DNA of 64,000 nucleotides from the NCBI RefSeq assembly GCF_023195915.1, contig NZ_JALPRP010000002.1, positions 434,001 through 498,000 of the forward strand, given 5' to 3'. Positions 1 to 64,000 of the stretch are shown one piece after another. The translations under genes and the position numbers were made by a program. The DNA comes from Methanoculleus sp. 7T. GTDB lineage: Archaea; Halobacteriota; Methanomicrobia; Methanomicrobiales; Methanoculleaceae. Each line of letters starts with the position of its first letter. The first letter of the stretch is position 1. The notes under the pieces were generated by a model. That model was not told the DNA's origin and did no database searches. It saw nothing but the letters and a program-made list of their open reading frames with translations.

Positions 1-912
1 GGCGAGGTCTTTTCCGGCGACCTCATCCCCTCGGCACCCGAGACTCTCTTCGGCCTGCCGGTTAATGTGGATGAACCGGAAGCCGAGGGATTCCCCCGAA
101 TCGTCGTCGACGATCTCAAAGAGAAATCCGGCGTCCAGCATATGATCGAAGAGGAGGCGGTACTGCCGCTCGGAGGCTGCCGTCGCCGCTTTTGCCTCGG
201 CCTGCGCGACGGCGGCCCCGAGCATCGCAGCGACCGCGTTGACGAGGTCGCGCTCCTGCGGCCGGACGGGGTCTTTCGTCTCCACAACGAGGTGCCCTGT
301 CAGGAGACCTCCTGCGGCGATCTCGGCAACGATACTTCCAAAACCCGGTGCGGCGGCACCGGATACGACCCGTGCCGATACTAGTTCCGGGTGCCGGAAC
401 CCACGGGGCAGGAGGTCGGCCGTCTGCCGGAAGACCTCCTCGAGGTCGGCGCCGCCCGTTCCGATCACTTGGGATACCGCGTAAAGCGTCCGGAGCTCCT
501 TCACCTGCCCTTGCAGTTCGTCCCGGCCGGTGATGTCGAGATTGACTCCCGCCCAGAGGACGATCCGGCCGGAGGCATCCCGGATCGGAGCGCCCCGGCT
601 CGCGATGGCATGATACTCTCCGTCAGAGCCGAGGATGCGGTAGTTACAGCTCCAGATCGTGCCGGTTGTGGTACAGCGCTCCCATGCGGCGAGCACCGCA
701 TCAGCGTCGTCCGGGTGGAGGTTGCGTGCCCATCCAGAACCCCGGCACTCCGCAAGTGTCATTCCGGCAAGGTCGAGATAGGACTCGGAGAGATAGAGCA
801 CCCCGCCGTCGGGCCCGCAGATCCAGATGCCGTAAGGGACCGTCTCGTCGGCAAACCGAGCAGGAACTTCCGGTCCTTTCGGTGGGGGCGAATTGAAGTC
901 TGACGTAGGCAT
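1..912 (-). CDS. PAS-domain sensor protein, 3' end outside window
   Basis: The frame opens at an ATG at 912 and runs without a stop to the window edge, giving 304 visible codons. Residues about 25-130 look like a PAS domain ending in the usual PAC pattern (ITGRDEL). A GAF-like stretch with an AVAAMLGAAVAQAEAKA helix follows at about 140-245, and a second PAS opens near 250 (RQYRLLFDHMLDAGFL). No transmembrane segment is visible, so it is probably cytoplasmic. A kinase domain may lie beyond the edge. PAS proteins of this type are abundant in Methanomicrobiales and usually sense redox or small ligands; the ligand cannot be told. It diverges from the metal ATPase gene on the other strand. Confidence 0.8.
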   Translation of the reverse strand, partial: MPTSDFNSPPPKGPEVPARFADETVPYGIWICGPDGGVLYLSESYLDLAGMTLAECRGSGWARNLHPDDADAVLAAWERCTTTGTIWSCNYRILGSDGEYHAIASRGAPIRDASGRIVLWAGVNLDITGRDELQGQVKELRTLYAVSQVIGTGGADLEEVFRQTADLLPRGFRHPELVSARVVSGAAAPGFGSIVAEIAAGGLLTGHLVVETKDPVRPQERDLVNAVAAMLGAAVAQAEAKAATAASERQYRLLFDHMLDAGFLFEIVDDDSGESLGFRFIHINRQAEESLGCRGDEVAGKDLA

Positions 913-1107
913 CGTCTAAGTCCTGAAGAGATAGCGAACAAGGCAATCTCCCGGATCACTTGGGGTGACTCCATCATAACGCTTCTGCTCGATGAATATG
1001 CAACCTTATGTTTCATCCCTATTTTCGGGGATGATCGCGCCGGTGCTATCTTTTATGATGCAGGCGCTCAAAGACCCGTATACCTATGACGGAGAACTAC
1101 GTCCGGA

Positions 1108-3084
1108 GTGTTGCAGCTGGAAAGTGCAACACTCCAGGATACCGGGAGGCCGGTCGTGCACGAGCATGAGGAGTGCCCCTCCTGCCCCCGCTGCCGTGCC
1201 GGGGTCTGCGAGATCCACAGGCCGGTCGTCGACCGCCGCGAGGTCGCGGTCTTCGCGGTCGCGGGGCTCCTCCTTGCGGCAGGAGTATACGTCGAGTATT
1301 TCACTCCGTATCCCCCCGCAGGAACACTCCTGCTGCTCGCCGCCGCAGTCGTATCCGGCTACGACGTCCTGAAGGCCGGGCTCCTCGCCCTCATCCGGTT
1401 CAGGTTCAACATCGCCGTGCTCATCTCGATCGCGGCGGCGGGCGCGTTCCTGACCGCCAACCCCGCCGAGGGAGCAATCGTCCTCTACCTCTACGCCATC
1501 GCCGAGTTCTTGGAGGAGTATGCGGCCGGGAGAGCGCAGCGCTCGATCGCATCGCTCCTTGAGATCGCGCCGCAGACGGCCCGGGTCCGGCGGGACGGCG
1601 GGGAGGTGACCGTCCCTGTCGGCGACGTCGGCGTGGGAGAGACCGTGATCGTCAGGCCGGGCGATACGGTCCCGCTTGACGGCACCGTCACTGCCGGCGC
1701 TTCCTCGGTCGACCAGGCACCGATCACGGGAGAGAGCGTCCCGGCGGCAAAGGGTATCGGGGACGAGGTTTACGCCGGGACCCGAAACGTGGAAGGCTAC
1801 ATGGAAGTTCGGGTGACGAAGCGGGAAGAGGAGAGCACGATAGCACGCGTCGTGGCCTTGGTCGCGGAGGCCCAGGCGCACACCTCCCCCACCGAGGCGT
1901 TCATCGAACGGTTCTCCCGCTACTATACGCCGGCGGTCATCCTCGTCGCCGGGCTCCTCGTCGTGGTCCCGCCGCTCGCCTTCGGCGTCCCGTTCCTCGA
2001 GGCGTTCTACCGGGCGCTGATCCTGCTCGTCATCTCCTGCCCCTGTGCGCTTGCGATATCCACCCCGGTCTCGATGGTCTCGGGGATCACGACCGCGGCG
2101 CATAACGGCGTGCTCATCAAGGGCCGGGACGCCCTCGAGGCCGTGGGGCTCGCCGGGGTGATCGTCTTCGACAAGACCGGGACGCTCACGACCGGGAGGC
2201 TCGAGGTCGACGACGTCATCTCCTTTGGGGCGCCTCCGGCCGAGGTGCTCGCGATCGCCGCATCGCTTGAGTCGCGCTCCGGCCACCCGATCGCGGAAGC
2301 AATCCTGCGGCGGGCGAAAGAGGGGGGCACCACCCTTCAGGATGTAGAGGAGTTCGCGTCGGTCACCGGCAGGGGCGTCCGGGGGAGGATCGGCGGTGTG
2401 GCCTATCTCCTCGGGAACGAGTCGCTCTTTTCGGAGGCCGCCGCCGACGGGGCGTGGCGGGCGGAGTACGACCGTCTGGAGGGAGAGGGCAAGACCGTCG
2501 TCCTCGCCGGCACCGACTCGGCGGTCATCGGGCTTCTTGCCCTCTCGGACGTCGTCAAGGAGGATGCCGAGACGACGGTTGCCGACCTCAAATCGAGGGG
2601 CATCAGGACGGTGATGCTCACCGGGGACAACGAGCGCGTCGGGGAAGCGGTGGCCCGCCGCATCGGGATCGACGAGTGCCATGCCGGGCTCCTCCCTGAG
2701 GATAAGGTGGCGATGGTCGAGCGGCTGATGGACCGCTACGGCCAGGTGGTGATGGTCGGCGACGGCGTGAACGACGCACCGGCGCTGGCCCGTGCGGACG
2801 TCGGGGTTGCGATGGGGGCCATCGGGTCCGATATCGCGATCGAGGCGGCCGACATCGTCGTGATGGAGGACGATATCTCACGGGTCGCCTACCTCGTGGC
2901 CCTCTCGGAGAAGACGGTCTCGGTCGTGCGGCAGAACGTCGCCACCGCGCTCGTGGTGAAACTCGGCATCGCCGGGCTCGCCGTCGTGGGCCTGGTCACC
3001 CTCTGGATGGCGGTGGCGTTCGGGGATATGGGGCTCTCCCTTGCGGTCATCGCAAACGCCCTGCGGATCGGCCGGCCGTCCTGA
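1108..3084 (+). CDS. Zn/Cd/Pb-type P1B ATPase (ZntA/CadA-like)
   Basis: Heavy-metal efflux ATPase of 658 residues. It opens with a short Cys/His-rich tail (HEHEECPSCPRCRAGVCEIH) in place of a full HMA domain. The metal-binding membrane motif is CPC (C311-P-C313), the phosphorylated Asp is D355 in DKTGTLT, the nucleotide-domain HP is in SGHPIAEA, and the hinge is GDGVND. The last membrane helix carries a GDMG sequence at the position where ZntA has its metal-binding Asp, which argues for Zn2+/Cd2+/Pb2+ over Cu+. The start is a GTG; downstream alternatives exist before the Cys cluster. No metal regulator is adjacent. The family role is certain; the exact metal is inference. Confidence 0.93.
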   Translation: MLQLESATLQDTGRPVVHEHEECPSCPRCRAGVCEIHRPVVDRREVAVFAVAGLLLAAGVYVEYFTPYPPAGTLLLLAAAVVSGYDVLKAGLLALIRFRFNIAVLISIAAAGAFLTANPAEGAIVLYLYAIAEFLEEYAAGRAQRSIASLLEIAPQTARVRRDGGEVTVPVGDVGVGETVIVRPGDTVPLDGTVTAGASSVDQAPITGESVPAAKGIGDEVYAGTRNVEGYMEVRVTKREEESTIARVVALVAEAQAHTSPTEAFIERFSRYYTPAVILVAGLLVVVPPLAFGVPFLEAFYRALILLVISCPCALAISTPVSMVSGITTAAHNGVLIKGRDALEAVGLAGVIVFDKTGTLTTGRLEVDDVISFGAPPAEVLAIAASLESRSGHPIAEAILRRAKEGGTTLQDVEEFASVTGRGVRGRIGGVAYLLGNESLFSEAAADGAWRAEYDRLEGEGKTVVLAGTDSAVIGLLALSDVVKEDAETTVADLKSRGIRTVMLTGDNERVGEAVARRIGIDECHAGLLPEDKVAMVERLMDRYGQVVMVGDGVNDAPALARADVGVAMGAIGSDIAIEAADIVVMEDDISRVAYLVALSEKTVSVVRQNVATALVVKLGIAGLAVVGLVTLWMAVAFGDMGLSLAVIANALRIGRPS

Positions 3085-3103
3085 TAAGAAAAGGGGAGGC
3101 CCC

Positions 3104-3967
3104 TCACTTCCAGAGGCCGGTCTTCTCCTCCGTCCATGCCGGATCGACGAACGAGAGGATCTTCGTCACCGAACTTGCGGCGTTCCGAGACGCCTTCACC
3201 TGATCCGGCAGGAGGTACGCAGCATTCCCGGCAGGAACCCGTACCGTTTCCCCATCGGGGGTGGCGACCTCGAGTTCCCCCTCGATAACGTAGAGCAGGT
3301 CGGAAGAGCCGTTGATCCCGTCGTAATCGAGGTATCCGCCCGGCCGGATCTCCCCGTACGCGAGGCTGTAGTCGATCGGGAGAGCGAGTTCGCTCATCAG
3401 CACCGGGTTCATAAGCGTATAGACGACGGTATCGGACGTGGCGTTCCACTCAATTCCCTTCTTGGGGTCGGCGACGACGATCGGTTTTTTGTCCGTAGTC
3501 ATGTTGAGCATAGCAAGTTCGTCCCCAGACATCTCGATTGCAGCGGTATAGGGCGGCTGGACCACGGAGAGGTAGCAGAGGTCGACTTCCCCGACCGAGG
3601 CTATCGACTGCAGCACCCCTTCCGGCAGGAGCACGGCCTCTCCTTCACGGGCGGTCACCGTCTCGTTGTCGCAGCGGATCTCCGCCGCTCCGCCGATCAT
3701 ATAGATGAGTTCGGTGCTCTCGATCAACCGATGCGGGGGCGTCGCATTTCCGGGCGGGATGACGACGTACGCGAGGCTGTAGTTGCCCGGGATCTTCGGT
3801 GTCCCCTCGCCGATGAGGTTCGTGAGGGTCGCCCGGCCATCGAAGATGGGGAGCGGGTCTGCCGGGGTGATCAGCATGACCTTCGTCTCTGCCGGGGGCT
3901 GGCTCGTGGTGAGGCAACCGGCGGAGAGGAGCAGGCACGCTAGGAGAAGTAGAACAGTTCTGTGCAT
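3104..3967 (-). CDS. Bicupin lipoprotein
   Basis: Predicted secreted lipoprotein of 287 residues. The start at 3967 is preferred to an upstream in-frame start because it places a signal peptide (MHRTVLLLLACLLLSAGC) with lipobox LLSAGC directly at the N-terminus. The mature part has two cupin-like barrels of about 110 residues: the first around YVVIPPGNATPPHRL...EAVLLPEG, the second around YGEIRPGGYLDYDG...VRVPAGNAAYLLPD. The second barrel lacks the usual His cluster, so at most the first may bind metal. It lies convergent to the zinc-type ATPase, 19 bp from its stop. Function unknown; it probably works on the outer face of the membrane. Confidence 0.75.
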   Translation of the reverse strand: MHRTVLLLLACLLLSAGCLTTSQPPAETKVMLITPADPLPIFDGRATLTNLIGEGTPKIPGNYSLAYVVIPPGNATPPHRLIESTELIYMIGGAAEIRCDNETVTAREGEAVLLPEGVLQSIASVGEVDLCYLSVVQPPYTAAIEMSGDELAMLNMTTDKKPIVVADPKKGIEWNATSDTVVYTLMNPVLMSELALPIDYSLAYGEIRPGGYLDYDGINGSSDLLYVIEGELEVATPDGETVRVPAGNAAYLLPDQVKASRNAASSVTKILSFVDPAWTEEKTGLWK

Positions 3968-4087
3968 CTTTATAATCTCTGCAGAGGGAAGAATAAATCC
4001 ATCATCCGCCCCGGCGCGCAAGGAGGATGAATCGGGGCGCCGAAATCCGTATGACGCGACCCGACAGGCAGGATCCCGGGCCGAATC

Positions 4088-6463
4088 TCAGGTCTTCCTG
4101 TCGCTTCCGGCCTTCCGGAGGGTGAACCGGAAGGCCGCGCCCTCCTCCGGCCGGCCCGCTACGCGGTCGTCGACCCAGATCCTGCCGCCGTAGCGCATAA
4201 CAAGCATCCTGCATATCGAGAGGCCGAGGCCTTGGCTCCCTCTTCTGCCGCTTTCTCGCTCGAACCGGTAGAAGATCCCCTCTTTTATCTCGTCCGGGAC
4301 GCCGGGGCCGGTGTCGGCGACGGTGACGACTACGGTCCCGTCGTCGTGGTCCTCGACCGTCACCGTGACCTCAACGTCCGGTCCTCCGTGCTTCGCGGCG
4401 TTGCCGATCAGGTTTGTGAAGACCTCGGTGAGGAGGTCATCGGCGAGGACTGCCTCCGGCTGCCCGTCGTAGCGGATGCGGAGATCGGGGAAGTGAGCAA
4501 TCTCATCCAAGATGACAGTATGGAGGTCGATGGGTCTGAGTTCGACCCGGTTCTCGTGGATCCTTCTGATGGTGGCGACGTTCGCCGTAATCTCGATACT
4601 CTTCCTGATCCCGTCCTTCAGTTTCTTGGCGTGCCGGGCCGGTTCTCCCTCGAGTTCGTCGATAAGGAGGTCGGCGTAGGTGTTCGCGACGTTGTCTGCG
4701 TTCCGGATATCGTGGGTGAGGATATCCAGGTAGAGGTTCGCCTCCATGTTTGCCGCCTCAAGCCTCCGGTAGAGCATCCCCCGCAGAATACCGGCCCCGA
4801 TCTCCCTGCCGACCGCTTCGAGGATCGCACGCTCGCCGGGAGAGAAGGATTCCCTGACCCGTCTCCCGACGAGAAGCGCCCCGACGACGTCGGATTCGAC
4901 GATGAGCGGGATGCAGGCGAGTGCGGTGAACTCGAATTCCCGGAGGAGACGAGAACAGTCAGCGGTCTCCGGGCCCCGCCTCCGTTCAAGGTAGCGGGGA
5001 AGGCCGGCGCACAACTCATCGAGGACGCTCTCCGCCCGCTCGAGGCACCCTTCCGAGATATTCCGCCGGCACTGGAGCGCGACCCGGCTCTCTCCGGCAT
5101 TGAGACTGTAGATGGCACCCCCGTCGTAGCCGAGGAGGTCGAGTGTCTGAGTGAGCGCCGTCTCCAATAACTCCCCCGGCGAATGGGCCGACGCGGACGT
5201 GCCGATGATCCGGTTCAGCAACATAAGATACCGGTTGCTTGCCTGCAGTTGCTCCTCTGCGTACTTCCGCTGGGTGATATCCCGCATAACGACCTGGACC
5301 GCGGGCCGGCCCTCGAAGATCGTCCGTGTGCCTCTGCCCTCGACGGGAACCGTCGTCCCGTCGAGCCTGACGACCTGCAACTCGACGAGCGGCGTCTCCT
5401 CTCCTTGGAGGTCTCGCACGATGAGGTTCCCGAGCCGGCCCCGGGCTCCCGAGTGGACGATGTCGAAGACGGCCTTCCCGATGACTTCTTCAGGGTGTAA
5501 AGCGCCGAGCAGCCTCATACCGGCGGGGTTGATGTACGCGATCTTCCCGTCGCGGTGGATCAGGGTCGCTTCGGCGGAGAGTTCGACCAGAGAGCGGTAC
5601 TTCTCCTCGCTCTCTCGGAGCTGCGCCTCCATGCGTTTCTGCGAGGTGACGTCGAGGACTCCGGCAAGAGACCCGCGGCAGACGCCGTCGGCACCGATGA
5701 TCGGGGCGGTCGCCATCAGCACAGAGATGCGGGCGCCGCTCTTATGGACGAACTCGAACTCGAAGACCTCCCGCGTGCCCTCCCCAAGGCGCCGCAGGTG
5801 CTCCTTCGCAGGCCCGGCGCCTTCTTCATCGACGAATGCAAAGACCGGCGCCCCGATCATCTCGGCGACCGGGTAGCCGAGGATATCGGCCATCTTCCGG
5901 TTGACAAAGACTGTAACACCCCGTGTGTCGACCAGCCAGACGCCCTCGTTGAGGTTCTCGATAAGGAACTGGTACTTGTTCTCGCTCTCCCGCAGAACCT
6001 CCTCTATCCGCCTCCGTTCAGCGGCGTCGGCCGAAGAGCGGTGAATAGGATGCCCCTGCACCTCTTCGGACCGCTGCGGGTCTGAACAGAGCCGGATAAG
6101 CCGCATTCCCGGGAACGGCCCCTCGCGCACACTCCGGCACGAGCAGCGGAACCGCTCTTCCCCGCCGTCGGCCGATCGGAGGGTGCATAAAAATTCAGCA
6201 TCCTCGCAACGGTCGGAGAGACACGCTATGACCTCCGCCCTGCACGGCTCCTCGCAGATCCGGGGTGCTAGGTCCTGACGGACGAACTGGTCCGCATCGG
6301 TCCCGCAGAGTACGCCTCGGTCGATGCCAAGGATGTGCCGGAGGCGCCTGTTGATGCAGGCCACCCGGTTGTCGGGGCTGATGACAAGCAGCCCCTCGTC
6401 GAGCGCATCCATGACGGCGGAAAGTGCAGGGGTATCATCGCATGCCGGGGTACATTCGTGCAT
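4088..6463 (-). CDS. Multi-PAS/GAF sensor histidine kinase
   Basis: Soluble sensor kinase of 791 residues. PAS domains lie at about 15-120 (DEGLLVISPDNRVACINRRL), 160-280 (FLIENLNEGVWLVDTRGVTVF) and 285-405. A GAF domain follows at about 425-570. A non-classical His-box, LTHDIRNADNVANTYADLL, starts near 580, and the HATPase_c domain has N-box NLIGNAAKHGG and G-boxes DTGPGVP and GLGLSICRMLV. No membrane helix is present. The H-box resembles the LTHDIRN type common in methanogen orphan kinases. No receiver-domain gene is within the window, so it is an orphan kinase or uses a distant partner. Confidence 0.9.
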   Translation of the reverse strand: MHECTPACDDTPALSAVMDALDEGLLVISPDNRVACINRRLRHILGIDRGVLCGTDADQFVRQDLAPRICEEPCRAEVIACLSDRCEDAEFLCTLRSADGGEERFRCSCRSVREGPFPGMRLIRLCSDPQRSEEVQGHPIHRSSADAAERRRIEEVLRESENKYQFLIENLNEGVWLVDTRGVTVFVNRKMADILGYPVAEMIGAPVFAFVDEEGAGPAKEHLRRLGEGTREVFEFEFVHKSGARISVLMATAPIIGADGVCRGSLAGVLDVTSQKRMEAQLRESEEKYRSLVELSAEATLIHRDGKIAYINPAGMRLLGALHPEEVIGKAVFDIVHSGARGRLGNLIVRDLQGEETPLVELQVVRLDGTTVPVEGRGTRTIFEGRPAVQVVMRDITQRKYAEEQLQASNRYLMLLNRIIGTSASAHSPGELLETALTQTLDLLGYDGGAIYSLNAGESRVALQCRRNISEGCLERAESVLDELCAGLPRYLERRRGPETADCSRLLREFEFTALACIPLIVESDVVGALLVGRRVRESFSPGERAILEAVGREIGAGILRGMLYRRLEAANMEANLYLDILTHDIRNADNVANTYADLLIDELEGEPARHAKKLKDGIRKSIEITANVATIRRIHENRVELRPIDLHTVILDEIAHFPDLRIRYDGQPEAVLADDLLTEVFTNLIGNAAKHGGPDVEVTVTVEDHDDGTVVVTVADTGPGVPDEIKEGIFYRFERESGRRGSQGLGLSICRMLVMRYGGRIWVDDRVAGRPEEGAAFRFTLRKAGSDRKT

Positions 6464-6764
6464 CTTCAGAGGCCACCTTCCTCGTGCTGAGGGGAGTTTT
6501 CATTCCTATGGGTTAATAAAATGTCCCCATATACTCGGATAAGTTAAGTCGATATTCAAAGGAATCTCAGGGCTCCTGTCGACCTTGTGGGCGGGTCTAT
6601 GCGAGCACGGCCAGTATGCTCTTTCTCTGAATTCATAAATCTGTTCATTTCTCTCCGGCAGCTGTCGTAGAGAAGGATGAGTTCCGGTAATCCTGAAGAT
6701 GAGCCGTGGAGGTATGCCCCCGGGCAGCCGGTAGGTTTACATCTCCCGCAACCTGTCTCCTGCC
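6464..6764. other. Intergenic region between divergent genes
   Basis: About 300 bp between the sensor kinase (minus strand) and the SHOCT/CopB pair (plus strand). The part near 6510-6560 is A/T-rich and could hold the kinase promoter. A short frame from an ATG at 6677 (about 45 codons) overlaps the SHOCT start in another frame and is probably chance. No repeat or RNA gene is seen. Confidence 0.4.
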
Positions 6765-7130
6765 ATGAACGAGTATATGTATCCGCACTGGGATGGTCAT
6801 CATATGTTTGAGGGGTGGCTTGCGTTCCCGTTCTTTGGGTGGGGCATGATGCTCCTCTGGCTGCTCGTCTTCCTCGTCGTCGGCATCCTGGTCTACCGGG
6901 ACGCGAACCGCCGGGGAATGAACGGCCTGCTCTGGTTCGTCCTCGTCATCCTCCCCATGGTCGGGCTCATCTTCCTCATCCTCTACCTGGTGCTCCGGGA
7001 GCCCGGAGGGGTGCAGCCGGTTCCGGTCGGGGATACGGCGATGGATGTGCTCCGGCAGCGCTACGCGCGGGGCGAGATCGACGAAGAGGAGTTCCGGAAG
7101 CGCAAGGAGGAACTGGAGCGGAGGGACTGA
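6765..7130 (+). CDS. Small membrane protein with C-terminal SHOCT domain
   Basis: 121 residues. The His/Met/aromatic-rich N-terminus ([18 protein letters not shown]) is followed by two membrane helices at about 24-46 and 53-75. A cytosolic tail ends in a SHOCT motif at about 90-120 ([20 protein letters not shown]). SHOCT is a short oligomerisation domain found on membrane or secreted proteins. It ends one base before the CopB-type ATPase start, so the two are almost certainly cotranscribed. The Met/His-rich outer segment suggests a metal-handling accessory role; that is inference. Confidence 0.8.
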
Positions 7131-7131
7131 C

Positions 7132-9156
7132 GTGGACCACGACCACGGACGGCAGTACGAGACGCAACTTGCCGAGGCAAGCCGACAGAAGCCGCCGGAG
7201 ATTCACCGGCCCGGCGCGGAGCACCACCACGCCCTCGAGGATTTCCGGCGGCGGTTCGTCATATCGACCATCCTGACGATCCCGATCCTTCTCCTCTCGG
7301 CGCCGGTCCAGTCGCTCCTCGGGATCACCATCACCTTCCCCGGCTCGGACTACCTCCTCCTCGGTCTCGCGACCGCGGTATACCTCTACGGCGGCTGGCC
7401 GTTTCTTGCCGGGATCGTAAGCGAACTCCGGGCACGGATGCCGGGGATGATGACGCTCATCGCCGTTGCGATCACCGTCGCCTACGTCTACAGTTCGGCG
7501 GTCGTCCTCGGGATCGTCGGCGGGGAGGGGTTCTTCTGGGAACTCGCCACCTTGATCGATATCATGCTTCTCGGGCACTGGGTGGAGATGCGCTCGGTCC
7601 TCGGGGCGTCGAGGGCGCTTGAGGAGCTCGTCAGGGTCATGCCGTCGGAGGCGCACTTGGTCAGGGACGGGGGGACCGAGGATGTGCCCGTGGACCGGCT
7701 TGCTCCGGGCGACCGGGTGCTCGTCCGGCCCGGGGAGAAGGTGCCGGTCGACGGTGTAGTGATCGAAGGGGCGACGAGCGTCGATGAGGCGATGCTCACC
7801 GGGGAGTCGAAACCGGTGGAGAAGCGCCCGGGCGACGAGGTCATCGGCGGAGCGATCAACGGCGAGGGCTCGGTCGTCGTCGAGGTCCGGAAGACAGGGG
7901 CGGAGACCTACCTCGCCCAGGTGATCGACCTTGTGCGAAAAGCGCAGGAGAGCCGGTCCCGGACACAGGACCTCGCAAACCGGGCTGCGTTCCTCCTCGT
8001 GGTGATCGCCCTCTCGGTCGGTGCGGTGACGTTCGCGGTATGGCTCATTCTCGGGGAGGGGGCCGGATTTGCGGTGGAGCGGGCTGCGACCGTGATGGTC
8101 ATCGCCTGCCCCCACGCGCTCGGTCTCGCCGTCCCGCTCGTGGTCGCGGTCTCGACGGCGCTTGCCGCACAGTCCGGGTTCTTGATCCGGGACCGGACCG
8201 CGTTTGAGCGGGCAAAGGACCTCCAGGCGGTCATCTTCGACAAGACCGGGACCCTCACGCAGGGGAGGTTCGGGGTCACGGATATCCTCACCTTCGGAGG
8301 GGCTGCGGAGGAGGACGTGGTCAGGACCGCGGCGTCGGTGGAGGCGCACTCCGAGCACCCGATCGCCCGGGGCGTGGTCAGGACCGCGGAGGAACGGGGG
8401 CTCTCCCTCCTCCCGCTCGAGAACTTCCGGGCGATCCCCGGGAAGGGCGTCGAGGCGGCGGCCGACGGCCGGGTCGTCCGGGTGGTCAGCCCCGGCTACC
8501 TCGCGGAGCAGGGGATAGCATCCGGGGATGCGCGGGTAGGGGCGCTCCAGCGGCAAGGCAAGACCGTCGTCTTCCTCCTCGAAGACGGGCGGCTCACGGG
8601 CGCGCTCGCGCTCGCCGATATCATCAGGCCGGAGTCTGAGGAGGCTATCCGCCGGCTCAAAGGGATGGGCATCCGGTGCATGATGCTGACCGGCGACAAC
8701 CCGGACGTCGCCGCATGGGTGGCGGGGGAACTGGGCCTCGATGAGTTCTTTGCCGGGGTCCTGCCCCACGAGAAGGCCGAGAAGGTCCAGGAGGTGCAGC
8801 GCCGCTACCGGGTGGCGATGGTGGGCGACGGGATCAACGACGCTCCGGCGCTCGTGCAGGCCGACGTCGGGATCGCCATCGGAGCGGGGACCGATGTGGC
8901 CGTGGAGAGCGCCGATATCGTGCTCGTGCGAAACGACCCTCGGGACGCGGCTGCAGTCATCGACCTCTCGAAGAAGACCTACCGGAAGATGTTCGAGAAC
9001 CTCCTCTGGGCGACCGGCTACAACGCCGTCGCCATCCCGCTCGCCGCCGGCGTGCTCTTCGGTGCCGGTATCGTCCTCACCCCGGCGGCCGGGGCGGTGC
9101 TGATGAGCGCAAGCACCGTGATCGTCGCGGTCAACGCCCGGTTGCTCCGGATATAG
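7132..9156 (+). CDS. CopB-type P1B ATPase (copper/silver)
   Basis: 674 residues from a GTG at 7132, chosen because GGAGGG precedes it by a few bases at the end of the SHOCT gene. The N-terminus is His-rich (DHDHGRQ and EHHHALED) with no HMA domain. The membrane motif is C326-P-H, diagnostic of the P1B-3 (CopB) class, as opposed to CPC. D370 in DKTGTLT is the phosphorylated residue; SEHPIARG and GDGINDAP are present. P1B-3 enzymes are known for Cu2+ or Ag+ export. Together with the zinc-type pump at 1.1 kb this makes two metal ATPases of different class within 8 kb. Confidence 0.93.
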
Positions 9157-9250
9157 GCAGACCTGCACTCAGGGGGTGATTGGTTGAACCGGGCAGTTCA
9201 ATGCAATCAAATAGGGCCCCTCATCCAGTATCTATCGGAGATGAGTTCCC

Positions 9251-10156
9251 ATGAGACGTGATACAACAATCCGAATCTTCTCCCTTTTGATCGTCCTTGC
9301 TGTGGTGGTTCCGGCCGTGCAGGCCGCCCTCGTCGTCGACGTAGGGGGCGACCGCACGGCGCTCGCCGGTGAGCCGGTCACCATCCTTGCAACCTACAAC
9401 GACACGGACGTTGCCGACGCGCTGAACCTCTCGGCCTCCATCAACTGGAGCACGGCAACGACCGAACCGGAGATCGCGCCGGATGACGACCACAACGGCA
9501 CAGTCCGGGGTACCTACACCTATCTCACCGCCGGCACCTATGCAGTCACGGTGGAGGTCGTAAACAACGCTACGGGCACCGTCGCCTGCGACACCCTGAA
9601 CGTGACCGTGAGCCCGCAGTCTGTGGACGTGAAAGTCGTCCCGAAGGCCCTGAACCAGAAGAGCAACGGTATTATGACCGTCTTCGTCAGCATTGCAGAA
9701 TGGTTCGGGTTTGATGATGCCGACCGCACTGACGCGGCTGCACTGGACCCCGAAGAGTTCAGGGTAGGAAACGCGACGCCGGAGAAGGTCAACTTCTGTA
9801 TGAAGGATGGCGGCACGCTCATCCTGAAGTACAAGCGGCAGGACCTCGACCTGAATACCGGTGACGGCAACCTGACCGTGACCGGCAACGTCACGACGGA
9901 GAACGGCCCCGTCTCAGTAGCCGGCAGCGATGCCGTATCGGTGATTAACCCGGGCAACGGGAAGAGACTGGGTGACGGCAACGGTGAGGCGGATGCCGAC
10001 GCTCTGAAGGAGAAGAAGCTAGAGAAGATGCAGGAGAAGATGGAGAAAGAGAAACTGAAGGAGGAGAAGCAGGAGAAGCAGGAGAAGCAGGAGAAGAAAG
10101 TGATGGAGAAGAAGGAGAAGAAGGAGAAGAACCAGAAGAAGTTCGGTGAAGAGTAA
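9251..10156 (+). CDS. Secreted protein with Lys/Glu-rich C-terminal tail
   Basis: 301 residues with a clear Sec signal peptide (hydrophobic core IFSLLIVLAVVVPAVQA, about residues 9-25). Residues about 28-125 form a PKD/Ig-like beta domain (GTYTYLTAGTYAVTVEVVNN), and 130-240 a second beta-rich region. From about residue 246 the protein becomes a run of Lys and Glu in near-regular EKQEKQEKQ blocks, probably a highly charged helix. GATGAG at 9240-9245 lies just upstream of the start. The role is unknown; the tail could bind envelope polymers or minerals. The gene stands alone. Confidence 0.8.
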   Translation: MRRDTTIRIFSLLIVLAVVVPAVQAALVVDVGGDRTALAGEPVTILATYNDTDVADALNLSASINWSTATTEPEIAPDDDHNGTVRGTYTYLTAGTYAVTVEVVNNATGTVACDTLNVTVSPQSVDVKVVPKALNQKSNGIMTVFVSIAEWFGFDDADRTDAAALDPEEFRVGNATPEKVNFCMKDGGTLILKYKRQDLDLNTGDGNLTVTGNVTTENGPVSVAGSDAVSVINPGNGKRLGDGNGEADADALKEKKLEKMQEKMEKEKLKEEKQEKQEKQEKKVMEKKEKKEKNQKKFGEE

Positions 10157-10718
10157 CAGAAGCCTGACGGAAAAGCAAAAAGACAGGCGCTGTAGTGGCG
10201 CACCGGAGGGATCGGGGGCACCCTCCGTCTTCTGTTTTAGCATGGAAATATTCGATCTGGTATGCCTGCCTCCCCTGCGTGCGTAAGTCCTGATTGACGC
10301 TCCATTTTGGTGAGGTGGATACCGGTAAACTCCTCTCTGTCGGCCCGAGCCTGTCCCCGTACCAGTGGACTCTTCTTGTAACCCCCACCCCGCGAGAGAC
10401 AATGCTCTCTGTACCCCCACCCCTCCCGGCCTTCGGCCTCCTCACTCGCCCCGGGGCGGGGGCAGTGCATGATGATACCTGGTGGGAAGCCGTGTCCCGG
10501 GGCGGGGCTCCTGGAGAGGGTAAAGTGGGAGTCCGGGGATAGGCTGCACCCGGTTCTTTCCCAAAGCCTGTCCCCGGACACTGGACCGTGGTGAATATCA
10601 CCCCTGGGGGAGGGGCCGACGGGGAGGGGGTCTCCCCCTCCCCTGTCTCACCGGGGAGCGATACTCGCAACCCCCGCCCCGCGATCAATCCACTTATTGG
10701 TTCTGGAGACCAACCTCT
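10157..10718. other. Repeat-rich intergenic region (locus A)
   Basis: About 560 bp with no supportable gene. From about 10420 it holds fragments shared with the gap at 39.5-40.1 kb: CGGCCTTCGGCCTCC near 10429, ACTGGACCGTGG near 10579, and the GGGGCYGACGGGGAG block with its hairpin near 10613-10650. The hairpin lies 75 bp before the PemK-like gene. The short frames in it are low-complexity Pro/Gly strings and were not called. Confidence 0.7.
10606..10650 (+). repeat. Dispersed G/C hairpin repeat, copy A
   Basis: One of three near-identical intergenic copies (others at 40021-40067 and 44582-44626). At 10621-10643 it contains a perfect 10-bp inverted repeat, GGGGAGGGGG and CCCCCTCCCC, separated by TCT. 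No reading frame is conserved between copies, so it is a DNA or RNA element and not a coding repeat. Confidence 0.8.
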
Positions 10719-11090
10719 ATGCACATGGGGCGATACGTCGGCGGGGACGTTCTTCTGGCCTCCGTGCGCATCGGGGGCATCGGTGAATGGAAGGTGCGGC
10801 CGGTTGTGGTCGTTGCGGCAGAGGAGAGCGGCGGCCTGCTGGTCTGTCCGGTCTCAAGCAAGCCGTCTTCCGATGCCCCCTCGGTCCCGCTCTCGCTCGA
10901 CGACTTCGCCCGGGGCGGGCTCGACCTCTTTGGGGAGAGTTACGCCCTGACCGCCTACACCCTCACCATAAGGGCGGCCGACATCATCGGGAAGAAAGGC
11001 TCTCTCCTGCCTGAGACGCTTGCCGCCATCCGGGGGGCCGTGCCGCCGGCATGCCGCCCTCCCGAGAAGAGAACCCGCCGGCGGCGGTAA
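10719..11090 (+). CDS. PemK/MazF-like protein
   Basis: 123 residues, preceded by GGAG about 11 bases before the ATG. The order YVGGDVLLASV, then KVRPVVVVAAEE, LLVCPVSSKPSS and a closing ADIIGKKGSLLPET matches the layout of PemK/MazF-fold proteins (SH3-like barrel; RNases of toxin-antitoxin pairs). The typical early GEI/VW motif is only partly kept (GDVLLA). No antitoxin frame is seen beside it: upstream is the repeat locus A and downstream a gene on the other strand. It may be a solitary or domesticated member. The fold call is moderate. Confidence 0.6.
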   Translation: MHMGRYVGGDVLLASVRIGGIGEWKVRPVVVVAAEESGGLLVCPVSSKPSSDAPSVPLSLDDFARGGLDLFGESYALTAYTLTIRAADIIGKKGSLLPETLAAIRGAVPPACRPPEKRTRRRR

Positions 11091-11110
11091 GCGCGGGCGA
11101 CACGGATCCT

Positions 11111-12868
11111 TCAGAGTTCGTACCGCTTCAGGAACTCCCGGATCTTCCGGGACTCCATCCATTCCCGGTCGAGTTGACTGACCCGCCTGTTGATCCTCCG
11201 GACCTGCTCGCGGAGTTTCTCTGCGGTCTCATCGTCTTCGAGCAGATCCGCTATCCCCATGATCACCTGCAATGGGTGGCGAACATGGTCGGCAAGGACG
11301 GCGAACTGCGCGATGTTTCGCGCGGTCATATCGAACGCCTGTTCTCGGAGCCGCTCGTACAGAATCCGCTCCGAGATATCCCTGCCGACGGCTTGAAACC
11401 CTACGATCATCCCGTTCTCGACAATCGGCGACTCGTTCAGTTCCAGTACGGCGGTCTCTCCGTCCTTCCGCCTGACCTCAACCCTGAGCCCTTCGACCTG
11501 CTCGCCCCGAAGCACCTTCCGGCGCCCTTCTTCCCACACCAAAAGGCTTGACTGGAGGACATAGTCCTCCCAGTCCGTCCCTGCCATCTCTTCAGGATGA
11601 TACCCGAGTATCCGCTCCATCGCCGGCGAGACATAGTTCAGTCCGCCGGCAAGATACGACGTAACAATGAGGTCGAAACTCCGTTGTGCAATCCCCCGAA
11701 ACTTCTCCTCGCTGTTTAAGAGCGCCGCCTCCGCCCGCATCCGCTCGATGACCCGGCCGAGCCGCTCCGCGACGGCGTCAAGCAGCATCCGCTCTTCCCG
11801 CAGGAACGGCCCTTCATCCGCCTCCGGCCTCTCGCGGAGGTAGCGGACCTCGACCTCGCCAACACATGCGCCGCGGACAACAATCGGGCTTTTCTGCTTC
11901 CAAGGAGTCTCCCCGGGGTCGCCCCGCCGGTATTCCCGGCCCTCGACCGTGATCCGTGCCGCAGTATCGTCCGGGTATTGCCAGCCCGAAGGGAGCGTAT
12001 CGGCAACCGCCTGCAGGAGCCTATCAAGCGTTATCCCCGGCACCTCAACGAGGTGAGCGATGGTATAGAGGCACCGGAGTTCGTTCATCCGCTGGTTCAG
12101 GTCATAGGTTCGCTTCCGAAGCGCCTCTTCCGCACGGTCCCGCTCGGTCACGTCGAACGCGGTCCCGGTGATGCCGACGATGCTCCCGCCGGCGTCTCGG
12201 AGCGGCTTTAATGTCAGATCCCGGACGTGCGGCTCGCCTGCGACGGTGAGAACCGCCTCCGCCCGTATGATCTCCCCCGTCTCCAGGACTCGGCGCTTGA
12301 GCGCGGTGAGGTGTGCGGCTTCGTCGGAGAGGAAGGCCTCCGGGTCCGCCATACCGATGATGGACGTATCCGTAGGCCCAAGTTGCTGGTTATACGACCA
12401 GATGTAGCGGAGGCCCCTATCCTGCGCAAAGACGACGACCGGCGACCGATCGAGCGCAGTCCTGAAGTAGTGCGCATTCACATTCCCGGTGGCGTCCCGG
12501 ATCCTGATGACCTTAGGCCCGACTCCGATCTCTGCGTGGGCCGGTATGCCCGATATCGAGAGCCAGCGCTGGCTGCCGTCGGGAGTCCGGGTGCGGCAGA
12601 GGAGGGCGGGCAGGTCTGCGCCGTTCTCGAGGGCCTGCCGGATCAACACTGCAGCAGCCTCGTCCTGGAGAATCGGCGCAAGATACCTGCTGAAAAGAGA
12701 GAGCACGTCCGCCCCGAGGACGTCCTCCTGCCGGACCGCAAGGGTCCGCACGAGCGTCGGGTTACACCACGCAACCCTCCGGTCGCCATTAACTACGAGG
12801 AGGCCGTCTTCCAGAGTGTCGAGCACCAGATGGTCGCATAGTGCCCGGTCCCGATATGAGTCTGTCAT
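11111..12868 (-). CDS. Multi-PAS sensor protein lacking a kinase ATPase domain
   Basis: 585 residues from the ATG at 12868, chosen because GGAGGGG precedes it; the open frame extends further upstream without a start of comparable strength. PAS units lie at about 10-120, 130-245 (ALDRSPVVVFAQDRGLRYIW) and 395-510 (RSFDLIVTSYLAGGLNYVS), with a GAF-like region in between. The C-terminus has a helical His segment (LADHVRHPLQVIMGIADLL), but the protein stops about 45 residues later with no N, G or F boxes. It therefore has a dimerisation/His-box helix and no HATPase_c, so it cannot autophosphorylate by itself. Confidence 0.85.
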   Translation of the reverse strand: MTDSYRDRALCDHLVLDTLEDGLLVVNGDRRVAWCNPTLVRTLAVRQEDVLGADVLSLFSRYLAPILQDEAAAVLIRQALENGADLPALLCRTRTPDGSQRWLSISGIPAHAEIGVGPKVIRIRDATGNVNAHYFRTALDRSPVVVFAQDRGLRYIWSYNQQLGPTDTSIIGMADPEAFLSDEAAHLTALKRRVLETGEIIRAEAVLTVAGEPHVRDLTLKPLRDAGGSIVGITGTAFDVTERDRAEEALRKRTYDLNQRMNELRCLYTIAHLVEVPGITLDRLLQAVADTLPSGWQYPDDTAARITVEGREYRRGDPGETPWKQKSPIVVRGACVGEVEVRYLRERPEADEGPFLREERMLLDAVAERLGRVIERMRAEAALLNSEEKFRGIAQRSFDLIVTSYLAGGLNYVSPAMERILGYHPEEMAGTDWEDYVLQSSLLVWEEGRRKVLRGEQVEGLRVEVRRKDGETAVLELNESPIVENGMIVGFQAVGRDISERILYERLREQAFDMTARNIAQFAVLADHVRHPLQVIMGIADLLEDDETAEKLREQVRRINRRVSQLDREWMESRKIREFLKRYEL

Positions 12869-13120
12869 TCCCCTCCGGCGGTGCAGAGTGTAGATGTAGT
12901 GGATGAGTATCAGGAGGGTAAAAAGGATTGCTATCCGGTCTTCTGGAAAAGCCTGATGAAAATAATGATTTTCCTGATTCCAAAGAGTGATTCCGGCAGC
13001 GTCTCTGGTTTCTCGAAGCCCGAGCCCTCGCAGTAGGGCGCGCTCGTATGCCGGGGAACCTCCATCGGCGTTGCCCCTAGCCCGACACTGATAAGTCCTC
13101 TTGCAGCCGAATCTTGGTAC

Positions 13121-13396
13121 ATGGCTGTGCGAGCACGCGTATTGGTCAGCGGAAGGGTGCAGGGCGTCGGGTTTCGGTGGGCCGTGGAGGGGGAGGCCCA
13201 AACCGAGGGAGTCACCGGCTGGGTCAAGAACCTTCCGGACGGCCGCGTAGAGGCCGTCTTTGAGGGCGACGAAGCGCCGGTGCAGCGGATGGTCGAGTTC
13301 TGCCGCCGGGGTCCGGCTGCAGCCCGGGTCGACGGCGTGCAGGCGGCACGCGAAGAGTATACCGGAGAGTTCGACGGTTTCTTCATCCGGCGGTGA
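13121..13396 (+). CDS. acyP: Acylphosphatase
   Basis: 91 residues, the full usual length. It has the signature VSGRVQGVGFRW, with the catalytic Arg in GFR, and the second motif GWVKNLPDGRVEA with its Asn. The enzyme hydrolyses carboxyl-phosphate bonds such as acetyl phosphate or carbamoyl phosphate in the cytosol. No clear SD; the mRNA may be leaderless. It is divergent from the PAS protein upstream and 61 bp before the nitroreductase gene. Confidence 0.93.
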   Translation: MAVRARVLVSGRVQGVGFRWAVEGEAQTEGVTGWVKNLPDGRVEAVFEGDEAPVQRMVEFCRRGPAAARVDGVQAAREEYTGEFDGFFIRR

Positions 13397-13457
13397 GAGG
13401 AAGACCGTGTGCTCCCCCTTAAAACATAAATACCTGCGGTGAGCCGTAGAGATATCT

Positions 13458-14045
13458 ATGATGACCGATACAGACTCGAACCGGGTCCTCTCAGTGCTCC
13501 GAGAACGGCGGAGCGTCAGGAACTACACGGATAGGGAGGTTTCGGACGAGATCCTCCGGACGATCATCGCCGCAGGCATTCAGGCGCCGACCGCCCTTGG
13601 GTTTCAGCCCTGGCAGTTTGTGGTCGTCAGGGACCGAGACCTGATGCAGAGGGCGTCCGATTACTGCAAACCGATCCTAGCGGCGAAGATTGCAGAGGAA
13701 CCCCGCCCCGGAACGGAAGCGTTCCTCGCGGCGCTCAAAAACCCGGAGTACAGCATATTCTACAACGCCCCGGTGCTGGTCTTGGTCCTCGGCGCGCGGG
13801 AGGTCGTATCAAGCGCCGTCGATTGCACGCTTTGTGCCGGAAACATGATGCTCGCCGCGTGGGCGCTCGGTCTCGGCAGTTGCTGGATCGGCTCGGCCGC
13901 TCTCGTCCAGCAGAGCCCCGACCTTCTCGCGGCGCTGAAGGTCCCGGAGGACCACCAGATTGTAGCGCCGCTGATCTTCGGCTATCCCGCACCCCTGCAG
14001 CCAAAACCGGAGCGGCGGGAGCCCCGGATCACCTGGGTCCGGTAG
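13458..14045 (+). CDS. Nitroreductase-family FMN protein
   Basis: 195 residues. The N-terminal RRSVRNYTDREVSDE and the following APTALGFQPWQFVVV are the FMN-binding signature of the nitroreductase fold. The middle SAVDCTLCAGNMMLAAWALGLGSCWIG matches the second cofactor segment, with extra cysteines. These are NAD(P)H-dependent flavin oxidoreductases acting on varied electron acceptors, or redox-linked enzymes without nitro substrates in anaerobes. Two ATGs lie in tandem at 13458 and 13461. Substrate unknown. Confidence 0.88.
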   Translation: MMTDTDSNRVLSVLRERRSVRNYTDREVSDEILRTIIAAGIQAPTALGFQPWQFVVVRDRDLMQRASDYCKPILAAKIAEEPRPGTEAFLAALKNPEYSIFYNAPVLVLVLGAREVVSSAVDCTLCAGNMMLAAWALGLGSCWIGSAALVQQSPDLLAALKVPEDHQIVAPLIFGYPAPLQPKPERREPRITWVR

Positions 14046-14054
14046 TCGCCTCTC

Positions 14055-15110
14055 TCACCCGGTTGCGGGGCACGCGACCGCTTCCATCGGAATGATCGGG
14101 AGCGTGATCCGCTGCCGCCCCCGGATGAGCGTCAGGGTTGCAGGTTCCGCAATGGGCCAGGCGGAGAGGAACCGGTGCAGGTCGTCCACGCACGTCACGC
14201 AGGTGTCGTTGATCGCAATGATCAGGTCTCCCGAGCGGAGCCCTGCCCGGCCGGCGGGGCTTGTCCGGGAGACCGAGACGACCTCGACCGCTTGGTTCTT
14301 GGTAAGCCCGAGCGCCAGGACGAGCGGGCGCTCCAGCGGGCGTGACTGGCCGGCGATGCCGAGGTATCCGCGCCGCACCCTGCCGTCGGCGACCAGTTGC
14401 GGGAGGACCCAAGCGGCGGTGTTGGACGGGATCGAGAAGCAGATGCCCTGCGCCATGGGGATGATCGCCGTGTTGATCCCGATGACCCGGCCGTGTGAGT
14501 CTACCAGCGGGCCGCCGGAGTTGCCTGGGTTCAGCGGTGCGGTGTGCTGGATGATGTTCTCGATCAGGCGGCCGTCCCGGCTCCGAAGCGCCCGCCCGAG
14601 AGCGCTCAGGACGCCCGTCGAGACGGTCGAGTCGAAGCCGAGCGGGTTGCCGATGGCGATCGCAAGTTGGCCGACCGAGAGCGCCGCCGAGTCGCCGAAG
14701 GAGGCATACGCAAGCCCCCCGGTCTCGGCACGGAGCACGGCGAGATCGGTCGCCGGGTCGGCCCCGACGAGGCGTGCGGGAAGGGCGGTTCCGTCCGCCG
14801 TACGGACCTCGATCCTCCCTGCTCCCTGCACCACATGGTTGTTGGTCATGATGTAGCCCTCGGGCGCCACGATCACGCCTGAGCCCGCTCCCATCTGCTC
14901 GCCCCTCCGGCCCTGGAGGGTCTTTCCCACGACCACGCTCACGACTGCGGGCCCCACGGACTCGACGACCCGGACAACGGCACGGGAGTAAGCGTCGAGG
15001 AGGTCGGCGTCGGACTCTTCGGTATCGGGGTGTGCACGAGGCCCGTCTGCACCGGGTACCGGTTGAGCGTCGCCGAGATGTAGGATGGGTTTGTACCCAA
15101 TTTTATCCAT
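14055..15110 (-). CDS. HtrA/DegP-like serine protease with one PDZ domain
   Basis: 351 residues. The trypsin-like domain shows the triad H92 (TNNHVV), D122 (TDLAVL) and S198 (GNSGGP). A single PDZ domain follows at about 250-345 (GLRSGDLIIAINDTCVTCVDDL). There is no signal peptide or membrane helix: the N-terminus is polar and Pro/Asp-rich, so the protease is predicted to be cytoplasmic, unlike the periplasmic bacterial DegP. Likely role is protein quality control. The stop lies 9 bp from that of the convergent nitroreductase gene. Confidence 0.9.
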   Translation of the reverse strand: MDKIGYKPILHLGDAQPVPGADGPRAHPDTEESDADLLDAYSRAVVRVVESVGPAVVSVVVGKTLQGRRGEQMGAGSGVIVAPEGYIMTNNHVVQGAGRIEVRTADGTALPARLVGADPATDLAVLRAETGGLAYASFGDSAALSVGQLAIAIGNPLGFDSTVSTGVLSALGRALRSRDGRLIENIIQHTAPLNPGNSGGPLVDSHGRVIGINTAIIPMAQGICFSIPSNTAAWVLPQLVADGRVRRGYLGIAGQSRPLERPLVLALGLTKNQAVEVVSVSRTSPAGRAGLRSGDLIIAINDTCVTCVDDLHRFLSAWPIAEPATLTLIRGRQRITLPIIPMEAVACPATG

Positions 15111-15286
15111 TGTAGTTTATATTTATGTAATCAATAATATTCTACTTTCCGCATATCTCAGCGGAACAGTATCCTCCGAGACACGCGAGATCGTTTCCTT
15201 CCCCGCCGCGCAGAGTGTGACCCCCCGGCAGGCCCGATCACGCCGGGGCCGCAAAGGCCAAATAGGCACAACCTCTATTGCCCTCC

Positions 15287-15985
15287 ATGCTCGGGACGGC
15301 TGCTATCGAAGTGGATACCATAAGGGTAGAAGTGCCTCAAGTGACCGTAAGGAGGATGCCGCAGCCCGGGGAGGCCTACGATATCGTGGAGATCGAGACC
15401 GACCGGGGGACGACCGTCTGTCAGTACTACGAGTCGGCGGGTGCTCGGAGCGGCGTCGTCATGGTGGGAGGGACCGGCGGAGGGTTCGACACTCCTGCAC
15501 GGAGGCTGTATCCGCGGCTGGCACAGGACCTCCGGAACGATAGGATCAGCACGCTCCGGGTGCAGTACCGGCAGCCGACCGACCTCGTGGAGTCGACCGT
15601 CGATATGGTCCTTGGTATGCGCTACCTTGAGAGCCGGGACGTCTCGGCAGTCGGGCTGATCGGGCACTCGCTCGGGGGAGCGGTGGCGGTCCAAGCGGCG
15701 GCGAACGACCCTGCAGTCAGGGTGGTCGTCACGCTCGCCACGCAGGCGGCCGGAACCGAACCGATCGCGGGTCTCCCGAGACGGACGGCGATTCTCCTGG
15801 TCCACGGCGATGCCGACACGGTCACTTCTCCCCGCTCTTCGGAAGAGGCCTACCGACGCGCCCACGAGCCCAGACGGTTGGTCGTCTATGAAGGAGCGGG
15901 CCACACCCTCGATGAGGCGGCGGAGAGCCTGTACGTCGAGGTGAAGGCGTGGCTCCTCAAGCACCTGCCGGGAACGCTCGTCTGA
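15287..15985 (+). CDS. Alpha/beta hydrolase (dienelactone hydrolase-like)
   Basis: 232 residues from the ATG at 15287; a TTG three codons upstream is a less likely start. The nucleophile elbow is GHSLGG, the acid is in HGDADTVT and the catalytic His in GAGHTLDEA, a complete triad in order. The oxyanion region is MVGGTGGGFDTP. Cytosolic, no lid domain beyond the core. Substrate unknown; esterase or peptidase-like activity is inferred from family. No operon partner. Confidence 0.88.
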   Translation: MLGTAAIEVDTIRVEVPQVTVRRMPQPGEAYDIVEIETDRGTTVCQYYESAGARSGVVMVGGTGGGFDTPARRLYPRLAQDLRNDRISTLRVQYRQPTDLVESTVDMVLGMRYLESRDVSAVGLIGHSLGGAVAVQAAANDPAVRVVVTLATQAAGTEPIAGLPRRTAILLVHGDADTVTSPRSSEEAYRRAHEPRRLVVYEGAGHTLDEAAESLYVEVKAWLLKHLPGTLV

Positions 15986-16112
15986 ACCGGGGCCCCGGGA
16001 CGGAATTGGGTTCAAGAACTTCGGGCAGACACAGACCGGCGAAGGAAGAGCCTTTGCCCGGATCATTCGATCCGAAATATAATAATAACCCCATGCCATA
16101 GATCGGCATCGC

Positions 16113-16910
16113 ATGTCTGGGAATACACCGATGCGTTTGGTGCTTCTGGCGGCCCTAGCCGTCATGGCGGCAACATATGCGCTTCCGGCAGCGGCACAGA
16201 ACGAAACCGACGTGATGACGCCTCCCTCCGGGAGCTGGACGGACCTTGCCGGGCAGAACGTCGTTCTCATCGAGAGCACCGGCTTTGTGCCCGATCCGGT
16301 CACCATTCTCGCCGGCGACACTGTGACATGGGTGAATAACGACACAAGCCCGCATACCGTCACCGGTGCGACACCGGACGGCCGGCAGGTGTTCAACTCC
16401 GGCGTCATAGCCCCGGGGGACACGTTCACCTATCCCTTCACCGAGCCGGGCACCTACGCCTACGCCTCCACCACAACCGGTATGACCGGGGCCGTCATCG
16501 TGGGGGGCACGGGGACCGGGCAGCCTGCCGGAGACGTTGCCGAGGGGAATGCGACGGGGACGGCTCCGGGCGCCGGCGGAAACGAGACTCCCTCTGAAAG
16601 CGCCGCTCCCGGCATGACCGGGAACGAATCTCCCGTCGGAGTAATCTCATCGAACGAAAGCGTGAATGCAACTCCGGGCACGGCTCCCGGAGAAGGGGGT
16701 GCGCCGGAGATGGGCGGGAATGCATCCCCATTGAACCTGACAGAGAACGAGGCCCCCTCATCAGGGGGCGGAGGTGCGCCGGAGACCGAGACTGAAGGCA
16801 GCCTGCCGTCCACGACCCCGACACCGACACCGACGCCGTTATATGCGACAGGGGCTATCTGGGCTCTTGCCGTTGCGGGGCTCTGGGCTGCAGCAAAGAA
16901 GCGGAGATGA
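16113..16910 (+). CDS. Cupredoxin-like surface protein with degenerate copper site
   Basis: 265 residues. The signal peptide is about 1-29 (cleavage near AAAQ). A plastocyanin-like domain spans 45-131, with the first His ligand kept (H81 in SPHTV) and a Met at M124. The loop normally reading C-x2-H-P-x-M is here YAYASTTTGMTG, so the Cys and second His ligands are absent. A Gly/Thr/Glu-rich linker with many N-x-S/T sites (130-230) and a TPTPTPTP stretch lead to a C-terminal membrane helix ending in KKRR, giving a surface-anchored layout. An A/T-rich TATA-like box at about 16075-16087 fits a near-leaderless mRNA. Electron transfer through type 1 copper is unlikely. Confidence 0.8.
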   Translation: MSGNTPMRLVLLAALAVMAATYALPAAAQNETDVMTPPSGSWTDLAGQNVVLIESTGFVPDPVTILAGDTVTWVNNDTSPHTVTGATPDGRQVFNSGVIAPGDTFTYPFTEPGTYAYASTTTGMTGAVIVGGTGTGQPAGDVAEGNATGTAPGAGGNETPSESAAPGMTGNESPVGVISSNESVNATPGTAPGEGGAPEMGGNASPLNLTENEAPSSGGGGAPETETEGSLPSTTPTPTPTPLYATGAIWALAVAGLWAAAKKRR

Positions 16911-17119
16911 TCCGACTCCACTTCCTCGAAACCTGCGCCGACCCGAGTCGGTCGTACGGCCCGGGTTGGCGCACGGCACTCCCTGATCCGCTGCTTGATA
17001 CTATAATGTCCTATTTTATACAAGGATCAGGATACTCATTTTCCGTTTTCGGAATGTCAAAAGGGTAAGTATATATATTGATCTGTTCTAAAAGCACTTG
17101 CTCACGAGGGAATATATGG

Positions 17120-17371
17120 ATGTCGACAAAGGACCGTATTAAAGAGAGATATAGCGATACCCAGCGGAGGATCCTGTATCACCTCAAATCCGGATTGAAA
17201 GCAGGCAAATCCTACTTCAAATCAAAGTATATCGCAACCGATCTGGGCCTATCCCCAAAAGAGGTCGGCATCAACCTTGCCATCCTCTCGGAGATCTGCG
17301 ACGAGCTGGATATCAGGCGCTGGAGCTACTCGAACAGCACGACGTGGCGTGTCACCCCCCGGGCATCATAA
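17120..17371 (+). CDS. Small winged-helix protein (DUF7123-like)
   Basis: 83 residues from the ATG at 17120, which has GAGGGA about 10 bases upstream; the open frame also extends 14 codons further up. The sequence has the layout of short archaeal HTH proteins: YFKSKYIATDLGLSPKEVGINLAIL (helix-turn-helix), then a wing ending SNSTTWRV. This matches my memory of the DUF7123 family of Halobacteria and methanogens. Likely DNA-binding; target unknown. It precedes a small conserved-looking gene by 30 bp. Confidence 0.75.
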   Translation: MSTKDRIKERYSDTQRRILYHLKSGLKAGKSYFKSKYIATDLGLSPKEVGINLAILSEICDELDIRRWSYSNSTTWRVTPRAS

Positions 17372-17401
17372 TTTTATCCTGGGAGGCTCCTACTCTACGG
17401 C

Positions 17402-17587
17402 ATGAAGATCATCGAGTTCGAAGCGCCCATCGAGTTTGTAGCCACCATCAACGAGCACAAGGATTGCCTCATGTCCCAGGACAAGAGCCATGAGGACCCG
17501 GGCGTGCTTTGGTTTAACATCGACGTCCCGAAGGGGCACGGCGTACGCGCCGGAGACCGAGTCAGGATCACCGTCGAGAAGATCTGA
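17402..17587 (+). CDS. Small uncharacterised protein
   Basis: 61 residues, acidic, with a beta-strand-like C-terminus (GVRAGDRVRITVEKI) that resembles the end of a small barrel. Not recognised as a named family. Codon use matches its neighbours and the frame fills the gap between the winged-helix gene and the convergent lipoprotein-like gene (2 bp to its stop), which supports it being real. Confidence 0.6.
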   Translation: MKIIEFEAPIEFVATINEHKDCLMSQDKSHEDPGVLWFNIDVPKGHGVRAGDRVRITVEKI

Positions 17588-17589
17588 AT

Positions 17590-18186
17590 TCAGAGGTACT
17601 GCGAGAGCGTCTCCAGGGTGATGCGGTAGGAGTCGATCTCGTCCACGCTGACGATGAGGTAGAAGTCCTTGCCGCCCCTCTGAACGTTTTTGACAATGGT
17701 TCCCGGATAGTGCAGGTCGGCCCCTTCTACAACGGCCCCGCTCTCCAGATCGACCAACGCCATCCTGAAATGCGCCGCTTCCGGTTTTACCGTTGCGGAT
17801 ACACTGCAGTTGAGCCTCCAGACCGCATACGGCACGTGGAACGTCTCCGTAATGCCGCCTCTTGACTCCTCGATGTAAGCAAACGGGATAATATCCGCAC
17901 TCTTCTTCCACAGCGGATCGGACCCGCCGTAGAGCGCCAGGTTTTCAGGGAGGTAGCAGCAGGGGTAACTCCAGACCTTGGTCGTATACGAGACCCGGGT
18001 CAGTTTGGGCGGCACGGGCGCTGTCGGAGTCGGTGCGACCGTAACGGACGGCGTCGGCGTATCCTCGGGGAGGACGCTCACCGGAACTTCCGGCTCGGCC
18101 TCCGCTGGAGGGGACTGGAATACCACTCCTACCGCAGAGACGATAATCAGGGCGGCAAGGATGCTGAAGACGTCGCCTTTATCCAT
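17590..18186 (-). CDS. Membrane-anchored extracytoplasmic protein
   Basis: 198 residues. One N-terminal membrane helix (FSILAALIIVSAVGVVF, about 6-23) is followed by a Pro/Thr-rich spacer (about 30-60) and a globular domain with a CC pair (SYPCCYLP) and beta-rich sequence up to the C-terminus. It has the layout of a signal-anchored outer-face protein. No family recognised. It lies convergent with the two small genes upstream in coordinate. Confidence 0.7.
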   Translation of the reverse strand: MDKGDVFSILAALIIVSAVGVVFQSPPAEAEPEVPVSVLPEDTPTPSVTVAPTPTAPVPPKLTRVSYTTKVWSYPCCYLPENLALYGGSDPLWKKSADIIPFAYIEESRGGITETFHVPYAVWRLNCSVSATVKPEAAHFRMALVDLESGAVVEGADLHYPGTIVKNVQRGGKDFYLIVSVDEIDSYRITLETLSQYL

Positions 18187-18369
18187 AGATGTAGAGTGAT
18201 GCGCAAGGTGAAAATACCTTCGAATTGGTCTATGTATCCCGGCGGCGGTACGGCCTCTCTTTTACTCCGGAGATTTGTAACATCCATTTTTCGCGTTATT
18301 TCCATCTAAATTAGGTATTATAAAACGGAACAATTAATACAAAGACGAGACCACTGTCCTGATGAGAGC

Positions 18370-18630
18370 ATGGAAGTCCCGGAGGTACGCACATGGGTGA
18401 TATTCTATCTGCTCTCGTTTGTGGTGCTCCTCGTAGCGATATTCATCACGACCCAGGACGACGGCCAACGCTGGGTCAGCCTCATGCTCGTCATCGTCGT
18501 CGTCGGCGTAAACTTCTTTCTGCTGCTCTCCGAGTTGAAGCGCTACCAGAACCGGAAGGCGTTCATGCACCGGATGTCCCAGTTCGATGAAACCGATAAG
18601 GACACGGACCCCTCCGGCCGCCGCTGGTAA
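18370..18630 (+). CDS. Small two-helix membrane protein
   Basis: 86 residues with hydrophobic helices at about 8-26 (VIFYLLSFVVLLVAIFITT) and 35-53 (VSLMLVIVVVGVNFFLLL), joined by a short polar turn, then a charged cytosolic tail. No family recognised. It stands alone, divergent from the anchored protein at 17.6-18.2 kb, with an A/T-rich promoter-like region at 18280-18350. Confidence 0.6.
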   Translation: MEVPEVRTWVIFYLLSFVVLLVAIFITTQDDGQRWVSLMLVIVVVGVNFFLLLSELKRYQNRKAFMHRMSQFDETDKDTDPSGRRW

Positions 18631-18928
18631 AGAAGAGATTGCGGAACGCTTATGGGCCGTAGGCTCACCCGGTATCCAGTGCCCTGTGCCGCCGAGAACT
18701 TCCTCAACCTGGTGCCGCCCCTTTCGCGTGAGACTCTACCTCGAGATCGTCCCAAAATCCCTCAGCCGGAAGGGGGGTGTCCCCCTCCCTCCCCCGGGTC
18801 GCGATAGACGCCCGGGCGTTCGAGCACTGAAGGTGCGAACCCACGAGGAAGCCGTGTGAGGGGGTTGTCTCTGGGGGAGGTTATCGAATACCTCCGGGTA
18901 TGCTCTTAAAAAAGACCGAAGGCTTGCG
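18631..18928. other. Intergenic region with fragments of the dispersed repeat (locus D)
   Basis: About 300 bp without a gene. Near 18815-18835 it reads GCGTTCGAGCACTGAAGGTG, close to the reverse complement of the array unit at 39.7 kb (GCACCTCCGGTGCTCGAACG). A G/C-rich block near 18772-18800 (GGGGGGTGTCCCCCTCCC) recalls the hairpin repeats. It looks like a decayed copy. Confidence 0.5.
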
Positions 18929-19741
18929 CTACGCAGCCTTCCGCAGTATCTTCTGCATAACGTTATAAGGCGCAAAGAGGTGCTCCACCTCGCGCCCTAG
19001 GTACTCCGTCTTCCCCATGACATAGTAACCGTCGGCGGCAAGTGCAGAATGGAAGAGGTGGGCGAGTTCGTTCTTCTGCTCCTCGGTAAAGTAGATGGTG
19101 ACGTTTCGGCAGGTGACGGCGTCGAGATATCTGGCGATGGGAACGCCCGACATCAGGTCGTGCTGTCGGAACTTGACGAGGTCCTTGAGGTGGGGACGGA
19201 CCTCGAACGTACCGTCGTCGCGGCTGATAAAGTGCTTCCTGATCCGGCGCTCGTCCACATTCTCAAGCGACTTCCTGTCGTAGATGCCGGCTGTGGCTTT
19301 CTGCAGCACTACGGCGTCGATATCGGTCGCGTATATCGTTACACCGATATCTCGATGAAGCGCCATCAGTTCGTGCATGAGGATCGCAATCGAGTAGGGT
19401 TCTTCACCGGTGGCGCAGCCGGCACACCAGATCCGGATGGATCTTCCGCGGCGGGCCAGATCCGGCAGCACCTCCCGTTGCAGCACCTCAAAGACCTCAG
19501 GGTCGCGGAAAAACTTGGTGACGTTGATGGTGAGGGCGTTGCGGAGCAGGTCGATCTCCTGCGGGTTTGCGAGAAGGTACTTGTGATAGGCCTCGTAGTC
19601 CTCGGTATTCGTCAGGCGCATCCTCGAGAGGATGCGCCGCTTGATGTAATCTTCTTTGTAGTTTGAGCACTTGATTCCGACAAGTTTCTCGATGCTCCTC
19701 TGGAGCGACAGGAATGCATCCATGCTGTTCTTATCTCTCAC
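18929..19741 (-). CDS. cheR: Chemotaxis receptor methyltransferase CheR
   Basis: 270 residues from a GTG; an ATG six codons in is an alternative. CheR transfers methyl groups from SAM to glutamates of chemoreceptors. The N-terminal helical domain is about 10-75, the SAM-binding motif IWCAGCATGEEPYSIA about 103-118, and the later DAVTCRNVTIYF marks the catalytic fold. The gene is last in a minus-strand run parA-mcp-cheW-cheR with 3-14 bp gaps, so the methylated receptor is most likely the MCP in the same operon. No cheB or cheA is in the window. Confidence 0.95.
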   Translation of the reverse strand: MRDKNSMDAFLSLQRSIEKLVGIKCSNYKEDYIKRRILSRMRLTNTEDYEAYHKYLLANPQEIDLLRNALTINVTKFFRDPEVFEVLQREVLPDLARRGRSIRIWCAGCATGEEPYSIAILMHELMALHRDIGVTIYATDIDAVVLQKATAGIYDRKSLENVDERRIRKHFISRDDGTFEVRPHLKDLVKFRQHDLMSGVPIARYLDAVTCRNVTIYFTEEQKNELAHLFHSALAADGYYVMGKTEYLGREVEHLFAPYNVMQKILRKAA

Positions 19742-19755
19742 CGGGTCTCGCGGTC

Positions 19756-20235
19756 TTACTGGGCATTCTGATAGTGTCCGAGGTCGCCGATAACTTTCTG
19801 GACATCGAGCCAGATGATGAGCGTCTTTGCCTTCTCGTCGTCCTCGCCCCCTATCTTGATGATGCCTTTGACGTAGCTGCTGATCGATGACGTAATACCG
19901 TCGCTGATATGTTCGATGTCTTCGTTACGGACCTGAATGACGCTATGGACATCGTCGACGATGATCCCCACGTTCGATCCGCTCGCCACGTCCGGCATCA
20001 GCACGACGATCTTCTGGCTCTCCACCACCTCGGATTCGGGAAGCCCGAGGAGGTTTCGGAGATCGATGATGTTCGTAATCTCACCTCGCAGGTTGATGAT
20101 GCCGGCAAGGTACCGAGGAGCACGGGGGAGGGGAGTGATCGGCATCATCTCCACGATCTCCCGTGCTATCTGGATATCCAGTGCGTAGTGTTCTTCCCCG
20201 AGTTGGAACTCTACCACATCTATGGATGCTGCCAT
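19756..20235 (-). CDS. cheW: Chemotaxis adaptor CheW
   Basis: 159 residues. It is a two-barrel SH3-like adaptor that joins receptors to the CheA kinase. Conserved parts visible are FQLGEEHYALDI, the LPRAPRYLAGIINLRGEI block with the receptor-contact Arg, and VGIIVDDVHSVIQV. It follows the MCP gene by 9 bp, so the two are translated from one mRNA. The KGIIKIGGED segment differs from the usual GIG motif but keeps the fold. Confidence 0.95.
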   Translation of the reverse strand: MAASIDVVEFQLGEEHYALDIQIAREIVEMMPITPLPRAPRYLAGIINLRGEITNIIDLRNLLGLPESEVVESQKIVVLMPDVASGSNVGIIVDDVHSVIQVRNEDIEHISDGITSSISSYVKGIIKIGGEDDEKAKTLIIWLDVQKVIGDLGHYQNAQ

Positions 20236-20244
20236 CGTCTCTCC

Positions 20245-23082
20245 TCAGTTGAGTTTGAACCGCTTCATCGTCTTCTCGAGCTGTTCGGCCATACCTGCCA
20301 GTTCATGCGATGCGCTGCCGACCTCCTGGGTTGATGCGCTGACCTCCTCGGCAAGTGCGGCCATATCCTCGGTGCGGGCCAGGTTCTCCTTCGTCATGTG
20401 GGTGGACTCGTCCATCTTCTGCATGACGTCGTTGGTGGAGCCGGCCTGGTCTTCGGTGGCCTTCGTAATCTCGGTGATGCCGTGGGCGACCACTTCCACG
20501 CCGTTGACGATCCGGTTCAAGCCCGCGATGACCTTGTTGACGCTCTCGATGCCTGCCTGGATCTCCTGATGGGACGCCTGCATGGAGCCTGCGGTCTTCT
20601 CGGTGCTGGCCTGGATCGTCCGGATCAGGTTCTCGATATCCTGGCTCGCCCGCTTGGACTCGCCGGCAAGGTTCCTGATCTCGCCTGCGACCACGGCGAA
20701 CCCGCGGCCGTGCTCTCCGGCGCGGGCGGCCTCGATTGCGGCGTTGAGCGCAAGAAGGTTGGTCTGGTTGGCGATATCGGTGATCAACTTGACGATGTTG
20801 TTGATCTCCCGCATCTGGTTGTTGAGCGTGCTGATCTCGTCCACGGTCTGCTTGGAGATCTCCTCGACGAGGAGCATCTTCTTCGTCGCGACCTCGCCGA
20901 GTGAAGCCGCTTCGTTCCCCTCCTTCGACGCCTTTGAGGCGTGCTCCATGACCTCCTGCGACGTGCTTGCTATCTCCTCGATCGATGCCGAGAGGTCGTT
21001 GATATCCTTGCCGATCTCCTCGATCTTATCGAGCTGCCTCCGTGCATCCTCCGACGACTGCTGCGTGGAGGTGGCAACCTGTTCCGTGGCCCGGATGATC
21101 TCGTCGGAACTCTTGCTGACTTCCTTCGTCGTCATGTCGACCTGATGAGCCGCCTTCGTCACTTCGTCGAGGAGTGTGCGTATGGCGGTCAACGAGGCGT
21201 TATAATCTACCTTCACCTTCTGGAGGGGGTCGCCGGCATCTGCGTCCACAAATGCCGTCAGGTCGCCCTCCGCCATGGCGGCGAGCGCGCCGCCGAGTTC
21301 TTCGGCGCTCTTTGCGAGCCTCTCGCTCTCCCGCTTCGCGGTCTCCATCAGGTTCCTGATCTGGTCCTCCTCTTCCTTGCTCTTGGTCCAGTCGTTCCAG
21401 ACATAGAAGGCCATCTCGATCTCGCCCTTCGCATCGAGGATGGGGATGGCGTTCAGGGTAAGGTACTTCTTCACGCCGTCGGGCCACTTGACCATGACGT
21501 CGGTCCGAGCGAGTTTCTTTGTCTCGTAGCAGGCGTAGAAGTGTTCGCCGTTGAGGATGGTGATGTCGTAGTCGTAGAGTTTCTTTGCGAGGGTCTCTTC
21601 CCGGGTCCCCCGCCACATTCGGGCATACTCATCGTTGATGTCGATCCGGCTCTTATCGGCCCGAAGCGTCGCGATCGCAAGCGGGTTCTGCTTGATCATC
21701 GCATCCACCCGGTGCTTGGTCTTCTCGACTTCCTGAGTCTCCTCTTGGAGATCGGTCCAGTCGTTCCAGACATAGAAGGCCATCTCGATCTCGCCCTTCG
21801 CATCAAGGATGGGGATGGCGTTCAGGGTGAGGTACTTCTTCACGCCGTCGGGCCACTTGACCATGACGTCGGTCTTGGCGGGCTTCTTCGTCTCGTAGCA
21901 GGCGTAGAAGTGCTCGCCGTCGAGGATGGTGATGTCGTAGTCGTAGAGTTTCTTTGCGAGGGTCTCTTCCCGCGTCCCCCGCCACATCCGGGCATACTCG
22001 TCGTTGATGTCGATCCGGCTCTTATCGGCCCGGAGCGTCGCGATCGCAAGCGGATTCAGCTTGATCATCGTGTCCACCCGGTGCTTGGTCTTCTCTGCCT
22101 CCTCCTTCTCCTCCTGAAGGTCGGTCCAGTCGTTCCAGACGTAGAAGGCCATCTCGATCTCGCCTTTCTCATCGAGGATGGGGATGGCGTTCAGGGTGAG
22201 ATACCTCTTCACGCCGTCGGGCCACTTGACCATGACGTCGGTCCGAGCGAGTTTCTTCGTCTCATAGCAGGCGTAGAAGTGTTCGCCGTTGAGGATGGTG
22301 ATGTCGTAGTCGTAGAGTTTCTTTGCGAGGGTCTCTTCCCGGGTCCCCCGCCACATCCGGACATACTCGTCGTTGATGTCGATCCGACTCTTATCAGCCC
22401 GGAGTGTCGCGATCGCAAGCGGGTTCTGCTTGATCATCGTATCCACGCGGTACTGCATCCGCCGGATCTCGTACTCTTCTCCCCGCTGTTTGGTGATATC
22501 GTTATAGACAATAAGAATGCTCTCAAGGGCATTTTCTTCATCGAAGAGCGGGATCCCATATTGCTCAAGCGTGCGGGTCCCGGAAGGGAGTTCGACTATG
22601 ACTTCGGCATACGCCTGCTTCTTCTCCCGGACCACCTGCCCAAGACCGGAACCCTCCTGCAAAGTTACCTTGAAATCCCTCAGACTTTTGCCAATGACCC
22701 GGTCCTTTGGGATCCCGCTCATCTCAGCGTACGCTGCGTTTGCTGCGGTAACCCTGAACCCCTGGTCGACGACCAAGATAGGCATCGGGTTCTGCTGGAT
22801 GAGCGTCTCGGATCGCTGACGATGGGCTCCGGCTGCCTCCAGTCGGCTCTGAAGATCTCTCTTATCCTCATCCGTCTTCGCAAGCAGCGCGTTGATCGAG
22901 ACGGCCATGGTCCGGAACTCCTCCGGAACGCCGGCAAGGTCGACCCTCGCGGAGGTGTCTCCATCGATCCCGGCGCGGAGCGCAGCCTCGATCGCTTCAG
23001 GCAATACCACCGGCCCTTGTCCGGCCGTACCCGGCACAACCGGCCCGGTAAACAGTGCTTTTCTTCCAGGTTTATCGATCAT
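20245..23082 (-). CDS. Cytoplasmic methyl-accepting chemotaxis protein with triplicated PAS
   Basis: 945 residues with no membrane helix. A HAMP-like piece lies at about 28-70, a first PAS at 93-205, then three near-identical PAS units of 123 residues each (about 211-333, 334-456, 457-579), each opening with a [20 protein letters not shown] block. A second HAMP-like linker follows, then the receptor signalling domain (600-945) with its hairpin tip in [21 protein letters not shown] soluble receptor must sense an internal signal. ParA sits directly upstream (3 bp gap), suggesting partner-dependent placement of the soluble array, as known for ParA-like PpfA in Rhodobacter. Confidence 0.93.
21344..22450 (-). 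repeat. Three tandem 369-bp PAS-coding repeats
   Basis: Three consecutive 369-bp units inside the MCP gene, each coding for one PAS domain, highly similar at DNA level. The same landmarks recur at exact 369-bp spacing (for example near 21680, 22049 and 22418). The DNA-level identity, including third codon positions, points to recent tandem duplication or ongoing gene conversion. Confidence 0.9.
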
Positions 23083-23085
23083 CGA

Positions 23086-23967
23086 TTACACATCCTCGGT
23101 ACGTTTATCGTTTAGTTCCTCAAGTGCGGTTGTTATTGCCCGGTATTCCCTGCCGGCGTCGCTTTCGGGTGCGTAGTGGGAGATCGGAAGTCCGTGTTGC
23201 TGTGTCTCGTAGATTGCGGGCGAGTAGGGAACCATGAACACCTGCTTGAACGCTTTTTTGACTTCGTTCTCAAACGATCTCAACCGCTCTCTCTCTTTCT
23301 CCTCTTCCGCGGAGGGGCCGGGCGAGAAGATCCGTTTCAAAAAGAGTGCGAGGCCGCCTGTTCCGGCCGACCGGTCGCCTGAGCCCTTCCAACGGGTCAG
23401 GATAGCGAAATCCGCAGAGATGTTCTCCCCGAGCATCTCCCTGATGTCGCCGAATACCGTCGATAGGGCATCCATGCCTTTGAGAGCAAAGGTGCCGGGA
23501 TCCAGGGTGACGACGGTGTGATCCGCAGCAACAAGGCCGTTGATGACGAACTGCCCCATACTGGGAGGCGTGTCGATCAGGATGAAGTCGTAGTTATCTC
23601 GCACGCGGGCGAGCGCCTCCCTTAACAGCCCTGCCCGGTCCTCGATACTGTAGAGATATGGTTCGACTCCTACCAGGTCCAGTGTTGCCGGAGCCAGGTC
23701 GACCCCCGATGCCGTGGGGACGATGACATCGTTGATCGCTATGTCAGGAAATCCTTCAAAGACACTCATGAAGACATCATACATGCTCAACTCAAGGCTC
23801 TCTGGGTTTACCCCCAGCCCCGTAGTGGCGTTGGCCTGCGGGTCGCAGTCCACCACCAGAACGTTCTTTCCATCTTTCTGGAGGTATCCTGCAACATTGA
23901 GGCATGACGTCGTTTTTCCCGTGCCGCCTTTGTGGTGGGCGAACGCTACAACTGTAATAACCAGCAC
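23086..23967 (-). CDS. ParA-family ATPase (chemoreceptor-array type)
   Basis: 293 residues. Deviant Walker A KGGTGKTT at about 14-21, Walker A-prime LVVDCDPQANATTG, Walker B DFILIDTPPS. A Glu/Lys-rich insertion lies at about 220-235. The start is a GTG at 23967; no ATG is available nearby. Genes of this family drive chromosome or plasmid partition or position cytoplasmic chemoreceptor clusters. Here the operon context (mcp, cheW, cheR immediately downstream) and the absence of parB argue for the second role. Confidence 0.9.
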   Translation of the reverse strand: MLVITVVAFAHHKGGTGKTTSCLNVAGYLQKDGKNVLVVDCDPQANATTGLGVNPESLELSMYDVFMSVFEGFPDIAINDVIVPTASGVDLAPATLDLVGVEPYLYSIEDRAGLLREALARVRDNYDFILIDTPPSMGQFVINGLVAADHTVVTLDPGTFALKGMDALSTVFGDIREMLGENISADFAILTRWKGSGDRSAGTGGLALFLKRIFSPGPSAEEEKERERLRSFENEVKKAFKQVFMVPYSPAIYETQQHGLPISHYAPESDAGREYRAITTALEELNDKRTEDV

Positions 23968-23987
23968 CCCTCAATACCTCTATTTGC

Positions 23988-24009
23988 AATAGGTTCTCTT
24001 AAACCTATT
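23988..24009. promoter_or_regulatory. Perfect inverted repeat upstream of parA
   Basis: Two 8-bp arms, AATAGGTT and AACCTATT, separated by CTCTTA, 21 bp ahead of the parA start. The right half overlaps a TTTAAG element (minus strand) that could be the TATA box. Candidate operator of the chemotaxis operon, or a centromere-like site. Confidence 0.5.
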
Positions 24010-24156
24010 TCTATAGTGCCAGATATATGCGGGCCACATTTGGCATTTTGGACGCTCTGATATTTCCGTTGCAGAATTAGGCTTGAATTATCCGCAAAAT
24101 TCCCTAGAATCTGAGACGGCTGGAAGATTGACGGTTGTTCACCGAGAAGAGCCGTG

Positions 24157-24855
24157 TCAGCGGGAGAGGCCTGTATCCGAGGAATATGTAATGGAACAGC
24201 CGTCGCCTCCGGTCGGACCCGTCGAGCCCCTGACCCTCTGTACGCGCTCGGCGATGGACGGCCGGTAATCAGGTTCGGAACGGAAGTAGCCGGGGACCGC
24301 CCGCAGGCCGGAGAGCAGGGTCTGGAGGAGAGCCCCGGGATCTCCAATCCGGTAGTGGCGCCTCATCGCCTCCGCCGCATACTGGTCGGCGGTGAACTCT
24401 TCGTCGTACATGCGGCGATAGTATGCCCGGTAGCCCAAGAGGGCGGTCAGGGCAAGGACGGCGATAAGGGCTATCTTCACGGTGGGAAAGGTGCCTATCT
24501 GCAGAAACGGTAAGATCCCCCGGAACAGCGAGTCCGCATACGGCTGATGGAGCAGGAGGAGGTAAGGAAGGATGGGGAGGGCCAAGAGAGCAGAGACCCG
24601 GGAAGAACCTCTTCTGATATGCCCCTCCTCGTGGAGCAGCACGAACCGCAGGGTGTCGTCGCTGGCCCAAGAAAGGTTTCTCTCGTAGAACGCACGACGG
24701 TAGCGAATGCTGTTGAGTGCCGCGCACCCCCGCATGGAGAGTGTGAAGGGGCACTGGACTAACCTTCTTTCTCGGTCAATCAACCCTTTTTGCTGGAGTT
24801 CCTCGAATATCCGATATAATCGTGAGTTCCTGTCCGCCCCTACCATTATATACAA
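24157..24855 (-). CDS. Membrane zinc metallopeptidase (M48-like)
   Basis: 232 residues. The zinc-binding HExxH is H75-E-E-G-H79 (VLLHEEGHIRR) and the third-ligand motif is E153-F-T-A-D (DEEFTADQYAAEA), the M48 layout. Two hydrophobic segments lie between them (about 88-103 and 125-142), as in HtpX/Ste24-like membrane peptidases. Likely role is turnover of membrane proteins. Starts at 24855 or 24846 (ATG) are both possible, and the TATA-like DNA lies right at the start. It stands alone. Confidence 0.8.
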   Translation of the reverse strand: MYIMVGADRNSRLYRIFEELQQKGLIDRERRLVQCPFTLSMRGCAALNSIRYRRAFYERNLSWASDDTLRFVLLHEEGHIRRGSSRVSALLALPILPYLLLLHQPYADSLFRGILPFLQIGTFPTVKIALIAVLALTALLGYRAYYRRMYDEEFTADQYAAEAMRRHYRIGDPGALLQTLLSGLRAVPGYFRSEPDYRPSIAERVQRVRGSTGPTGGDGCSITYSSDTGLSR

Positions 24856-25175
24856 ATTATAATAATCAACATATATTAAACGCTGCCATACGTCGCATCA
24901 CTCCCTGATCCGTATTTCATCGTTTTTCTCAAGGATGACGACGCGACTCCAGAGCGTCAGGTCTGGACCACAGAGATCCCTCTCGCTCTCCACACATGGC
25001 CGCCCCTGTACCAATCGGTAAACGGAAACTTTTGCAAAGCCCGTTTTTTTCACAATATTTTAATAATCTCAGTTGAAACTGTGAATGAAGAGAGGAGGTG
25101 AAATATGGTAGCGCCGAGAGATCCGTACGGCCTGCATTGCCCTGGCGAACCGGCTCTCGGCCCTCTACCGATTGG
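24856..25175. other. Intergenic region with promoter and a strong SD
   Basis: About 320 bp. A/T-rich runs near 24845-24890 fit the metallopeptidase promoter, and those near 25050-25075 (CACAATATTTTAATAATC) a plus-strand TATA box. A textbook SD, GAGGAGGTGA, at 25092-25101 precedes a 31-codon frame that overlaps the lipoprotein start. An overlapping minus-strand frame at 24929-25246 has no SD and was not called. Confidence 0.5.
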
Positions 25176-25200
25176 ATGTCTAAATACGTGGGTTTTCTGA
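25105..25200 (+). CDS. Possible 31-residue leader ORF
   Basis: ATG at 25105, five bases after GGAGGT, the best SD of the region. It codes for 31 residues (MVAPRDPYGLHCPGEP...) and stops at 25200, 22 bp past the lipoprotein ATG in another frame. It may be a leader whose translation couples to the lipoprotein, or chance. The peptide resembles no family. Confidence 0.3.
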   Translation: MVAPRDPYGLHCPGEPALGPLPIGCLNTWVF

Positions 25201-25532
25201 TACTGGCCCTTGCCGTCCTCACCGGGGCTGCCGGGTGCCTCTCCACGGCGTTCCAGGAAGTTACCTACGACGGTGATGCCTTACAGATCTCTGTGGAGAA
25301 CACCGATAAACCGGTTGAGAACGCTGTGCTTCAGGTAACGGTCATGGAGGTGGGCGCGCTTGAACAGCACGAAGTCTTCAGCGAAGCACGATATATCAAC
25401 CTCGACCGGGGACGGAACGAATACACGGTCGAGGTCGACCTGCAACCCAACTCGTACAAACTCTTTCTGACCATATTCGTCGGCGATGAGCGGAGGGCGT
25501 CGGTCATCCGCGACCTGGAGGTAGCATCCTGA
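25176..25532 (+). CDS. Small lipoprotein
   Basis: 118 residues from the ATG at 25176. This start places a lipoprotein signal peptide at the N-terminus (FLILALAVLTGAAGC, lipobox TGAAGC). The mature part is a single beta-sandwich-like domain of about 95 residues (NTDKPVENAVLQVTVMEVG ... YKLFLTIFVGDERRASVIRD). No SD lies in front of this ATG; translation may be coupled to the overlapping leader frame. Its stop overlaps the proposed CTG start of adenine deaminase by two bases. Confidence 0.75.
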   Translation: MSKYVGFLILALAVLTGAAGCLSTAFQEVTYDGDALQISVENTDKPVENAVLQVTVMEVGALEQHEVFSEARYINLDRGRNEYTVEVDLQPNSYKLFLTIFVGDERRASVIRDLEVAS

Positions 25533-27187
25533 CCCTGACCGGACTTGCGGCGGCACGGGGGCTTGAACCGGCGGACGCCGTCTTCTTCGGCGGCGAGGTC
25601 TTCAACCCCTTTGCGTGCGTATGGGAGAGCGTGGACTTCGCGGTGAAGGACGGCCTCATCGTCGGCGTCGGGGATTACCAAGGGAAGCGGGAGTACGACC
25701 TTGCGGGAACCTACGTGGTCCCCGGGTTGATCGACGGCCACGTCCACATCGAGAGTTCACTCCTTGCACCTGCGGAGTACGCCCGTCTCGTCCTTGCGCA
25801 CGGCACGACGACCGTGATCGCCGACCCCCATGAGATCGCCAACGTCTGCGGGGCGCCCGGAATCGAGTACATGCTCGCCGAGGGTGCGCGGACGCCGCTT
25901 GATATCCGGGTCATGCTCCCGTCCTGCGTCCCGGCGACACCGCTCGATGCTGGCGGCGCCCTGCTTGCGGCCGGAGACCTCGCCCGGTTCCGCGGACGGG
26001 AAGGAGTCATCGGGCTTGCCGAGGTGATGAACGTTCCCGGCGTTCTCGCCGGCGACGGCGATCTCCGGGCGAAGATGGACCTTTTTGCGGTGATCGACGG
26101 CCATGCACCGTTCCTCTCCGGCAAGGACCTGAACGCCTATATCTACGCCGGGGTTCAGAGCGACCACGAGTGCACAACCTTAGGAGAGGCGAGGGAGAAA
26201 CTCCTCCGGGGGATGTACGTCATGATCCGGGAGGGTTCGACCGAGCGGAACCTCCGCGACCTTCTGCCGCTCGTCGACGCCTGCACGGCGGCACGGTGCT
26301 GTTTTGCCACCGACGACCGGCACGCCGATATGCTCGCGAGCGAAGGGCATATCGACGACTGTATCAGGAAATCGGTCGCGTGCGGCCTCGAAGTCGAGCT
26401 GGCGCTCCGCATGGCCACGCTCTCCGCTGCCGAGCGGTTCGGGCTCCATGACCGGGGGGCCCTCGCTCCAGGGAGGCTCGCCGACTTCTGCATCGTCGAC
26501 GACCCCGACCGGTTCCGCGTCCTGCGGACGTTCAAGCGCGGCGTCGAGGTGGTCGATGCCGGCTACCGTCTGCCTGCCTGCCCTGCGGCTCCCTTGCGGG
26601 CCCGCGTGCCGAATGCCCGGGACATCCGGATCACCGGCCGGGGAGAGGCGCGGGTGATCGGCATCGTGCCCGGGCAGATCGTGACCCGCGACCTGCGCTG
26701 CACGGTGGACGCCGCCGAGATCCCGGACCTCGACCGGGACATACTCAAAGCGGTCGTCACCGACCGCTACCGAGCCAGCGGCTCCGGTGTCGGGCTCGTC
26801 CGGGGTTTCGGCCTGCAGGAGGGGGCGATCGCCGGGTCGGTCTCCCACGACTCCCACAACATCGTCGCCGTCGGGGTCGACGACGCCGATATCGTCCGCG
26901 CCGTCGGGGAGGTGGTCCGGCTCGGAGGCGGGCTCGTGGCGGTCTCCGGCGACGACGTGACCGCCCTCCCCCTCGAGTGCGCCGGACTTATGTCGGCCCT
27001 TCCCTATAAGGAGGTCGTGCAACGCCTCGGTGCTCTTTTGGAGCACGCGCGAAGGCTCGGGGCGGTCGAGAACCCCTTCATGTATCTCTCATTCCTCGCC
27101 CTGACCGTCATCCCCGAGGTGCGGGTCACGGAGCGGGGGGTCTTTGATGTCCGGGCCTTCGCGGACGTCCCGCTCTTCTGTGAGTGA
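25529..27187 (+). CDS. ade: Adenine deaminase with apparent CTG start
   Basis: Amidohydrolase that converts adenine to hypoxanthine and ammonia. Motifs are DGHVHIESS (metal His pair), ADPHEIANV, ATDDRHADML and the late HDSHNIVAVG, typical of the Ade family. With the first canonical in-frame start (GTG at 25631) the protein would lack about 34 residues that the family has, while no ATG, GTG or TTG lies between the in-frame stop at 25487 and 25631. A perfect SD (GGAGGT, 25517-25522) precedes CTG at 25529 by six bases, and translation from there (TLTGLAAARGLEP...) restores the expected N-terminus. That gives 552 residues. Confidence 0.9.
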   Translation: MTLTGLAAARGLEPADAVFFGGEVFNPFACVWESVDFAVKDGLIVGVGDYQGKREYDLAGTYVVPGLIDGHVHIESSLLAPAEYARLVLAHGTTTVIADPHEIANVCGAPGIEYMLAEGARTPLDIRVMLPSCVPATPLDAGGALLAAGDLARFRGREGVIGLAEVMNVPGVLAGDGDLRAKMDLFAVIDGHAPFLSGKDLNAYIYAGVQSDHECTTLGEAREKLLRGMYVMIREGSTERNLRDLLPLVDACTAARCCFATDDRHADMLASEGHIDDCIRKSVACGLEVELALRMATLSAAERFGLHDRGALAPGRLADFCIVDDPDRFRVLRTFKRGVEVVDAGYRLPACPAAPLRARVPNARDIRITGRGEARVIGIVPGQIVTRDLRCTVDAAEIPDLDRDILKAVVTDRYRASGSGVGLVRGFGLQEGAIAGSVSHDSHNIVAVGVDDADIVRAVGEVVRLGGGLVAVSGDDVTALPLECAGLMSALPYKEVVQRLGALLEHARRLGAVENPFMYLSFLALTVIPEVRVTERGVFDVRAFADVPLFCE

Positions 27188-27190
27188 GGA

Positions 27191-27205
27191 GCGAGTTGCA
27201 CTCGC
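27191..27205 (+). terminator. Hairpin plus T-rich tract after ade
   Basis: GCGAGT and ACTCGC with a TGC loop, 3 bp after the deaminase stop, followed within 15-25 bp by GTTTTTCCCTTTCT. Plausible transcription stop. Confidence 0.5.
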
Positions 27206-27261
27206 TTCCAACCACCGTTTTTCCCTTTCTCCTGCCCCCTATCCGCCACTCACCCTCGTCA

Positions 27262-28005
27262 TCAGACGTCCGGCATGACGCCGGGTGCGAGAACCGCGAT
27301 CAGGAAGAGGATGATGGGCTGGTGCAGGAAGTAAACAAGGAGCGAGTGCCGGCCAAGAACCTCGAACGGCCGGGCAACCGCCGGCTCCGCCGCCTGAAGC
27401 GAGAATCCCCGCTTCCCGCCCGGGTAGAAAAGGTACCCGCAGGCCATCCCGATGAGAACGAGGCCGAACCAGGGGAGGAGCGGCACGTAATCGAGGCTGG
27501 CAAAGGACGCCGGATGGATCCCGAGCCAGAGGAGAGGCCACGGGCCCGAGATAGCGTTTGTGACGTAGCCGGCGAGGATGCAGGCTGTGCCCAAGATAAG
27601 GTTTGTTGTGCCGAACCGTACAAATAGCGGCGCGAGTACGATTGCGATGCCGATGAAGTGCAGGATACCGAAGACGACGTAGACCGAAGGGAGGAAGAAC
27701 CAGGTGACGGCGGTGATGACAAGGCCCAAGGAGAATATCATAAGACCGCGCCGGACGTACTTGAGCGCAAGGTCGCGTCTCGTGAGCCGCTGCGCAGCCC
27801 GGGCGTAACTGATGGTGAAGGAGACCCCGACGATGAAGATGAACGTCGATGCGGTTAGGTAGGCGAGCATCCGGAGGAACCCGCTGGAGACGTTCAGCGG
27901 CAGGACCCCGAAGAAGTTGAGGTCGAAGGCGGAGTGGAATACGATCATCGTCACGACGGCGATGCCTCGGGCGAGATCGATCTCCCAGTAGCGTTCTGCC
28001 GGCAT
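27262..28005 (-). CDS. Membrane acyltransferase-like protein (DUF1624/HGSNAT type)
   Basis: 247 residues from the ATG at 28005. The start is set by the conserved opening RYWEIDLARGIAVVTMIVFHSAFDL; the frame upstream reads through a zinc-ribbon gene. About seven membrane helices follow, ending in GRHSLLVYFLHQPIILFLI, the closing motif of the heparan-alpha-glucosaminide N-acetyltransferase-like family. The early His in MIVFHS is the presumed acetyl acceptor. These proteins move acetyl groups across the membrane onto sugars or lipids; the substrate here is unknown. Probably cotranscribed with the zinc-ribbon gene 11 bp upstream. Confidence 0.85.
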   Translation of the reverse strand: MPAERYWEIDLARGIAVVTMIVFHSAFDLNFFGVLPLNVSSGFLRMLAYLTASTFIFIVGVSFTISYARAAQRLTRRDLALKYVRRGLMIFSLGLVITAVTWFFLPSVYVVFGILHFIGIAIVLAPLFVRFGTTNLILGTACILAGYVTNAISGPWPLLWLGIHPASFASLDYVPLLPWFGLVLIGMACGYLFYPGGKRGFSLQAAEPAVARPFEVLGRHSLLVYFLHQPIILFLIAVLAPGVMPDV

Positions 28006-28016
28006 GGCCGCCGCCG

Positions 28017-28175
28017 TCAGAAGAGTTTCCGGCGGATCGGGGCGCCGCAGACGGGGCAGACCTTCGTATCGGCGATCTCCCTCTCCTGCTCCTCGGTGGG
28101 CTCGTTGTAGATCCGGGAGAAGCCGCACTCCCGGCTGCACTCGAGAACGACGAAGGGACTACAGATCCGCCCCAT
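28017..28175 (-). CDS. Small zinc-ribbon protein
   Basis: 52 residues from the ATG at 28175, preceded by GGAGGGG at good spacing. Cysteine pairs CSREC and CPVCG frame an acidic helix (EPTEEQEREIADTK), a two-knuckle zinc ribbon. Role unknown. It is translated just ahead of the acyltransferase-like gene on the minus strand. Confidence 0.7.
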   Translation of the reverse strand: MGRICSPFVVLECSRECGFSRIYNEPTEEQEREIADTKVCPVCGAPIRRKLF

Positions 28176-28317
28176 GTCTGTCCCCTCCATCCCTCTGCTG
28201 CACACGTATCATGGTTGCCTTAACTCCCATGGAGGCGCTCATCTGATAAGCGTTTACCCGTGAATCTCGGAGAGGCAGCATTATGCCTCGTCCCGGCCTA
28301 CCGTGGTACGGTTTCAC

Positions 28318-29175
28318 ATGAGCGATCGGGATGAACACATTATAGAAGCCGCCGGCAGATGCCGGGTCGTGGTCAGGGACGGCCGGGTAGTCGAGGTCGG
28401 GGAACCGCAGATCGAAGACTGCCCGCTAGCCAGGCGGTTTGCCTGTCCGATCCGAGAGATGACGCCGGATGCGATACGCGAGAACATCGAGGCGCGAATC
28501 CGGGCCTTCGGGATGTGCACGCCGAAGCGGGAGGTCCTTGCCGAGCCCGACTTCGTCCTCTTCGGGGCGTCGGAACTCCTGAGCGGCTCCGTCAGGCAGG
28601 GCCTGCTCGACGCTGCGGTGATCGTCTCCGACGGGGCCGGAACCCTTGTCACACGGAACCCCGCCCTCATCCAAGGGATCGGCGGCCGGATGTCGGGGCT
28701 CCTGAAGACGAGCCCGATCCGCGAGGTTATCGCACGGATTGAGGAGAACGGGGGCGTGGTCCTCGACCCGAAGACCGCCGCCATCGATCAGGTCGCCGGT
28801 GTCGCACTGGCGGCGACGCTCGGCTACCGGCGGATCGCCGTGACTACCGCCGTGGCTGCCGAGGCGGCGGCTATCAGGGACCGGTTCCCGGACGTCGTGA
28901 TCGTCGGCGTCCACCTGACCGGGATATCACGGGAGGACGCTATCCAGATGACCGGCGCGGCCGACCTGGTCACCGCCTGCGCATCGCGGTATATCCGCGA
29001 GGAGGCGGCAAAGACCGCGCTCCTGCAAGCAGGAACATCCATCCCGGTCTTTGCGATGACCCGGGCGGGAAAAGCGATCGTTCTTGCGAAGGCGGAGGAG
29101 ACCGACCAGCCGCTCATTATCCACGGTGCACGCCTCCCGGTGCCGGGGTCGCAGTCTCCCGAGCCGCTCTGTTGA
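28318..29175 (+). CDS. DUF2099 protein (putative methanogenesis marker protein 8)
   Basis: 285 residues from the ATG at 28318; a GTG five codons upstream is possible. The opening DEHIIEAAGRCRVVVRDGRVVEVGEP and the following IEDCPLARRF agree with my memory of the DUF2099 family, methanogenesis marker 8, found in nearly all methanogens and of unproven function. The middle section (DAAVIVSDGAGTLVTRNPALIQGIGGRMSG and IDQVAGVALAATLGYRRIAV) is Rossmann-like. Several cysteines lie near the N-terminus (CR, DCP, CPI, MCTP). The gene is single and convergent to the HAD gene. Confidence 0.85.
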   Translation: MSDRDEHIIEAAGRCRVVVRDGRVVEVGEPQIEDCPLARRFACPIREMTPDAIRENIEARIRAFGMCTPKREVLAEPDFVLFGASELLSGSVRQGLLDAAVIVSDGAGTLVTRNPALIQGIGGRMSGLLKTSPIREVIARIEENGGVVLDPKTAAIDQVAGVALAATLGYRRIAVTTAVAAEAAAIRDRFPDVVIVGVHLTGISREDAIQMTGAADLVTACASRYIREEAAKTALLQAGTSIPVFAMTRAGKAIVLAKAEETDQPLIIHGARLPVPGSQSPEPLC

Positions 29176-29186
29176 CGCCGGCGGAT

Positions 29187-29882
29187 CTACCGGCCCAGGA
29201 TGCCCACGTGGCCCAGGAGCTCGCCGAACTCCTCAAGGACGATGTCGGCCGCGACATCGGCCGTCCTGCTCCGGCGCCAGTCGCCGTAGGCGGCAAAGGC
29301 GGTCACCATGCCGAGCTGCCGTCCGGGTGCGATATCCCGCCTCGGGCTGTCGCCCACCATCATCGCCTCCTCCGGCGCCGCATCGAGCCCTCGGAGGGCA
29401 TAGAGGAGGGAGTCCGGCTCGGGTTTTCGTTTTCCCGAGACCTCCGGGGTCACCACGACCTCGAAGAAGTCGATGAGCCCGGTCTTCTCAAGCCGCCGAT
29501 GCGCCTGGAACGACTCCGCGTCGGTGGCGACCGCAAGCCGGACCCCGGCGTCCTGCAGGCACCGGAGCGTCTCCTCCACGCCCGGATAGGGCTCGACGAG
29601 GTCGAGTTTCACGTCTTCGTAGGTGCGGCAGCAGACCTCGAACGTCCGGGGCCGGTATACCCCGAGACCCTCAAGGAAGTCGCGTATGTTCCTGTGATCC
29701 TCAAACCCGTAGGTCCCGTTGAGGAACCGCGAAAAGAGCGCCTCAGGGTCTCCGGTCCCGAGGTAGTCGACGACGCACCGGCACGCCTCCCGCTTCGCTC
29801 CCACGAGGTCGAAGAGGGTGTTGTCCATATCGCAGACGACCGCCTCTACCTTTCGATGCCGAGTGCCGAGAGTTGCCTGCAT
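29187..29882 (-). CDS. HAD-family phosphatase
   Basis: 231 residues. Motif I is D18-M-D-N-T-L-F, motif II the Thr/Ser in VATDAES, motif III the Lys in SGKRKPEPD, and motif IV GDSPRRDI. An alpha-helical cap lies between about 25 and 95. The layout is of the phosphoglycolate phosphatase-like subgroup; the substrate is open. Its start overlaps the end of the PIN-nuclease gene by 37 bp, making it the third member of the CARF-PIN-HAD run. A role in removing a phosphorylated signal or end would fit the context but is speculation. Confidence 0.9.
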   Translation of the reverse strand: MQATLGTRHRKVEAVVCDMDNTLFDLVGAKREACRCVVDYLGTGDPEALFSRFLNGTYGFEDHRNIRDFLEGLGVYRPRTFEVCCRTYEDVKLDLVEPYPGVEETLRCLQDAGVRLAVATDAESFQAHRRLEKTGLIDFFEVVVTPEVSGKRKPEPDSLLYALRGLDAAPEEAMMVGDSPRRDIAPGRQLGMVTAFAAYGDWRRSRTADVAADIVLEEFGELLGHVGILGR

Positions 29883-30853
29883 ATTGCTAGTTCTCTTGAA
29901 AAATCACGGTAATGCTCATCGTCCCGAAAGCGCACCTTCAGTTCGTCGAGGTCGTTGCCCTTCCCTCCGTACTCCCCGAAGACCGCGACGCCGTTGCACC
30001 GGATGAACCCGAAGACGGCGGCCAGATTGAAGAGCAGCCGCCGGAACGCAGGCGCCGTGCATGCTGTTGCTTCCATAGTATATGGGCGGTCAAAGTAGAA
30101 GTACTCGAGCCCTTCGGCAACGCAGAGGTCCGCCATGTAGATGTCTGCGGTCAGGAGGACCGGGAGGGCATACCGCTCCTCCTCGAACTTCCGGAGCGCT
30201 TGGACGATGTTGCGGTCGTTCTCCTCCGAGAGGTGCGTGTGCGGGCCGGGCGACGGTATCTCCGTCGCCCGGTCCCGGATAGAGCGGTACTCTTTCAGGG
30301 CAAGGTATGCCGCTTTCCGGGACCGCTTCATCCGCTTGTTCTCGAGTTCCCCGATGAAATCCCGGTAGCCGGGCGCACACGCCGCCATCTCGCCTATCAT
30401 CTTTGCGGGATACTTGCGGTTGATGGCATACGTGATCTCGTCCCGGACGGTCTCGACGATCAGGTAGGAAGAGTGGCCGATTCCCGGGTGGTTCGATGCA
30501 AAGCAGTGGTAGAAGAGGTTCGTGTCCAACCCGAAGAAGACGGCCTTCTTCAGTTGCCCGTAGGACGTGAGCATCGTATCGAAGGCGGCCTGGTTCACGT
30601 AGCCGACGATGCCGCTTGCGAGCATGCATTCTTGAAAGTCGGAGTAGGAAGGGAGTTCCTCGGCAATCGGCTCGTACCCGGAGAGCCAGTCTTGGAAGGT
30701 CTCCCGGGATGCAGGAAGTTCAAGCGAAAAACCGATCCCTTCGGGGCGTGCTACCAGGAGGTCCCCCTCATAGAGCGGGTACGAGACGTGGACCTCATCG
30801 AGGCTGTTGAGGAGGATCTGCAACTCGCTCTCCCTGACGATTGCGTCTCTCAC
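29846..30853 (-). CDS. PIN-domain nuclease partner of a CARF-like protein
   Basis: 335 residues from a GTG that overlaps the upstream stop (GTGA). The PIN acidic set is visible in order: D110 in LDTNLFYHC, E134 in VETVRDEI, D213 in SEENDRNIVQAL and D237 in LLTADIYMADLC. The fold is enlarged: an unrecognised region of about 105 residues precedes it, and a C-terminal segment of about 80 residues follows. PIN domains are metal-dependent RNases. The direct translational coupling to a CARF-like protein suggests a ligand-controlled RNase. The PIN call is firm from motifs; the substrate is unknown. Confidence 0.75.
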   Translation of the reverse strand: MRDAIVRESELQILLNSLDEVHVSYPLYEGDLLVARPEGIGFSLELPASRETFQDWLSGYEPIAEELPSYSDFQECMLASGIVGYVNQAAFDTMLTSYGQLKKAVFFGLDTNLFYHCFASNHPGIGHSSYLIVETVRDEITYAINRKYPAKMIGEMAACAPGYRDFIGELENKRMKRSRKAAYLALKEYRSIRDRATEIPSPGPHTHLSEENDRNIVQALRKFEEERYALPVLLTADIYMADLCVAEGLEYFYFDRPYTMEATACTAPAFRRLLFNLAAVFGFIRCNGVAVFGEYGGKGNDLDELKVRFRDDEHYRDFSRELAICRQLSALGIER

Positions 30854-31341
30854 GCCATCACCCCCGCATCCTCCATGAGATCTCGGATTCTCTGGATCTG
30901 ACGTGGGATCATCATGTACGGCTTTGCAACGTCGTCGATACTCTTCATGGCAAGATAGTAGATATGCCGGATATCAAGCCCCGCAAGCGAGACCGCGATG
31001 AGTGCCCCGGCGACCGTGACTTTCCTGCCCGACGTGATATCGATCGCCACATGGAGCCCTCGGCCGATAAGGTCTCCCGCAAGCGACCGGATCGTCTGCC
31101 CGGCTTTTACAAAGTCCGTTTCCGGGAGAACCTCCACTCCTATTGCGGGAGCAAACCCGTACCCCGCCGAGACTATCCGGACCGCTTCGGCCGCTCTCGA
31201 TGTGTTCCCTGCGTACGGCTCCTCGGTGACGATAACGACCCGTTCGGGGCGCAACCCCTTCTCACGCAAGACTGCATGATAAGCGTTGACCAGCGCCCAT
31301 GTTGAGCGTCCGAGAAGTGTTATGTAGGCATCGCCGGGCAT
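30850..31341 (-). CDS. Stand-alone CARF-like Rossmann ligand sensor
   Basis: 163 residues. It has the CARF pattern: a first strand and loop YITLLGRSTWALVNAYHAVL, a second strand RVVIVTEE, and the signature loop D101-I-T-S-G-R-K-V (compare D-h-T-G-G-T/R-K of Csm6/Csx1/Card1-type proteins), then a helix and the strand IRHIYYL. It has no effector domain of its own; the only effector in reach is the PIN protein translated from the next gene. CARF domains bind cyclic oligoadenylates in type III CRISPR systems. No cas gene or CRISPR array is in the window, so the ligand could be different. Confidence 0.7.
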   Translation of the reverse strand: MPGDAYITLLGRSTWALVNAYHAVLREKGLRPERVVIVTEEPYAGNTSRAAEAVRIVSAGYGFAPAIGVEVLPETDFVKAGQTIRSLAGDLIGRGLHVAIDITSGRKVTVAGALIAVSLAGLDIRHIYYLAMKSIDDVAKPYMMIPRQIQRIRDLMEDAGVMA

Positions 31342-31673
31342 AGGAGATCACCGGAGGTATTCCTGCTCAAGACTCGCCCTGCTGCTATATAGGCTTTGTC
31401 GGAGGCCGTCTCCCGAAATCGGGGTTCGCGGTCGATATTTTGAGGGAGATGCTTCGTTCTTTTCGGTCCCTTCCTAGGGTATTCGCCCCTCCGGAAAGGG
31501 TCCCCGATATCTCGCCGGATTACGGCAGCATTCTATCTGAGGGGTTTTTAAAATACGCCTTTATCGCGGAATAAATCGGAAAAGGCCGCGAAATAATTGA
31601 TAAATGTTTTATGATGGGTCTCCTCATAGTGGTATAGGAGAGCGCGAAAATTACCCCCGGAGAGATAGGATCA
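31342..31673. other. Intergenic region between divergent genes
   Basis: About 330 bp between the CARF gene and the HTH gene. TATA-like stretches are seen near 31543-31555 (TTTTTAAAATAC) and 31601-31613. CTCCGGAAAGGGTCCC and neighbours near 31490 can form weak hairpins. No RNA gene recognised. Confidence 0.4.
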
Positions 31674-32279
31674 ATGGAGACCAGAAAAGTAAGATTGCGA
31701 ACACCGGCCGATACCTGGGGGTTGGTGGACCCGGACCAGCAGAGGAAGGCACGCCGGGATGCTATCGATGATGGAGATCTGATCGAGATCACTCGGATGG
31801 GAAGGGAGATCGGCATCACCTTTCCCCTTGCGGTCTCGGCACGGGCGGCGCAGAGCATGGTGCCGTTCCCGAACATCCCTCAGGAAACCGTGACGGAGAA
31901 CTTATGGGATACCCTTCATGCCTTCAGAGACAAAGCCACTACGACGACTGCAGAGGAGTTCGAGTTCCAGGCAAGCCTCTACCAGAACGGCCTCGTCCCC
32001 ACACTCACCTTCAAGGCCACCGTCTCCCCCGGGGACGACGGCGAGCCGGTCATCACCATCATGATGCCGGACGAGGACTGGGAGACGATCGGGTGTGGCG
32101 GCCACCACAATGCGTGCGACACGATGCTCACCGTCGACGACGTGGCGTCAGCCCTGAACTTCACCCCCGGCCGGATCCGGGAGTTCATCAGGGAGGAGCG
32201 GATCCCGGCGGTCAAGTGCGGGGGGTCGTGGCGGATCAAGCGCTCGGAGCTCGAACGGCTCATGAATGAAGGGTTCTGA
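31674..32279 (+). CDS. DUF6573-like protein with excisionase-type HTH
   Basis: 201 residues. The N-terminal part (RRDAIDDGDLIEITRMGREIGITFPLAVSARA) resembles DUF6573, a family I recall from plasmids and phages. The C-terminal 55 residues are a MerR/excisionase-like helix-turn-helix (TVDDVASALNFTPGRIREFIREERIPAVKCGGSWRIK) of the kind that reads short DNA sites. A GCGGHHNACD segment between them could bind a metal. GGAG lies about 11 bp before the ATG. This pairing suggests origin from a mobile element; it stands alone here. Confidence 0.7.
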   Translation: METRKVRLRTPADTWGLVDPDQQRKARRDAIDDGDLIEITRMGREIGITFPLAVSARAAQSMVPFPNIPQETVTENLWDTLHAFRDKATTTTAEEFEFQASLYQNGLVPTLTFKATVSPGDDGEPVITIMMPDEDWETIGCGGHHNACDTMLTVDDVASALNFTPGRIREFIREERIPAVKCGGSWRIKRSELERLMNEGF

Positions 32280-32750
32280 CCCCGGCTCGGTGCGAGACGG
32301 GCTTATCATTGCATTCCCTCCCGAACACTTTTCTTTGCAGGGAGTTCCCGTCATCTACCCGAAACGCATCCCAAAACCCTATGGGGCCGTACCCGGCCGC
32401 ACGCCCGGCCGATGAAGATCGGGACATAAGTCCGGCACAGGGCGGTGCAAGTTCTTCCGGCTCACCCGTGCGCAGAAGAGGAACGTGGCTGATTCCATCA
32501 GGCGGGGAATCCTCTCCTTAATAGAGCGAGACCCGGACATGAGAAGTATGGAGTGCGCGGGCATAAGCTCCCGGTGCGTACAACACCCCCCCTCCGATAA
32601 GTTTTGGGATGAACGTTCCACAGCAAAACGCCCCGGAGAGGACGACCTCTGAGGATTCGGGTCTTTGGAAACAAATTAGATATATAGTTTCTTATATTTG
32701 ATCGACGAGGAGAAAGAAAATATTTAATTTTTAGGCGTATATGATTCATT
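32280..32750. other. Intergenic region, A/T-rich at its 3' end
   Basis: About 470 bp. The first 300 bp are of average composition with no convincing frame or RNA fold. From 32660 the DNA turns A/T-rich (TTAGATATATAGTTTCTTATATTTG near 32676-32700), giving several TATA-like boxes for the HEAT-repeat gene. Confidence 0.5.
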
Positions 32751-35700
32751 ATGTGCACCAAGGCCCCACAGAAATTTAGGATCCGTTCTTTCGTTGATTC
32801 CATGGTCGGAATCGATGATGCGGCGACGGAACAGGCAGATGGTGCCGGCGGGTGCGCGCCCGAACCTGATAGCGGTCGTGCACCTTTCGGGACGCCGTAC
32901 GCCTCGGCATGTGCAGGCTGCGGGGTGGCATGCCTCGTTATCCTCCTGCTCTGTGCAGGGGCGGCAGGCATGCAGGTATCTCTGACACATGAGACCCTGT
33001 GCCCCATCGTAGGCCTCCTCGGGCTCTTCGGGCCGGATGGGTCTTCTTTTCTCAGGCACTGGATACGGAAGAGCACCAAAGGGCGCGATAACGAAGAGAA
33101 CCCCCGGAACCTAGACCCGGACCCGGAAGCCGCCGCCCTGAGTTTGCGTGCGCCACGGGAGGAAGCGCCCACAACGGCACCCCCGAACGAGCGCGTCCGG
33201 GCCGACGGAGAGACCGACGTGCTTGAGAGGCTAGAGAAGATCCCCGAGGCTTTCCTGCGGTTCGAAGAACTCGTCTCCCCGGACGGGGCAAGTGCTGGCC
33301 TCTCCTCCCACGAACCCAAGAACCCCCCGGACAGCGAACCGGTGAAGGCGGAGACGCTCCCCGACCTTCCTTTCCCAGGCAGCCCGAACGAGAGTGCGTT
33401 CGACGAACCGGACGAACTCTCCGAACTCCTCCTAGACGACCTCTCCCTCCCCCAGCCCGAACCCCTCACCGATGAGGAACTCATGGAACTGCTCGGGTTC
33501 GACGACGAGGACGACAAACAGCCCATCGAGGCCGCCGGATGCGATACCGACTCCTGCGAGCCGGCAGATTCCACGATCTCTGCTCCTGCCGAAGAGGCTA
33601 TTCCGTACGAGGACCTATCAGTGGAGTCGCTCATCGACGGCCTCGGCGGTGACGATGCCGAGGCCCGCGACCGTGCCGCCAGCGCCATTGCAGAGCGCGG
33701 AACCGACGCCGTGCCCCCCCTGATAGAAGCCCTCGCCCTTGCGGACGACGGGAAACGGTGGTGCGTCGCCGAAACCCTCGCCGCAATAGGGGAAGATTCA
33801 ATCCCCGCGCTGATTGCCGCGCTCGGGGATAGCGAGGCACAGGCCGGAGCGGCTGCAACGCTTGTACGTATCGGCGGCCCGGCCGTGTCGCCGCTCATTG
33901 CGGTGCTTGCCGGCGGTGACGGCGAGGTACAGTTCGGCGCCCGCTATGCGCTCCGAGAGATCGGCGACGAGGCGGTCCCTCTCCTCGTCGAGGCTCTTGA
34001 TGCGCCCGACGGAGGGATCCGGAGTTCTGCCGCAGAGATCCTCCGAGAACTTGAATGGAGGCCGCCCAATGACGCTGCGGCGATCCGGTACCTCATTGCC
34101 AGCGAGGCGTGGCTTGATGTAGCGGAGTACGGTGAGGCCGCGATCAATCCCCTCATCAGCATCCTGAGGTCTCCAGATAAGGAGGCATGGTGGAATGCCG
34201 CCCGGACCCTCGGGGAGATCGGTGAGCCGGCAGTCGACCCGTTGGTCGACCTGCTGCACAGAGCAGACGGCAAGGTCCGATCGCTCACAGCAATGGCGCT
34301 CGCGGAGATTGGACTCCCTGCGGCCGACCCGCTCATCGGGGTGCTCTCAGAGCCGTCTCTCCGGGGCACGGCGGCGGCAGCCTTGGTAAAGATTGGGGAG
34401 CCGGCAGCTGAAGCATGTATCCAGGCCCTGTACAAGACCGATGGGGATGCGCAGGAAGCGCTCCGAGAGGTCCTCTCCGCACTTGGGGAAGCGGCGGTCC
34501 CGCCCCTGATCCAGGCTCTGACGGCTGACCGATCCAAGGTCCGCAGTTGTGTTGCTGATATCCTAGATGAGATGGGCTGGGAACCATGGGGCGATGCCGA
34601 GCGGGCTTGGTATCTGATTGCTCGGGAACAGTGGATGGAACTTGCCCTGATGGGCACGCCGGCCGTCGGACCCCTGATTCGGACGCTCAACAGCGACGAC
34701 GACCGAGTCCGAGGGGAGGCTGCGGAGACGCTCGGCGAGATCGGCGACCCGGCGGCGGTAGGGCCGCTCGTGGATGCCCTCGCCGACGATGCAGTCGCCC
34801 CGGCGGCGGCGGATGCGCTCGTTGCCATCGGAGAACCTGCCGTAGCCCCGACCCTTGAACTGCTTGATGGAGAGAGGGGGGCCGCACGGGAGAACGCCGT
34901 TGAGGTTCTCGGCAGGATCGGAGCGCCCGAAGCCGTCCCGGCCATAGCAGAACTTGTCAGGAGCGGCGGCGACCGCCTACATCGGAAGGCGGTGGACGCC
35001 TTGATCGGCATCGGTGCGCCTGCGATAGAGGCCCTCATCCCCCTCCTCAGTGAAGACGGGGACGGGCACGCAGGAGCAGTAGCCGCGCTCACCGGGATCG
35101 GCGACGCTGCGTGCCGAGCGCTTGTCGAAGCGCTCGGCGATGAGAATGCCCGGATTCGGATGGGGGCTGCGATGGTGCTTGAGAGGATCGGCTGGGCACC
35201 CGCAGGAGAAGAAGAGCAAGCCGCATACCTGATCGCTCTGCAGCGGTGGCCTGACATCGTAGGTCTCGGGGCCTCGGCCGTCGACTTTCTGGCGGCGCGG
35301 CTCGGCGATCCGGATGAGGGCGTGCAGGCGGGGGTAGCGGAGTCGCTCGCCCGTCTCGGGGCTCCTGCGGTTCCTCCCCTGATCCGCATGCTCGGCGAAG
35401 AGAGCCTTTGCGAGCCTGCAGCGGATACGCTGGTTCGGATCGGGGAGGCCGCCGTCGATCCCTTGGTCCGTGCTCTGAAGGAGAGAAAACTCTGCAGGGC
35501 GGCTGCCGAAGCACTGGTCCGGGTCGGGAGGCCTGCCGCCGTTGCACTCGTCCCGACACTCGGGCGCCCCGAGACCGGAGAGGTCGCGGCGGAGGTCCTG
35601 ACCGCAATGGGAGAGCCTGCCGTCGAGCCGCTGGTCGAGGCGCTCGGGAACGGCGATGCTCTGGTCCGACAGAGGGCCGGAGACGTGCTTATCGGCCTCG

Positions 35701-37061
35701 GTGATGCGGCAGTCGGCCCACTCGTCGGGGCGCTCGGGCACCCGGACGATGCCCTCAGGCTTGGGGCGATCAATACCCTCACCCGGGCCGGCCGACCGAT
35801 CGTCGACGATCTGAAAGGCGCGCTTCTGGATGAGCGTTACCGCGTACGGCTGGGCGCGGCGGAGGTCCTCGGGCGGATCGGATGGGTGCCTGAGACCGAA
35901 GGAGAGACCGTCGGTTACCTGATCGCAAAGGAACAGTGGGCTTCGATTGCAGAGATCGGCCCGGGAGCGGTCGAACCGTTGATCCGAGCGCTCGACGACC
36001 CCGACAGTGCGATCCAGATGGGTGCGGCCCGGGCGCTCGGCATGATCGGAGCGCCTGCGGTCGCGGAGTTGATCGACGCGCTCAGAGACGAACAGGACGG
36101 CGGGCAGAGAAAGGCGGTCGAGGCGCTCAAGATGGTCGGGGAGCCGGCAGTGGTGCCGCTCATCGACGCCCTCCAAGACCGCGACTGGCATATCCGCCTC
36201 GGCGCGGCGCGGGCGCTTGTTGCTATCGGAGACGCCGCCGTCGAGCCGCTGGTCCGGGCCCTCCGCAGCGGTCCCCCGGCGATCCAGATGGGCGTGGCCG
36301 CTGCGCTCGGAAAGATAGGGAGTCCGGCCGCCGTCGAGCCGCTCGTGGACACGCTCCTGCATGAGGACTGGCGCGTGGGGCGGGTTGTGGTGCGGGCGCT
36401 CGGCATGATGGGCGAAGCGGCGGTCGAACCGCTTCTGTGCGTCCTCAGGGAGGGAAATGATGCAGCCCGGAAGGGTGCGGTGGCGGCTCTCGTGCTGATC
36501 GGCGAGCCGGCAGAAAGGCTGCTTCCCGGTGCGCTCGCAGACGAGCATTTCCGCGCCCGCGCCGGGGCGGCGGATGCCCTCGACCGCTTGGGCTGGTCGC
36601 CGGAATCCGGGGAGGAGACGGCAATCTACCTGATCGCCAAGGAGCGATGGAGCGATCTGATCCGCATGGGTCCGCTCGCAGTCGAGCCGCTGGTGCGGGT
36701 GCTCAAAGACCGCGACGACAGCATCCGCCGCCGGGCAACAAAGATCCTCGGCGAGCTGCGCGATCCGCGTGCGGTTCTGCCGTTCATGGACCTCCTCCAC
36801 GATGACTACTACAGTATCAGGCGGGAGGCCGCGGCGGCGCTCGTCACCATAGGGGCTCCTGCCATGGACCCGGTCATGTCTGCGCTCGGCGACCCGGACG
36901 GCGACGTCAGGAAACGTGCGGCGGATGTGCTGGCCGAGATCGGGGATGCCCGGGCGATCGCGGCCCTCGAGGGTATCCTCGACGACGAGGACTGGTACGT
37001 CCGGAGGTCTGCGGAGGATGCAGTGAAGCGGATCCGGGAACGAGAGAAGAGCGCGGTATAA
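32751..37061 (+). CDS. Giant membrane-anchored HEAT-repeat protein
   Basis: 1436 residues. Two hydrophobic segments lie near the N-terminus (ACLVILLLCAGAAG at about 59-72 and LCPIVGLLGLFG at about 82-94). A long acidic, Pro-rich stretch of about 190 residues follows, then roughly 35 HEAT repeats (PBS-lyase type, 31-residue period, pattern A-V-x-P-L-I-x-A-L) from about residue 290 to the end. Five times the regular array is interrupted by a longer unit of pattern L-x-W-x-P...E...YLIA...W...G, at DNA near 34050, 34575, 35190, 35880 and 36590. HEAT solenoids bind proteins; partner unknown. A/T-rich promoter upstream. Confidence 0.85.
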   Translation: MCTKAPQKFRIRSFVDSMVGIDDAATEQADGAGGCAPEPDSGRAPFGTPYASACAGCGVACLVILLLCAGAAGMQVSLTHETLCPIVGLLGLFGPDGSSFLRHWIRKSTKGRDNEENPRNLDPDPEAAALSLRAPREEAPTTAPPNERVRADGETDVLERLEKIPEAFLRFEELVSPDGASAGLSSHEPKNPPDSEPVKAETLPDLPFPGSPNESAFDEPDELSELLLDDLSLPQPEPLTDEELMELLGFDDEDDKQPIEAAGCDTDSCEPADSTISAPAEEAIPYEDLSVESLIDGLGGDDAEARDRAASAIAERGTDAVPPLIEALALADDGKRWCVAETLAAIGEDSIPALIAALGDSEAQAGAAATLVRIGGPAVSPLIAVLAGGDGEVQFGARYALREIGDEAVPLLVEALDAPDGGIRSSAAEILRELEWRPPNDAAAIRYLIASEAWLDVAEYGEAAINPLISILRSPDKEAWWNAARTLGEIGEPAVDPLVDLLHRADGKVRSLTAMALAEIGLPAADPLIGVLSEPSLRGTAAAALVKIGEPAAEACIQALYKTDGDAQEALREVLSALGEAAVPPLIQALTADRSKVRSCVADILDEMGWEPWGDAERAWYLIAREQWMELALMGTPAVGPLIRTLNSDDDRVRGEAAETLGEIGDPAAVGPLVDALADDAVAPAAADALVAIGEPAVAPTLELLDGERGAARENAVEVLGRIGAPEAVPAIAELVRSGGDRLHRKAVDALIGIGAPAIEALIPLLSEDGDGHAGAVAALTGIGDAACRALVEALGDENARIRMGAAMVLERIGWAPAGEEEQAAYLIALQRWPDIVGLGASAVDFLAARLGDPDEGVQAGVAESLARLGAPAVPPLIRMLGEESLCEPAADTLVRIGEAAVDPLVRALKERKLCRAAAEALVRVGRPAAVALVPTLGRPETGEVAAEVLTAMGEPAVEPLVEALGNGDALVRQRAGDVLIGLGDAAVGPLVGALGHPDDALRLGAINTLTRAGRPIVDDLKGALLDERYRVRLGAAEVLGRIGWVPETEGETVGYLIAKEQWASIAEIGPGAVEPLIRALDDPDSAIQMGAARALGMIGAPAVAELIDALRDEQDGGQRKAVEALKMVGEPAVVPLIDALQDRDWHIRLGAARALVAIGDAAVEPLVRALRSGPPAIQMGVAAALGKIGSPAAVEPLVDTLLHEDWRVGRVVVRALGMMGEAAVEPLLCVLREGNDAARKGAVAALVLIGEPAERLLPGALADEHFRARAGAADALDRLGWSPESGEETAIYLIAKERWSDLIRMGPLAVEPLVRVLKDRDDSIRRRATKILGELRDPRAVLPFMDLLHDDYYSIRREAAAALVTIGAPAMDPVMSALGDPDGDVRKRAADVLAEIGDARAIAALEGILDDEDWYVRRSAEDAVKRIREREKSAV

Positions 37062-37066
37062 CTTTT

Positions 37067-37085
37067 TCCGGATGCACCATCCGGA
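37067..37085. terminator. Hairpin between convergent genes
   Basis: TCCGGATG and CATCCGGA with a CAC loop, directly after the HEAT gene stop and preceded by CTTTTT. Serves as a possible stop for the minus-strand PIN gene, reading into AAAAAG on the other side; a T-run on the plus strand is missing. Confidence 0.35.
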
Positions 37086-37149
37086 ACTCACTTCATCATA
37101 AACGCTAAACGAAAGGACCAAACAACAAAAGCAACAGGCCCGTAACCGC

Positions 37150-37680
37150 CTATTCCGGATTGGCGGCCGGCGAGTTATCCTGCATTTTCCTCCACGCTCT
37201 CCGCCGCTCTTCGCACTCTTCAGCCGGGAGCCGGGAGTTCTTTGCCATTATTATCCCTAGAGCGGTATCGGCGGACGCAGGGCTGAGTGTCCGGTGCTCA
37301 ATCATCATCTCCATAACCCAGAGGATGCCATGGCACTCCATTGTCTGCTGCTTAGCAAGTTTCCGTAGCCTTCCATCGCCCGTAATCAGCAGGCAGCCGT
37401 GATGCCTCGCAAGGACAAATGCGAAGAGATCCTGTATCGATAACCTGCGATTCAGGGGAACAAGTTCTGTTGCCTGTTGCACAAGAACGCCGGGGAGGTC
37501 TTCAACGGAGATGCCGGATCGCAGAACCACATCAGGAGAGGGGTTCGTATGTTCTGCCAGCACGATATCCGGCGTAAAAAAAGCGAACGGCAGATTGATG
37601 ATATCTTTGAGGAGGCCGCCGTTGTAGAGGTCTATGATCACGCTGGCGTCAATCACACATCTCGATCGGGAACCCATCAT
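37150..37680 (-). CDS. PIN-domain toxin-like protein
   Basis: 176 residues from the ATG at 37680, chosen for the AAGGAGA SD seven bases ahead. Motifs are CVIDASVIIDLY (first Asp pair), LAEHTNP (acidic helix) and LLITGDGRLRKLAKQ (late Asp), the PIN RNase set. It overlaps the end of the XRE-ImmA/IrrE gene by 32 bp, so the two are translated together. Pairs of a COG2856-type HTH-metallopeptidase with a PIN protein are known toxin-antitoxin-like modules. Likely an RNase toxin; its target is unknown. Confidence 0.8.
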   Translation of the reverse strand: MMGSRSRCVIDASVIIDLYNGGLLKDIINLPFAFFTPDIVLAEHTNPSPDVVLRSGISVEDLPGVLVQQATELVPLNRRLSIQDLFAFVLARHHGCLLITGDGRLRKLAKQQTMECHGILWVMEMMIEHRTLSPASADTALGIIMAKNSRLPAEECEERRRAWRKMQDNSPAANPE

Positions 37681-38728
37681 GCCGTTCTCCTTCGATCTGA
37701 CAGAATTCAGGAATGCTCTTCCCAAGGAGTTCCGATGCACGGGACGCCGAGATCACATCCTCCGCATACGCTCTCATCACAAGACGTTTCATCCTCCTCG
37801 GCTCCTCAGGAGGGATCTGATCTCCCGGCTCGCATTTGCGCCATTCCATCGCCTCGAAGTGATCGAATATTCTGCGGTACTCTCTGTCCGGGATGATACC
37901 CAGGTCCTTTGCCCGGTGGACCCAGGCCTGGATGCTCAACCCATACTGATGCTTCAACAGGTGCAACTCGAAGAGATCCAGCCTATTCCGGCTCTCCCCC
38001 AACTCAACTCTGGCCACCCCTTCCGGGACAAGGAACGCACCGGCAAACCGGTGCGCAACTCTCTCGTTATCAAGATCCTGCGATGGTTCAACCATCAGGT
38101 GACCCAGTTCGTGGGCAATACTGAACCTCTGCCGGTCTCCCGGCACCCCCTCCCGGAGTATGATCGCCGGCGTTGTACCGTTATACCAGAATGCGAGGGC
38201 ATCAAACGCATCTGGGGCAGAGATTGCTCCTACTTTTATTCCTTTATCCTCAAGCAAGTCGGTAAGACTCTCTATCGGACGATCGCCGAGCCCCCAATCC
38301 CGGCGAAGCTTTCCAGCGACCTCCTCCACCTCCCGGATATCGGTGATCCGTATGGGATATCCAAGAGGTATGGAGGATCGTGACTGTCGTTCGAGGTCGA
38401 AGAGGTCTTCAACCTCAATATATCGTTCAAGCCATTCTCGTGCCCTCTCTTTCACCATTTCCTCGTCTTTCTTACAGAGGCCGGCAGAACGGAACGCCGG
38501 CACCGTCAAATGCAGGATATGCACATCAGGACGCATCAGGTACTCTACTCTCACGCCCAATGCGGTGCTTAATTTGAGGAGGACGCCGGAACTTGGAACC
38601 ATAACTCCTCTCTCATATTTGGAGATTGCAGTGGCGGTAACGCCCGCCCTGCTGGCCAGTTCCCGCTGATTGAAGCCGTTCATCTTCCGGGCCATCTTCA
38701 ACCTCTCTCCGATGGTCACCTCATTCAC
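37649..38728 (-). CDS. XRE-HTH/ImmA-IrrE metallopeptidase (antitoxin-like)
   Basis: 359 residues. An XRE helix-turn-helix sits at about 6-62 (NQRELASRAGVTATAISKYERG). A COG2856 ImmA/IrrE peptidase domain at about 150-270 has the zinc motif HELGH (FSIAHELGHLMVEP) and a downstream ligand region VAHRFAGAFLVPEG. Proteins of this kind bind their own promoter and are cleaved or cleave a repressor in response to stress. Here the partner is the PIN gene. An inverted repeat around the TATA box upstream (38739-38777) is a good candidate for its operator. Confidence 0.88.
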   Translation of the reverse strand: MNEVTIGERLKMARKMNGFNQRELASRAGVTATAISKYERGVMVPSSGVLLKLSTALGVRVEYLMRPDVHILHLTVPAFRSAGLCKKDEEMVKERAREWLERYIEVEDLFDLERQSRSSIPLGYPIRITDIREVEEVAGKLRRDWGLGDRPIESLTDLLEDKGIKVGAISAPDAFDALAFWYNGTTPAIILREGVPGDRQRFSIAHELGHLMVEPSQDLDNERVAHRFAGAFLVPEGVARVELGESRNRLDLFELHLLKHQYGLSIQAWVHRAKDLGIIPDREYRRIFDHFEAMEWRKCEPGDQIPPEEPRRMKRLVMRAYAEDVISASRASELLGKSIPEFCQIEGERHDGFPIEMCD

Positions 38729-38738
38729 CTCGCTTCAC

Positions 38739-38777
38739 GGTTTACAAGATAGCAGTTATTTTATAAATATGTAAACC
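38739..38777. promoter_or_regulatory. Inverted repeat around the XRE promoter
   Basis: GGTTTAC at 38739-38745 and GTAAACC at 38771-38777 flank a TATA-like TTTATAAATAT. A third GTAAACC lies at 38878-38884. Probable autoregulatory operator of the XRE/PIN pair. Confidence 0.55.
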
Positions 38778-39189
38778 TGCTGTAAGGATGGAGAAAATTC
38801 GCCGGTCGCTCGGACCATAAGTATCTAATCGAATACATATACTTTGATGAAAAATATCGATGTTACTTAGAATTGTTGTAAACCGAAAGGCCCGTCGCCT
38901 GCACCTCTGCCGCCTTCAACCGGGGACCATTATCAGTTTGTTCTCGCCCGGCAGTCCCCCGGACCTATCCGGGAACTGCTATCCCCAACTGCATTCCGGT
39001 GCCACGGGCGGCCGATAGGGACGGGCGGCCGATAGGGACGGGCGGCCGATAGGGACGGGCGGCCGATAGGGACGGGCGCGCCAGGCTACGACGAAAAGCA
39101 ACACGGCCCGAAGCATGAGGCGCCCTGATGCAGAGTTCAGCCGACGAAGGCGTAGCCTCACCCTTTGAGAACATCGCAGAAGAAAAACA
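38778..39189. other. Intergenic region up to the tRNA gene
   Basis: About 410 bp with no protein frame I can support. A/T-rich to 38880, then G/C-rich with the 17-bp minisatellite at 39006-39073. Frames running through the minisatellite code for repeated Pro/Arg strings and are not genes. Confidence 0.5.
39006..39073. repeat. 17-bp minisatellite, four copies
   Basis: Four exact tandem copies of GGGCGGCCGATAGGGAC, followed by a partial fifth (GGGCG). It lies 117 bp from the 3' end of the tRNA-Leu gene. Confidence 0.95.
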
Positions 39190-39274
39190 TGCGAGGGAGG
39201 CGATTTGAACGCCCGAACACCTTCGTGACAAGGCCCTCAACCTTGCGCCTTTGACCTGTCTCGGCAACCCTCGC
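39190..39274 (-). tRNA. tRNA-Leu (anticodon GAG)
   Basis: On the minus strand the sequence folds as a type II tRNA. Acceptor arms are GCGAGGG and CCCTCGC, the D arm is GCCGAGACAGGTCAAAGGC, the anticodon stem is CAAGG/CCTTG around loop TTGAGGG (anticodon GAG, reading CUC/CUU), a 14-nt variable arm follows, and the T loop is TTCAAAT. The discriminator base is A, as in tRNA-Leu. No intron, and CCA is not encoded. Confidence 0.93.
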
Positions 39275-39303
39275 TCTGGTCCTCTATATACAATGCATTG
39301 CAA

Positions 39304-39313
39304 CATAAAATAT
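39304..39313 (-). promoter_or_regulatory. Candidate TATA box of tRNA-Leu
   Basis: Minus strand ATATTTTATG, centred about 26 bp before a start near 39282, which would give a leader of some 8 nt before the tRNA. A nearer TATATA (39285-39290) sits too close to the tRNA to be its TATA box. Confidence 0.4.
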
Positions 39314-39600
39314 CTTGCTCTTCGGCATACGGTCCGGGGGCGGACGTTCATGAGCGCATGCGCCGGTCGCTGGGTTTTAGGGGTAAGTCCGTCCCGAGAG
39401 TATCCGGTGATTGAAGAGCCGCATGATTCAGAGCGCTCTTACGCACGTTCATGGAGAGTTGAGCCGGACCCGGGCGGGGGCTCCTCCCTTGATGCGACGA
39501 ACCCCCGAGCCCCATCCCACTCGGCCTTCGGCCTCCTGTGTCCGGGGTGGCCTTCCCCGGCTCTTCCCCCGGCTTGTCCCATGCACTGGACCGTGGCGGA

Positions 39601-39990
39601 CTGCGCATCTGACGATGCTCGAACGCCCGCCCTTTGGCCGGTCCTACTGCGCATCTGACGATGCTCGAACGCCCGCCCTTTGGCCGGTCCTACTGCGCAT
39701 CTGACGATGCTCGAACGCCCGCCCTTTGGCCGGTCCTACTGCGCACCTCCGGTGCTCGAACGCCCGCCCTTTGGCCGGTCCTACTGCGCACCTCCGGTGC
39801 TCGAACGCCCGCCCTTTGGCCGGTCCTACTGCGCACCTCCGGTGCTCGAACGCCCGCCCTTTGGCCGGTCCTACTGCGCACCTCCGGTGCTCGAACGACG
39901 CTCCTGCGGGAGCGTCCTACTGCGCATCTGACGATGCTCGAACTCCTGCCCTTCGGCCAGTCGCACTGCACACCTCCGGTGTTCGAACGC
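39601..39990. repeat. 45/46-bp tandem array
   Basis: Units start at 39601, 39647, 39693, 39739, 39784, 39829, 39874, then more diverged ones near 39920 and 39966. The core TGCTCGAACGCCCGCCCTTT is constant. The first three units have CATCTGACGA before it and are 46 bp; the next four have CACCTCCGG and are 45 bp. There are no unique spacers, so it is not CRISPR. Single inverted copies occur near 44370-44400 and 44738-44772. Confidence 0.9.
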
Positions 39991-40020
39991 CCGCTGTGCC
40001 ACCGGGCGTTTATCACATCT

Positions 40021-40067
40021 GGGGGTGGGGCTGACGGGGAGGAGGTCTCCCCCCTCCCCTGTCTCAC
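40021..40067 (+). repeat. Dispersed G/C hairpin repeat, copy B
   Basis: Same element as at 10606 and 44582, with GGGGAGGAGG and a C-run CCCCCCTCCCC around TCT; the stem has one mismatch and one extra C. It lies about 80 bp before the ACT-domain gene. Confidence 0.8.
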
Positions 40068-40144
40068 GGAAGCACACAGTCGCACTCCGCTGCCCCGGCA
40101 CCGCCTTCGGTGTATATTTATACGTCAGGTTCCAACGATCTCGT

Positions 40145-40648
40145 ATGTGGGCTGATATCTCACGAGAGTTCGCCGATTCACCATCCCAGGCGCGGGTAGT
40201 GCGCTTCTTGCTGGAGAACGGGTTCGGCATCAACGAGGAGGGGCGCATCGTCTGCAACGGCATCGAGATCCCCGCCACGCACATCGGCAGGGCGATCGAG
40301 ACCGACCGGAGAGTCGTAGACGCCACAGCCCGCCGCATTCTCGGAAACCCGGAGTTGCGAGAGGTCTTCATCCGGATGCGCGCGTCCCCCGACCTCTCCC
40401 GGGTCGCAGAGGCCCTCGGCCTCTCGGTCATAACGCTGCTCCCGAAAGACGCACAGCAGAAGGGAATCGTCGGTGCGGCGGTCAAAGTCCTCGTCGATCA
40501 CGACCTCTCCATCCGCCAGATCTTCGTCACCGACCCCTACCTCGCAGAAGAGCCGAAATTGGTGATGATCGTGGACGAATCGCGGGTCCCGGCGTCCGTC
40601 TACGAAGACCTGCGCGCCCTCCCGCAGGTAAAACAGTTGATTATCTGA
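40145..40648 (+). CDS. ACT-domain regulator of amino acid metabolism (COG2061-like)
   Basis: 167 residues from the ATG at 40145 (opening MWADISREFADSPSQARVVR); the open frame extends upstream into repeat DNA and was cut there. An HTH-like N-terminal half (ARVVRFLLENGFGINEEGRI) is followed by an ACT-like region near 90-165 (GIVGAAVKVLVDHDLSIRQIFVTDPYL). This fits archaeal COG2061, proposed regulators of homoserine dehydrogenase or aspartate-family synthesis. Likely cytosolic, with an amino acid ligand. The 3' end overlaps the convergent HD gene by 8 bp. Confidence 0.85.
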   Translation: MWADISREFADSPSQARVVRFLLENGFGINEEGRIVCNGIEIPATHIGRAIETDRRVVDATARRILGNPELREVFIRMRASPDLSRVAEALGLSVITLLPKDAQQKGIVGAAVKVLVDHDLSIRQIFVTDPYLAEEPKLVMIVDESRVPASVYEDLRALPQVKQLII

Positions 40649-41126
40649 GAAGTTCCATATCAAGCCCGAGCCGGTAGATCCGCTTCCTCTGCCGCTTCGG
40701 GAGGGCGATTGTGCGCTGCAATCGCTCCTCCATGGCGATGATCCGGGTCCCCTTCACCAGGTTGTCCGCATGGGCGACAATCTTCTCTTCGGGCGTCCGG
40801 GGCATGCAATCGCGCGGCACGAGACCGAGAAGCGAGCACTCGTCTGCCGTCAGCCCGGCGCCGATGTGCCGCTCGACGATGGAGGCGATCGCTTCGTCGA
40901 GGCCGAGCGAGCGGCATATCGTGCCGCCTACTTCAGCGTGGCGAAGGTCGTGCGTCACTCCCCTGCCGATATCGTGGAGGAGAGCGCCGGCCTCCACCAG
41001 GTCACGGTCTACAAGGGGATCGGAGGCGTACATGAGCGCGAGGTCGCGCACCACCCTGCAATGCGCGATGACCCCCTCGGAACACCCGGCGCCCCTGAGG
41101 AGGCCGATGTAATCCGACTCACGCAC
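40641..41126 (-). CDS. HD-domain phosphohydrolase
   Basis: 161 residues from a GTG at 41126 that overlaps the end of tfe by 8 bp. The HD motif is [10 protein letters not shown] with preceding [10 protein letters not shown], then HAEVGG and VERHIGAG, all metal-binding positions of the HD fold. I recall this as the short archaeal HD family (TIGR00295). Probably a nucleotide phosphohydrolase; substrate unknown. Cotranscription with tfe is certain from the overlap. Confidence 0.88.
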
Positions 41127-41640
41127 TCCCGAGGCTCTCCTTGATCTTGTCGACCCTTCTCCGGAGGGCGGTGGCAATGAGCTCGTTGTCGAAGTGCTCA
41201 AGCATCTCCTCACAGTTCGGGCACTCGAAGTTCCAGTTCGCCGCGTCCGTGAAGGTGTAGATGACGCCGCAGTTCTTACAGATATAGAAGTCGTTCTTCT
41301 CCTCGTAATTCAGTCGCGCATCGAGGTGTTCGAGCACGTCCCTGATGTCCTCCTCGATCACCTCATGGAGGCGGTCCAGGCGGAGGTGCCAGAGGTAGGT
41401 GAGCCAGCCGGTCTCGGTGTTCTTCAGCCGCCGGTACTCGGCGAGGCGTTTTTCGTAGAGCGTATACAGCGTGTGGCGGACGGTATTGAGATTGATCTCG
41501 GTCTTCTCGGCGAGTTCTTCGTCGCTGTGCTCCCCCCCATCAGGGAACCGCTTGAGAAGTTCGATTCCTTCCTCCCCGATCATGCGCAGCAGGTAGGCTT
41601 CGATCGCCGGATCGTTTAACAATTCAGTGACGGATACCAT
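41119..41640 (-). CDS. tfe: Transcription factor E, alpha subunit
   Basis: 173 residues. The N-terminal extended winged helix (about 1-90: [22 protein letters not shown] ... [22 protein letters not shown]) is followed by a zinc ribbon ([10 protein letters not shown] ... CPNCEEML). It is the archaeal homologue of TFIIE-alpha, which helps promoter opening by RNA polymerase and TBP/TFB. First gene of a small operon with the HD protein. Confidence 0.95.
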
Positions 41641-41807
41641 TGCTCAGTCTTCCCCATAGTTGATAATCGTATAATAGATATTAGATATCGTTCAGCATCG
41701 ATGCGCACCATAATGTGCTCTCAATCCTTAATTCCCTTTCCCGTCCGGAGGCCCGGCCGAGCATCGAGGAAAGAATGGTCAAGTAGAGATGAGAACGCTT
41801 CTGAGGC

Positions 41808-42884
41808 TTACTCCCCAACCAATCTCCGGACAGCCTCGACGGTTCTCTCCAAGTCAGCGTACGCCCCCGCCTCGGTCTCCGCGCACCCGTAGACGCTCAC
41901 GAGGGCGTGGCCCTCCTCGAACTCGGTGCCGGGCCAGGGAATATCGGCGATCCGGGGCGCAAGCACCGAGAGGTCCGCGTCGAGCCGCATGTCCCGCTCC
42001 GCAAAGAGGATCCGTCGGACCGCGACCCTTCGAGCCGCAGGCCTCGCCGCCGGGAGAACGCCGCGGCAGGCGTCCATGTGCATCGCAAAGACGCTCTCTC
42101 CGGTCGCGAGCTCCACCGTATCGAGAGTGGCTTGGAACCGAGGGTTGATCTCGATCGCCCAGGGTTTCTCCCCTGCCATGAAGTCGATCCCGACGGAACC
42201 CACGCACCCGCTCGCCGCCGCGATCCGCTCCGCGCATGCGATCATCTCTCCGGCAAGCGGGTGGGAGAACGGGGTGACCGACCCGGCAAACCCGTGCGCG
42301 CTCTCGCCGTTCCCCCGCAGGATCTGCCGGTTGACCGCGACGGCCCGCGCACGCCGCCCGTCCGCGACGCAGGAGACGCTTGAGGGGATCCCGTCGACGA
42401 GAGCCTGAGCGACGTAGGGCACGTCCGGCCAGGTCTCCTCCCACCGGCGGAGTTCCTCCTCGGTTCTCGCAACTGCGTTGCGCCATCCCCCTGCTCCCCG
42501 GCGCGGCTTGACCATCACCGGGTAGTGATCGCTTCCGGCGAGCGGCGGGACCGGCACGTCCAGCCCCTCGAAGAACCGCTGGATCTCCAGTTTGTCGAGG
42601 AACCGCTCCACCTTCCGGGGCGGGGTGCCGCAGAGCGGGATCGCCGTCCCGACGGCCTCGGCGCCCGAGGTGACGACCAGCGCGTCCACCGGGTGGCGGG
42701 CGGCGAGTTCGGCGATCTTCTCCGGGAGCTCGGCGAGGTCGCCGAACGTAGCACAGTCTTCCGTGCACCAAGTGAGGTCCTGGTCGCAGAAATGGTCGAC
42801 GGCGTAGACCGTGTAGCCGGCACGGCGGGCCGACTGCGCCACATGCCGCGTGGCGAACCCGGCAACCAGCACCCGGCCTTTCAC
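41808..42884 (-). CDS. ATP-grasp ligase-like protein
   Basis: 358 residues from a GTG at 42884 that overlaps the aTrm56 stop (GTGA). It opens with a Rossmann-like fold ([20 protein letters not shown]). ATP-grasp elements are [11 protein letters not shown] (Lys and Gly loop), [14 protein letters not shown], and the metal triad in [21 protein letters not shown]. It resembles COG2232 of methanogens. The family forms carboxylate-amine bonds; the substrates here are unknown, though cofactor glutamylation is a reasonable guess. Confidence 0.85.
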
Positions 42885-43405
42885 TGCTCCACCGTCTTCT
42901 TGCCTACTTTCGTCGGCTCGATCCGGATCTTCGCATCCGGATACTCCCGGTTGAGTTCCGTCCCCTCGAAGAGGTGGTCGAGGAAGAGGGCGAGGCTCGA
43001 GATCTCGGAGTGAGGCTGGGTGGTCACCGAGACGTTGTAGTCGGCAAGGCCGTAGATCTCGCCCGGAACCTTCTCGGCTCCGACCACGACGAGCACCCGC
43101 TCCTCGTGCCGGATCTCGTCGATGACGTCGGTCATCCGGAGCCCGTACATCGTGAGGTGGACGACCTTGCCGCCGGCGGCCTTCCAGTCTTGGATGCACC
43201 GCCGCCACTTCACGTCGTTCTCTGCAAAGAATTCACCTCCCCACCGGGCGGCCACATCCTCGATGCTCGCGATCACGCCGGGGTCGTTCGCGGCGAGGTA
43301 CATGCCCCGGGCCCCGAGCGCCCGTGCCGCAAGCCCGACATGGGTCGTCACCCGCTGGTCGCGTTCGGGCCGGTGGCCGATTCTGAGTACCGCTACGTCA
43401 GGCAT
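42881..43405 (-). CDS. tRNA (cytidine-56 2'-O) methyltransferase aTrm56
   Basis: 174 residues. It is a SPOUT methyltransferase specific to archaea that methylates C56 in the T loop. Recognisable parts are [51 protein letters not shown] and [16 protein letters not shown], the knot and SAM-binding region. It sits between the small HTH gene (4 bp upstream) and the ATP-grasp gene. Confidence 0.93.
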
Positions 43406-43409
43406 CCCG

Positions 43410-43688
43410 TCACTCCTCTCTCCTCTTTGCCTTGACGACGCCGTTCTCGATGACGAACGGCATATCCTCAGTATACCGGCACTGGCACTCGATCAGCGAC
43501 TCCTGAATGGAGCAGAGGCACACCGTCTCCCCGGAGCGCCGGATCAGAAAGTAACGCTCAAGACGCTCGAGGGATGCCGTGACCGCAGTAGGTTCAAAAC
43601 CAGTAGTTGCTACCAGGTCTCCGGTCGTAATACCGCCGTTTTCGGGAATCCGGTGGTATACGACCCAGTCCAGATCTTCCTCACGCAC
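43410..43688 (-). CDS. Small winged-helix protein
   Basis: 92 residues. The helix-turn-helix is [34 protein letters not shown]; after the wing a [14 protein letters not shown] cluster has four cysteines, possibly a metal or redox site. It ends 4 bp before aTrm56 on the same strand and is its likely operon partner. Function unknown. Confidence 0.75.
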
Positions 43689-43819
43689 ACCTATTCTTTT
43701 TTCCGGACAGACCGATATAGTTATTCATGCGCCGGTCGCACCGTTCCGGCCATGCGGCCCGCCTCAGGGCGGTTTGCCGCAGAAGCTGGGGTGCGGCGGG
43801 AATACGGTGAGATCCGAGT

Positions 43820-44212
43820 ATGGCCGATTATGCGGAACTGGCAGAACTTGCCGAGAGGCTCTTTGAGATGAGCGGCGACGACGACGAACAGCTGGCGGAG
43901 GTGCTCGATACGCTTGACGGAGAGACCCGAGGAGCGCTGCTCGCCTCCGACCTCCTCAACGCCTACCAGGTCTTCTACTACTACTTCCGAGAGACGCCGG
44001 ACGAACTGACGATGGAACGCCTGCAACTCCACGCGGCATCGGACCTCGCCCGCGGGGTCGTCATCGATGAGGTCGATATCTACGAGGTGATCTTCCGCAT
44101 GGAAGGCGGAGACCCCGTCCTCCTGATCACCGACGGCGAGAAGGCGCTGGCACAGTTCCGCGGGCCTGAGGCATACGAGAAGATAGCCCTGTACATGGAC
44201 GAGTGCCTCTAG
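43820..44212 (+). CDS. Small acidic protein of unknown function
   Basis: 130 residues, strongly acidic, mostly helical by composition (AELAELAERLFEMSGDDDEQ), with a C-terminal beta-rich segment (DPVLLITDGEKALAQFRG). No family recognised. The codon use is ordinary for this genome. It diverges from the HTH-aTrm56 run. Confidence 0.65.
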   Translation: MADYAELAELAERLFEMSGDDDEQLAEVLDTLDGETRGALLASDLLNAYQVFYYYFRETPDELTMERLQLHAASDLARGVVIDEVDIYEVIFRMEGGDPVLLITDGEKALAQFRGPEAYEKIALYMDECL

Positions 44213-44871
44213 CGCATAGACTCCGAGCTATCGGACTCTCTTGAACCCCTGTTTTGGTCGTCATCCCTACCTCGATGAAGAGGATGCCGGACCTGGATTG
44301 TCCCCGGCCCCCTCCTGGGAACGGCACCGCGGTGGGTATCGCATCGGGGGGGCTGACGGGAGTGCGACCGGCCGAAGGGCGGGAACTCGAGCATCGTCAG
44401 ATGGGCAGGAGGACGCTCCTGACTCGAAACCCTTCGGGTTTCTCGAGCTCCGGACGTTGTCCGTCGCACCCATCGGCTAGTCACGTATCCCAACGCACTG
44501 CCCCTGCCCTTGGGAGGAGAAGAGGCCGGAAGTCTTTGAGCCGCACCTCCCATACACGGGTTTCCATTGGGTATCGCGCCTGGGGGGAGGGGCTGACGGG
44601 GAGGGGGTCTCCCCCTCCCCTGTCTCGAACCTATACTGTTCCACACCTATCAACCCCACTCGAAGACCTTCAGTCTTCTCACGCTCGCTACGCTCGACGA
44701 CTCGCACCGGAGGTGCGCAGTACGACCAACGGCACGCCCGGAGTTCGAGCATCGCTAGATGCACAGTCCGGTGGAAAGCCGTGTATCTGTGCTCCATGAG
44801 TGCGACAATTGAGAGCCAACAAAATCCTCAGCCCCTTCTTCCTTTGGGCGTACTGACTGAGAACCAATGCA
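44213..44871. other. Repeat-rich intergenic region (locus C)
   Basis: About 660 bp without a supportable gene. It holds two inverted copies of the 39.6-kb array unit (near 44370-44400 and 44738-44772), one copy of the G/C hairpin repeat (44582-44626), and imperfect palindromes such as AAACCCTTCGGGTTT near 44430. It is laid out like loci A and B. Confidence 0.75.
44582..44626 (+). repeat. Dispersed G/C hairpin repeat, copy C
   Basis: Third copy of the element; the 10-bp stem at 44598-44620 (GGGGAGGGGG, TCT, CCCCCTCCCC) is perfect and identical to copy A. Confidence 0.85.
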
Positions 44872-45588
44872 CTAGACCGGCGGCCTCCCGGCGGTGATCA
44901 GCCGTTCGTCCACCTTCGCCCGCACAATCGGGGGGAGGTCGCCCCAGCGGACCACCGCGTCCCCGATGACGGCAAGCACTCCCCGGACCTCGGTCTCGGG
45001 GAGGGCGTCGAGGACGGAGGTGTCGTTTTTTGTAATCCGATTGCAGATCGCCGTCGCCCAAGCATCCGCGGCGGCGACATCGGGGGAGAAGACCGTCACA
45101 GCATCGGCGATGCCGAAACTGATGGACGGGCCCACCGTCGCCGATGAAGTGCAGATGCCGAGGATCTCCCTCTCGGGCGGGAGCAGAAACGCTATGCGCC
45201 CGCTCAAGGGAGACCCTCCCGCAAAGACGCCTATCTTGATCTCGCGGTCGCTTGCGAGAGCGATATCTCCCCCGTTGTCGATGAGGCCGAACGATGCGCC
45301 GGCATCGACCATCGCCTCCACCCCCGCCCAGGCGATAGCCCCCGCCACCGCCGCCATGGGCCCGACCCCGGCCTCTTCGGCGGCCCGGGCCATGCGGCCG
45401 ACCGTCCTCCCCGGGGCCTTCGGGGTGTAGGGTTCGAGCGTCGCAGAAAAATAGGGATCTATGGCGATCTGCCGTTCGACCTCCTGCCGGGCGGCCATCA
45501 AACCTGATTTGGCCGCCTCGACGTGCCGGGGGTCGTCGGCAAGGATGGTGGCGATCGTCTGCCGGAACTCGAAGTGCTCCCGAATCAT
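44872..45588 (-). CDS. UPF0280 (COG2122) protein, homocysteine operon
   Basis: 238 residues from an ATG that overlaps the upstream ferredoxin stop (ATGA). It has the ApbE-like fold region AAVAGAIAWAGVEAMVDAGASFGLIDNGGDIAL, followed by SISFGIADAVTVFSPDVAAADAWATAICN. COG2122 genes sit beside COG1900 and NIL-ferredoxin genes in methanogens and have been tied to sulfur transfer in homocysteine synthesis (Methanosarcina acetivorans cluster, from memory). Third gene in the run. Confidence 0.88.
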   Translation of the reverse strand: MIREHFEFRQTIATILADDPRHVEAAKSGLMAARQEVERQIAIDPYFSATLEPYTPKAPGRTVGRMARAAEEAGVGPMAAVAGAIAWAGVEAMVDAGASFGLIDNGGDIALASDREIKIGVFAGGSPLSGRIAFLLPPEREILGICTSSATVGPSISFGIADAVTVFSPDVAAADAWATAICNRITKNDTSVLDALPETEVRGVLAVIGDAVVRWGDLPPIVRAKVDERLITAGRPPV

Positions 45589-45983
45589 CCCTGTTGCGAG
45601 AGGGCGGAATGGGGGCATGCCCTGATGCACTTGCCGCAGAGGACGCACCGCTCGGCGCTCACCCGGAGGCGCCACTCCTCATCAAAGGAGAAGACCTCCT
45701 GAGGGCAGACGCTGATGCAGGCTCCGCAGTCGACGCACTCACCCTCGTCGAGAGCGATGGCGTTCTCCATCACGCGGACCGCGACGCCCATCTCGGTGAG
45801 GCGCTGCCGGATCAGGTCCGCGTCGCTCTCGGGGACGTCGATCAGCACTTCGCCGGCCATAGAGTCTATGTTGGCCTTCTCCACGTTGATGAGGACGCCG
45901 GTCTCCTTCACCACCCGGGCGATCACCGGCTCCCTTCCGGGATCGCCTTTTCCTTTCCGGGAGAACGTCAGCAGGAGTTTCAT
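45585..45983 (-). CDS. NIL-domain ferredoxin, homocysteine operon
   Basis: 132 residues from the ATG at 45983, which overlaps the DUF39 stop (ATGA); an ATG three codons earlier is possible. The NIL domain is about 1-75, then two 4Fe-4S motifs, CVDCGACISVCP and CVLCGKCIRACP. It is thought to supply electrons for reductive sulfur transfer by the DUF39 protein. Middle gene of the overlapping trio. Confidence 0.92.
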   Translation of the reverse strand: MKLLLTFSRKGKGDPGREPVIARVVKETGVLINVEKANIDSMAGEVLIDVPESDADLIRQRLTEMGVAVRVMENAIALDEGECVDCGACISVCPQEVFSFDEEWRLRVSAERCVLCGKCIRACPHSALSQQG

Positions 45984-47488
45984 CGCCGCCACCTCCCGCC
46001 GAAGAGTTTCCCGAGGTCGATCGCCGAGAGGATCCCGACCACCCGGTTGTCCGTATCCACCACCGGGAGCGCGCTGATGTTGTTGCGCTCCAGTTTCTGG
46101 GCGGCGATATCCACCGGCTCGTCGGGGGTCGTCTTGATCACCTGCTTGGTCATGATATCTTTCACCTGCCGCAGTCTCCCGTCGGTCACCACAGCCTTTG
46201 AGACATCGTAGGTGGTGATGATCCCGACAAGCGTGCCGTTGCCGCCGAGGACCGGGAGGTGGTTCGTCTCATCCTTGAGGAGGCGCTTTGCCGCCACCTT
46301 GATCTCCTCGTCCTCCGTGATGCTGATCACCTGCCGGTTCATGATATCGCGGACGCGGGGAGTGATCGCCGTCTCCCGCATGGGCCGTACGCGCTTTGCC
46401 GGGTCGATCCGCCGGGTGGGAAGCGCAAGTTCCATCTTCCCCGCCTCAATCCAGCCTTTCAGTTCCTGCGCCACCGCCCGTGCCCGCCGGTAACTGGAGA
46501 GCGACGACGTCCTGACCGTCTCCCCGCCGAGCTCGATGCTTCCGCTCTTTAGGTCGGCGTAACTGACCGTCGCAAGCGACGGCCGGTCCCTCCGGGGTGT
46601 GCCGTAATCGATAATCTCGGTCAGGATATCCTCGTCCCGCACCGCGGTGCTCCGGACGATCTCGGTGTCGAGCACCGGTATCGGAACGCCGACGCCGATA
46701 TACAGCGTCACGCCGTAGCCGTTCATCACTGCGGCGCGCAGGAACTCCTGCCGCATCTGCTTCATGTCCCCGGTCACCATCAGCGTCCCAAAGCCGCCGC
46801 CCGCAGAGTGCTGGGTGCCTTCGCCGACCACCATCCCTTCCGCACCGGCAAGGAAGATCGGGACGCCGCTCCCGATGACCTTAAAGTGTGGGTCGTTTGC
46901 GAGCGGCGAGAGTGTCCCTGCGCCCGAGTAGGAGACGTTGCCGCACCGCGGGAGGAGACTGCCCATGTAGGTGTAGAGCGTCCGGTCGGTGGTGTTCGTC
47001 GCCGCGTTGTAGCACTGGTAGGAGTTCCGGGGGTTCACCATGACGGCCTGGTTCATGTCCTCAAGCAGGAGGTCCGTGGTGATGCTCCGGCGCGGGTAGC
47101 AGTCGGTCCCGTGGGAGGTCGCCCGCAGTTCGACGGTCTCCCCCGCGACAAGGGCTTCGAGAACGTGGGCGCCGCCGTAGACCCTGTCTTGGAGGTCAGC
47201 CTCTTGGGTTGCGCCGAGGTAGGCGTCGACTGCCGCTATCCCGGCATATGCCTCCACGTCGTTGAGCCAGACGCGTTCCATTCTGATGGGGGGGTCGGCG
47301 TGCCCGAAGTTGAAGAATGCACCGGAGGAGCACATCGCTCCGAACGTCCCGGTCGTGACGACGTCGACCTCCTCCAGTGCCCCTTCCTCTCCTAACTCGT
47401 CGACAATAGCCGGCATCTCGTCGGCGGTAACGACTCGTGCGTTGCCGTCGCGTATCCGAGCATTGATGAGGTCGAGGGACTTTTCCAT
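45980..47488 (-). CDS. DUF39 homocysteine biosynthesis protein with two CBS domains
   Basis: 502 residues. The DUF39/COG1900 part spans about 1-365 with two conserved cysteines, C53 in AMCSSGAFFNFG and C130 in HGTDCYP. Two CBS domains follow (about 375-502: VRDIMNRQVISITEDEEI and VKDIMTKQVIKTTPDEPV). In Methanosarcina acetivorans the homologue (MA1821) with its NIL-ferredoxin partner makes homocysteine from aspartate semialdehyde and sulfide; the cysteines carry the sulfur. The CBS pair suggests adenylate or SAM control. A TATA-like CTATAAATATT (minus strand) lies upstream. Confidence 0.92.
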   Translation of the reverse strand: MEKSLDLINARIRDGNARVVTADEMPAIVDELGEEGALEEVDVVTTGTFGAMCSSGAFFNFGHADPPIRMERVWLNDVEAYAGIAAVDAYLGATQEADLQDRVYGGAHVLEALVAGETVELRATSHGTDCYPRRSITTDLLLEDMNQAVMVNPRNSYQCYNAATNTTDRTLYTYMGSLLPRCGNVSYSGAGTLSPLANDPHFKVIGSGVPIFLAGAEGMVVGEGTQHSAGGGFGTLMVTGDMKQMRQEFLRAAVMNGYGVTLYIGVGVPIPVLDTEIVRSTAVRDEDILTEIIDYGTPRRDRPSLATVSYADLKSGSIELGGETVRTSSLSSYRRARAVAQELKGWIEAGKMELALPTRRIDPAKRVRPMRETAITPRVRDIMNRQVISITEDEEIKVAAKRLLKDETNHLPVLGGNGTLVGIITTYDVSKAVVTDGRLRQVKDIMTKQVIKTTPDEPVDIAAQKLERNNISALPVVDTDNRVVGILSAIDLGKLFGGRWRR

Positions 47489-47632
47489 GAACGTATATTC
47501 ATTTTGGAATATTTATAGGTGTTGACTATTACTTTCGGTAATATCGTGCTCCCGTAGGAGAGCATCCGAGGGATGTGTATGCGGCGGGAATTCAGGCCGC
47601 TTAATTACAAAAAAGAATGGATTTTTCTCTGT

Positions 47633-48928
47633 TCAGTCTCGCTTCATTCCGGCGGCAAGGAGCCCGAGGATGGCAAGCGCCCCCACCGCGGCGAAGGGCG
47701 CCATGCCTGCCTTCGCCGTCGGGGCCGCCTCGGCAGCGAGCAAGGCCGAGGCCGAGGCGGTGCTCCCCGCACCGACCTGGACGCTGGTCGACCAGTCGCT
47801 GTAACCGGCGAGCGCCACCCTGACCGCATGGGTGCCGGCGGCAACGCCGTCGACGGTCAGCGGGGTTATGCCCTTATAGGCGTTGTCGATGTAGATCTCG
47901 GCGCCGGAGGGTGAAGAGGTGACCGCAATGGAGCCGGTCGTGCCTGCCGGGGCAGGCTGGAGGGGCGCGCTGACATGGCTCGTGGTTGCCCTGCCGACAT
48001 CGACCGACGTCGTGTAGTCTTGGTACCCGCCGAGGGTGACCTTCAAGGTATGAGTGCCGACCCTGACGTTCGAGATCGTAAACACTCCCGCCGAGGGAGT
48101 CTGTCCCTGCAGGGTGCCGTCAAGGTAGACGTTCGCGCCTGCCGGGTAGGAGACCACGTCGATGGCACCGACGGTCTCGGAGGGAATAGCCGTCATCTGA
48201 GCGTTGACGTAACGGGTCACGCCGGAAGCCACGGATACGGTCGTCTTCCAGTCATAGTAGTTGGCGAGGTCAAGCTCGATGATGTGGTTCTTTGCCGAGA
48301 CGCTGTTGAGCGTCAGGGGCGTCCGGCCCTTGTAGACCCCATCCATGTAGACGTATGCGCCTGAGGGATTGGAACTGATCTTGACCGACCCGTACTGCTC
48401 GATCGGCGTCAGGGTGAACCGGACGTCGGACTGCTGCCCGGCCCTGACCGTGACGGTAGCCCGGTCGGACTGGTAGCCGGAGTAGTCGGCCTCAAGGGAG
48501 TAGGTGCCGGGGGCGAGGTTCTTGATCGTGATCGGCGCCACACCTCGGTAGTTTCCGTTCAGGTAGATCGCCGCACCCGAGGGGCTCGACGCGGCGTAGA
48601 TCGAACCGACGGTCTCGACCGGCTGCAGCGTCACATAGACGTCCGCGGTCTGTCCCGCTCCGGGCTCCGCCGGCAGGCTTCCGGAGTGCGTCAAGTAACC
48701 GCTCTTCTCGACCCTAACGTTCTTATAGGGTGTCGCGGCGGTGTAGACTGGGACATCAAGCGCTCCTGCGTACGTGGTGCCCTTGTACTGTCCGTCGAAA
48801 TACACATCTGCACCGTCGATGTTGCAGTGGATGCGATACCAGCCCTGATCTCCTCCGATCGCTGATACGGCAGGAATGCCGGCACAGAGGAAGAGGAGCG
48901 CTGCTCCGATAATAAGAGTCTTATACAT
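47633..48928 (-). CDS. PEGA-repeat surface protein
   Basis: 431 residues from the ATG at 48928, preceded by GGAG at fitting distance. Signal peptide about 1-23 (TLIIGAALLFLCAGIPAVSA). Five PEGA repeats follow, with cores such as GADVYFDGQYKG, GAAIYLNGNYRG, GAYVYMDGVYKG, GANVYLDGTLQG and GAEIYIDNAYKG. A C-terminal membrane helix (FAAVGALAILGLLAAGMKRD) anchors it. This is typical of Methanomicrobiales cell-surface proteins; the ligand is unknown. Confidence 0.88.
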   Translation of the reverse strand: MYKTLIIGAALLFLCAGIPAVSAIGGDQGWYRIHCNIDGADVYFDGQYKGTTYAGALDVPVYTAATPYKNVRVEKSGYLTHSGSLPAEPGAGQTADVYVTLQPVETVGSIYAASSPSGAAIYLNGNYRGVAPITIKNLAPGTYSLEADYSGYQSDRATVTVRAGQQSDVRFTLTPIEQYGSVKISSNPSGAYVYMDGVYKGRTPLTLNSVSAKNHIIELDLANYYDWKTTVSVASGVTRYVNAQMTAIPSETVGAIDVVSYPAGANVYLDGTLQGQTPSAGVFTISNVRVGTHTLKVTLGGYQDYTTSVDVGRATTSHVSAPLQPAPAGTTGSIAVTSSPSGAEIYIDNAYKGITPLTVDGVAAGTHAVRVALAGYSDWSTSVQVGAGSTASASALLAAEAAPTAKAGMAPFAAVGALAILGLLAAGMKRD

Positions 48929-49060
48929 ATCCCATCTCCGATGATAGGTACTAGCGACGTTCATTTTTGCGGCTATAACCTTTTCTATCGGAGATCGTGG
49001 GTCTCCTAATCCTTCTCACGAATTCATCCGTTTATATTTCCCGAATGCCCAGAACTCACC

Positions 49061-49138
49061 ATGATACCGGAGGGCCTCCCTGTCGAAGCCTTTTCCCCGG
49101 CGCTACAAGCGCAAAAGATCGGCAAGACCCCGGGCTGA
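49061..49138 (+). CDS. Possible leaderless 25-residue ORF
   Basis: ATG at 49061, with TTTATATTT at 49031-49039 centred 26 bp upstream, exact spacing for a leaderless archaeal start. It codes for MIPEGLPVEAFSPALQAQ and seven more residues. It may equally be chance inside the nif3 5' leader. Confidence 0.3.
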   Translation: MIPEGLPVEAFSPALQAQKIGKTPG

Positions 49139-49196
49139 AGGTTCTGTAGCAACCTCATCGACCCTTTTATCCCAAGAGGCCCACATGAGGTACTGT

Positions 49197-49907
49197 ATGG
49201 ATATCCATAGGTTCATCACTGCGATGGAGCAGGTTGCTCCGCCCGAACTGGCCGAGGACTACGACGCCGGGAGGATCGGCCTCATCGTCGAGGGTAAGGC
49301 CGACATCGGGACCGTCTGCTGTGCGCTCGACGCCACGCAGAGGGTGGTGGAGGCCGCAGCCCTTGCCGGTGCGGATATGCTGGTCGTTCACCACACCCCC
49401 CTCTGGAACCCGGTCACTGCAGTCAGGGGTCCGACGTCGCACCTGCTCCGGAGCCTTCTTGCCGCCGGCATGAACCTTTATGTGATGCACACAAACTTCG
49501 ACCATGCCGAGGGCGGGGTCAACGACGTTCTGGCGTCAAGGCTCGGCCTTCAGCGGACAGAGCGGATGGCCGCCGGGCTCGTCGGCGACTGCTCGCTTGA
49601 TGCCGAAGAGATCGCCCGCCGCCTCCCGGGCGGGGGGATACGAGTCTACGGGGAGCCGGGCACGATCCGGCGGCTGGCGGTCGTGGGGGGGAGCGGGTTC
49701 GACCCCGACCTGATCCGGGAGGCCGCCGACCTCGGGGCGGACGCCTTCCTCTCGGCGGAACTGAAGCACAGCGTGGCCCGTGCCTCGCCCATCCCCTGCC
49801 TTGAGGCTACCCACTACGCGCTTGAGGCCCCGGCCATGGAGGCTCTCGCATCCCGCATGGGATGGCATTATATCCCTGATCCGCCACACGTAGTGGTAGT
49901 TCCATGA
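49197..49907 (+). CDS. NIF3/DUF34 metal-binding protein
   Basis: 236 residues from the ATG at 49197, chosen for GAGGT seven bases ahead; an ATG four codons upstream is possible. Metal ligands appear in order: MLVVHHTPLW, YVMHTNFDHAEGGVND, then late SAELKHSVA and CLEATHYALEAPAM. The family (annotated at times as GTP cyclohydrolase 1 type 2) is universal with a disputed role. It overlaps the SWIM gene by 4 bp (ATGA). Confidence 0.9.
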   Translation: MDIHRFITAMEQVAPPELAEDYDAGRIGLIVEGKADIGTVCCALDATQRVVEAAALAGADMLVVHHTPLWNPVTAVRGPTSHLLRSLLAAGMNLYVMHTNFDHAEGGVNDVLASRLGLQRTERMAAGLVGDCSLDAEEIARRLPGGGIRVYGEPGTIRRLAVVGGSGFDPDLIREAADLGADAFLSAELKHSVARASPIPCLEATHYALEAPAMEALASRMGWHYIPDPPHVVVVP

Positions 49908-50221
49908 GGGGTATCTGGGAGAAGATCGAGCGGGACCGGACGTTGACGGAGGAGTTTCGCGCCTGCATCGAGCGTGTCTACGGAGACCGGGGGCGAAAAG
50001 CGCTGGTCGCCGTCGATAAGGGGCAGGTGAAGCGTTACCGAGACTTCTTCGTCGTGGTGGGGCACAGCGATGAGTATGTCGTGGAGGAAGACTTCTGCAC
50101 CTGCAGCGACTTCCTCTTTCGAGGACGCGAATGCTGGCACATTCTTGCGGTACGCATCGCCGAGCGGACGGGATTATACGAATCCTACGATCTCTGGTAT
50201 CAGGACGTATGGAAACTTTAA
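49904..50221 (+). CDS. SWIM zinc-finger protein
   Basis: 105 residues. The SWIM pattern C-x-C-x(n)-C-x-H is CTCSDFLFRGRECWHILAV near residues 66-84, preceded by a helical N-terminus (about 1-40). Stand-alone archaeal SWIM proteins have been proposed to act with RadA-type recombinases, on analogy with eukaryotic Sws1. It overlaps nif3 by 4 bp and lies 61 bp before alaS. Confidence 0.85.
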   Translation: MRGIWEKIERDRTLTEEFRACIERVYGDRGRKALVAVDKGQVKRYRDFFVVVGHSDEYVVEEDFCTCSDFLFRGRECWHILAVRIAERTGLYESYDLWYQDVWKL

Positions 50222-50282
50222 ACGGTCTGCACAAATAACTATATTAGTTCCAGTCATACCAAATTATACTGCGTGATTTTCA

Positions 50283-53027
50283 ATGCTCGAGGAAGAATAT
50301 ACGCTCGATTATTTCCGTTCCGAAGGGTTTGAGCGGAAGGTCTGCAAGAGCTGCGGGGCGGCCTTCTGGACCCGGGACCCCGATCAGGAGTTCTGCGGCG
50401 ACGCCCCATGTGTGACGTATAACTTCATCGGCAATCCGGTTTTTAAACCCCACACCGTTGATGAGATGAGGGAGGCATTCCTCTCGTTCTTCGAGCGGCA
50501 CGGCCATACACGCCTCGAGCGCTACCCCGTAGCCGCCCGGTGGAGAGACGACATCTACCTCACTATCGCATCCATCGCCGACTTCCAGCCGTTCGTCACG
50601 AGCGGGGTCGTCCCTCCGCCCGCCAATCCGCTGACCATCTCCCAGCCTTGCATCCGCTTAAACGACCTCGACTCCGTCGGCAGGTCGGGCCGCCACCTGA
50701 CGCTCTTTGAGATGATGGCGCACCACGCCTTCAACACGCCCGAGGAGCAGATCTACTGGAAGGACGAGACGGTGGCCCTCTGCGACGAATTCATCGCGTC
50801 GATCGGGGGCGATCTATCCCGGGTCAGTTACAAGGAGCACCCCTGGTACGGCGGCGGGAACGCCGGAGCCTCCGTCGAGGTGCTCATCGGGGGTCTTGAG
50901 GTCGCGACGCTGGTCTTCATGAACCTCGGACGGCAGAAGACCGACCAACCGCCCGTCGACGTGAACGGGGAGCCCTATTACCCGATGCGGCTGAATATCG
51001 TCGATACCGGCTACGGCCTTGAGAGGTTCGTCTGGGCTTCGAAGGGTTCGCCGACGATCTACGATGCGGTCTTCCCGGAGATGGTGAGCCGCCTGACGCG
51101 CTCCGCCCACCTCGAGCACCTCCTCGACAACCCGGAGTTCACGAAGATCATGGGGCTCAGCGCCCGGTTCGCCGGCGTCATGGACATCTCAGGGACGAAC
51201 CTCTACAACCTCCGGAAGAAGGTTGCCGAGGCGATCGACGTGCCCGTGGAGAAACTGGAGCGGATCGTCATCCCGATCGAGAAGGTCTACTCGATCGCCG
51301 ACCACACCCGCTGCCTCGCCTACATGCTCGGCGACTGCATCGTCCCCTCGAACGTCCGCGAGGGATACCTTGCAAGACTCGTGCTTCGCAGGACGCTCCG
51401 GATGATGAACGACCTCTCGATGGACGAGGACCTGGCCGACCTGATCGAGGCACAGATGCAGGTTGTGGGAACCGAAAACTTCGAGCAGGACGCCGATGCC
51501 GTCAGGGAGATCGTGGAGAACGAGGCGGCCAAATACGCAAGCACCCTCGAGCGCGGGACCAGGATCGTCCAGAAGATCGCCCGGAACTACAAAGCGAAGA
51601 GCGTGCCGGTTCCCCTCTCCGAGGTCATCACCCTCTACGACTCGCACGGCATTCCGCCCGAGATGGTGAAAGACGTCGCTGCCGCCGAAGGGGCGGTTGT
51701 GGAGATCCCCGACAACTTCTACTCGCTGATCGCCGACACCCACTCGGAATCGCAGAAGGAGGCGGAAGGGGAGGACCCGCTTGCCGCCTACCGCGAGCGG
51801 GTTCTTGCTCTCCCGCCGACGAAGAAACTCTATTACGACCTCCCGACCGAGGTCGAGTTCGAGGCGATGGTGCTGGACCACTTCGACGGATTCGCGGTGC
51901 TGGACCAGACGCTCTTCTACCCCGAAGGAGGCGGCCAGCCGTCCGATACCGGCACCCTGGTGACTTCCGAGAGCATGGTGCGGGTGGAGGAGGCCATCAA
52001 ACTCGGGGAGGTGATCCTCCACCGGGTCACGGGAGGCGCCCTGAAGCGCGGCGACCGGGTGAAAGGCATGGTGGACGAGGAACGCCGGTGGTCGCTGATG
52101 CGCCACCACACGGCGACCCACGTTCTCCTGCACGCCGCGACGAAGGTGCTCGGCGCCCATGTGCATCAGGCGGGCGCCCAGAAGGGGAGCGAGACATCCC
52201 GGCTGGATATCCGGCACTACAAGCATATCACGCCCGAGGAGCTCAAGAGGATCGAGGTCGAGGCGAACCGGATGGTCATGGCCGATATACCGGTCTACAT
52301 CAATATCGAGGAGCGGACGAAGGCCGAGCAGAAGTACGGGTTCGGCCTCTACCAGGGCGGCGTCCCGCCGGGCCGGGATATCAGGACGGTGCAGGTGGCG
52401 AGCGACGTGCAGGCATGCGCAGGAACGCATGTCCGGACAACCGGCGAGATCGGGCTGATCCGGGTCATCGGCGTCGAGCACATCCAGGACGGCGTCGAAC
52501 GGCTGGTCTTTGCGGCCGGGATCGCTGCCGTGCACTCCATGCAGCACCTCGAAGAACTCCTCCAAGCGTCCGCCGACGTGGTGAGCGTCCAGCCCGAGAA
52601 CCTGCCGGCAACGGTAGCGCGTTTCTTCTCGGAATGGAAGGAGCAGAAGAAGGAGATCGAGCGTCTCCAGAAGAAAGTGGTTGACCTCCAGATGCAGAAC
52701 CTCGGGGGCGAAGTGGTAGACGGCATCAGGGTCGTCGTCAAGCAGGTTGACGCGGCCCCGAAGGAACTCGTCGCACTCGCCACCACGGTCGCCGATGAGG
52801 GCGGCGTGGCGCTCTTTGCATCGGTGAACGGGAACGTGAAGGTGGTGGCGACGTCGGGCACCCCGGCGGTGAACGCCGCCGATATCGTGAGGGAAGTCTG
52901 CAGCGTCCTCGGCGGAAAGGGCGGCGGTAAGCCGACCCTTGCGCAGGGCGCCGGGCCGGACACCTCCAGGCTCGAGCAGGCGCTCGAACTTGGGCGCAAC
53001 CAGATCCTTGAAGCACTCCATGGTTGA
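50283..53027 (+). CDS. alaS: Alanyl-tRNA synthetase, archaeal type
   Basis: 914 residues. The archaeal N-terminal zinc ribbon (CKSCGAAFW ... FCGDAPC) comes first, then the class II catalytic core (motif 1 near RYPVAARWRDDIYLT, HLTLFEMMAHHAF, and motif 3 GYGLERFVWASKG). The editing domain has HHTATHVLLHAA and CAGTHVRTTGEIG, and the C-terminal DHHA1/C-Ala part ends in VLGGKGGGKPTLAQGAG. Its stop overlaps the next gene's ATG by 8 bp. Confidence 0.96.
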   Translation: MLEEEYTLDYFRSEGFERKVCKSCGAAFWTRDPDQEFCGDAPCVTYNFIGNPVFKPHTVDEMREAFLSFFERHGHTRLERYPVAARWRDDIYLTIASIADFQPFVTSGVVPPPANPLTISQPCIRLNDLDSVGRSGRHLTLFEMMAHHAFNTPEEQIYWKDETVALCDEFIASIGGDLSRVSYKEHPWYGGGNAGASVEVLIGGLEVATLVFMNLGRQKTDQPPVDVNGEPYYPMRLNIVDTGYGLERFVWASKGSPTIYDAVFPEMVSRLTRSAHLEHLLDNPEFTKIMGLSARFAGVMDISGTNLYNLRKKVAEAIDVPVEKLERIVIPIEKVYSIADHTRCLAYMLGDCIVPSNVREGYLARLVLRRTLRMMNDLSMDEDLADLIEAQMQVVGTENFEQDADAVREIVENEAAKYASTLERGTRIVQKIARNYKAKSVPVPLSEVITLYDSHGIPPEMVKDVAAAEGAVVEIPDNFYSLIADTHSESQKEAEGEDPLAAYRERVLALPPTKKLYYDLPTEVEFEAMVLDHFDGFAVLDQTLFYPEGGGQPSDTGTLVTSESMVRVEEAIKLGEVILHRVTGGALKRGDRVKGMVDEERRWSLMRHHTATHVLLHAATKVLGAHVHQAGAQKGSETSRLDIRHYKHITPEELKRIEVEANRMVMADIPVYINIEERTKAEQKYGFGLYQGGVPPGRDIRTVQVASDVQACAGTHVRTTGEIGLIRVIGVEHIQDGVERLVFAAGIAAVHSMQHLEELLQASADVVSVQPENLPATVARFFSEWKEQKKEIERLQKKVVDLQMQNLGGEVVDGIRVVVKQVDAAPKELVALATTVADEGGVALFASVNGNVKVVATSGTPAVNAADIVREVCSVLGGKGGGKPTLAQGAGPDTSRLEQALELGRNQILEALHG

Positions 53028-53643
53028 CGAGGTTGTAGTTATTCAGCCGGGTGATGAGCGAGCACAGAAGATCGCCCGGGCAATGGCGAGCCAGACGGCG
53101 AACGCGGTCATTCAGGCCTTCGGCAGCGGGCCGCTGACGTCTTCGGAGGTTGCCCGGCGGATGGGTATCCCCATCACCACCGCCTCCTATCACATCGACA
53201 ACCTCCTCGACGCCGGGCTCCTCGAGGTCATGGAGACCCGTTGGAGCGAGAAAGGGCGCGAGGTGAAGGTCTACGGCCTTGCGAACCAGGTGCTCATCAT
53301 CGCGTCGCCGGAAAGCGACCTCCGGTCGGTTCTGCAGAAGTACGCGACGCTCTTTGGCATCGTCGTCCTCGCAAGCCTCGGGCTCTGGGCGCTCCTCCCG
53401 GCGGTGCTACCCGCCCTCGGGGGTGTGCCGCCCGAGCCGAGGCTCGCCGGGGGCGTGGAAGAGGTCTCTGCGTTCAGGGCACCCCCCATGGACAATGCCG
53501 CCGGTACGCCGCCGGTCCATGACCTTGTTATGGGTTTCTTCTTCGGGGCATGCGCGGTGCTGCTCGCGCTGTTGGCATACGAAGTCTACTACTGGTGGCG
53601 CACATCGCCGCGATACCGGGTGGAAAAAGAGCAGGATGAGTGA
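53020..53643 (+). CDS. Winged-helix regulator with two C-terminal membrane helices
   Basis: 207 residues from the ATG at 53020, overlapping alaS by 8 bp. An ArsR-like wHTH lies at about 15-85 (TSSEVARRMGIPITTASYHIDNLLDAGLLEV). Membrane helices are at about 108-127 (LFGIVVLASLGLWALLPAVL) and 168-188 (FFFGACAVLLALLAYEVYYWW). A membrane-bound DNA-binding protein of this sort is frequent in methanogens; its signal is unknown. Confidence 0.85.
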   Translation: MVDEVVVIQPGDERAQKIARAMASQTANAVIQAFGSGPLTSSEVARRMGIPITTASYHIDNLLDAGLLEVMETRWSEKGREVKVYGLANQVLIIASPESDLRSVLQKYATLFGIVVLASLGLWALLPAVLPALGGVPPEPRLAGGVEEVSAFRAPPMDNAAGTPPVHDLVMGFFFGACAVLLALLAYEVYYWWRTSPRYRVEKEQDE

Positions 53644-53674
53644 GAGGAGTTGAAGTAGGGGGCGTCTGGAGTCT

Positions 53675-53803
53675 TTACCGTCGCCCCCTGGCAACTCCGG
53701 CTTCCGACGGTTTTCCGCTCCCTGCTTCAACTTTCGCCCCGCACTTTGGGCACCGCGTCTTCTTCGGGTTGATCTCTGCACCGCAACTGTAGCATTTCGG
53801 CAT
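53675..53803 (-). CDS. 42-residue zinc-ribbon protein
   Basis: Frame from ATG 53803 to TAA 53675: MPKCYSCGAEINPKKTRCPK followed by CGAKVEAGSG and a basic end. CxxC pairs (CYSC and CPKC) form a minimal zinc ribbon. A GGTG lies about 10 bp before the start. It is below the usual gene length limit but the motif is clear. Role unknown. Confidence 0.75.
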   Translation of the reverse strand: MPKCYSCGAEINPKKTRCPKCGAKVEAGSGKPSEAGVARGRR

Positions 53804-54163
53804 GGTACATCACCACAATAGGCCTGATCGGAGTGTGATACCTTAAGGCTATCCAATGGTGATCTGTTCTGGGATGCCGGCAGCGGCCGGAAGGGCCCCG
53901 GGCAGGTCGAAATGGATAAAACGGAGTTCTTTTCCGGCGAACACCGACCCAAAAGCGGCAGACCGTTTTCCCGCCCACCGGTGCGGATTTCCCTTCCCGC
54001 TATCTCATAGGTCGTACTCTCTTCGAGGCCCCAAACAGAGAATAGCGAACATCCCTCGCAGCTCAAGGCCGAGGGCTTGCTGCTGCGCCCCGAGAACTCC
54101 GGAATTGTAAAAATGTATCCATATCTGGCATATATAGATACCATTGTGTACTAAAACGATCAT
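53804..54163. other. Intergenic region before the restriction-modification genes
   Basis: About 360 bp. The last 50 bp are A/T-rich (CATATATAGATACC near 54128-54141), a TATA box for the HTH-methyltransferase pair. A minus-strand frame across 53407-54144 has poor codon use and crosses two genes; it was not called. Confidence 0.45.
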
Positions 54164-54433
54164 ATGGACGATGAACTCATCCGCGCGCTCTCTTTCACAA
54201 AAGCATCGCGGTATCGCCGAAAAGTGTTGGAGTCCTTGGACTCCGCGATACTTACGCCGTCGGAGATCGCAAAAAACATAGATACCCGGCTAAACCACGT
54301 ATCTATGTACCTAAAAGAACTCAAAGATGAGGGATTGGTCGTCTGCTTGAATGAAGAAGCGAAGAAAGGAAGGCTTTACCGGCTCACGGCATTGGGCGAA
54401 CAAGTCTACGGAATCGTGAAGAGGGACATATAA
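54164..54433 (+). CDS. Winged-helix regulator of the restriction-modification operon
   Basis: 89 residues, wHTH of ArsR/MarR kind (TPSEIAKNIDTRLNHVSMYLKELKDEGLVVCLN with a wing KKGRLYRLTALGEQV). Its stop overlaps the methyltransferase ATG by one base (TAATG), so it is translated with it. A control role for the R-M genes is inferred from position, not shown. Confidence 0.8.
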   Translation: MDDELIRALSFTKASRYRRKVLESLDSAILTPSEIAKNIDTRLNHVSMYLKELKDEGLVVCLNEEAKKGRLYRLTALGEQVYGIVKRDI

Positions 54434-55707
54434 TGGAGAAGAAGAAAATTCTAGACACATCTTGGGATTTCAGGGAGGACGACACAAAGATCAGCAATCA
54501 TGGTTTTCACTCCTACCCCGCGATGATGATTCCGCAGGTGGCGCGACGGCTCATCGAGACCTACGGCTCCGAGGCGGAGGTCCTCTGCGACCCGTTCATG
54601 GGGACCGGAACTTCCATCTTGGAGGCGAAACTGCACCCCAACTTCAGGGTTGCCTACGGCATCGATATCAACCCGCTGGCGAGGCTGGTCGCAAAAGTCA
54701 AGACCACCCCGATACCCTACGGCATACTCTCGCAGTTCGCCAACCTCGTCATGGACCGCTGCGACGAAGAGATCGCGAACATGAAGAAGGCGGATATCGA
54801 TCTCCCGGATTTCAACAATATCGAATACTGGTTTAAGCCCCAAGTTATCCGGGATCTCGCAATAATTCAGAGAACCATCGAGTCCGTCGACTGTCCCGAC
54901 CCACGGATCCGCGAAGATATCAAGGATTTTCTGCTCGTCTCGTTCTCCGAGACGGTCCGCCTGGCTTCAAACACCCGGAACGGAGAGTTCAAACTCTACC
55001 GGATGGCCCCCGAAGCCCTCAAGAAACACCATCCCAAAACAAGCAGCATATTCCGAGAGAAGACAGCGGCCAACCTCGAGCGGATGCAAGCATTCGAGCG
55101 GGAAGCAGGAGCCTGCAGCATCCATATCCTCAACGAGGATACCCGTGAGAGAACGTCGATCCCCGATAGGTCCGTCGATATCATCGTGACTTCGCCGCCG
55201 TACGGGGATAGTTTCACAACGGTGGCGTACGGGCAATTCTCACGGCTCTCTCTTGAGTGGCTGGGGTTCGACAGCAAAGAGGTTCGGAAGATCGACAAAA
55301 TCAGCCTCGGAGGCATCCCCGCCCCGGACTTGAGCACCTCGTTGGAATCCCCCCTGTTATCCTCGACCATCCGAAAGATCGGCAGCATAGACCCCAAACG
55401 GGCAAAGGAGGTCTTGAGTTTCTATCTCGACTTCAACCTCTGTGTGGAGGAGATAGACCGGTTTATGAAGCCCGGCGGCTACTTATGTTTCGTTGTCGGA
55501 AACCGGACGGTGAAGAAGCAGCAGATCCCGACCGACGACATCATCGTGGAACTCTTCCAAGCGCAGGCCGACTATCTGCACGAGAAGACCATCGTCCGGA
55601 ATATACCGAATAAACGAATGCCGAAGGCAAACAGCCCGACAAACGTCAAAGGGGAACTCTCATCCACCATGAATCACGAATACATCGTGATCCTGCAGAA
55701 GCAGTGA
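54433..55707 (+). CDS. DNA methyltransferase with TSPPY motif
   Basis: 424 residues. The SAM-binding motif I is DPFMGTGTSILEA (about 54-66) and the catalytic motif IV is TSPPYGD (about 255-261), found in N4-cytosine and some N6-adenine enzymes. Motif I precedes motif IV with a long helical region between. The nearby MvaI/BcnI-family nuclease suggests that its site is a CCNGG-like sequence, with N4-cytosine methylation. GC content is a little lower than in the flanks, in line with transfer. Confidence 0.85.
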   Translation: MEKKKILDTSWDFREDDTKISNHGFHSYPAMMIPQVARRLIETYGSEAEVLCDPFMGTGTSILEAKLHPNFRVAYGIDINPLARLVAKVKTTPIPYGILSQFANLVMDRCDEEIANMKKADIDLPDFNNIEYWFKPQVIRDLAIIQRTIESVDCPDPRIREDIKDFLLVSFSETVRLASNTRNGEFKLYRMAPEALKKHHPKTSSIFREKTAANLERMQAFEREAGACSIHILNEDTRERTSIPDRSVDIIVTSPPYGDSFTTVAYGQFSRLSLEWLGFDSKEVRKIDKISLGGIPAPDLSTSLESPLLSSTIRKIGSIDPKRAKEVLSFYLDFNLCVEEIDRFMKPGGYLCFVVGNRTVKKQQIPTDDIIVELFQAQADYLHEKTIVRNIPNKRMPKANSPTNVKGELSSTMNHEYIVILQKQ

Positions 55708-55821
55708 TATTCTCTTTTTTAGTTCCCTCAAAACCCATTCCGGCCACGACAAGGTGCGGCATCCCCCCGGATCCGCCTTTCCCGCACGATGATACCTACC
55801 GGCAGAACGGCAGGGGCCCGG

Positions 55822-56541
55822 CTAGAGCAACTGTTCACGCTCTTCAAAGCATTTATCCAACTCTTTCGGCGGTATGCGGAATGCGGTGCCGTGATCGTGA
55901 GTCCGACCATCGGGGTATTGCCCTATGCGGATATCGATCTTCACAACACCGTCGCGGAGAAGGTCAAGAAAATTCGGATAACTGAAACCCCTCAGGAACC
56001 ATGCCTCGTTGAACCTGAACTCTTCGTTCGGTCCGGTCCCCCGTGCATCAGCGATGACGTAGTAGAGTTGCCCTGATTTGTACTTTCTCAAGAAAGCATT
56101 CTTCAACCCGTCTCTTGTCCAGAAAGCTTCTATCTCATCATCGAAATTTTGAATGCAGACTCTCTTCGATCCGTTCTCACGGATAATGCCGAGCTTCAAC
56201 CCGCTCTCGCCTCTGAGGGCCGTCTCAACCCCGAGAGACAGCGTGCGGTGCAGGATATTCCGACCGTCCCTCGGCGACTCATATCCGTATCTTCGCAGTA
56301 GCGTTGTATTCACCCCCGCAGGCGAAGGTGATTTTGTAAATAGGGTGAGCATACTCGACGAACCCCTTCTTGCCGCCTTTAACTCGGTCTCCTCGGTATC
56401 GGGCCCTTGTATGTTGTTTTCTGCTATGCCGAGGAGATCCTCGAGCGTTTTTCCGATACCGGTGTCGTTAGACCGATGGGTACGTACATAGGTCGTAGGA
56501 AGAGCGCGCAATCGCCGAACGAACTCTTCATGCGTGAGCAT
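55822..56541 (-). CDS. MvaI/BcnI-family restriction endonuclease
   Basis: 239 residues, convergent to the methyltransferase. The N-terminal block TGIGKTLEDLLGIAENNIQG and P-D48-T-E-E-T-E53-L-K55 give the D-x4-E-x-K arrangement of the MvaI/BcnI family (PD-(D/E)XK fold). Length agrees with BcnI and MvaI (about 240). Those enzymes cut CCSGG and CCWGG as monomers. The DNA here is clearly richer in A+T than the window average, so recent acquisition is likely. The family call is good; the site is not proven. Confidence 0.85.
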   Translation of the reverse strand: MLTHEEFVRRLRALPTTYVRTHRSNDTGIGKTLEDLLGIAENNIQGPDTEETELKAARRGSSSMLTLFTKSPSPAGVNTTLLRRYGYESPRDGRNILHRTLSLGVETALRGESGLKLGIIRENGSKRVCIQNFDDEIEAFWTRDGLKNAFLRKYKSGQLYYVIADARGTGPNEEFRFNEAWFLRGFSYPNFLDLLRDGVVKIDIRIGQYPDGRTHDHGTAFRIPPKELDKCFEEREQLL

Positions 56542-56725
56542 ACGTAAGGTTCTGCGAGCTCTCCGAAGAATGAGTGATACAGCATACGTACAAGTTAACC
56601 AATCTGCGAGGTTGCCCGGAAACAGTTGAACTGCTCACCTGGCGGACGGCAGCGCGGACCGCCGTGCAGGAAAGGTATATGCCGTCTCATTTCATACTAG
56701 TTTGAAACGGGGAGATGATGGTTCG

Positions 56726-57112
56726 ATGGTAGAAAACACGGAGTGTCTCGACGAACCGCTGCCCCTTCCGCCGGAAGTCGAGGAGTCGCTCTGCCGGTGC
56801 GGCGGGATTGCAGGGCTGACCGGGCGGCTGCCGGACGACGAGGCTCTGGCGAGGGAGAGCGCTCTCCACCGCGCACTTGCCGACCCCATCAGGCTGAAGA
56901 TCCTAGCGATGCTCGCCGTCCAGCCGCTCTGCGTCTGCGTGATCAAAGCGGTGCTCGGGATGGCGGACTCAAAGTTATCCTACCATCTCTCGGTCCTGAA
57001 GAAGACCGGGCTGATCGCCGGCGAGGCGCAGGGCAACTGGATCATCTACAGCCTCACCGGCCTGGGCGACGAGTGGGCACGCTGCATCAGGGAAGGCAGC
57101 GGGACCCGATAG
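56726..57112 (+). CDS. ArsR-family metalloregulator
   Basis: 128 residues from the ATG at 56726, 11 bp after GGGGAG; an in-frame TTG eight codons up is possible. The wHTH holds the arsenic-type thiol motif C-V-C in QPLCVCVIKAVLGMADSKLSYHLSVLKKTGLI. An extra CRC pair lies in the N-terminal tail (ESLCRCGG), which may complete a metal site. It should repress its own gene until As(III)/Sb(III) or another thiophilic metal binds. No ars transporter is adjacent. Confidence 0.88.
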   Translation: MVENTECLDEPLPLPPEVEESLCRCGGIAGLTGRLPDDEALARESALHRALADPIRLKILAMLAVQPLCVCVIKAVLGMADSKLSYHLSVLKKTGLIAGEAQGNWIIYSLTGLGDEWARCIREGSGTR

Positions 57113-57493
57113 AGTCCGGACCCGGCGGAAAAATCAACCGCCGCACTACTTTTTGCCGCCCCGCTCTTAAACACAACAAAACCCGATCCGGGAGAATGAC
57201 AGCAGGCCTTGCCGGCACTGCCAGAAAAATAGGTCGGAATCGGCGGGAGAAAATTTCCGAGGTTTTATCCCGCGCTCTTCCGGCTTCCCTTGCGCCCCGG
57301 CACGGGCACATCGAGGTTTTTCTGGAACTCAAGATGGTTGTTCGACGGTCGTACAGACGCCCGCCGGTCCGGCCGGGCGCAACGAGTAGTCTCTGTCGTC
57401 ACTCGCGCCGTAGAGGTGTGAACGATTGGGCGTTCTGCCCAACCGTCCTTCGCACCTCATGGGCACTCGAGATCCTCTCCGGGAGAGAGAACC
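57113..57493. other. Intergenic region with hairpin
   Basis: About 380 bp between arsR and the end of fdhB. The nested inverted repeat at 57413-57458 is its only clear structure. No protein frame has credible codon use and no RNA family is recognised. Confidence 0.5.
57413..57458. terminator. Nested hairpin downstream of fdhB
   Basis: Inner stem TTGGGC/GCCCAA around GTTCT (57426-57442) and outer stem GAGGTG/CACCTC (57413-57418 and 57453-57458). It lies 36 bp past the fdhB stop on the minus strand. No U-run follows, so a role in mRNA 3'-end protection is also possible. Confidence 0.4.
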
Positions 57494-58732
57494 TTACTTG
57501 AACACGTCAAAGATCTGGTCGCTGCCGGTCGCGAAGAGCCGCTCCCGCTCCGCCTGCTCTTCAACAAGAGCAAGCACCGGGAGCTCCATGTCCACACCCG
57601 GGGTGTGGCCGAACATCTTCTCCATCTCGGTCTGCAGGGCGTGCATGTAGAGCGAGTTCGCGATCTCCATCGGGCAGTTCTCTTCGCACTGGCCGCAGTT
57701 GACACAGGAGTCCGATACGTGAGCGTAGCGGATCAGGTGGAACATGAACGGCACAGGGAGCACGCCCGGCGGCACCAGGTAGGGCTTCTTCGTGCTGCAC
57801 TCGACGCAGTAGCAGATCGGGCAGTTGTCGATGCAGGCGTAGCACTTGGTGCACCGGGACGAGTCCTCCATCATCTTCTGGAGGCGTTCCTTCCCGTTGC
57901 CGAGTTCCTCGAAGTAGCGTGCCCGCCACTTGTCGCCGAGCTTCAGCATCGCATTCTCGACCTTGCCGCGGATCTCGATCCCCTTCGGGTTCGCGGGTTC
58001 CGTGGCAACAGCTCCGGCCTTCGCGGCCCTGCTCAGGAGGTCGGCGCCCTTCTCGGAGCAGACCTCGACGAACGTGGCCTTGCCGGCGCGCTCGCCGATG
58101 ACACCCCAGTTGCCGCAGGCGAGGTCGGCCTGGCGCGGGATCTTCATCTTGCACCGGCGGCAGTTCGACCGGCGGCCGAAGCCCTCTTCCTCGAGTTCGT
58201 CCATCGAGATGCCCTTGTGCTGGCCATCCTTCGTGACGATGATGAACTGGCCCTTGTCGATCTCTTCCTTGACGACGTCGTTGGGGTCGACCCCGAACTT
58301 CTCGCGGATCATCTTCCGGGCGGTCACCGGGCTGACCGAGCCGCCGCAGTTGACGCCGATCAAGAGGAGGTTGTCCAGGTTGACCTGGTTGCGCTTCGCA
58401 AGCTCGTAGATGCCCATCGCGTCGCAACCCTTCACCGTCACGGCAAGGCGCATATCCTCGGCGCCCCCGAGGTACTTCTTGATCAGTTTCGCAAGCAGGA
58501 GCGTCCCGCAGTGGAGCGAGCCGGCCGTCTGTGCGATCTCGGCGGGGTCGGTGATCAGCGTCGGCACGGCATCGTAGAGGTCGACACCTTTCTTGACCGC
58601 CAGCACGCCGTCGACGATATCGTTCTCCAGGGCAAACTTAAGAAGCCCGGTCACCGCGCCGCCGCACTCCGCCACCTTGGCGATGTCGGGGCTCGTCGTC
58701 CAGGCGTATACCATATCTCCCTTCGCTACCAT
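57494..58732 (-). CDS. fdhB: Formate dehydrogenase beta subunit (F420-reducing)
   Basis: 412 residues from the ATG at 58732, one base after the fdhA stop. It is an F420-binding FrhB-like domain (about 60-260, with conserved KGCDAMGIYELAKRN and CGGSVSPVTARK) with ferredoxin motifs CTKCYACIDNCP and CVNCGQCEENCP near 295-360. It takes electrons from FdhA and reduces coenzyme F420, entering the hydrogenotrophic methanogenesis pathway. No fdhC transporter lies next to it. Confidence 0.95.
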   Translation of the reverse strand: MVAKGDMVYAWTTSPDIAKVAECGGAVTGLLKFALENDIVDGVLAVKKGVDLYDAVPTLITDPAEIAQTAGSLHCGTLLLAKLIKKYLGGAEDMRLAVTVKGCDAMGIYELAKRNQVNLDNLLLIGVNCGGSVSPVTARKMIREKFGVDPNDVVKEEIDKGQFIIVTKDGQHKGISMDELEEEGFGRRSNCRRCKMKIPRQADLACGNWGVIGERAGKATFVEVCSEKGADLLSRAAKAGAVATEPANPKGIEIRGKVENAMLKLGDKWRARYFEELGNGKERLQKMMEDSSRCTKCYACIDNCPICYCVECSTKKPYLVPPGVLPVPFMFHLIRYAHVSDSCVNCGQCEENCPMEIANSLYMHALQTEMEKMFGHTPGVDMELPVLALVEEQAERERLFATGSDQIFDVFK

Positions 58733-58733
58733 T

Positions 58734-60803
58734 TCACTGCACCCCCGTGATCTTCTCAACGGCAACCGCACTGTGCTTCAACTCCGGCATCTTCGAGAGC
58801 GGGTCCAGCACATTGTTCGTAAGCAGGTTCACAGATCCCTTCCCGCCGAAGTGCATCGTCATCATCAGCACGCCGGGCGCGACCTCATCGGTCACTCTGG
58901 CAAGGGCTTCCGCCTCACCGCGCCTGCTCCGGAGCCGGATCATCTCTCCGTTCTGGATCTTCAGCCGCGCGGCATCCTCTTCGTTGATCTGCACGTAGGC
59001 TTCGGGCACCTCGTGGTCGAGGATCTTCGCCCGGCCGGTCTGGGTCCGGGTGTGGTAGTGGAAGATCAGACGTCCGGTCATCAGGGTGAACGGATACTCG
59101 GCGTCGGCGACTTCAGCAGGCGGCCGGTACTCGAGCCCGAAGAAGGTGCCGAGACCGTCGGCCGCGGAGAACTTCTCGCGGTGCAGGATCGGGGTTCCCG
59201 GGTGCTCCAGGGTCGGGCAGGGCCAGTGCACGGACTCCGGCTTCTCCATCCTCGCGTAGGAGATGCCGGCCATCGACGGGGTGACCCGCCGCATGTCGTC
59301 CCAGATCTCCTCGGGTGAGTTGAAGTCGAATCCCTTGAGGCCAAGCTTGTGGGCGAGATCGACGAAGATCTGCCAGTCTTCCTTTGAATCGCCGGGGGTC
59401 TGCACGGCCTTCCTTATACGGTTGACACGCCGCTCGGCACTGGTGAACGTCCCGTCCTTCTCGGCGAAGGAGGCGCCGGGCAGGATAACGTCGGCATACT
59501 GGGCCGTCTCGGTCATGAAGAGGTCCTGCACGACCAGGAAGTCGAGTTTCTCAAGCGACTTCATGACGTGGTTCGCGTTGGGGTAGGAGACGACCGGGTT
59601 CAGCGCGAAGATGTACATCGCCTTGATCGGGTCGCCGCACTGGTTGATCTGCTCTGTCAGGGTCACGCCGTACTCGCTTGAAAGCCCGGTGACGCCCCAG
59701 AGTTCCTCCATCCGCTTCCGGGCGGCGGGGTCTTCACACTTCTGGTAGCCGGAGAAGACGTTCGGGTAGGCACCCATGTCGCAGGCGCCCTGGACGTTGT
59801 TCTGGCCACGGAGCGGGTTGACGCCGACTCCAGGTCTCCCAACGTTGCCGGTGAGCATCGCGAGGTTTCCGAGCGACCGGACGTTGTCGGTACCGGTCGA
59901 GAGTTCCGTGATGCCGAGACAGTAGATGATCACCGCATTCTTGGCGCTCGCGTACATCCGGGCGATCTCCTTGACCCGCTCGGTGGGAACGCCGGTGATC
60001 GACTCGACATCCGCGTATTTCTCCACGACCTTCCTCATATCCTCGTATCCCTTCGTCCGCTTCTCGATGAACTCCTTGTCGTGGAGGTTCTCCTTGATGA
60101 TCCAGTACATCATCGAGTTGATCAGGGCGATGTTCGTCGAGGGGTTGTAGCGGACATAGTGGTCGGCCAGGCGCGCCGTGGGCGTGTAGCGCGGGTCGCA
60201 GACGATGAGCGTCTTGCCCGCCTTCTTTGCCTGGAGAATCCGGCGGCCGGCGAGCGGGTGTGCCTCAACCGAGTTTGCCCCAATCATGAAGATGAGGTCC
60301 GTGTTCGCGAGGTCCTCGAAGGGGTTCGTCGCGGCACCGGAGCCGAACGAGAGCGAGAGCCCCGCGACGGACGGTCCGTGGCAGATACGCGCGCAGTTGT
60401 CGATGTTGTTGGTCTTAAAGGCCACCCGCGCGAGTTTCTGCAAGGCGTAGCACTCTTCGTTCGGCGTCCGGCACGAGACTTGGAAGCCGAGGGACTTCGG
60501 TCCGAACTTCTCGTAGGTCTCCTTGAACTTCGAGGCGACGAGACCGAGCGCCTCGTCCCAGGATGCTTCCACAAACTTGCCGTTCTTCTTAATGAGGGGC
60601 TTTGTCAGCCGGTCGGGGCTCTGCACGAATTCCCAGCAGGTGGCTCCCTTGGGACAGAGCTTTCCCTCGTTAATCGGGGTCCTCTTGTAGGGTTCTACCC
60701 CCACGAGTTTGCCGTCGTTCACCACAAGGTTGAGTCCGCACCCTACACCGCAGTACGGGCAGGTCGTGGGAACGTAACGTAACTTTCCGTTGGTTTCTGT
60801 CAT
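58734..60803 (-). CDS. fdhA: Formate dehydrogenase alpha subunit (molybdopterin)
   Basis: 689 residues, preceded by GGGAG eight bases before the ATG. The 4Fe-4S cluster is bound by C15, C18, C22 and C50. The metal ligand in NCARICHGPSVAGL is C141 with H142 beside it, where E. coli FdhF has selenocysteine, so this is the Cys form. Bis-MGD binding stretches are present through to the C-terminal dinucleotide-binding domain (FTLMTGRLIFHYHTRTQTGR). It oxidises formate to CO2. A TATA box at 60896-60903 gives a leader of about 65 nt. Confidence 0.96.
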   Translation of the reverse strand: MTETNGKLRYVPTTCPYCGVGCGLNLVVNDGKLVGVEPYKRTPINEGKLCPKGATCWEFVQSPDRLTKPLIKKNGKFVEASWDEALGLVASKFKETYEKFGPKSLGFQVSCRTPNEECYALQKLARVAFKTNNIDNCARICHGPSVAGLSLSFGSGAATNPFEDLANTDLIFMIGANSVEAHPLAGRRILQAKKAGKTLIVCDPRYTPTARLADHYVRYNPSTNIALINSMMYWIIKENLHDKEFIEKRTKGYEDMRKVVEKYADVESITGVPTERVKEIARMYASAKNAVIIYCLGITELSTGTDNVRSLGNLAMLTGNVGRPGVGVNPLRGQNNVQGACDMGAYPNVFSGYQKCEDPAARKRMEELWGVTGLSSEYGVTLTEQINQCGDPIKAMYIFALNPVVSYPNANHVMKSLEKLDFLVVQDLFMTETAQYADVILPGASFAEKDGTFTSAERRVNRIRKAVQTPGDSKEDWQIFVDLAHKLGLKGFDFNSPEEIWDDMRRVTPSMAGISYARMEKPESVHWPCPTLEHPGTPILHREKFSAADGLGTFFGLEYRPPAEVADAEYPFTLMTGRLIFHYHTRTQTGRAKILDHEVPEAYVQINEEDAARLKIQNGEMIRLRSRRGEAEALARVTDEVAPGVLMMTMHFGGKGSVNLLTNNVLDPLSKMPELKHSAVAVEKITGVQ

Positions 60804-61123
60804 TCACATTCTCCCGGTTGTTGCATTCAACGTCGGTTGCCAAGCATGTCAGGAAAGGACGGACATACTTACAATAGTTTTACTCTACTAGGTAGTATAT
60901 AAATTTAAACATACTCTTTTAACAATTGACGATTCTCCACCAAGTATAATTAATCACTTTTGAATTCCGGTCGGAGCCAGTGGAGAATGGGGGCCATATA
61001 ACATCCCATATCAGATTAGGGAGTAAATTATATGAATTCTACTGAAATATCCCCATATATGTAAAATGAATCTGGTTGAACAATCCAAAATGTTTACAAC
61101 CAACCTTGGCCAAATACTCTTCC
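60804..61123. other. Divergent promoter region of fdhAB and the FmdE gene
   Basis: About 320 bp, A/T-rich. The minus-strand TATA box TTTATATA is at 60896-60903. On the plus strand CATATATG at 61054-61061 fits a start of transcription near 61082, upstream of the FmdE start. No clear operator is seen. Confidence 0.55.
60896..60903 (-). promoter_or_regulatory. TATA box of the fdhAB operon
   Basis: TTTATATA on the minus strand within an A/T-rich window (TTTAAATTTATATACTACC), 93 bp before the fdhA ATG. Confidence 0.6.
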
Positions 61124-61765
61124 GTGCAACCGAGACTGAATCACACATGGGACGATATCGAGGCCAGGCTCGAATCGAAAAATTCCACTCCGGAGTTGAT
61201 TGAGCATTTCCGGAGATGCATCGGCTTCCATACATTTGCGGCCCCCGGGCTTCTGATCGGGGTCTTCATGGTGGACTATGCCTTGGAACTCCTGGATCCT
61301 CCGGAAAACGAGAAGATCTATGCGGTCTGTGAATCCACAAAGTGCCTGCCTGACGCCCTGCAGGTTATCGCTCACTGCACGGTCGGCAACGGCCGTCTCC
61401 GGGTGCTCCCGATAGGGAAGTTTGCCATCACCATGAACCGGCCGGCCGAGACTGCGCAGGTAGACGGGATCCGCGTCTTCCTCGACGGCGAGAAGATGGG
61501 CCAGTATCCGACGTTTGCCCTCTGGTATACCAAAGACCCGCTCTTCGACCCAAGGACACGGGGCACCGCATTGATCGACGAGATCATCGACGCGGGGCGC
61601 GACCTTCTCTCAGATGAGAGGGTGCGGGTGAAGGTTCCCAAGAAACAGCCTTGGGAGTCCGCCATCTGTACCATATGCGGCGAGATGGTCCCCGACAATC
61701 TGCTCGTCGACGGCGCCTGCGCCGACTGCCGGTCCCAGTCCTACTACGAGAAGACGGCATACTGA
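61124..61765 (+). CDS. FmdE-family protein with C-terminal zinc ribbon
   Basis: 213 residues if started at GTG 61124; TTGs at 61106 and 61076 in the same frame are alternatives, none with an SD. The FmdE domain (about 25-165) has the typical opening HFRRCIGFHTFAAPGLLIGVFMVDYALELL, then ESTKCLPDALQVIAHCTVGNGRLRV with Cys residues that may bind zinc. A C-terminal ribbon CTICGEMVPDN ... CADC follows. FmdE was first seen with molybdenum formylmethanofuran dehydrogenase. It lies divergent from fdhA, fitting a molybdenum or C1 context. Confidence 0.85.
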   Translation: MQPRLNHTWDDIEARLESKNSTPELIEHFRRCIGFHTFAAPGLLIGVFMVDYALELLDPPENEKIYAVCESTKCLPDALQVIAHCTVGNGRLRVLPIGKFAITMNRPAETAQVDGIRVFLDGEKMGQYPTFALWYTKDPLFDPRTRGTALIDEIIDAGRDLLSDERVRVKVPKKQPWESAICTICGEMVPDNLLVDGACADCRSQSYYEKTAY

Positions 61766-61834
61766 AAAGAGCGGCCTCTCACGTACGAGAAGAGCATATA
61801 GGGGCACAAGCCCCATCACCCCTGAGTGCACCGC

Positions 61835-62635
61835 ATGGAACTCTCCCCTATCGGGCTCGTGCGATCGCATATCCGTTCCCGGAGCGATATGCCGGTCCAG
61901 GGCGTCGACGCCGAGATCGAGGTCTTTCCCGAGTATGCAGCAGCACTGGAAGGTATCGAGGAGAACTCGCACCTGATCCTGATCTGCTGGCTGCACGAGG
62001 CGGACCGAGGGGTCCTGCGGGCGGTGGCCCGGAAGGTCTCAGACGACCTCCCCGAGAAGGGCGTCTTCTCCCTCCGCTCTCCCGCAAGGCCGAACCCCCT
62101 CTCCGTCTCGGTGGTGCGGCTGCGCGGCGTCAGGGAGGGGCGGTTCCTCGAACTCGCGAACGTGGACCTGATCGACGGGACGCCGGCGATCGACCTCAAG
62201 CCCTACCAGACGGGGTGGGACTGCGTCTTCTCGGCGACCGGCCACGACCGGACCGAGAAGATCCGGAAGATGGGGCCCGGCGAATACCGAGAAGGCCTCA
62301 TTCGCGAGGCCGTGAACTACCACGGGGAACTCTGCCCCGGCGCGGCGGTCGCGGTGCGTATCGCAGAGGCGGCGACGCGCATCTTCAGATGCGACCTCTC
62401 GACGCCGCAGGTCTCGGTCGCGCTCGGTCCTGACCCCTGCATCGCCGATGCGCTCATCGGGATCACCGGTGCGCGACCGGGTAATCGCCGGTTGGGCTGT
62501 TCGAGCGAGGATTGTTATGTCTTTACCGGCCCGGGAGGGGAGGCGGTCTTCCGCATCCGGACCGTGCCGGCGAGTGTCGACGCAATCCTCGCATCCAGCG
62601 AAGCGTCGCTCTTCGACTGCGAGGTCCGCCGATAG
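61835..62635 (+). CDS. TrmO (TsaA-like) methyltransferase fused to an FmdE-like domain
   Basis: 266 residues from the ATG at 61835. Residues about 1-135 are the TsaA/TrmO fold (ELSPIGLVRSHIRSRSDMPVQG ... RSPARPNPLSVSVVRL ... DGTPAIDLKPY), a SAM-dependent enzyme family that methylates N6-threonylcarbamoyladenosine in tRNA. The rest (about 155-266, HGELCPGAAVAVRIAEAA ... LGPDPCIADALIGITG ... CSSEDCYVFTGPGG) resembles a short FmdE domain with conserved Cys/His. The joining of these two is odd; the stand-alone FmdE gene ends 69 bp upstream. Confidence 0.85.
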   Translation: MELSPIGLVRSHIRSRSDMPVQGVDAEIEVFPEYAAALEGIEENSHLILICWLHEADRGVLRAVARKVSDDLPEKGVFSLRSPARPNPLSVSVVRLRGVREGRFLELANVDLIDGTPAIDLKPYQTGWDCVFSATGHDRTEKIRKMGPGEYREGLIREAVNYHGELCPGAAVAVRIAEAATRIFRCDLSTPQVSVALGPDPCIADALIGITGARPGNRRLGCSSEDCYVFTGPGGEAVFRIRTVPASVDAILASSEASLFDCEVRR

Positions 62636-62734
62636 AAATGTGGTTACAATTTAACTGAAAGTAATGCATTATTCTATACATGCCCGGACGGGGGAGCCGG
62701 AACCCCCTGATCCGGTATACCACCGAGGAGCAGC

Positions 62735-64000
62735 ATGCCACGCCGTTACTTGAACCTCACCCCACTCTCTGAAGCGCTCGCATCAATGCGGCGGACGTTT
62801 CCCCCTCTGGACCGTGCCGAGACCGTACCGTTGCGCCTGGCTGTCGGCAGGGTGACGGCCGAACCGCTGTATGCAGAGTATTCTGTCCCCAAGGTCGATA
62901 TCGCGACGTTCGACGGTTACGCAGTCAGGAGCGAGGATACTCTGGGAGCGCAGGACCAGCGGCCGTTGCCGCTTGCGGATTGTGCCCGCATCAATACCGG
63001 CGAGGTGCTCCCTCCTTCGTTTGACGCCGTCGTCATGATCGAGGACACCTGGGACGACGGCGGCACACCTTGGATCAGGAAGTCGGCCGCGCCCTGGCAG
63101 CATGTCCGGCATTCCGGCGAGGATATCAGGGCCGGGGAACTCATCCTCCCGAAAGGCCATCAGGTTCGGCCGTTCGACATCGGCGCGCTCGCGACCTATG
63201 GCATAACCATGGTGAAGGTGCGGTCGGTCCGGGTCGGGATCGTCCCGACGGGGAGCGACCTCGTGCCGCTCGGGGTAGCGCCCGCACCCGGCCAGACAAT
63301 CGAGACCAACACCCTGATGGCGGAGGCCTACCTCACCCGGATGGGGGCGACCTGCCGCCGTTACGGGATCGTTCCCGACGACCCGGATCTGATCCGAGAT
63401 GCGCTCGAGGAGGCGGTCGCCGAGAACGACCTTGTCATCCTCTCGGCGGGTTCGTCGGCCGGAACCCGGGATTTCTCCCGGGATGCTGTCGGCGCGCTTG
63501 GGGAGATCGTCTTCCACGGCATCGCGGTCAGGCCGGGAAAGCCGGTGCTGCTGGGAAACGTCGGCGGCAAGCCGGTTCTCGGGATGCCGGGCTACCCTGT
63601 CGCCGCGCAGACGGTCCTTCGGGAGATTGTGGGGGACCTGCTTGCGTGGTGGGGGCTCGCGGCGCCGAGAGGCGAGGAGTTGGACGTCCGGCTGTCGCGA
63701 AAAATGACGTCGGATCTTGGGTTCGACGAGTTCGTCCCGGTCTCGGTCGGGCGGGTGGACGGGACCTGCTGGGCGACGCCGCATCCCCGGGGAGGCGGCA
63801 TCCAGATGGCGGTGGTCCGAGCGAACGGCTACCTCCACATCTCTGCCGGGCGCGAGGGGATCGAGGCCGGCGAGGAGGTGCGGGTCCGGCTCACCGTTCC
63901 GCCGGCAATGATCGCCAGCACGCTCGTCTGTATCGGCCAACGCAGTCCGGCGCTCGCAGAACTCCAGAACTGCCTCTCGGACACCGGCTACCTGCTCCAC
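62735..64000 (+). CDS. moeA: Molybdopterin molybdenumtransferase MoeA, 3' end outside window
   Basis: 422 codons are visible from the ATG at 62735. MoeA inserts molybdate into adenylylated molybdopterin. Seen are the opening SEALASMRRTFPPLDRAETVPL, the FDGYAVRSED region, the catalytic block GSDLVPLG ... SAGSSAGTRDF, and RPGKPVLLG ... GMPGYPVAAQ, followed by domain IV. The last 25 codons (LVCIGQRSPALAELQNCL) look like the start of the periplasmic-binding-protein-like domain that many archaeal MoeA proteins carry. Its product is the cofactor that FdhA needs. Confidence 0.93.
   Translation, partial: MPRRYLNLTPLSEALASMRRTFPPLDRAETVPLRLAVGRVTAEPLYAEYSVPKVDIATFDGYAVRSEDTLGAQDQRPLPLADCARINTGEVLPPSFDAVVMIEDTWDDGGTPWIRKSAAPWQHVRHSGEDIRAGELILPKGHQVRPFDIGALATYGITMVKVRSVRVGIVPTGSDLVPLGVAPAPGQTIETNTLMAEAYLTRMGATCRRYGIVPDDPDLIRDALEEAVAENDLVILSAGSSAGTRDFSRDAVGALGEIVFHGIAVRPGKPVLLGNVGGKPVLGMPGYPVAAQTVLREIVGDLLAWWGLAAPRGEELDVRLSRKMTSDLGFDEFVPVSVGRVDGTCWATPHPRGGGIQMAVVRANGYLHISAGREGIEAGEEVRVRLTVPPAMIASTLVCIGQRSPALAELQNCLSDTGYLLH

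Follow-up and report, generated by a model that had tools for sequence, protein, structure and literature searches.

A che-linked ParA ATPase and its candidate activating peptide, associated with soluble chemoreceptors of methanogenic and ANME-1 archaea

The genome of Methanoculleus sp. 7T encodes a Soj/ParA-type ATPase in a single compact operon with a membrane-free chemoreceptor (MCP), CheW, and CheR, and comparable operons, in which a protein encoded downstream of parA bears a short, conserved, positively charged N-terminal peptide, recur well beyond this genus. We consider it likely that the operon specifies both a soluble chemoreceptor array and a dedicated positioning ATPase of the PpfA/ParC kind, in which a subunit of the array serves as the activator of ParA; the binding of the peptide to ParA, the activation of the ATPase, and the localization and partitioning of the array are steps that we infer.

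The parA-mcp-cheW-cheR operon and its distribution

The window analyzed here is a 64,000-nucleotide stretch of the 2.6 Mb genome (contig positions 434001-498000), with the operon on its minus strand in the order parA–3 bp–mcp–9 bp–cheW–14 bp–cheR. The first gene, parA (23086..23967), codes from a GTG start for a Soj/ParA-type deviant Walker ATPase of 293 aa (Pfam AAA_31, 2e-47), whose deviant Walker A motif (HKGGTGKT, residues 12-19; 23911..23934, minus strand; KGGxGKT in general form) and DxDPQxNAT motif are both invariant in 15/15 aligned orthologs. The second, mcp (20245..23082, minus strand), codes for a soluble PAS-repeat chemoreceptor of 945 aa (MCPsignal 6e-46, with additional PAS matches in Pfam), comprised of an N-terminal peptide, KPGRKALF (residues 4-11; 23050..23073, minus strand), that is conserved after parA and is a candidate for the ParA-activating element, three tandem PAS-type repeats (21343..22470, minus strand) of ~122 aa each that are 89-90% identical by pairwise alignment, and an MCP signaling domain (residues 734-895; 20398..20883, minus strand; the best stretch of PF00015). 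With this signaling domain and no transmembrane segment (highest Kyte-Doolittle 19-residue mean 1.18, against 2.75 for a hydrophobic control), the protein is a cytoplasmic chemoreceptor. Among near relatives, the ParA-linked MCP ranges in length from 705 to >1200 aa, which suggests that the number of PAS repeats may change quickly. The operon is completed by cheW (19756..20235, minus strand; 159 aa, PF01584 6.6e-33) and cheR (18929..19741, minus strand; 270 aa, PF01739 8.8e-55), the latter being the only CheR match in the genome. The gene order, the 3 bp gap, and the membrane-free receptor described in the first-pass annotation are thus borne out in coordinates, strand, and Pfam domains.

Certain flanking genes also recur. 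3' of cheR (17590-18186, minus strand) lies a gene for a protein of 198 aa that has a hydrophobic stretch near its N-terminus and no match in Pfam; among Methanomicrobiales loci long enough to include this position, most retain it, with the strand unchanged. Upstream of parA, two further neighbors are conserved: a gene for an M48-type peptidase (24157-24855, minus strand), chiefly in Methanoculleus, and, in most loci, a divergent gene resembling adenine deaminase (25631-27187, plus strand; named by eye).

The genome as a whole has three MCPs, all lacking a transmembrane segment and each followed by a CheW, and its CheA (the single H-kinase_dim match) is encoded on a different contig, where it is adjoined by cheB, cheY, cheD-like, and cheF-like genes and by genes of archaellum type (the cheD, cheF, and archaellum names being assigned by eye). 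From this inventory, the operon is one of three receptor-CheW pairs, augmented by the sole CheR and by parA. A search of the whole genome for ParB_N (PF02195), the domain that marks the ParB of a ParABS system, returned no match, which upholds the earlier claim that there is no ParB. The accompanying claim of no CheA nearby is correct for the window genome; however, it fails in a family (f32) at whose locus (L157) parA-mcp-cheY-cheB precede genes that, judged by their N-termini, appear to be cheA and cheC. No MCP other than the ParA-linked one was found in two complete Methanoculleus genomes.

Orthologs of the ParA are present in 113/232 Methanomicrobiales genomes, spanning 24/40 genera and including 26/26 good genomes of the family; their identity is 49-91% in most of the order and falls to ~37-43% in one genus (g36). 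In the 50 loci of named genomes, all from Methanomicrobiales or unclassified euryarchaeal bins, parA adjoins a gene for an MCP or for a CheW-domain protein whenever the contig extends far enough, usually with cheR after it, and such a gene lies beside parA at every ortholog locus with enough flanking sequence. The same operon is found outside Methanomicrobiales in two further families, f32 and f10; the McrA of one f10 genome matches 3sqg over its whole length with 1289 bits (next match 669), and 3sqg is the ANME-1 enzyme, hence our assignment of f10 to ANME-1. This recurrence in Methanomicrobiales, ANME-1, and a third family indicates that the operon is not a chance arrangement. Linkage of parA to mcp, raised in the first-pass annotation as a matter for checking, is therefore widely conserved, and neither of the contrary outcomes envisaged there was encountered: no ortholog among the loci read lies apart from che genes, and no parB was detected by PF02195 elsewhere in the window genome. 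A che-linked ATPase gene without ParB in many species, as is characteristic of PpfA/ParC-type systems, is what these archaea have. Open frames of >1100 aa at some loci raised the possibility of ParA-MCP gene fusions, which was not borne out, three of these loci (L098-L100) having separate parA and mcp genes.

CheA is encoded in 151/232 Methanomicrobiales genomes, with 104 having both CheA and ParA, 47 CheA only, 72 neither, and 9, several of them incomplete, ParA only. CheA is thus found in 104/113 ParA-positive as against 47/119 ParA-negative genomes (Fisher p=3e-18, a value that ignores kinship and is inflated by relatedness). The presence of ParA is also linked to the type of receptor: 51/54 MCPs lack a transmembrane segment in ten ParA-positive genomes versus 14/31 in ten genomes with CheA but no ParA (p=5e-7), and a membrane receptor occurs in 3/10 of the former versus 9/10 of the latter (p=0.02), these twenty genomes being a non-random set, several sharing a genus, that was hand-picked before the MCPs were read, such that relatedness inflates both p-values. 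In these counts, contig ends truncate a few MCPs of genome G129, and a ParA-positive genome with 28 MCPs (G197) is not included. Within a single genus (g34), soluble MCPs account for 4/4 in a ParA-positive genome (G157) and 0/4 in a ParA-negative one (G165). G129 itself (genus g26, L173-L180) has CheA and no detected ParA ortholog, and 7/9 of its MCPs are without a detected transmembrane segment, which points either to an undetected ParA or to soluble arrays that exist independently of it. Cytoplasmic arrays have been seen by cryo-tomography in Methanoregula (PMC7534058, citing Briegel 2015), and this genus is also represented among the parA loci (L045, L061).

An N-terminal peptide that follows parA

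A peptide of the pattern [RK]xGR[KRQ][AGTV][LV][FLM] is encoded at the N-terminus of a protein just downstream of parA in 76/78 intact loci (75 by the pattern and one with PGRKAVF), the other two (L047, L060) ending at a contig edge. Its carriers include 41 MCPs and 13 CheW-domain proteins, the rest being cut by contig ends or unclassified. The peptide tracks ParA rather than the receptor type: it is on an MCP in most lineages and in several others on a PAS–CheW protein, with PAS domains, a C-terminal CheW domain, and, in several cases, a Pro-rich linker. At L111-L114 a first MCP lacks the peptide and is followed by cheW and then a second MCP that bears it, and at L110 it is on the CheW protein while the MCP adjoining parA is without it. 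Each parA locus of the ParA-positive genomes has a single carrier of the peptide, either an MCP or a CheW protein; the peptide was found in 0/31 MCPs of the genomes with CheA but no ParA and was absent from the other MCPs checked. On the ParA tree, parsimony requires at least 3 changes of carrier (2-4 in bootstraps), of which the well-supported branches force only one, some branches being long. One genome (G105) has two parA-mcp loci, each parA with its own peptide (METIGRKALF in L101, KRPGRKALF in L102), which might possibly be a pair of insulated positioning systems.

At the DNA level, a pattern for PGRxALF has 139 matches in the 232 genomes, 77 of them on the parA strand and no more than 8 kb downstream of that gene (~0.05 expected), and its one match in the 2.6 Mb window genome is that of the window MCP; given that the pattern was devised with the peptide already known from some loci, these counts speak to its specificity and are not an independent discovery. 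The ParB-like basic N-terminal peptide whose presence in the MCP the first-pass annotation suggested checking is hence there and conserved. The related proposal, that the receptor itself acts as the ParB-like activator, is consistent with the candidate peptide on the MCP; however, it does not extend to the several lineages in which a CheW-domain protein has the peptide instead. An array protein with a positively charged N-terminal peptide, another trait of PpfA/ParC-type systems, is accordingly present, as a candidate activator recognized from its sequence.

The key residues of the Myxococcus xanthus ParB motif are L11, R13, L15, L18, and I19, i.e., LxRxLxxL[LI] (PMC12462528), and we checked the corresponding peptides GLGRGLEALL (Thermus) and GLGRGLSALL (Caulobacter) against PDB sequences. 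The archaeal peptide retains the G-R followed by Ala-Leu-Phe, and is ~2 residues shorter than the ParB motif between the Arg and the last hydrophobic pair; due to this shorter spacing, we term it ParB-like and do not claim homology to ParB. On the side of the ATPase, three of the four residues of the ParB-arginine site are kept (M. xanthus numbering): the equivalent of Y81 is Y in 78/78, that of E82 is D in 74/78, that of D110 is D/E in 73/74, and that of E117 is not acidic. Since conservation at this site is reported for ParA in general, strict for Y81 and E117 and functional for E82 and D110 (PMC12462528), the retention of the Y81, E82, and D110 equivalents fits activation by the peptide without being specific to it. 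An AlphaFold model of an in-frame parA-mcp read-through (with the TAA read as Gly) gave a confident ParA part with the peptide disordered (pLDDT ~26) and undocked; it is a monomer without ATP, in which a site at the dimer interface could not appear.

The ParA fold and models for array placement

In Foldseek searches, the best matches of the ParA are 9a6n, 8ray, and 6iub (E from 1e-20 to 1e-19), the nearest folds being Soj/ParA and not MinD. The family has an insertion of variable length after the strand AILTR that bears a short amphipathic helix and is short in ANME-1. In the window ParA, the helix, LALFLKRIF (residues 206-214 in the AlphaFold model; 23326..23352, minus strand), lies within this disordered insertion between segments of pLDDT <50, at a loop near the DNA-contact residues of Soj-type proteins. 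It resembles the E. coli MinD anchor GFLKRLFGG (from the MinD C-terminus EEEKKGFLKRLFGG, read from MG1655), as do its counterparts in relatives, viz., GFLKVLKRIL, NGFIRMLKRWF, and KGFLSWMKRRF. The MinD-like helix is internal, and a MinD-type C-terminal amphipathic anchor is absent from the C-terminus of the window ParA, LEELNDKRTEDV. Of the two DNA-contact positions (the R195/R224 arginine pair of Caulobacter), the second is not basic in the family (PKSVKLAES of HpSoj aligns to PYSKEVYEA of the family profile; PMC7229837 for the sites), and the first falls at the insertion, where no alignment is safe. By these alignments, the arginines through which ParA, PpfA, and PomZ bind DNA are not evident in the archaeal ParA.

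ParA/MinD ATPases are activated by positively charged N-terminal peptides of unrelated partners, with TlpT of Rhodobacter sphaeroides being a suggested case (PMC7993993). Along these lines, we propose that the MCP and CheW would form a cytoplasmic cluster with the CheA encoded elsewhere, and that ATP-bound ParA dimers would bind a cell surface, be it nucleoid or membrane. The many disordered N-terminal peptides of the MCPs on the cluster would bind these dimers and trigger ATP hydrolysis in the manner of the N-terminal peptide of ParB; by following the resulting ParA gradient, the cluster would be spaced out within the cell and divided among the daughters. In the other lineages, the PAS-CheW adaptor bearing the peptide would insert in the base plate of the array.

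It is possible, though less likely, that this ParA behaves like MinD, with the insertion helix binding lipid so that the membrane, perhaps in the vicinity of the archaellum, would hold or pattern the array, which would then not be shared over the nucleoid. The likeness of the helix to the MinD anchor and the want of evident canonical DNA-contact residues point this way, as does its amphipathicity in aggregate (mean score 1.27 over 25 sequences across lineages versus 0.87 +/- 0.085 for shuffles); further, Haloferax MinD4 and MinD2 affect the position of the chemosensory array (PMC11588486). However, the window helix is not significant when scored alone (shuffle fraction 0.35), the insertion is short in ANME-1, and both the Soj/ParA fold and the missing C-terminal anchor set the protein apart from MinD. 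A more elaborate version, in which one ParA-activating peptide was passed between unrelated array proteins and an internal amphipathic helix replaced the DNA contacts, such that a floating array is placed via the membrane, is one that we advance only tentatively and regard as somewhat doubtful.

Alternatively, ParA and the peptide might govern the assembly or stability of the array and not its position, as for ParC of Halothiobacillus, though we deem this unlikely. MCP, CheW, and CheA are generally enough for array formation, which counts against it, and an ATP-cycling enzyme with a ParB-like activation site is better suited to positioning. In its favor, the CheW-type lineages have the peptide on what is probably a component of the base plate, array formation is promoted by ParP (PMC5706961), and loss of ParC in Halothiobacillus leaves CheY diffuse in place of foci (PMC10241942). 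Direct binding of nucleoid DNA by the basic N-terminal tail, with some other role for ParA, would parallel FrzCD, which binds the nucleoid through a positively charged N-terminal tail (PMC5716589); it appears very improbable, given that the peptide stays with parA while switching among unrelated proteins, has few basic residues, and is invariant in its hydrophobic ones. Finally, a role for parA in chromosome or plasmid partition, to which its Soj-like fold and sequence might point, is hardly credible with synteny and co-occurrence with che conserved across the order and beyond and no ParB_N, and an accidental parA-che neighborhood is ruled out by that synteny.

Significance and comparison with known systems

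The placement of soluble sensor arrays in archaea is little known, and the literature that we found on it covers the Haloferax MinD proteins. PpfA homologs in che operons were recognized in 2010, with that survey reporting them in 77 species and including archaeal genomes (PMC2829493), and TlpT is already a suggested receptor-type activator. No description of the archaeal parA-mcp-cheW-cheR operon was found in the literature searched, a search that left most subscription journals outside, and within that scope the novelty lies in the family in archaea and the conservation of its peptide, in the two alternative kinds of carrier, in the link with receptors that lack membrane segments, in the extension to ANME-1, and in an insertion that may bind the membrane. 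The family supplies a candidate ATPase and a candidate activating peptide of ~10 residues, and the occurrence of the peptide on two unrelated carriers amounts to a natural experiment, which makes partner recognition testable with short synthetic peptides. It also links the presence of an ATPase to the use of membrane-free receptors within one methanogen order and extends the system to the uncultured, methane-oxidizing ANME-1 archaea.

Among known systems, MinD4 and MinD2 of Haloferax volcanii are likewise archaeal ParA/MinD ATPases that affect the placement of chemosensory arrays; however, they belong to another branch of the family and, in the same source (PMC11588486), are not described as forming an operon with a peptide-bearing receptor. 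The chromosomal ParA/ParB pair (Soj/Spo0J) shares the Soj-type fold and an N-terminal peptide in which a GR at the center precedes Ala-Leu-Phe, and differs in having ParB_N, a peptide two residues longer, and a cargo other than a receptor array. In another family of the phylum (f9), genes for distant ParA proteins precede those for small proteins with canonical ParB-type motifs at their N-termini, KKRLGRGLEALLSG and KKGKGIDALLPS (L162 5419-6670 and L159 5902-7036). The ParC/ParP system of Vibrio and relatives again combines a ParA-like ATPase with an adaptor that has a C-terminal CheW-like domain, and the PAS-CheW proteins of relatives (e.g., L042, L062, L104, and L110) share the ParP layout, with a candidate ParA-contact part at the N-terminus and a CheW domain at the other end; the window operon has no such adaptor, its MCP bearing the peptide instead. 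PpfA/TlpT of R. sphaeroides is similar in that a che operon encodes a ParA-like ATPase, in that the activator is suggested to be a soluble receptor whose N-terminus is basic, and in that there is no ParB (PMC7993993, PMC5706961, and PMC2829493). In comparison, the window system is archaeal and forms a compact parA-mcp-cheW-cheR unit, its peptide is conserved (TlpT being compared here by description and not by sequence), its ParA is without evident DNA-contact arginines, and in some archaeal lineages the peptide has a CheW-type carrier.
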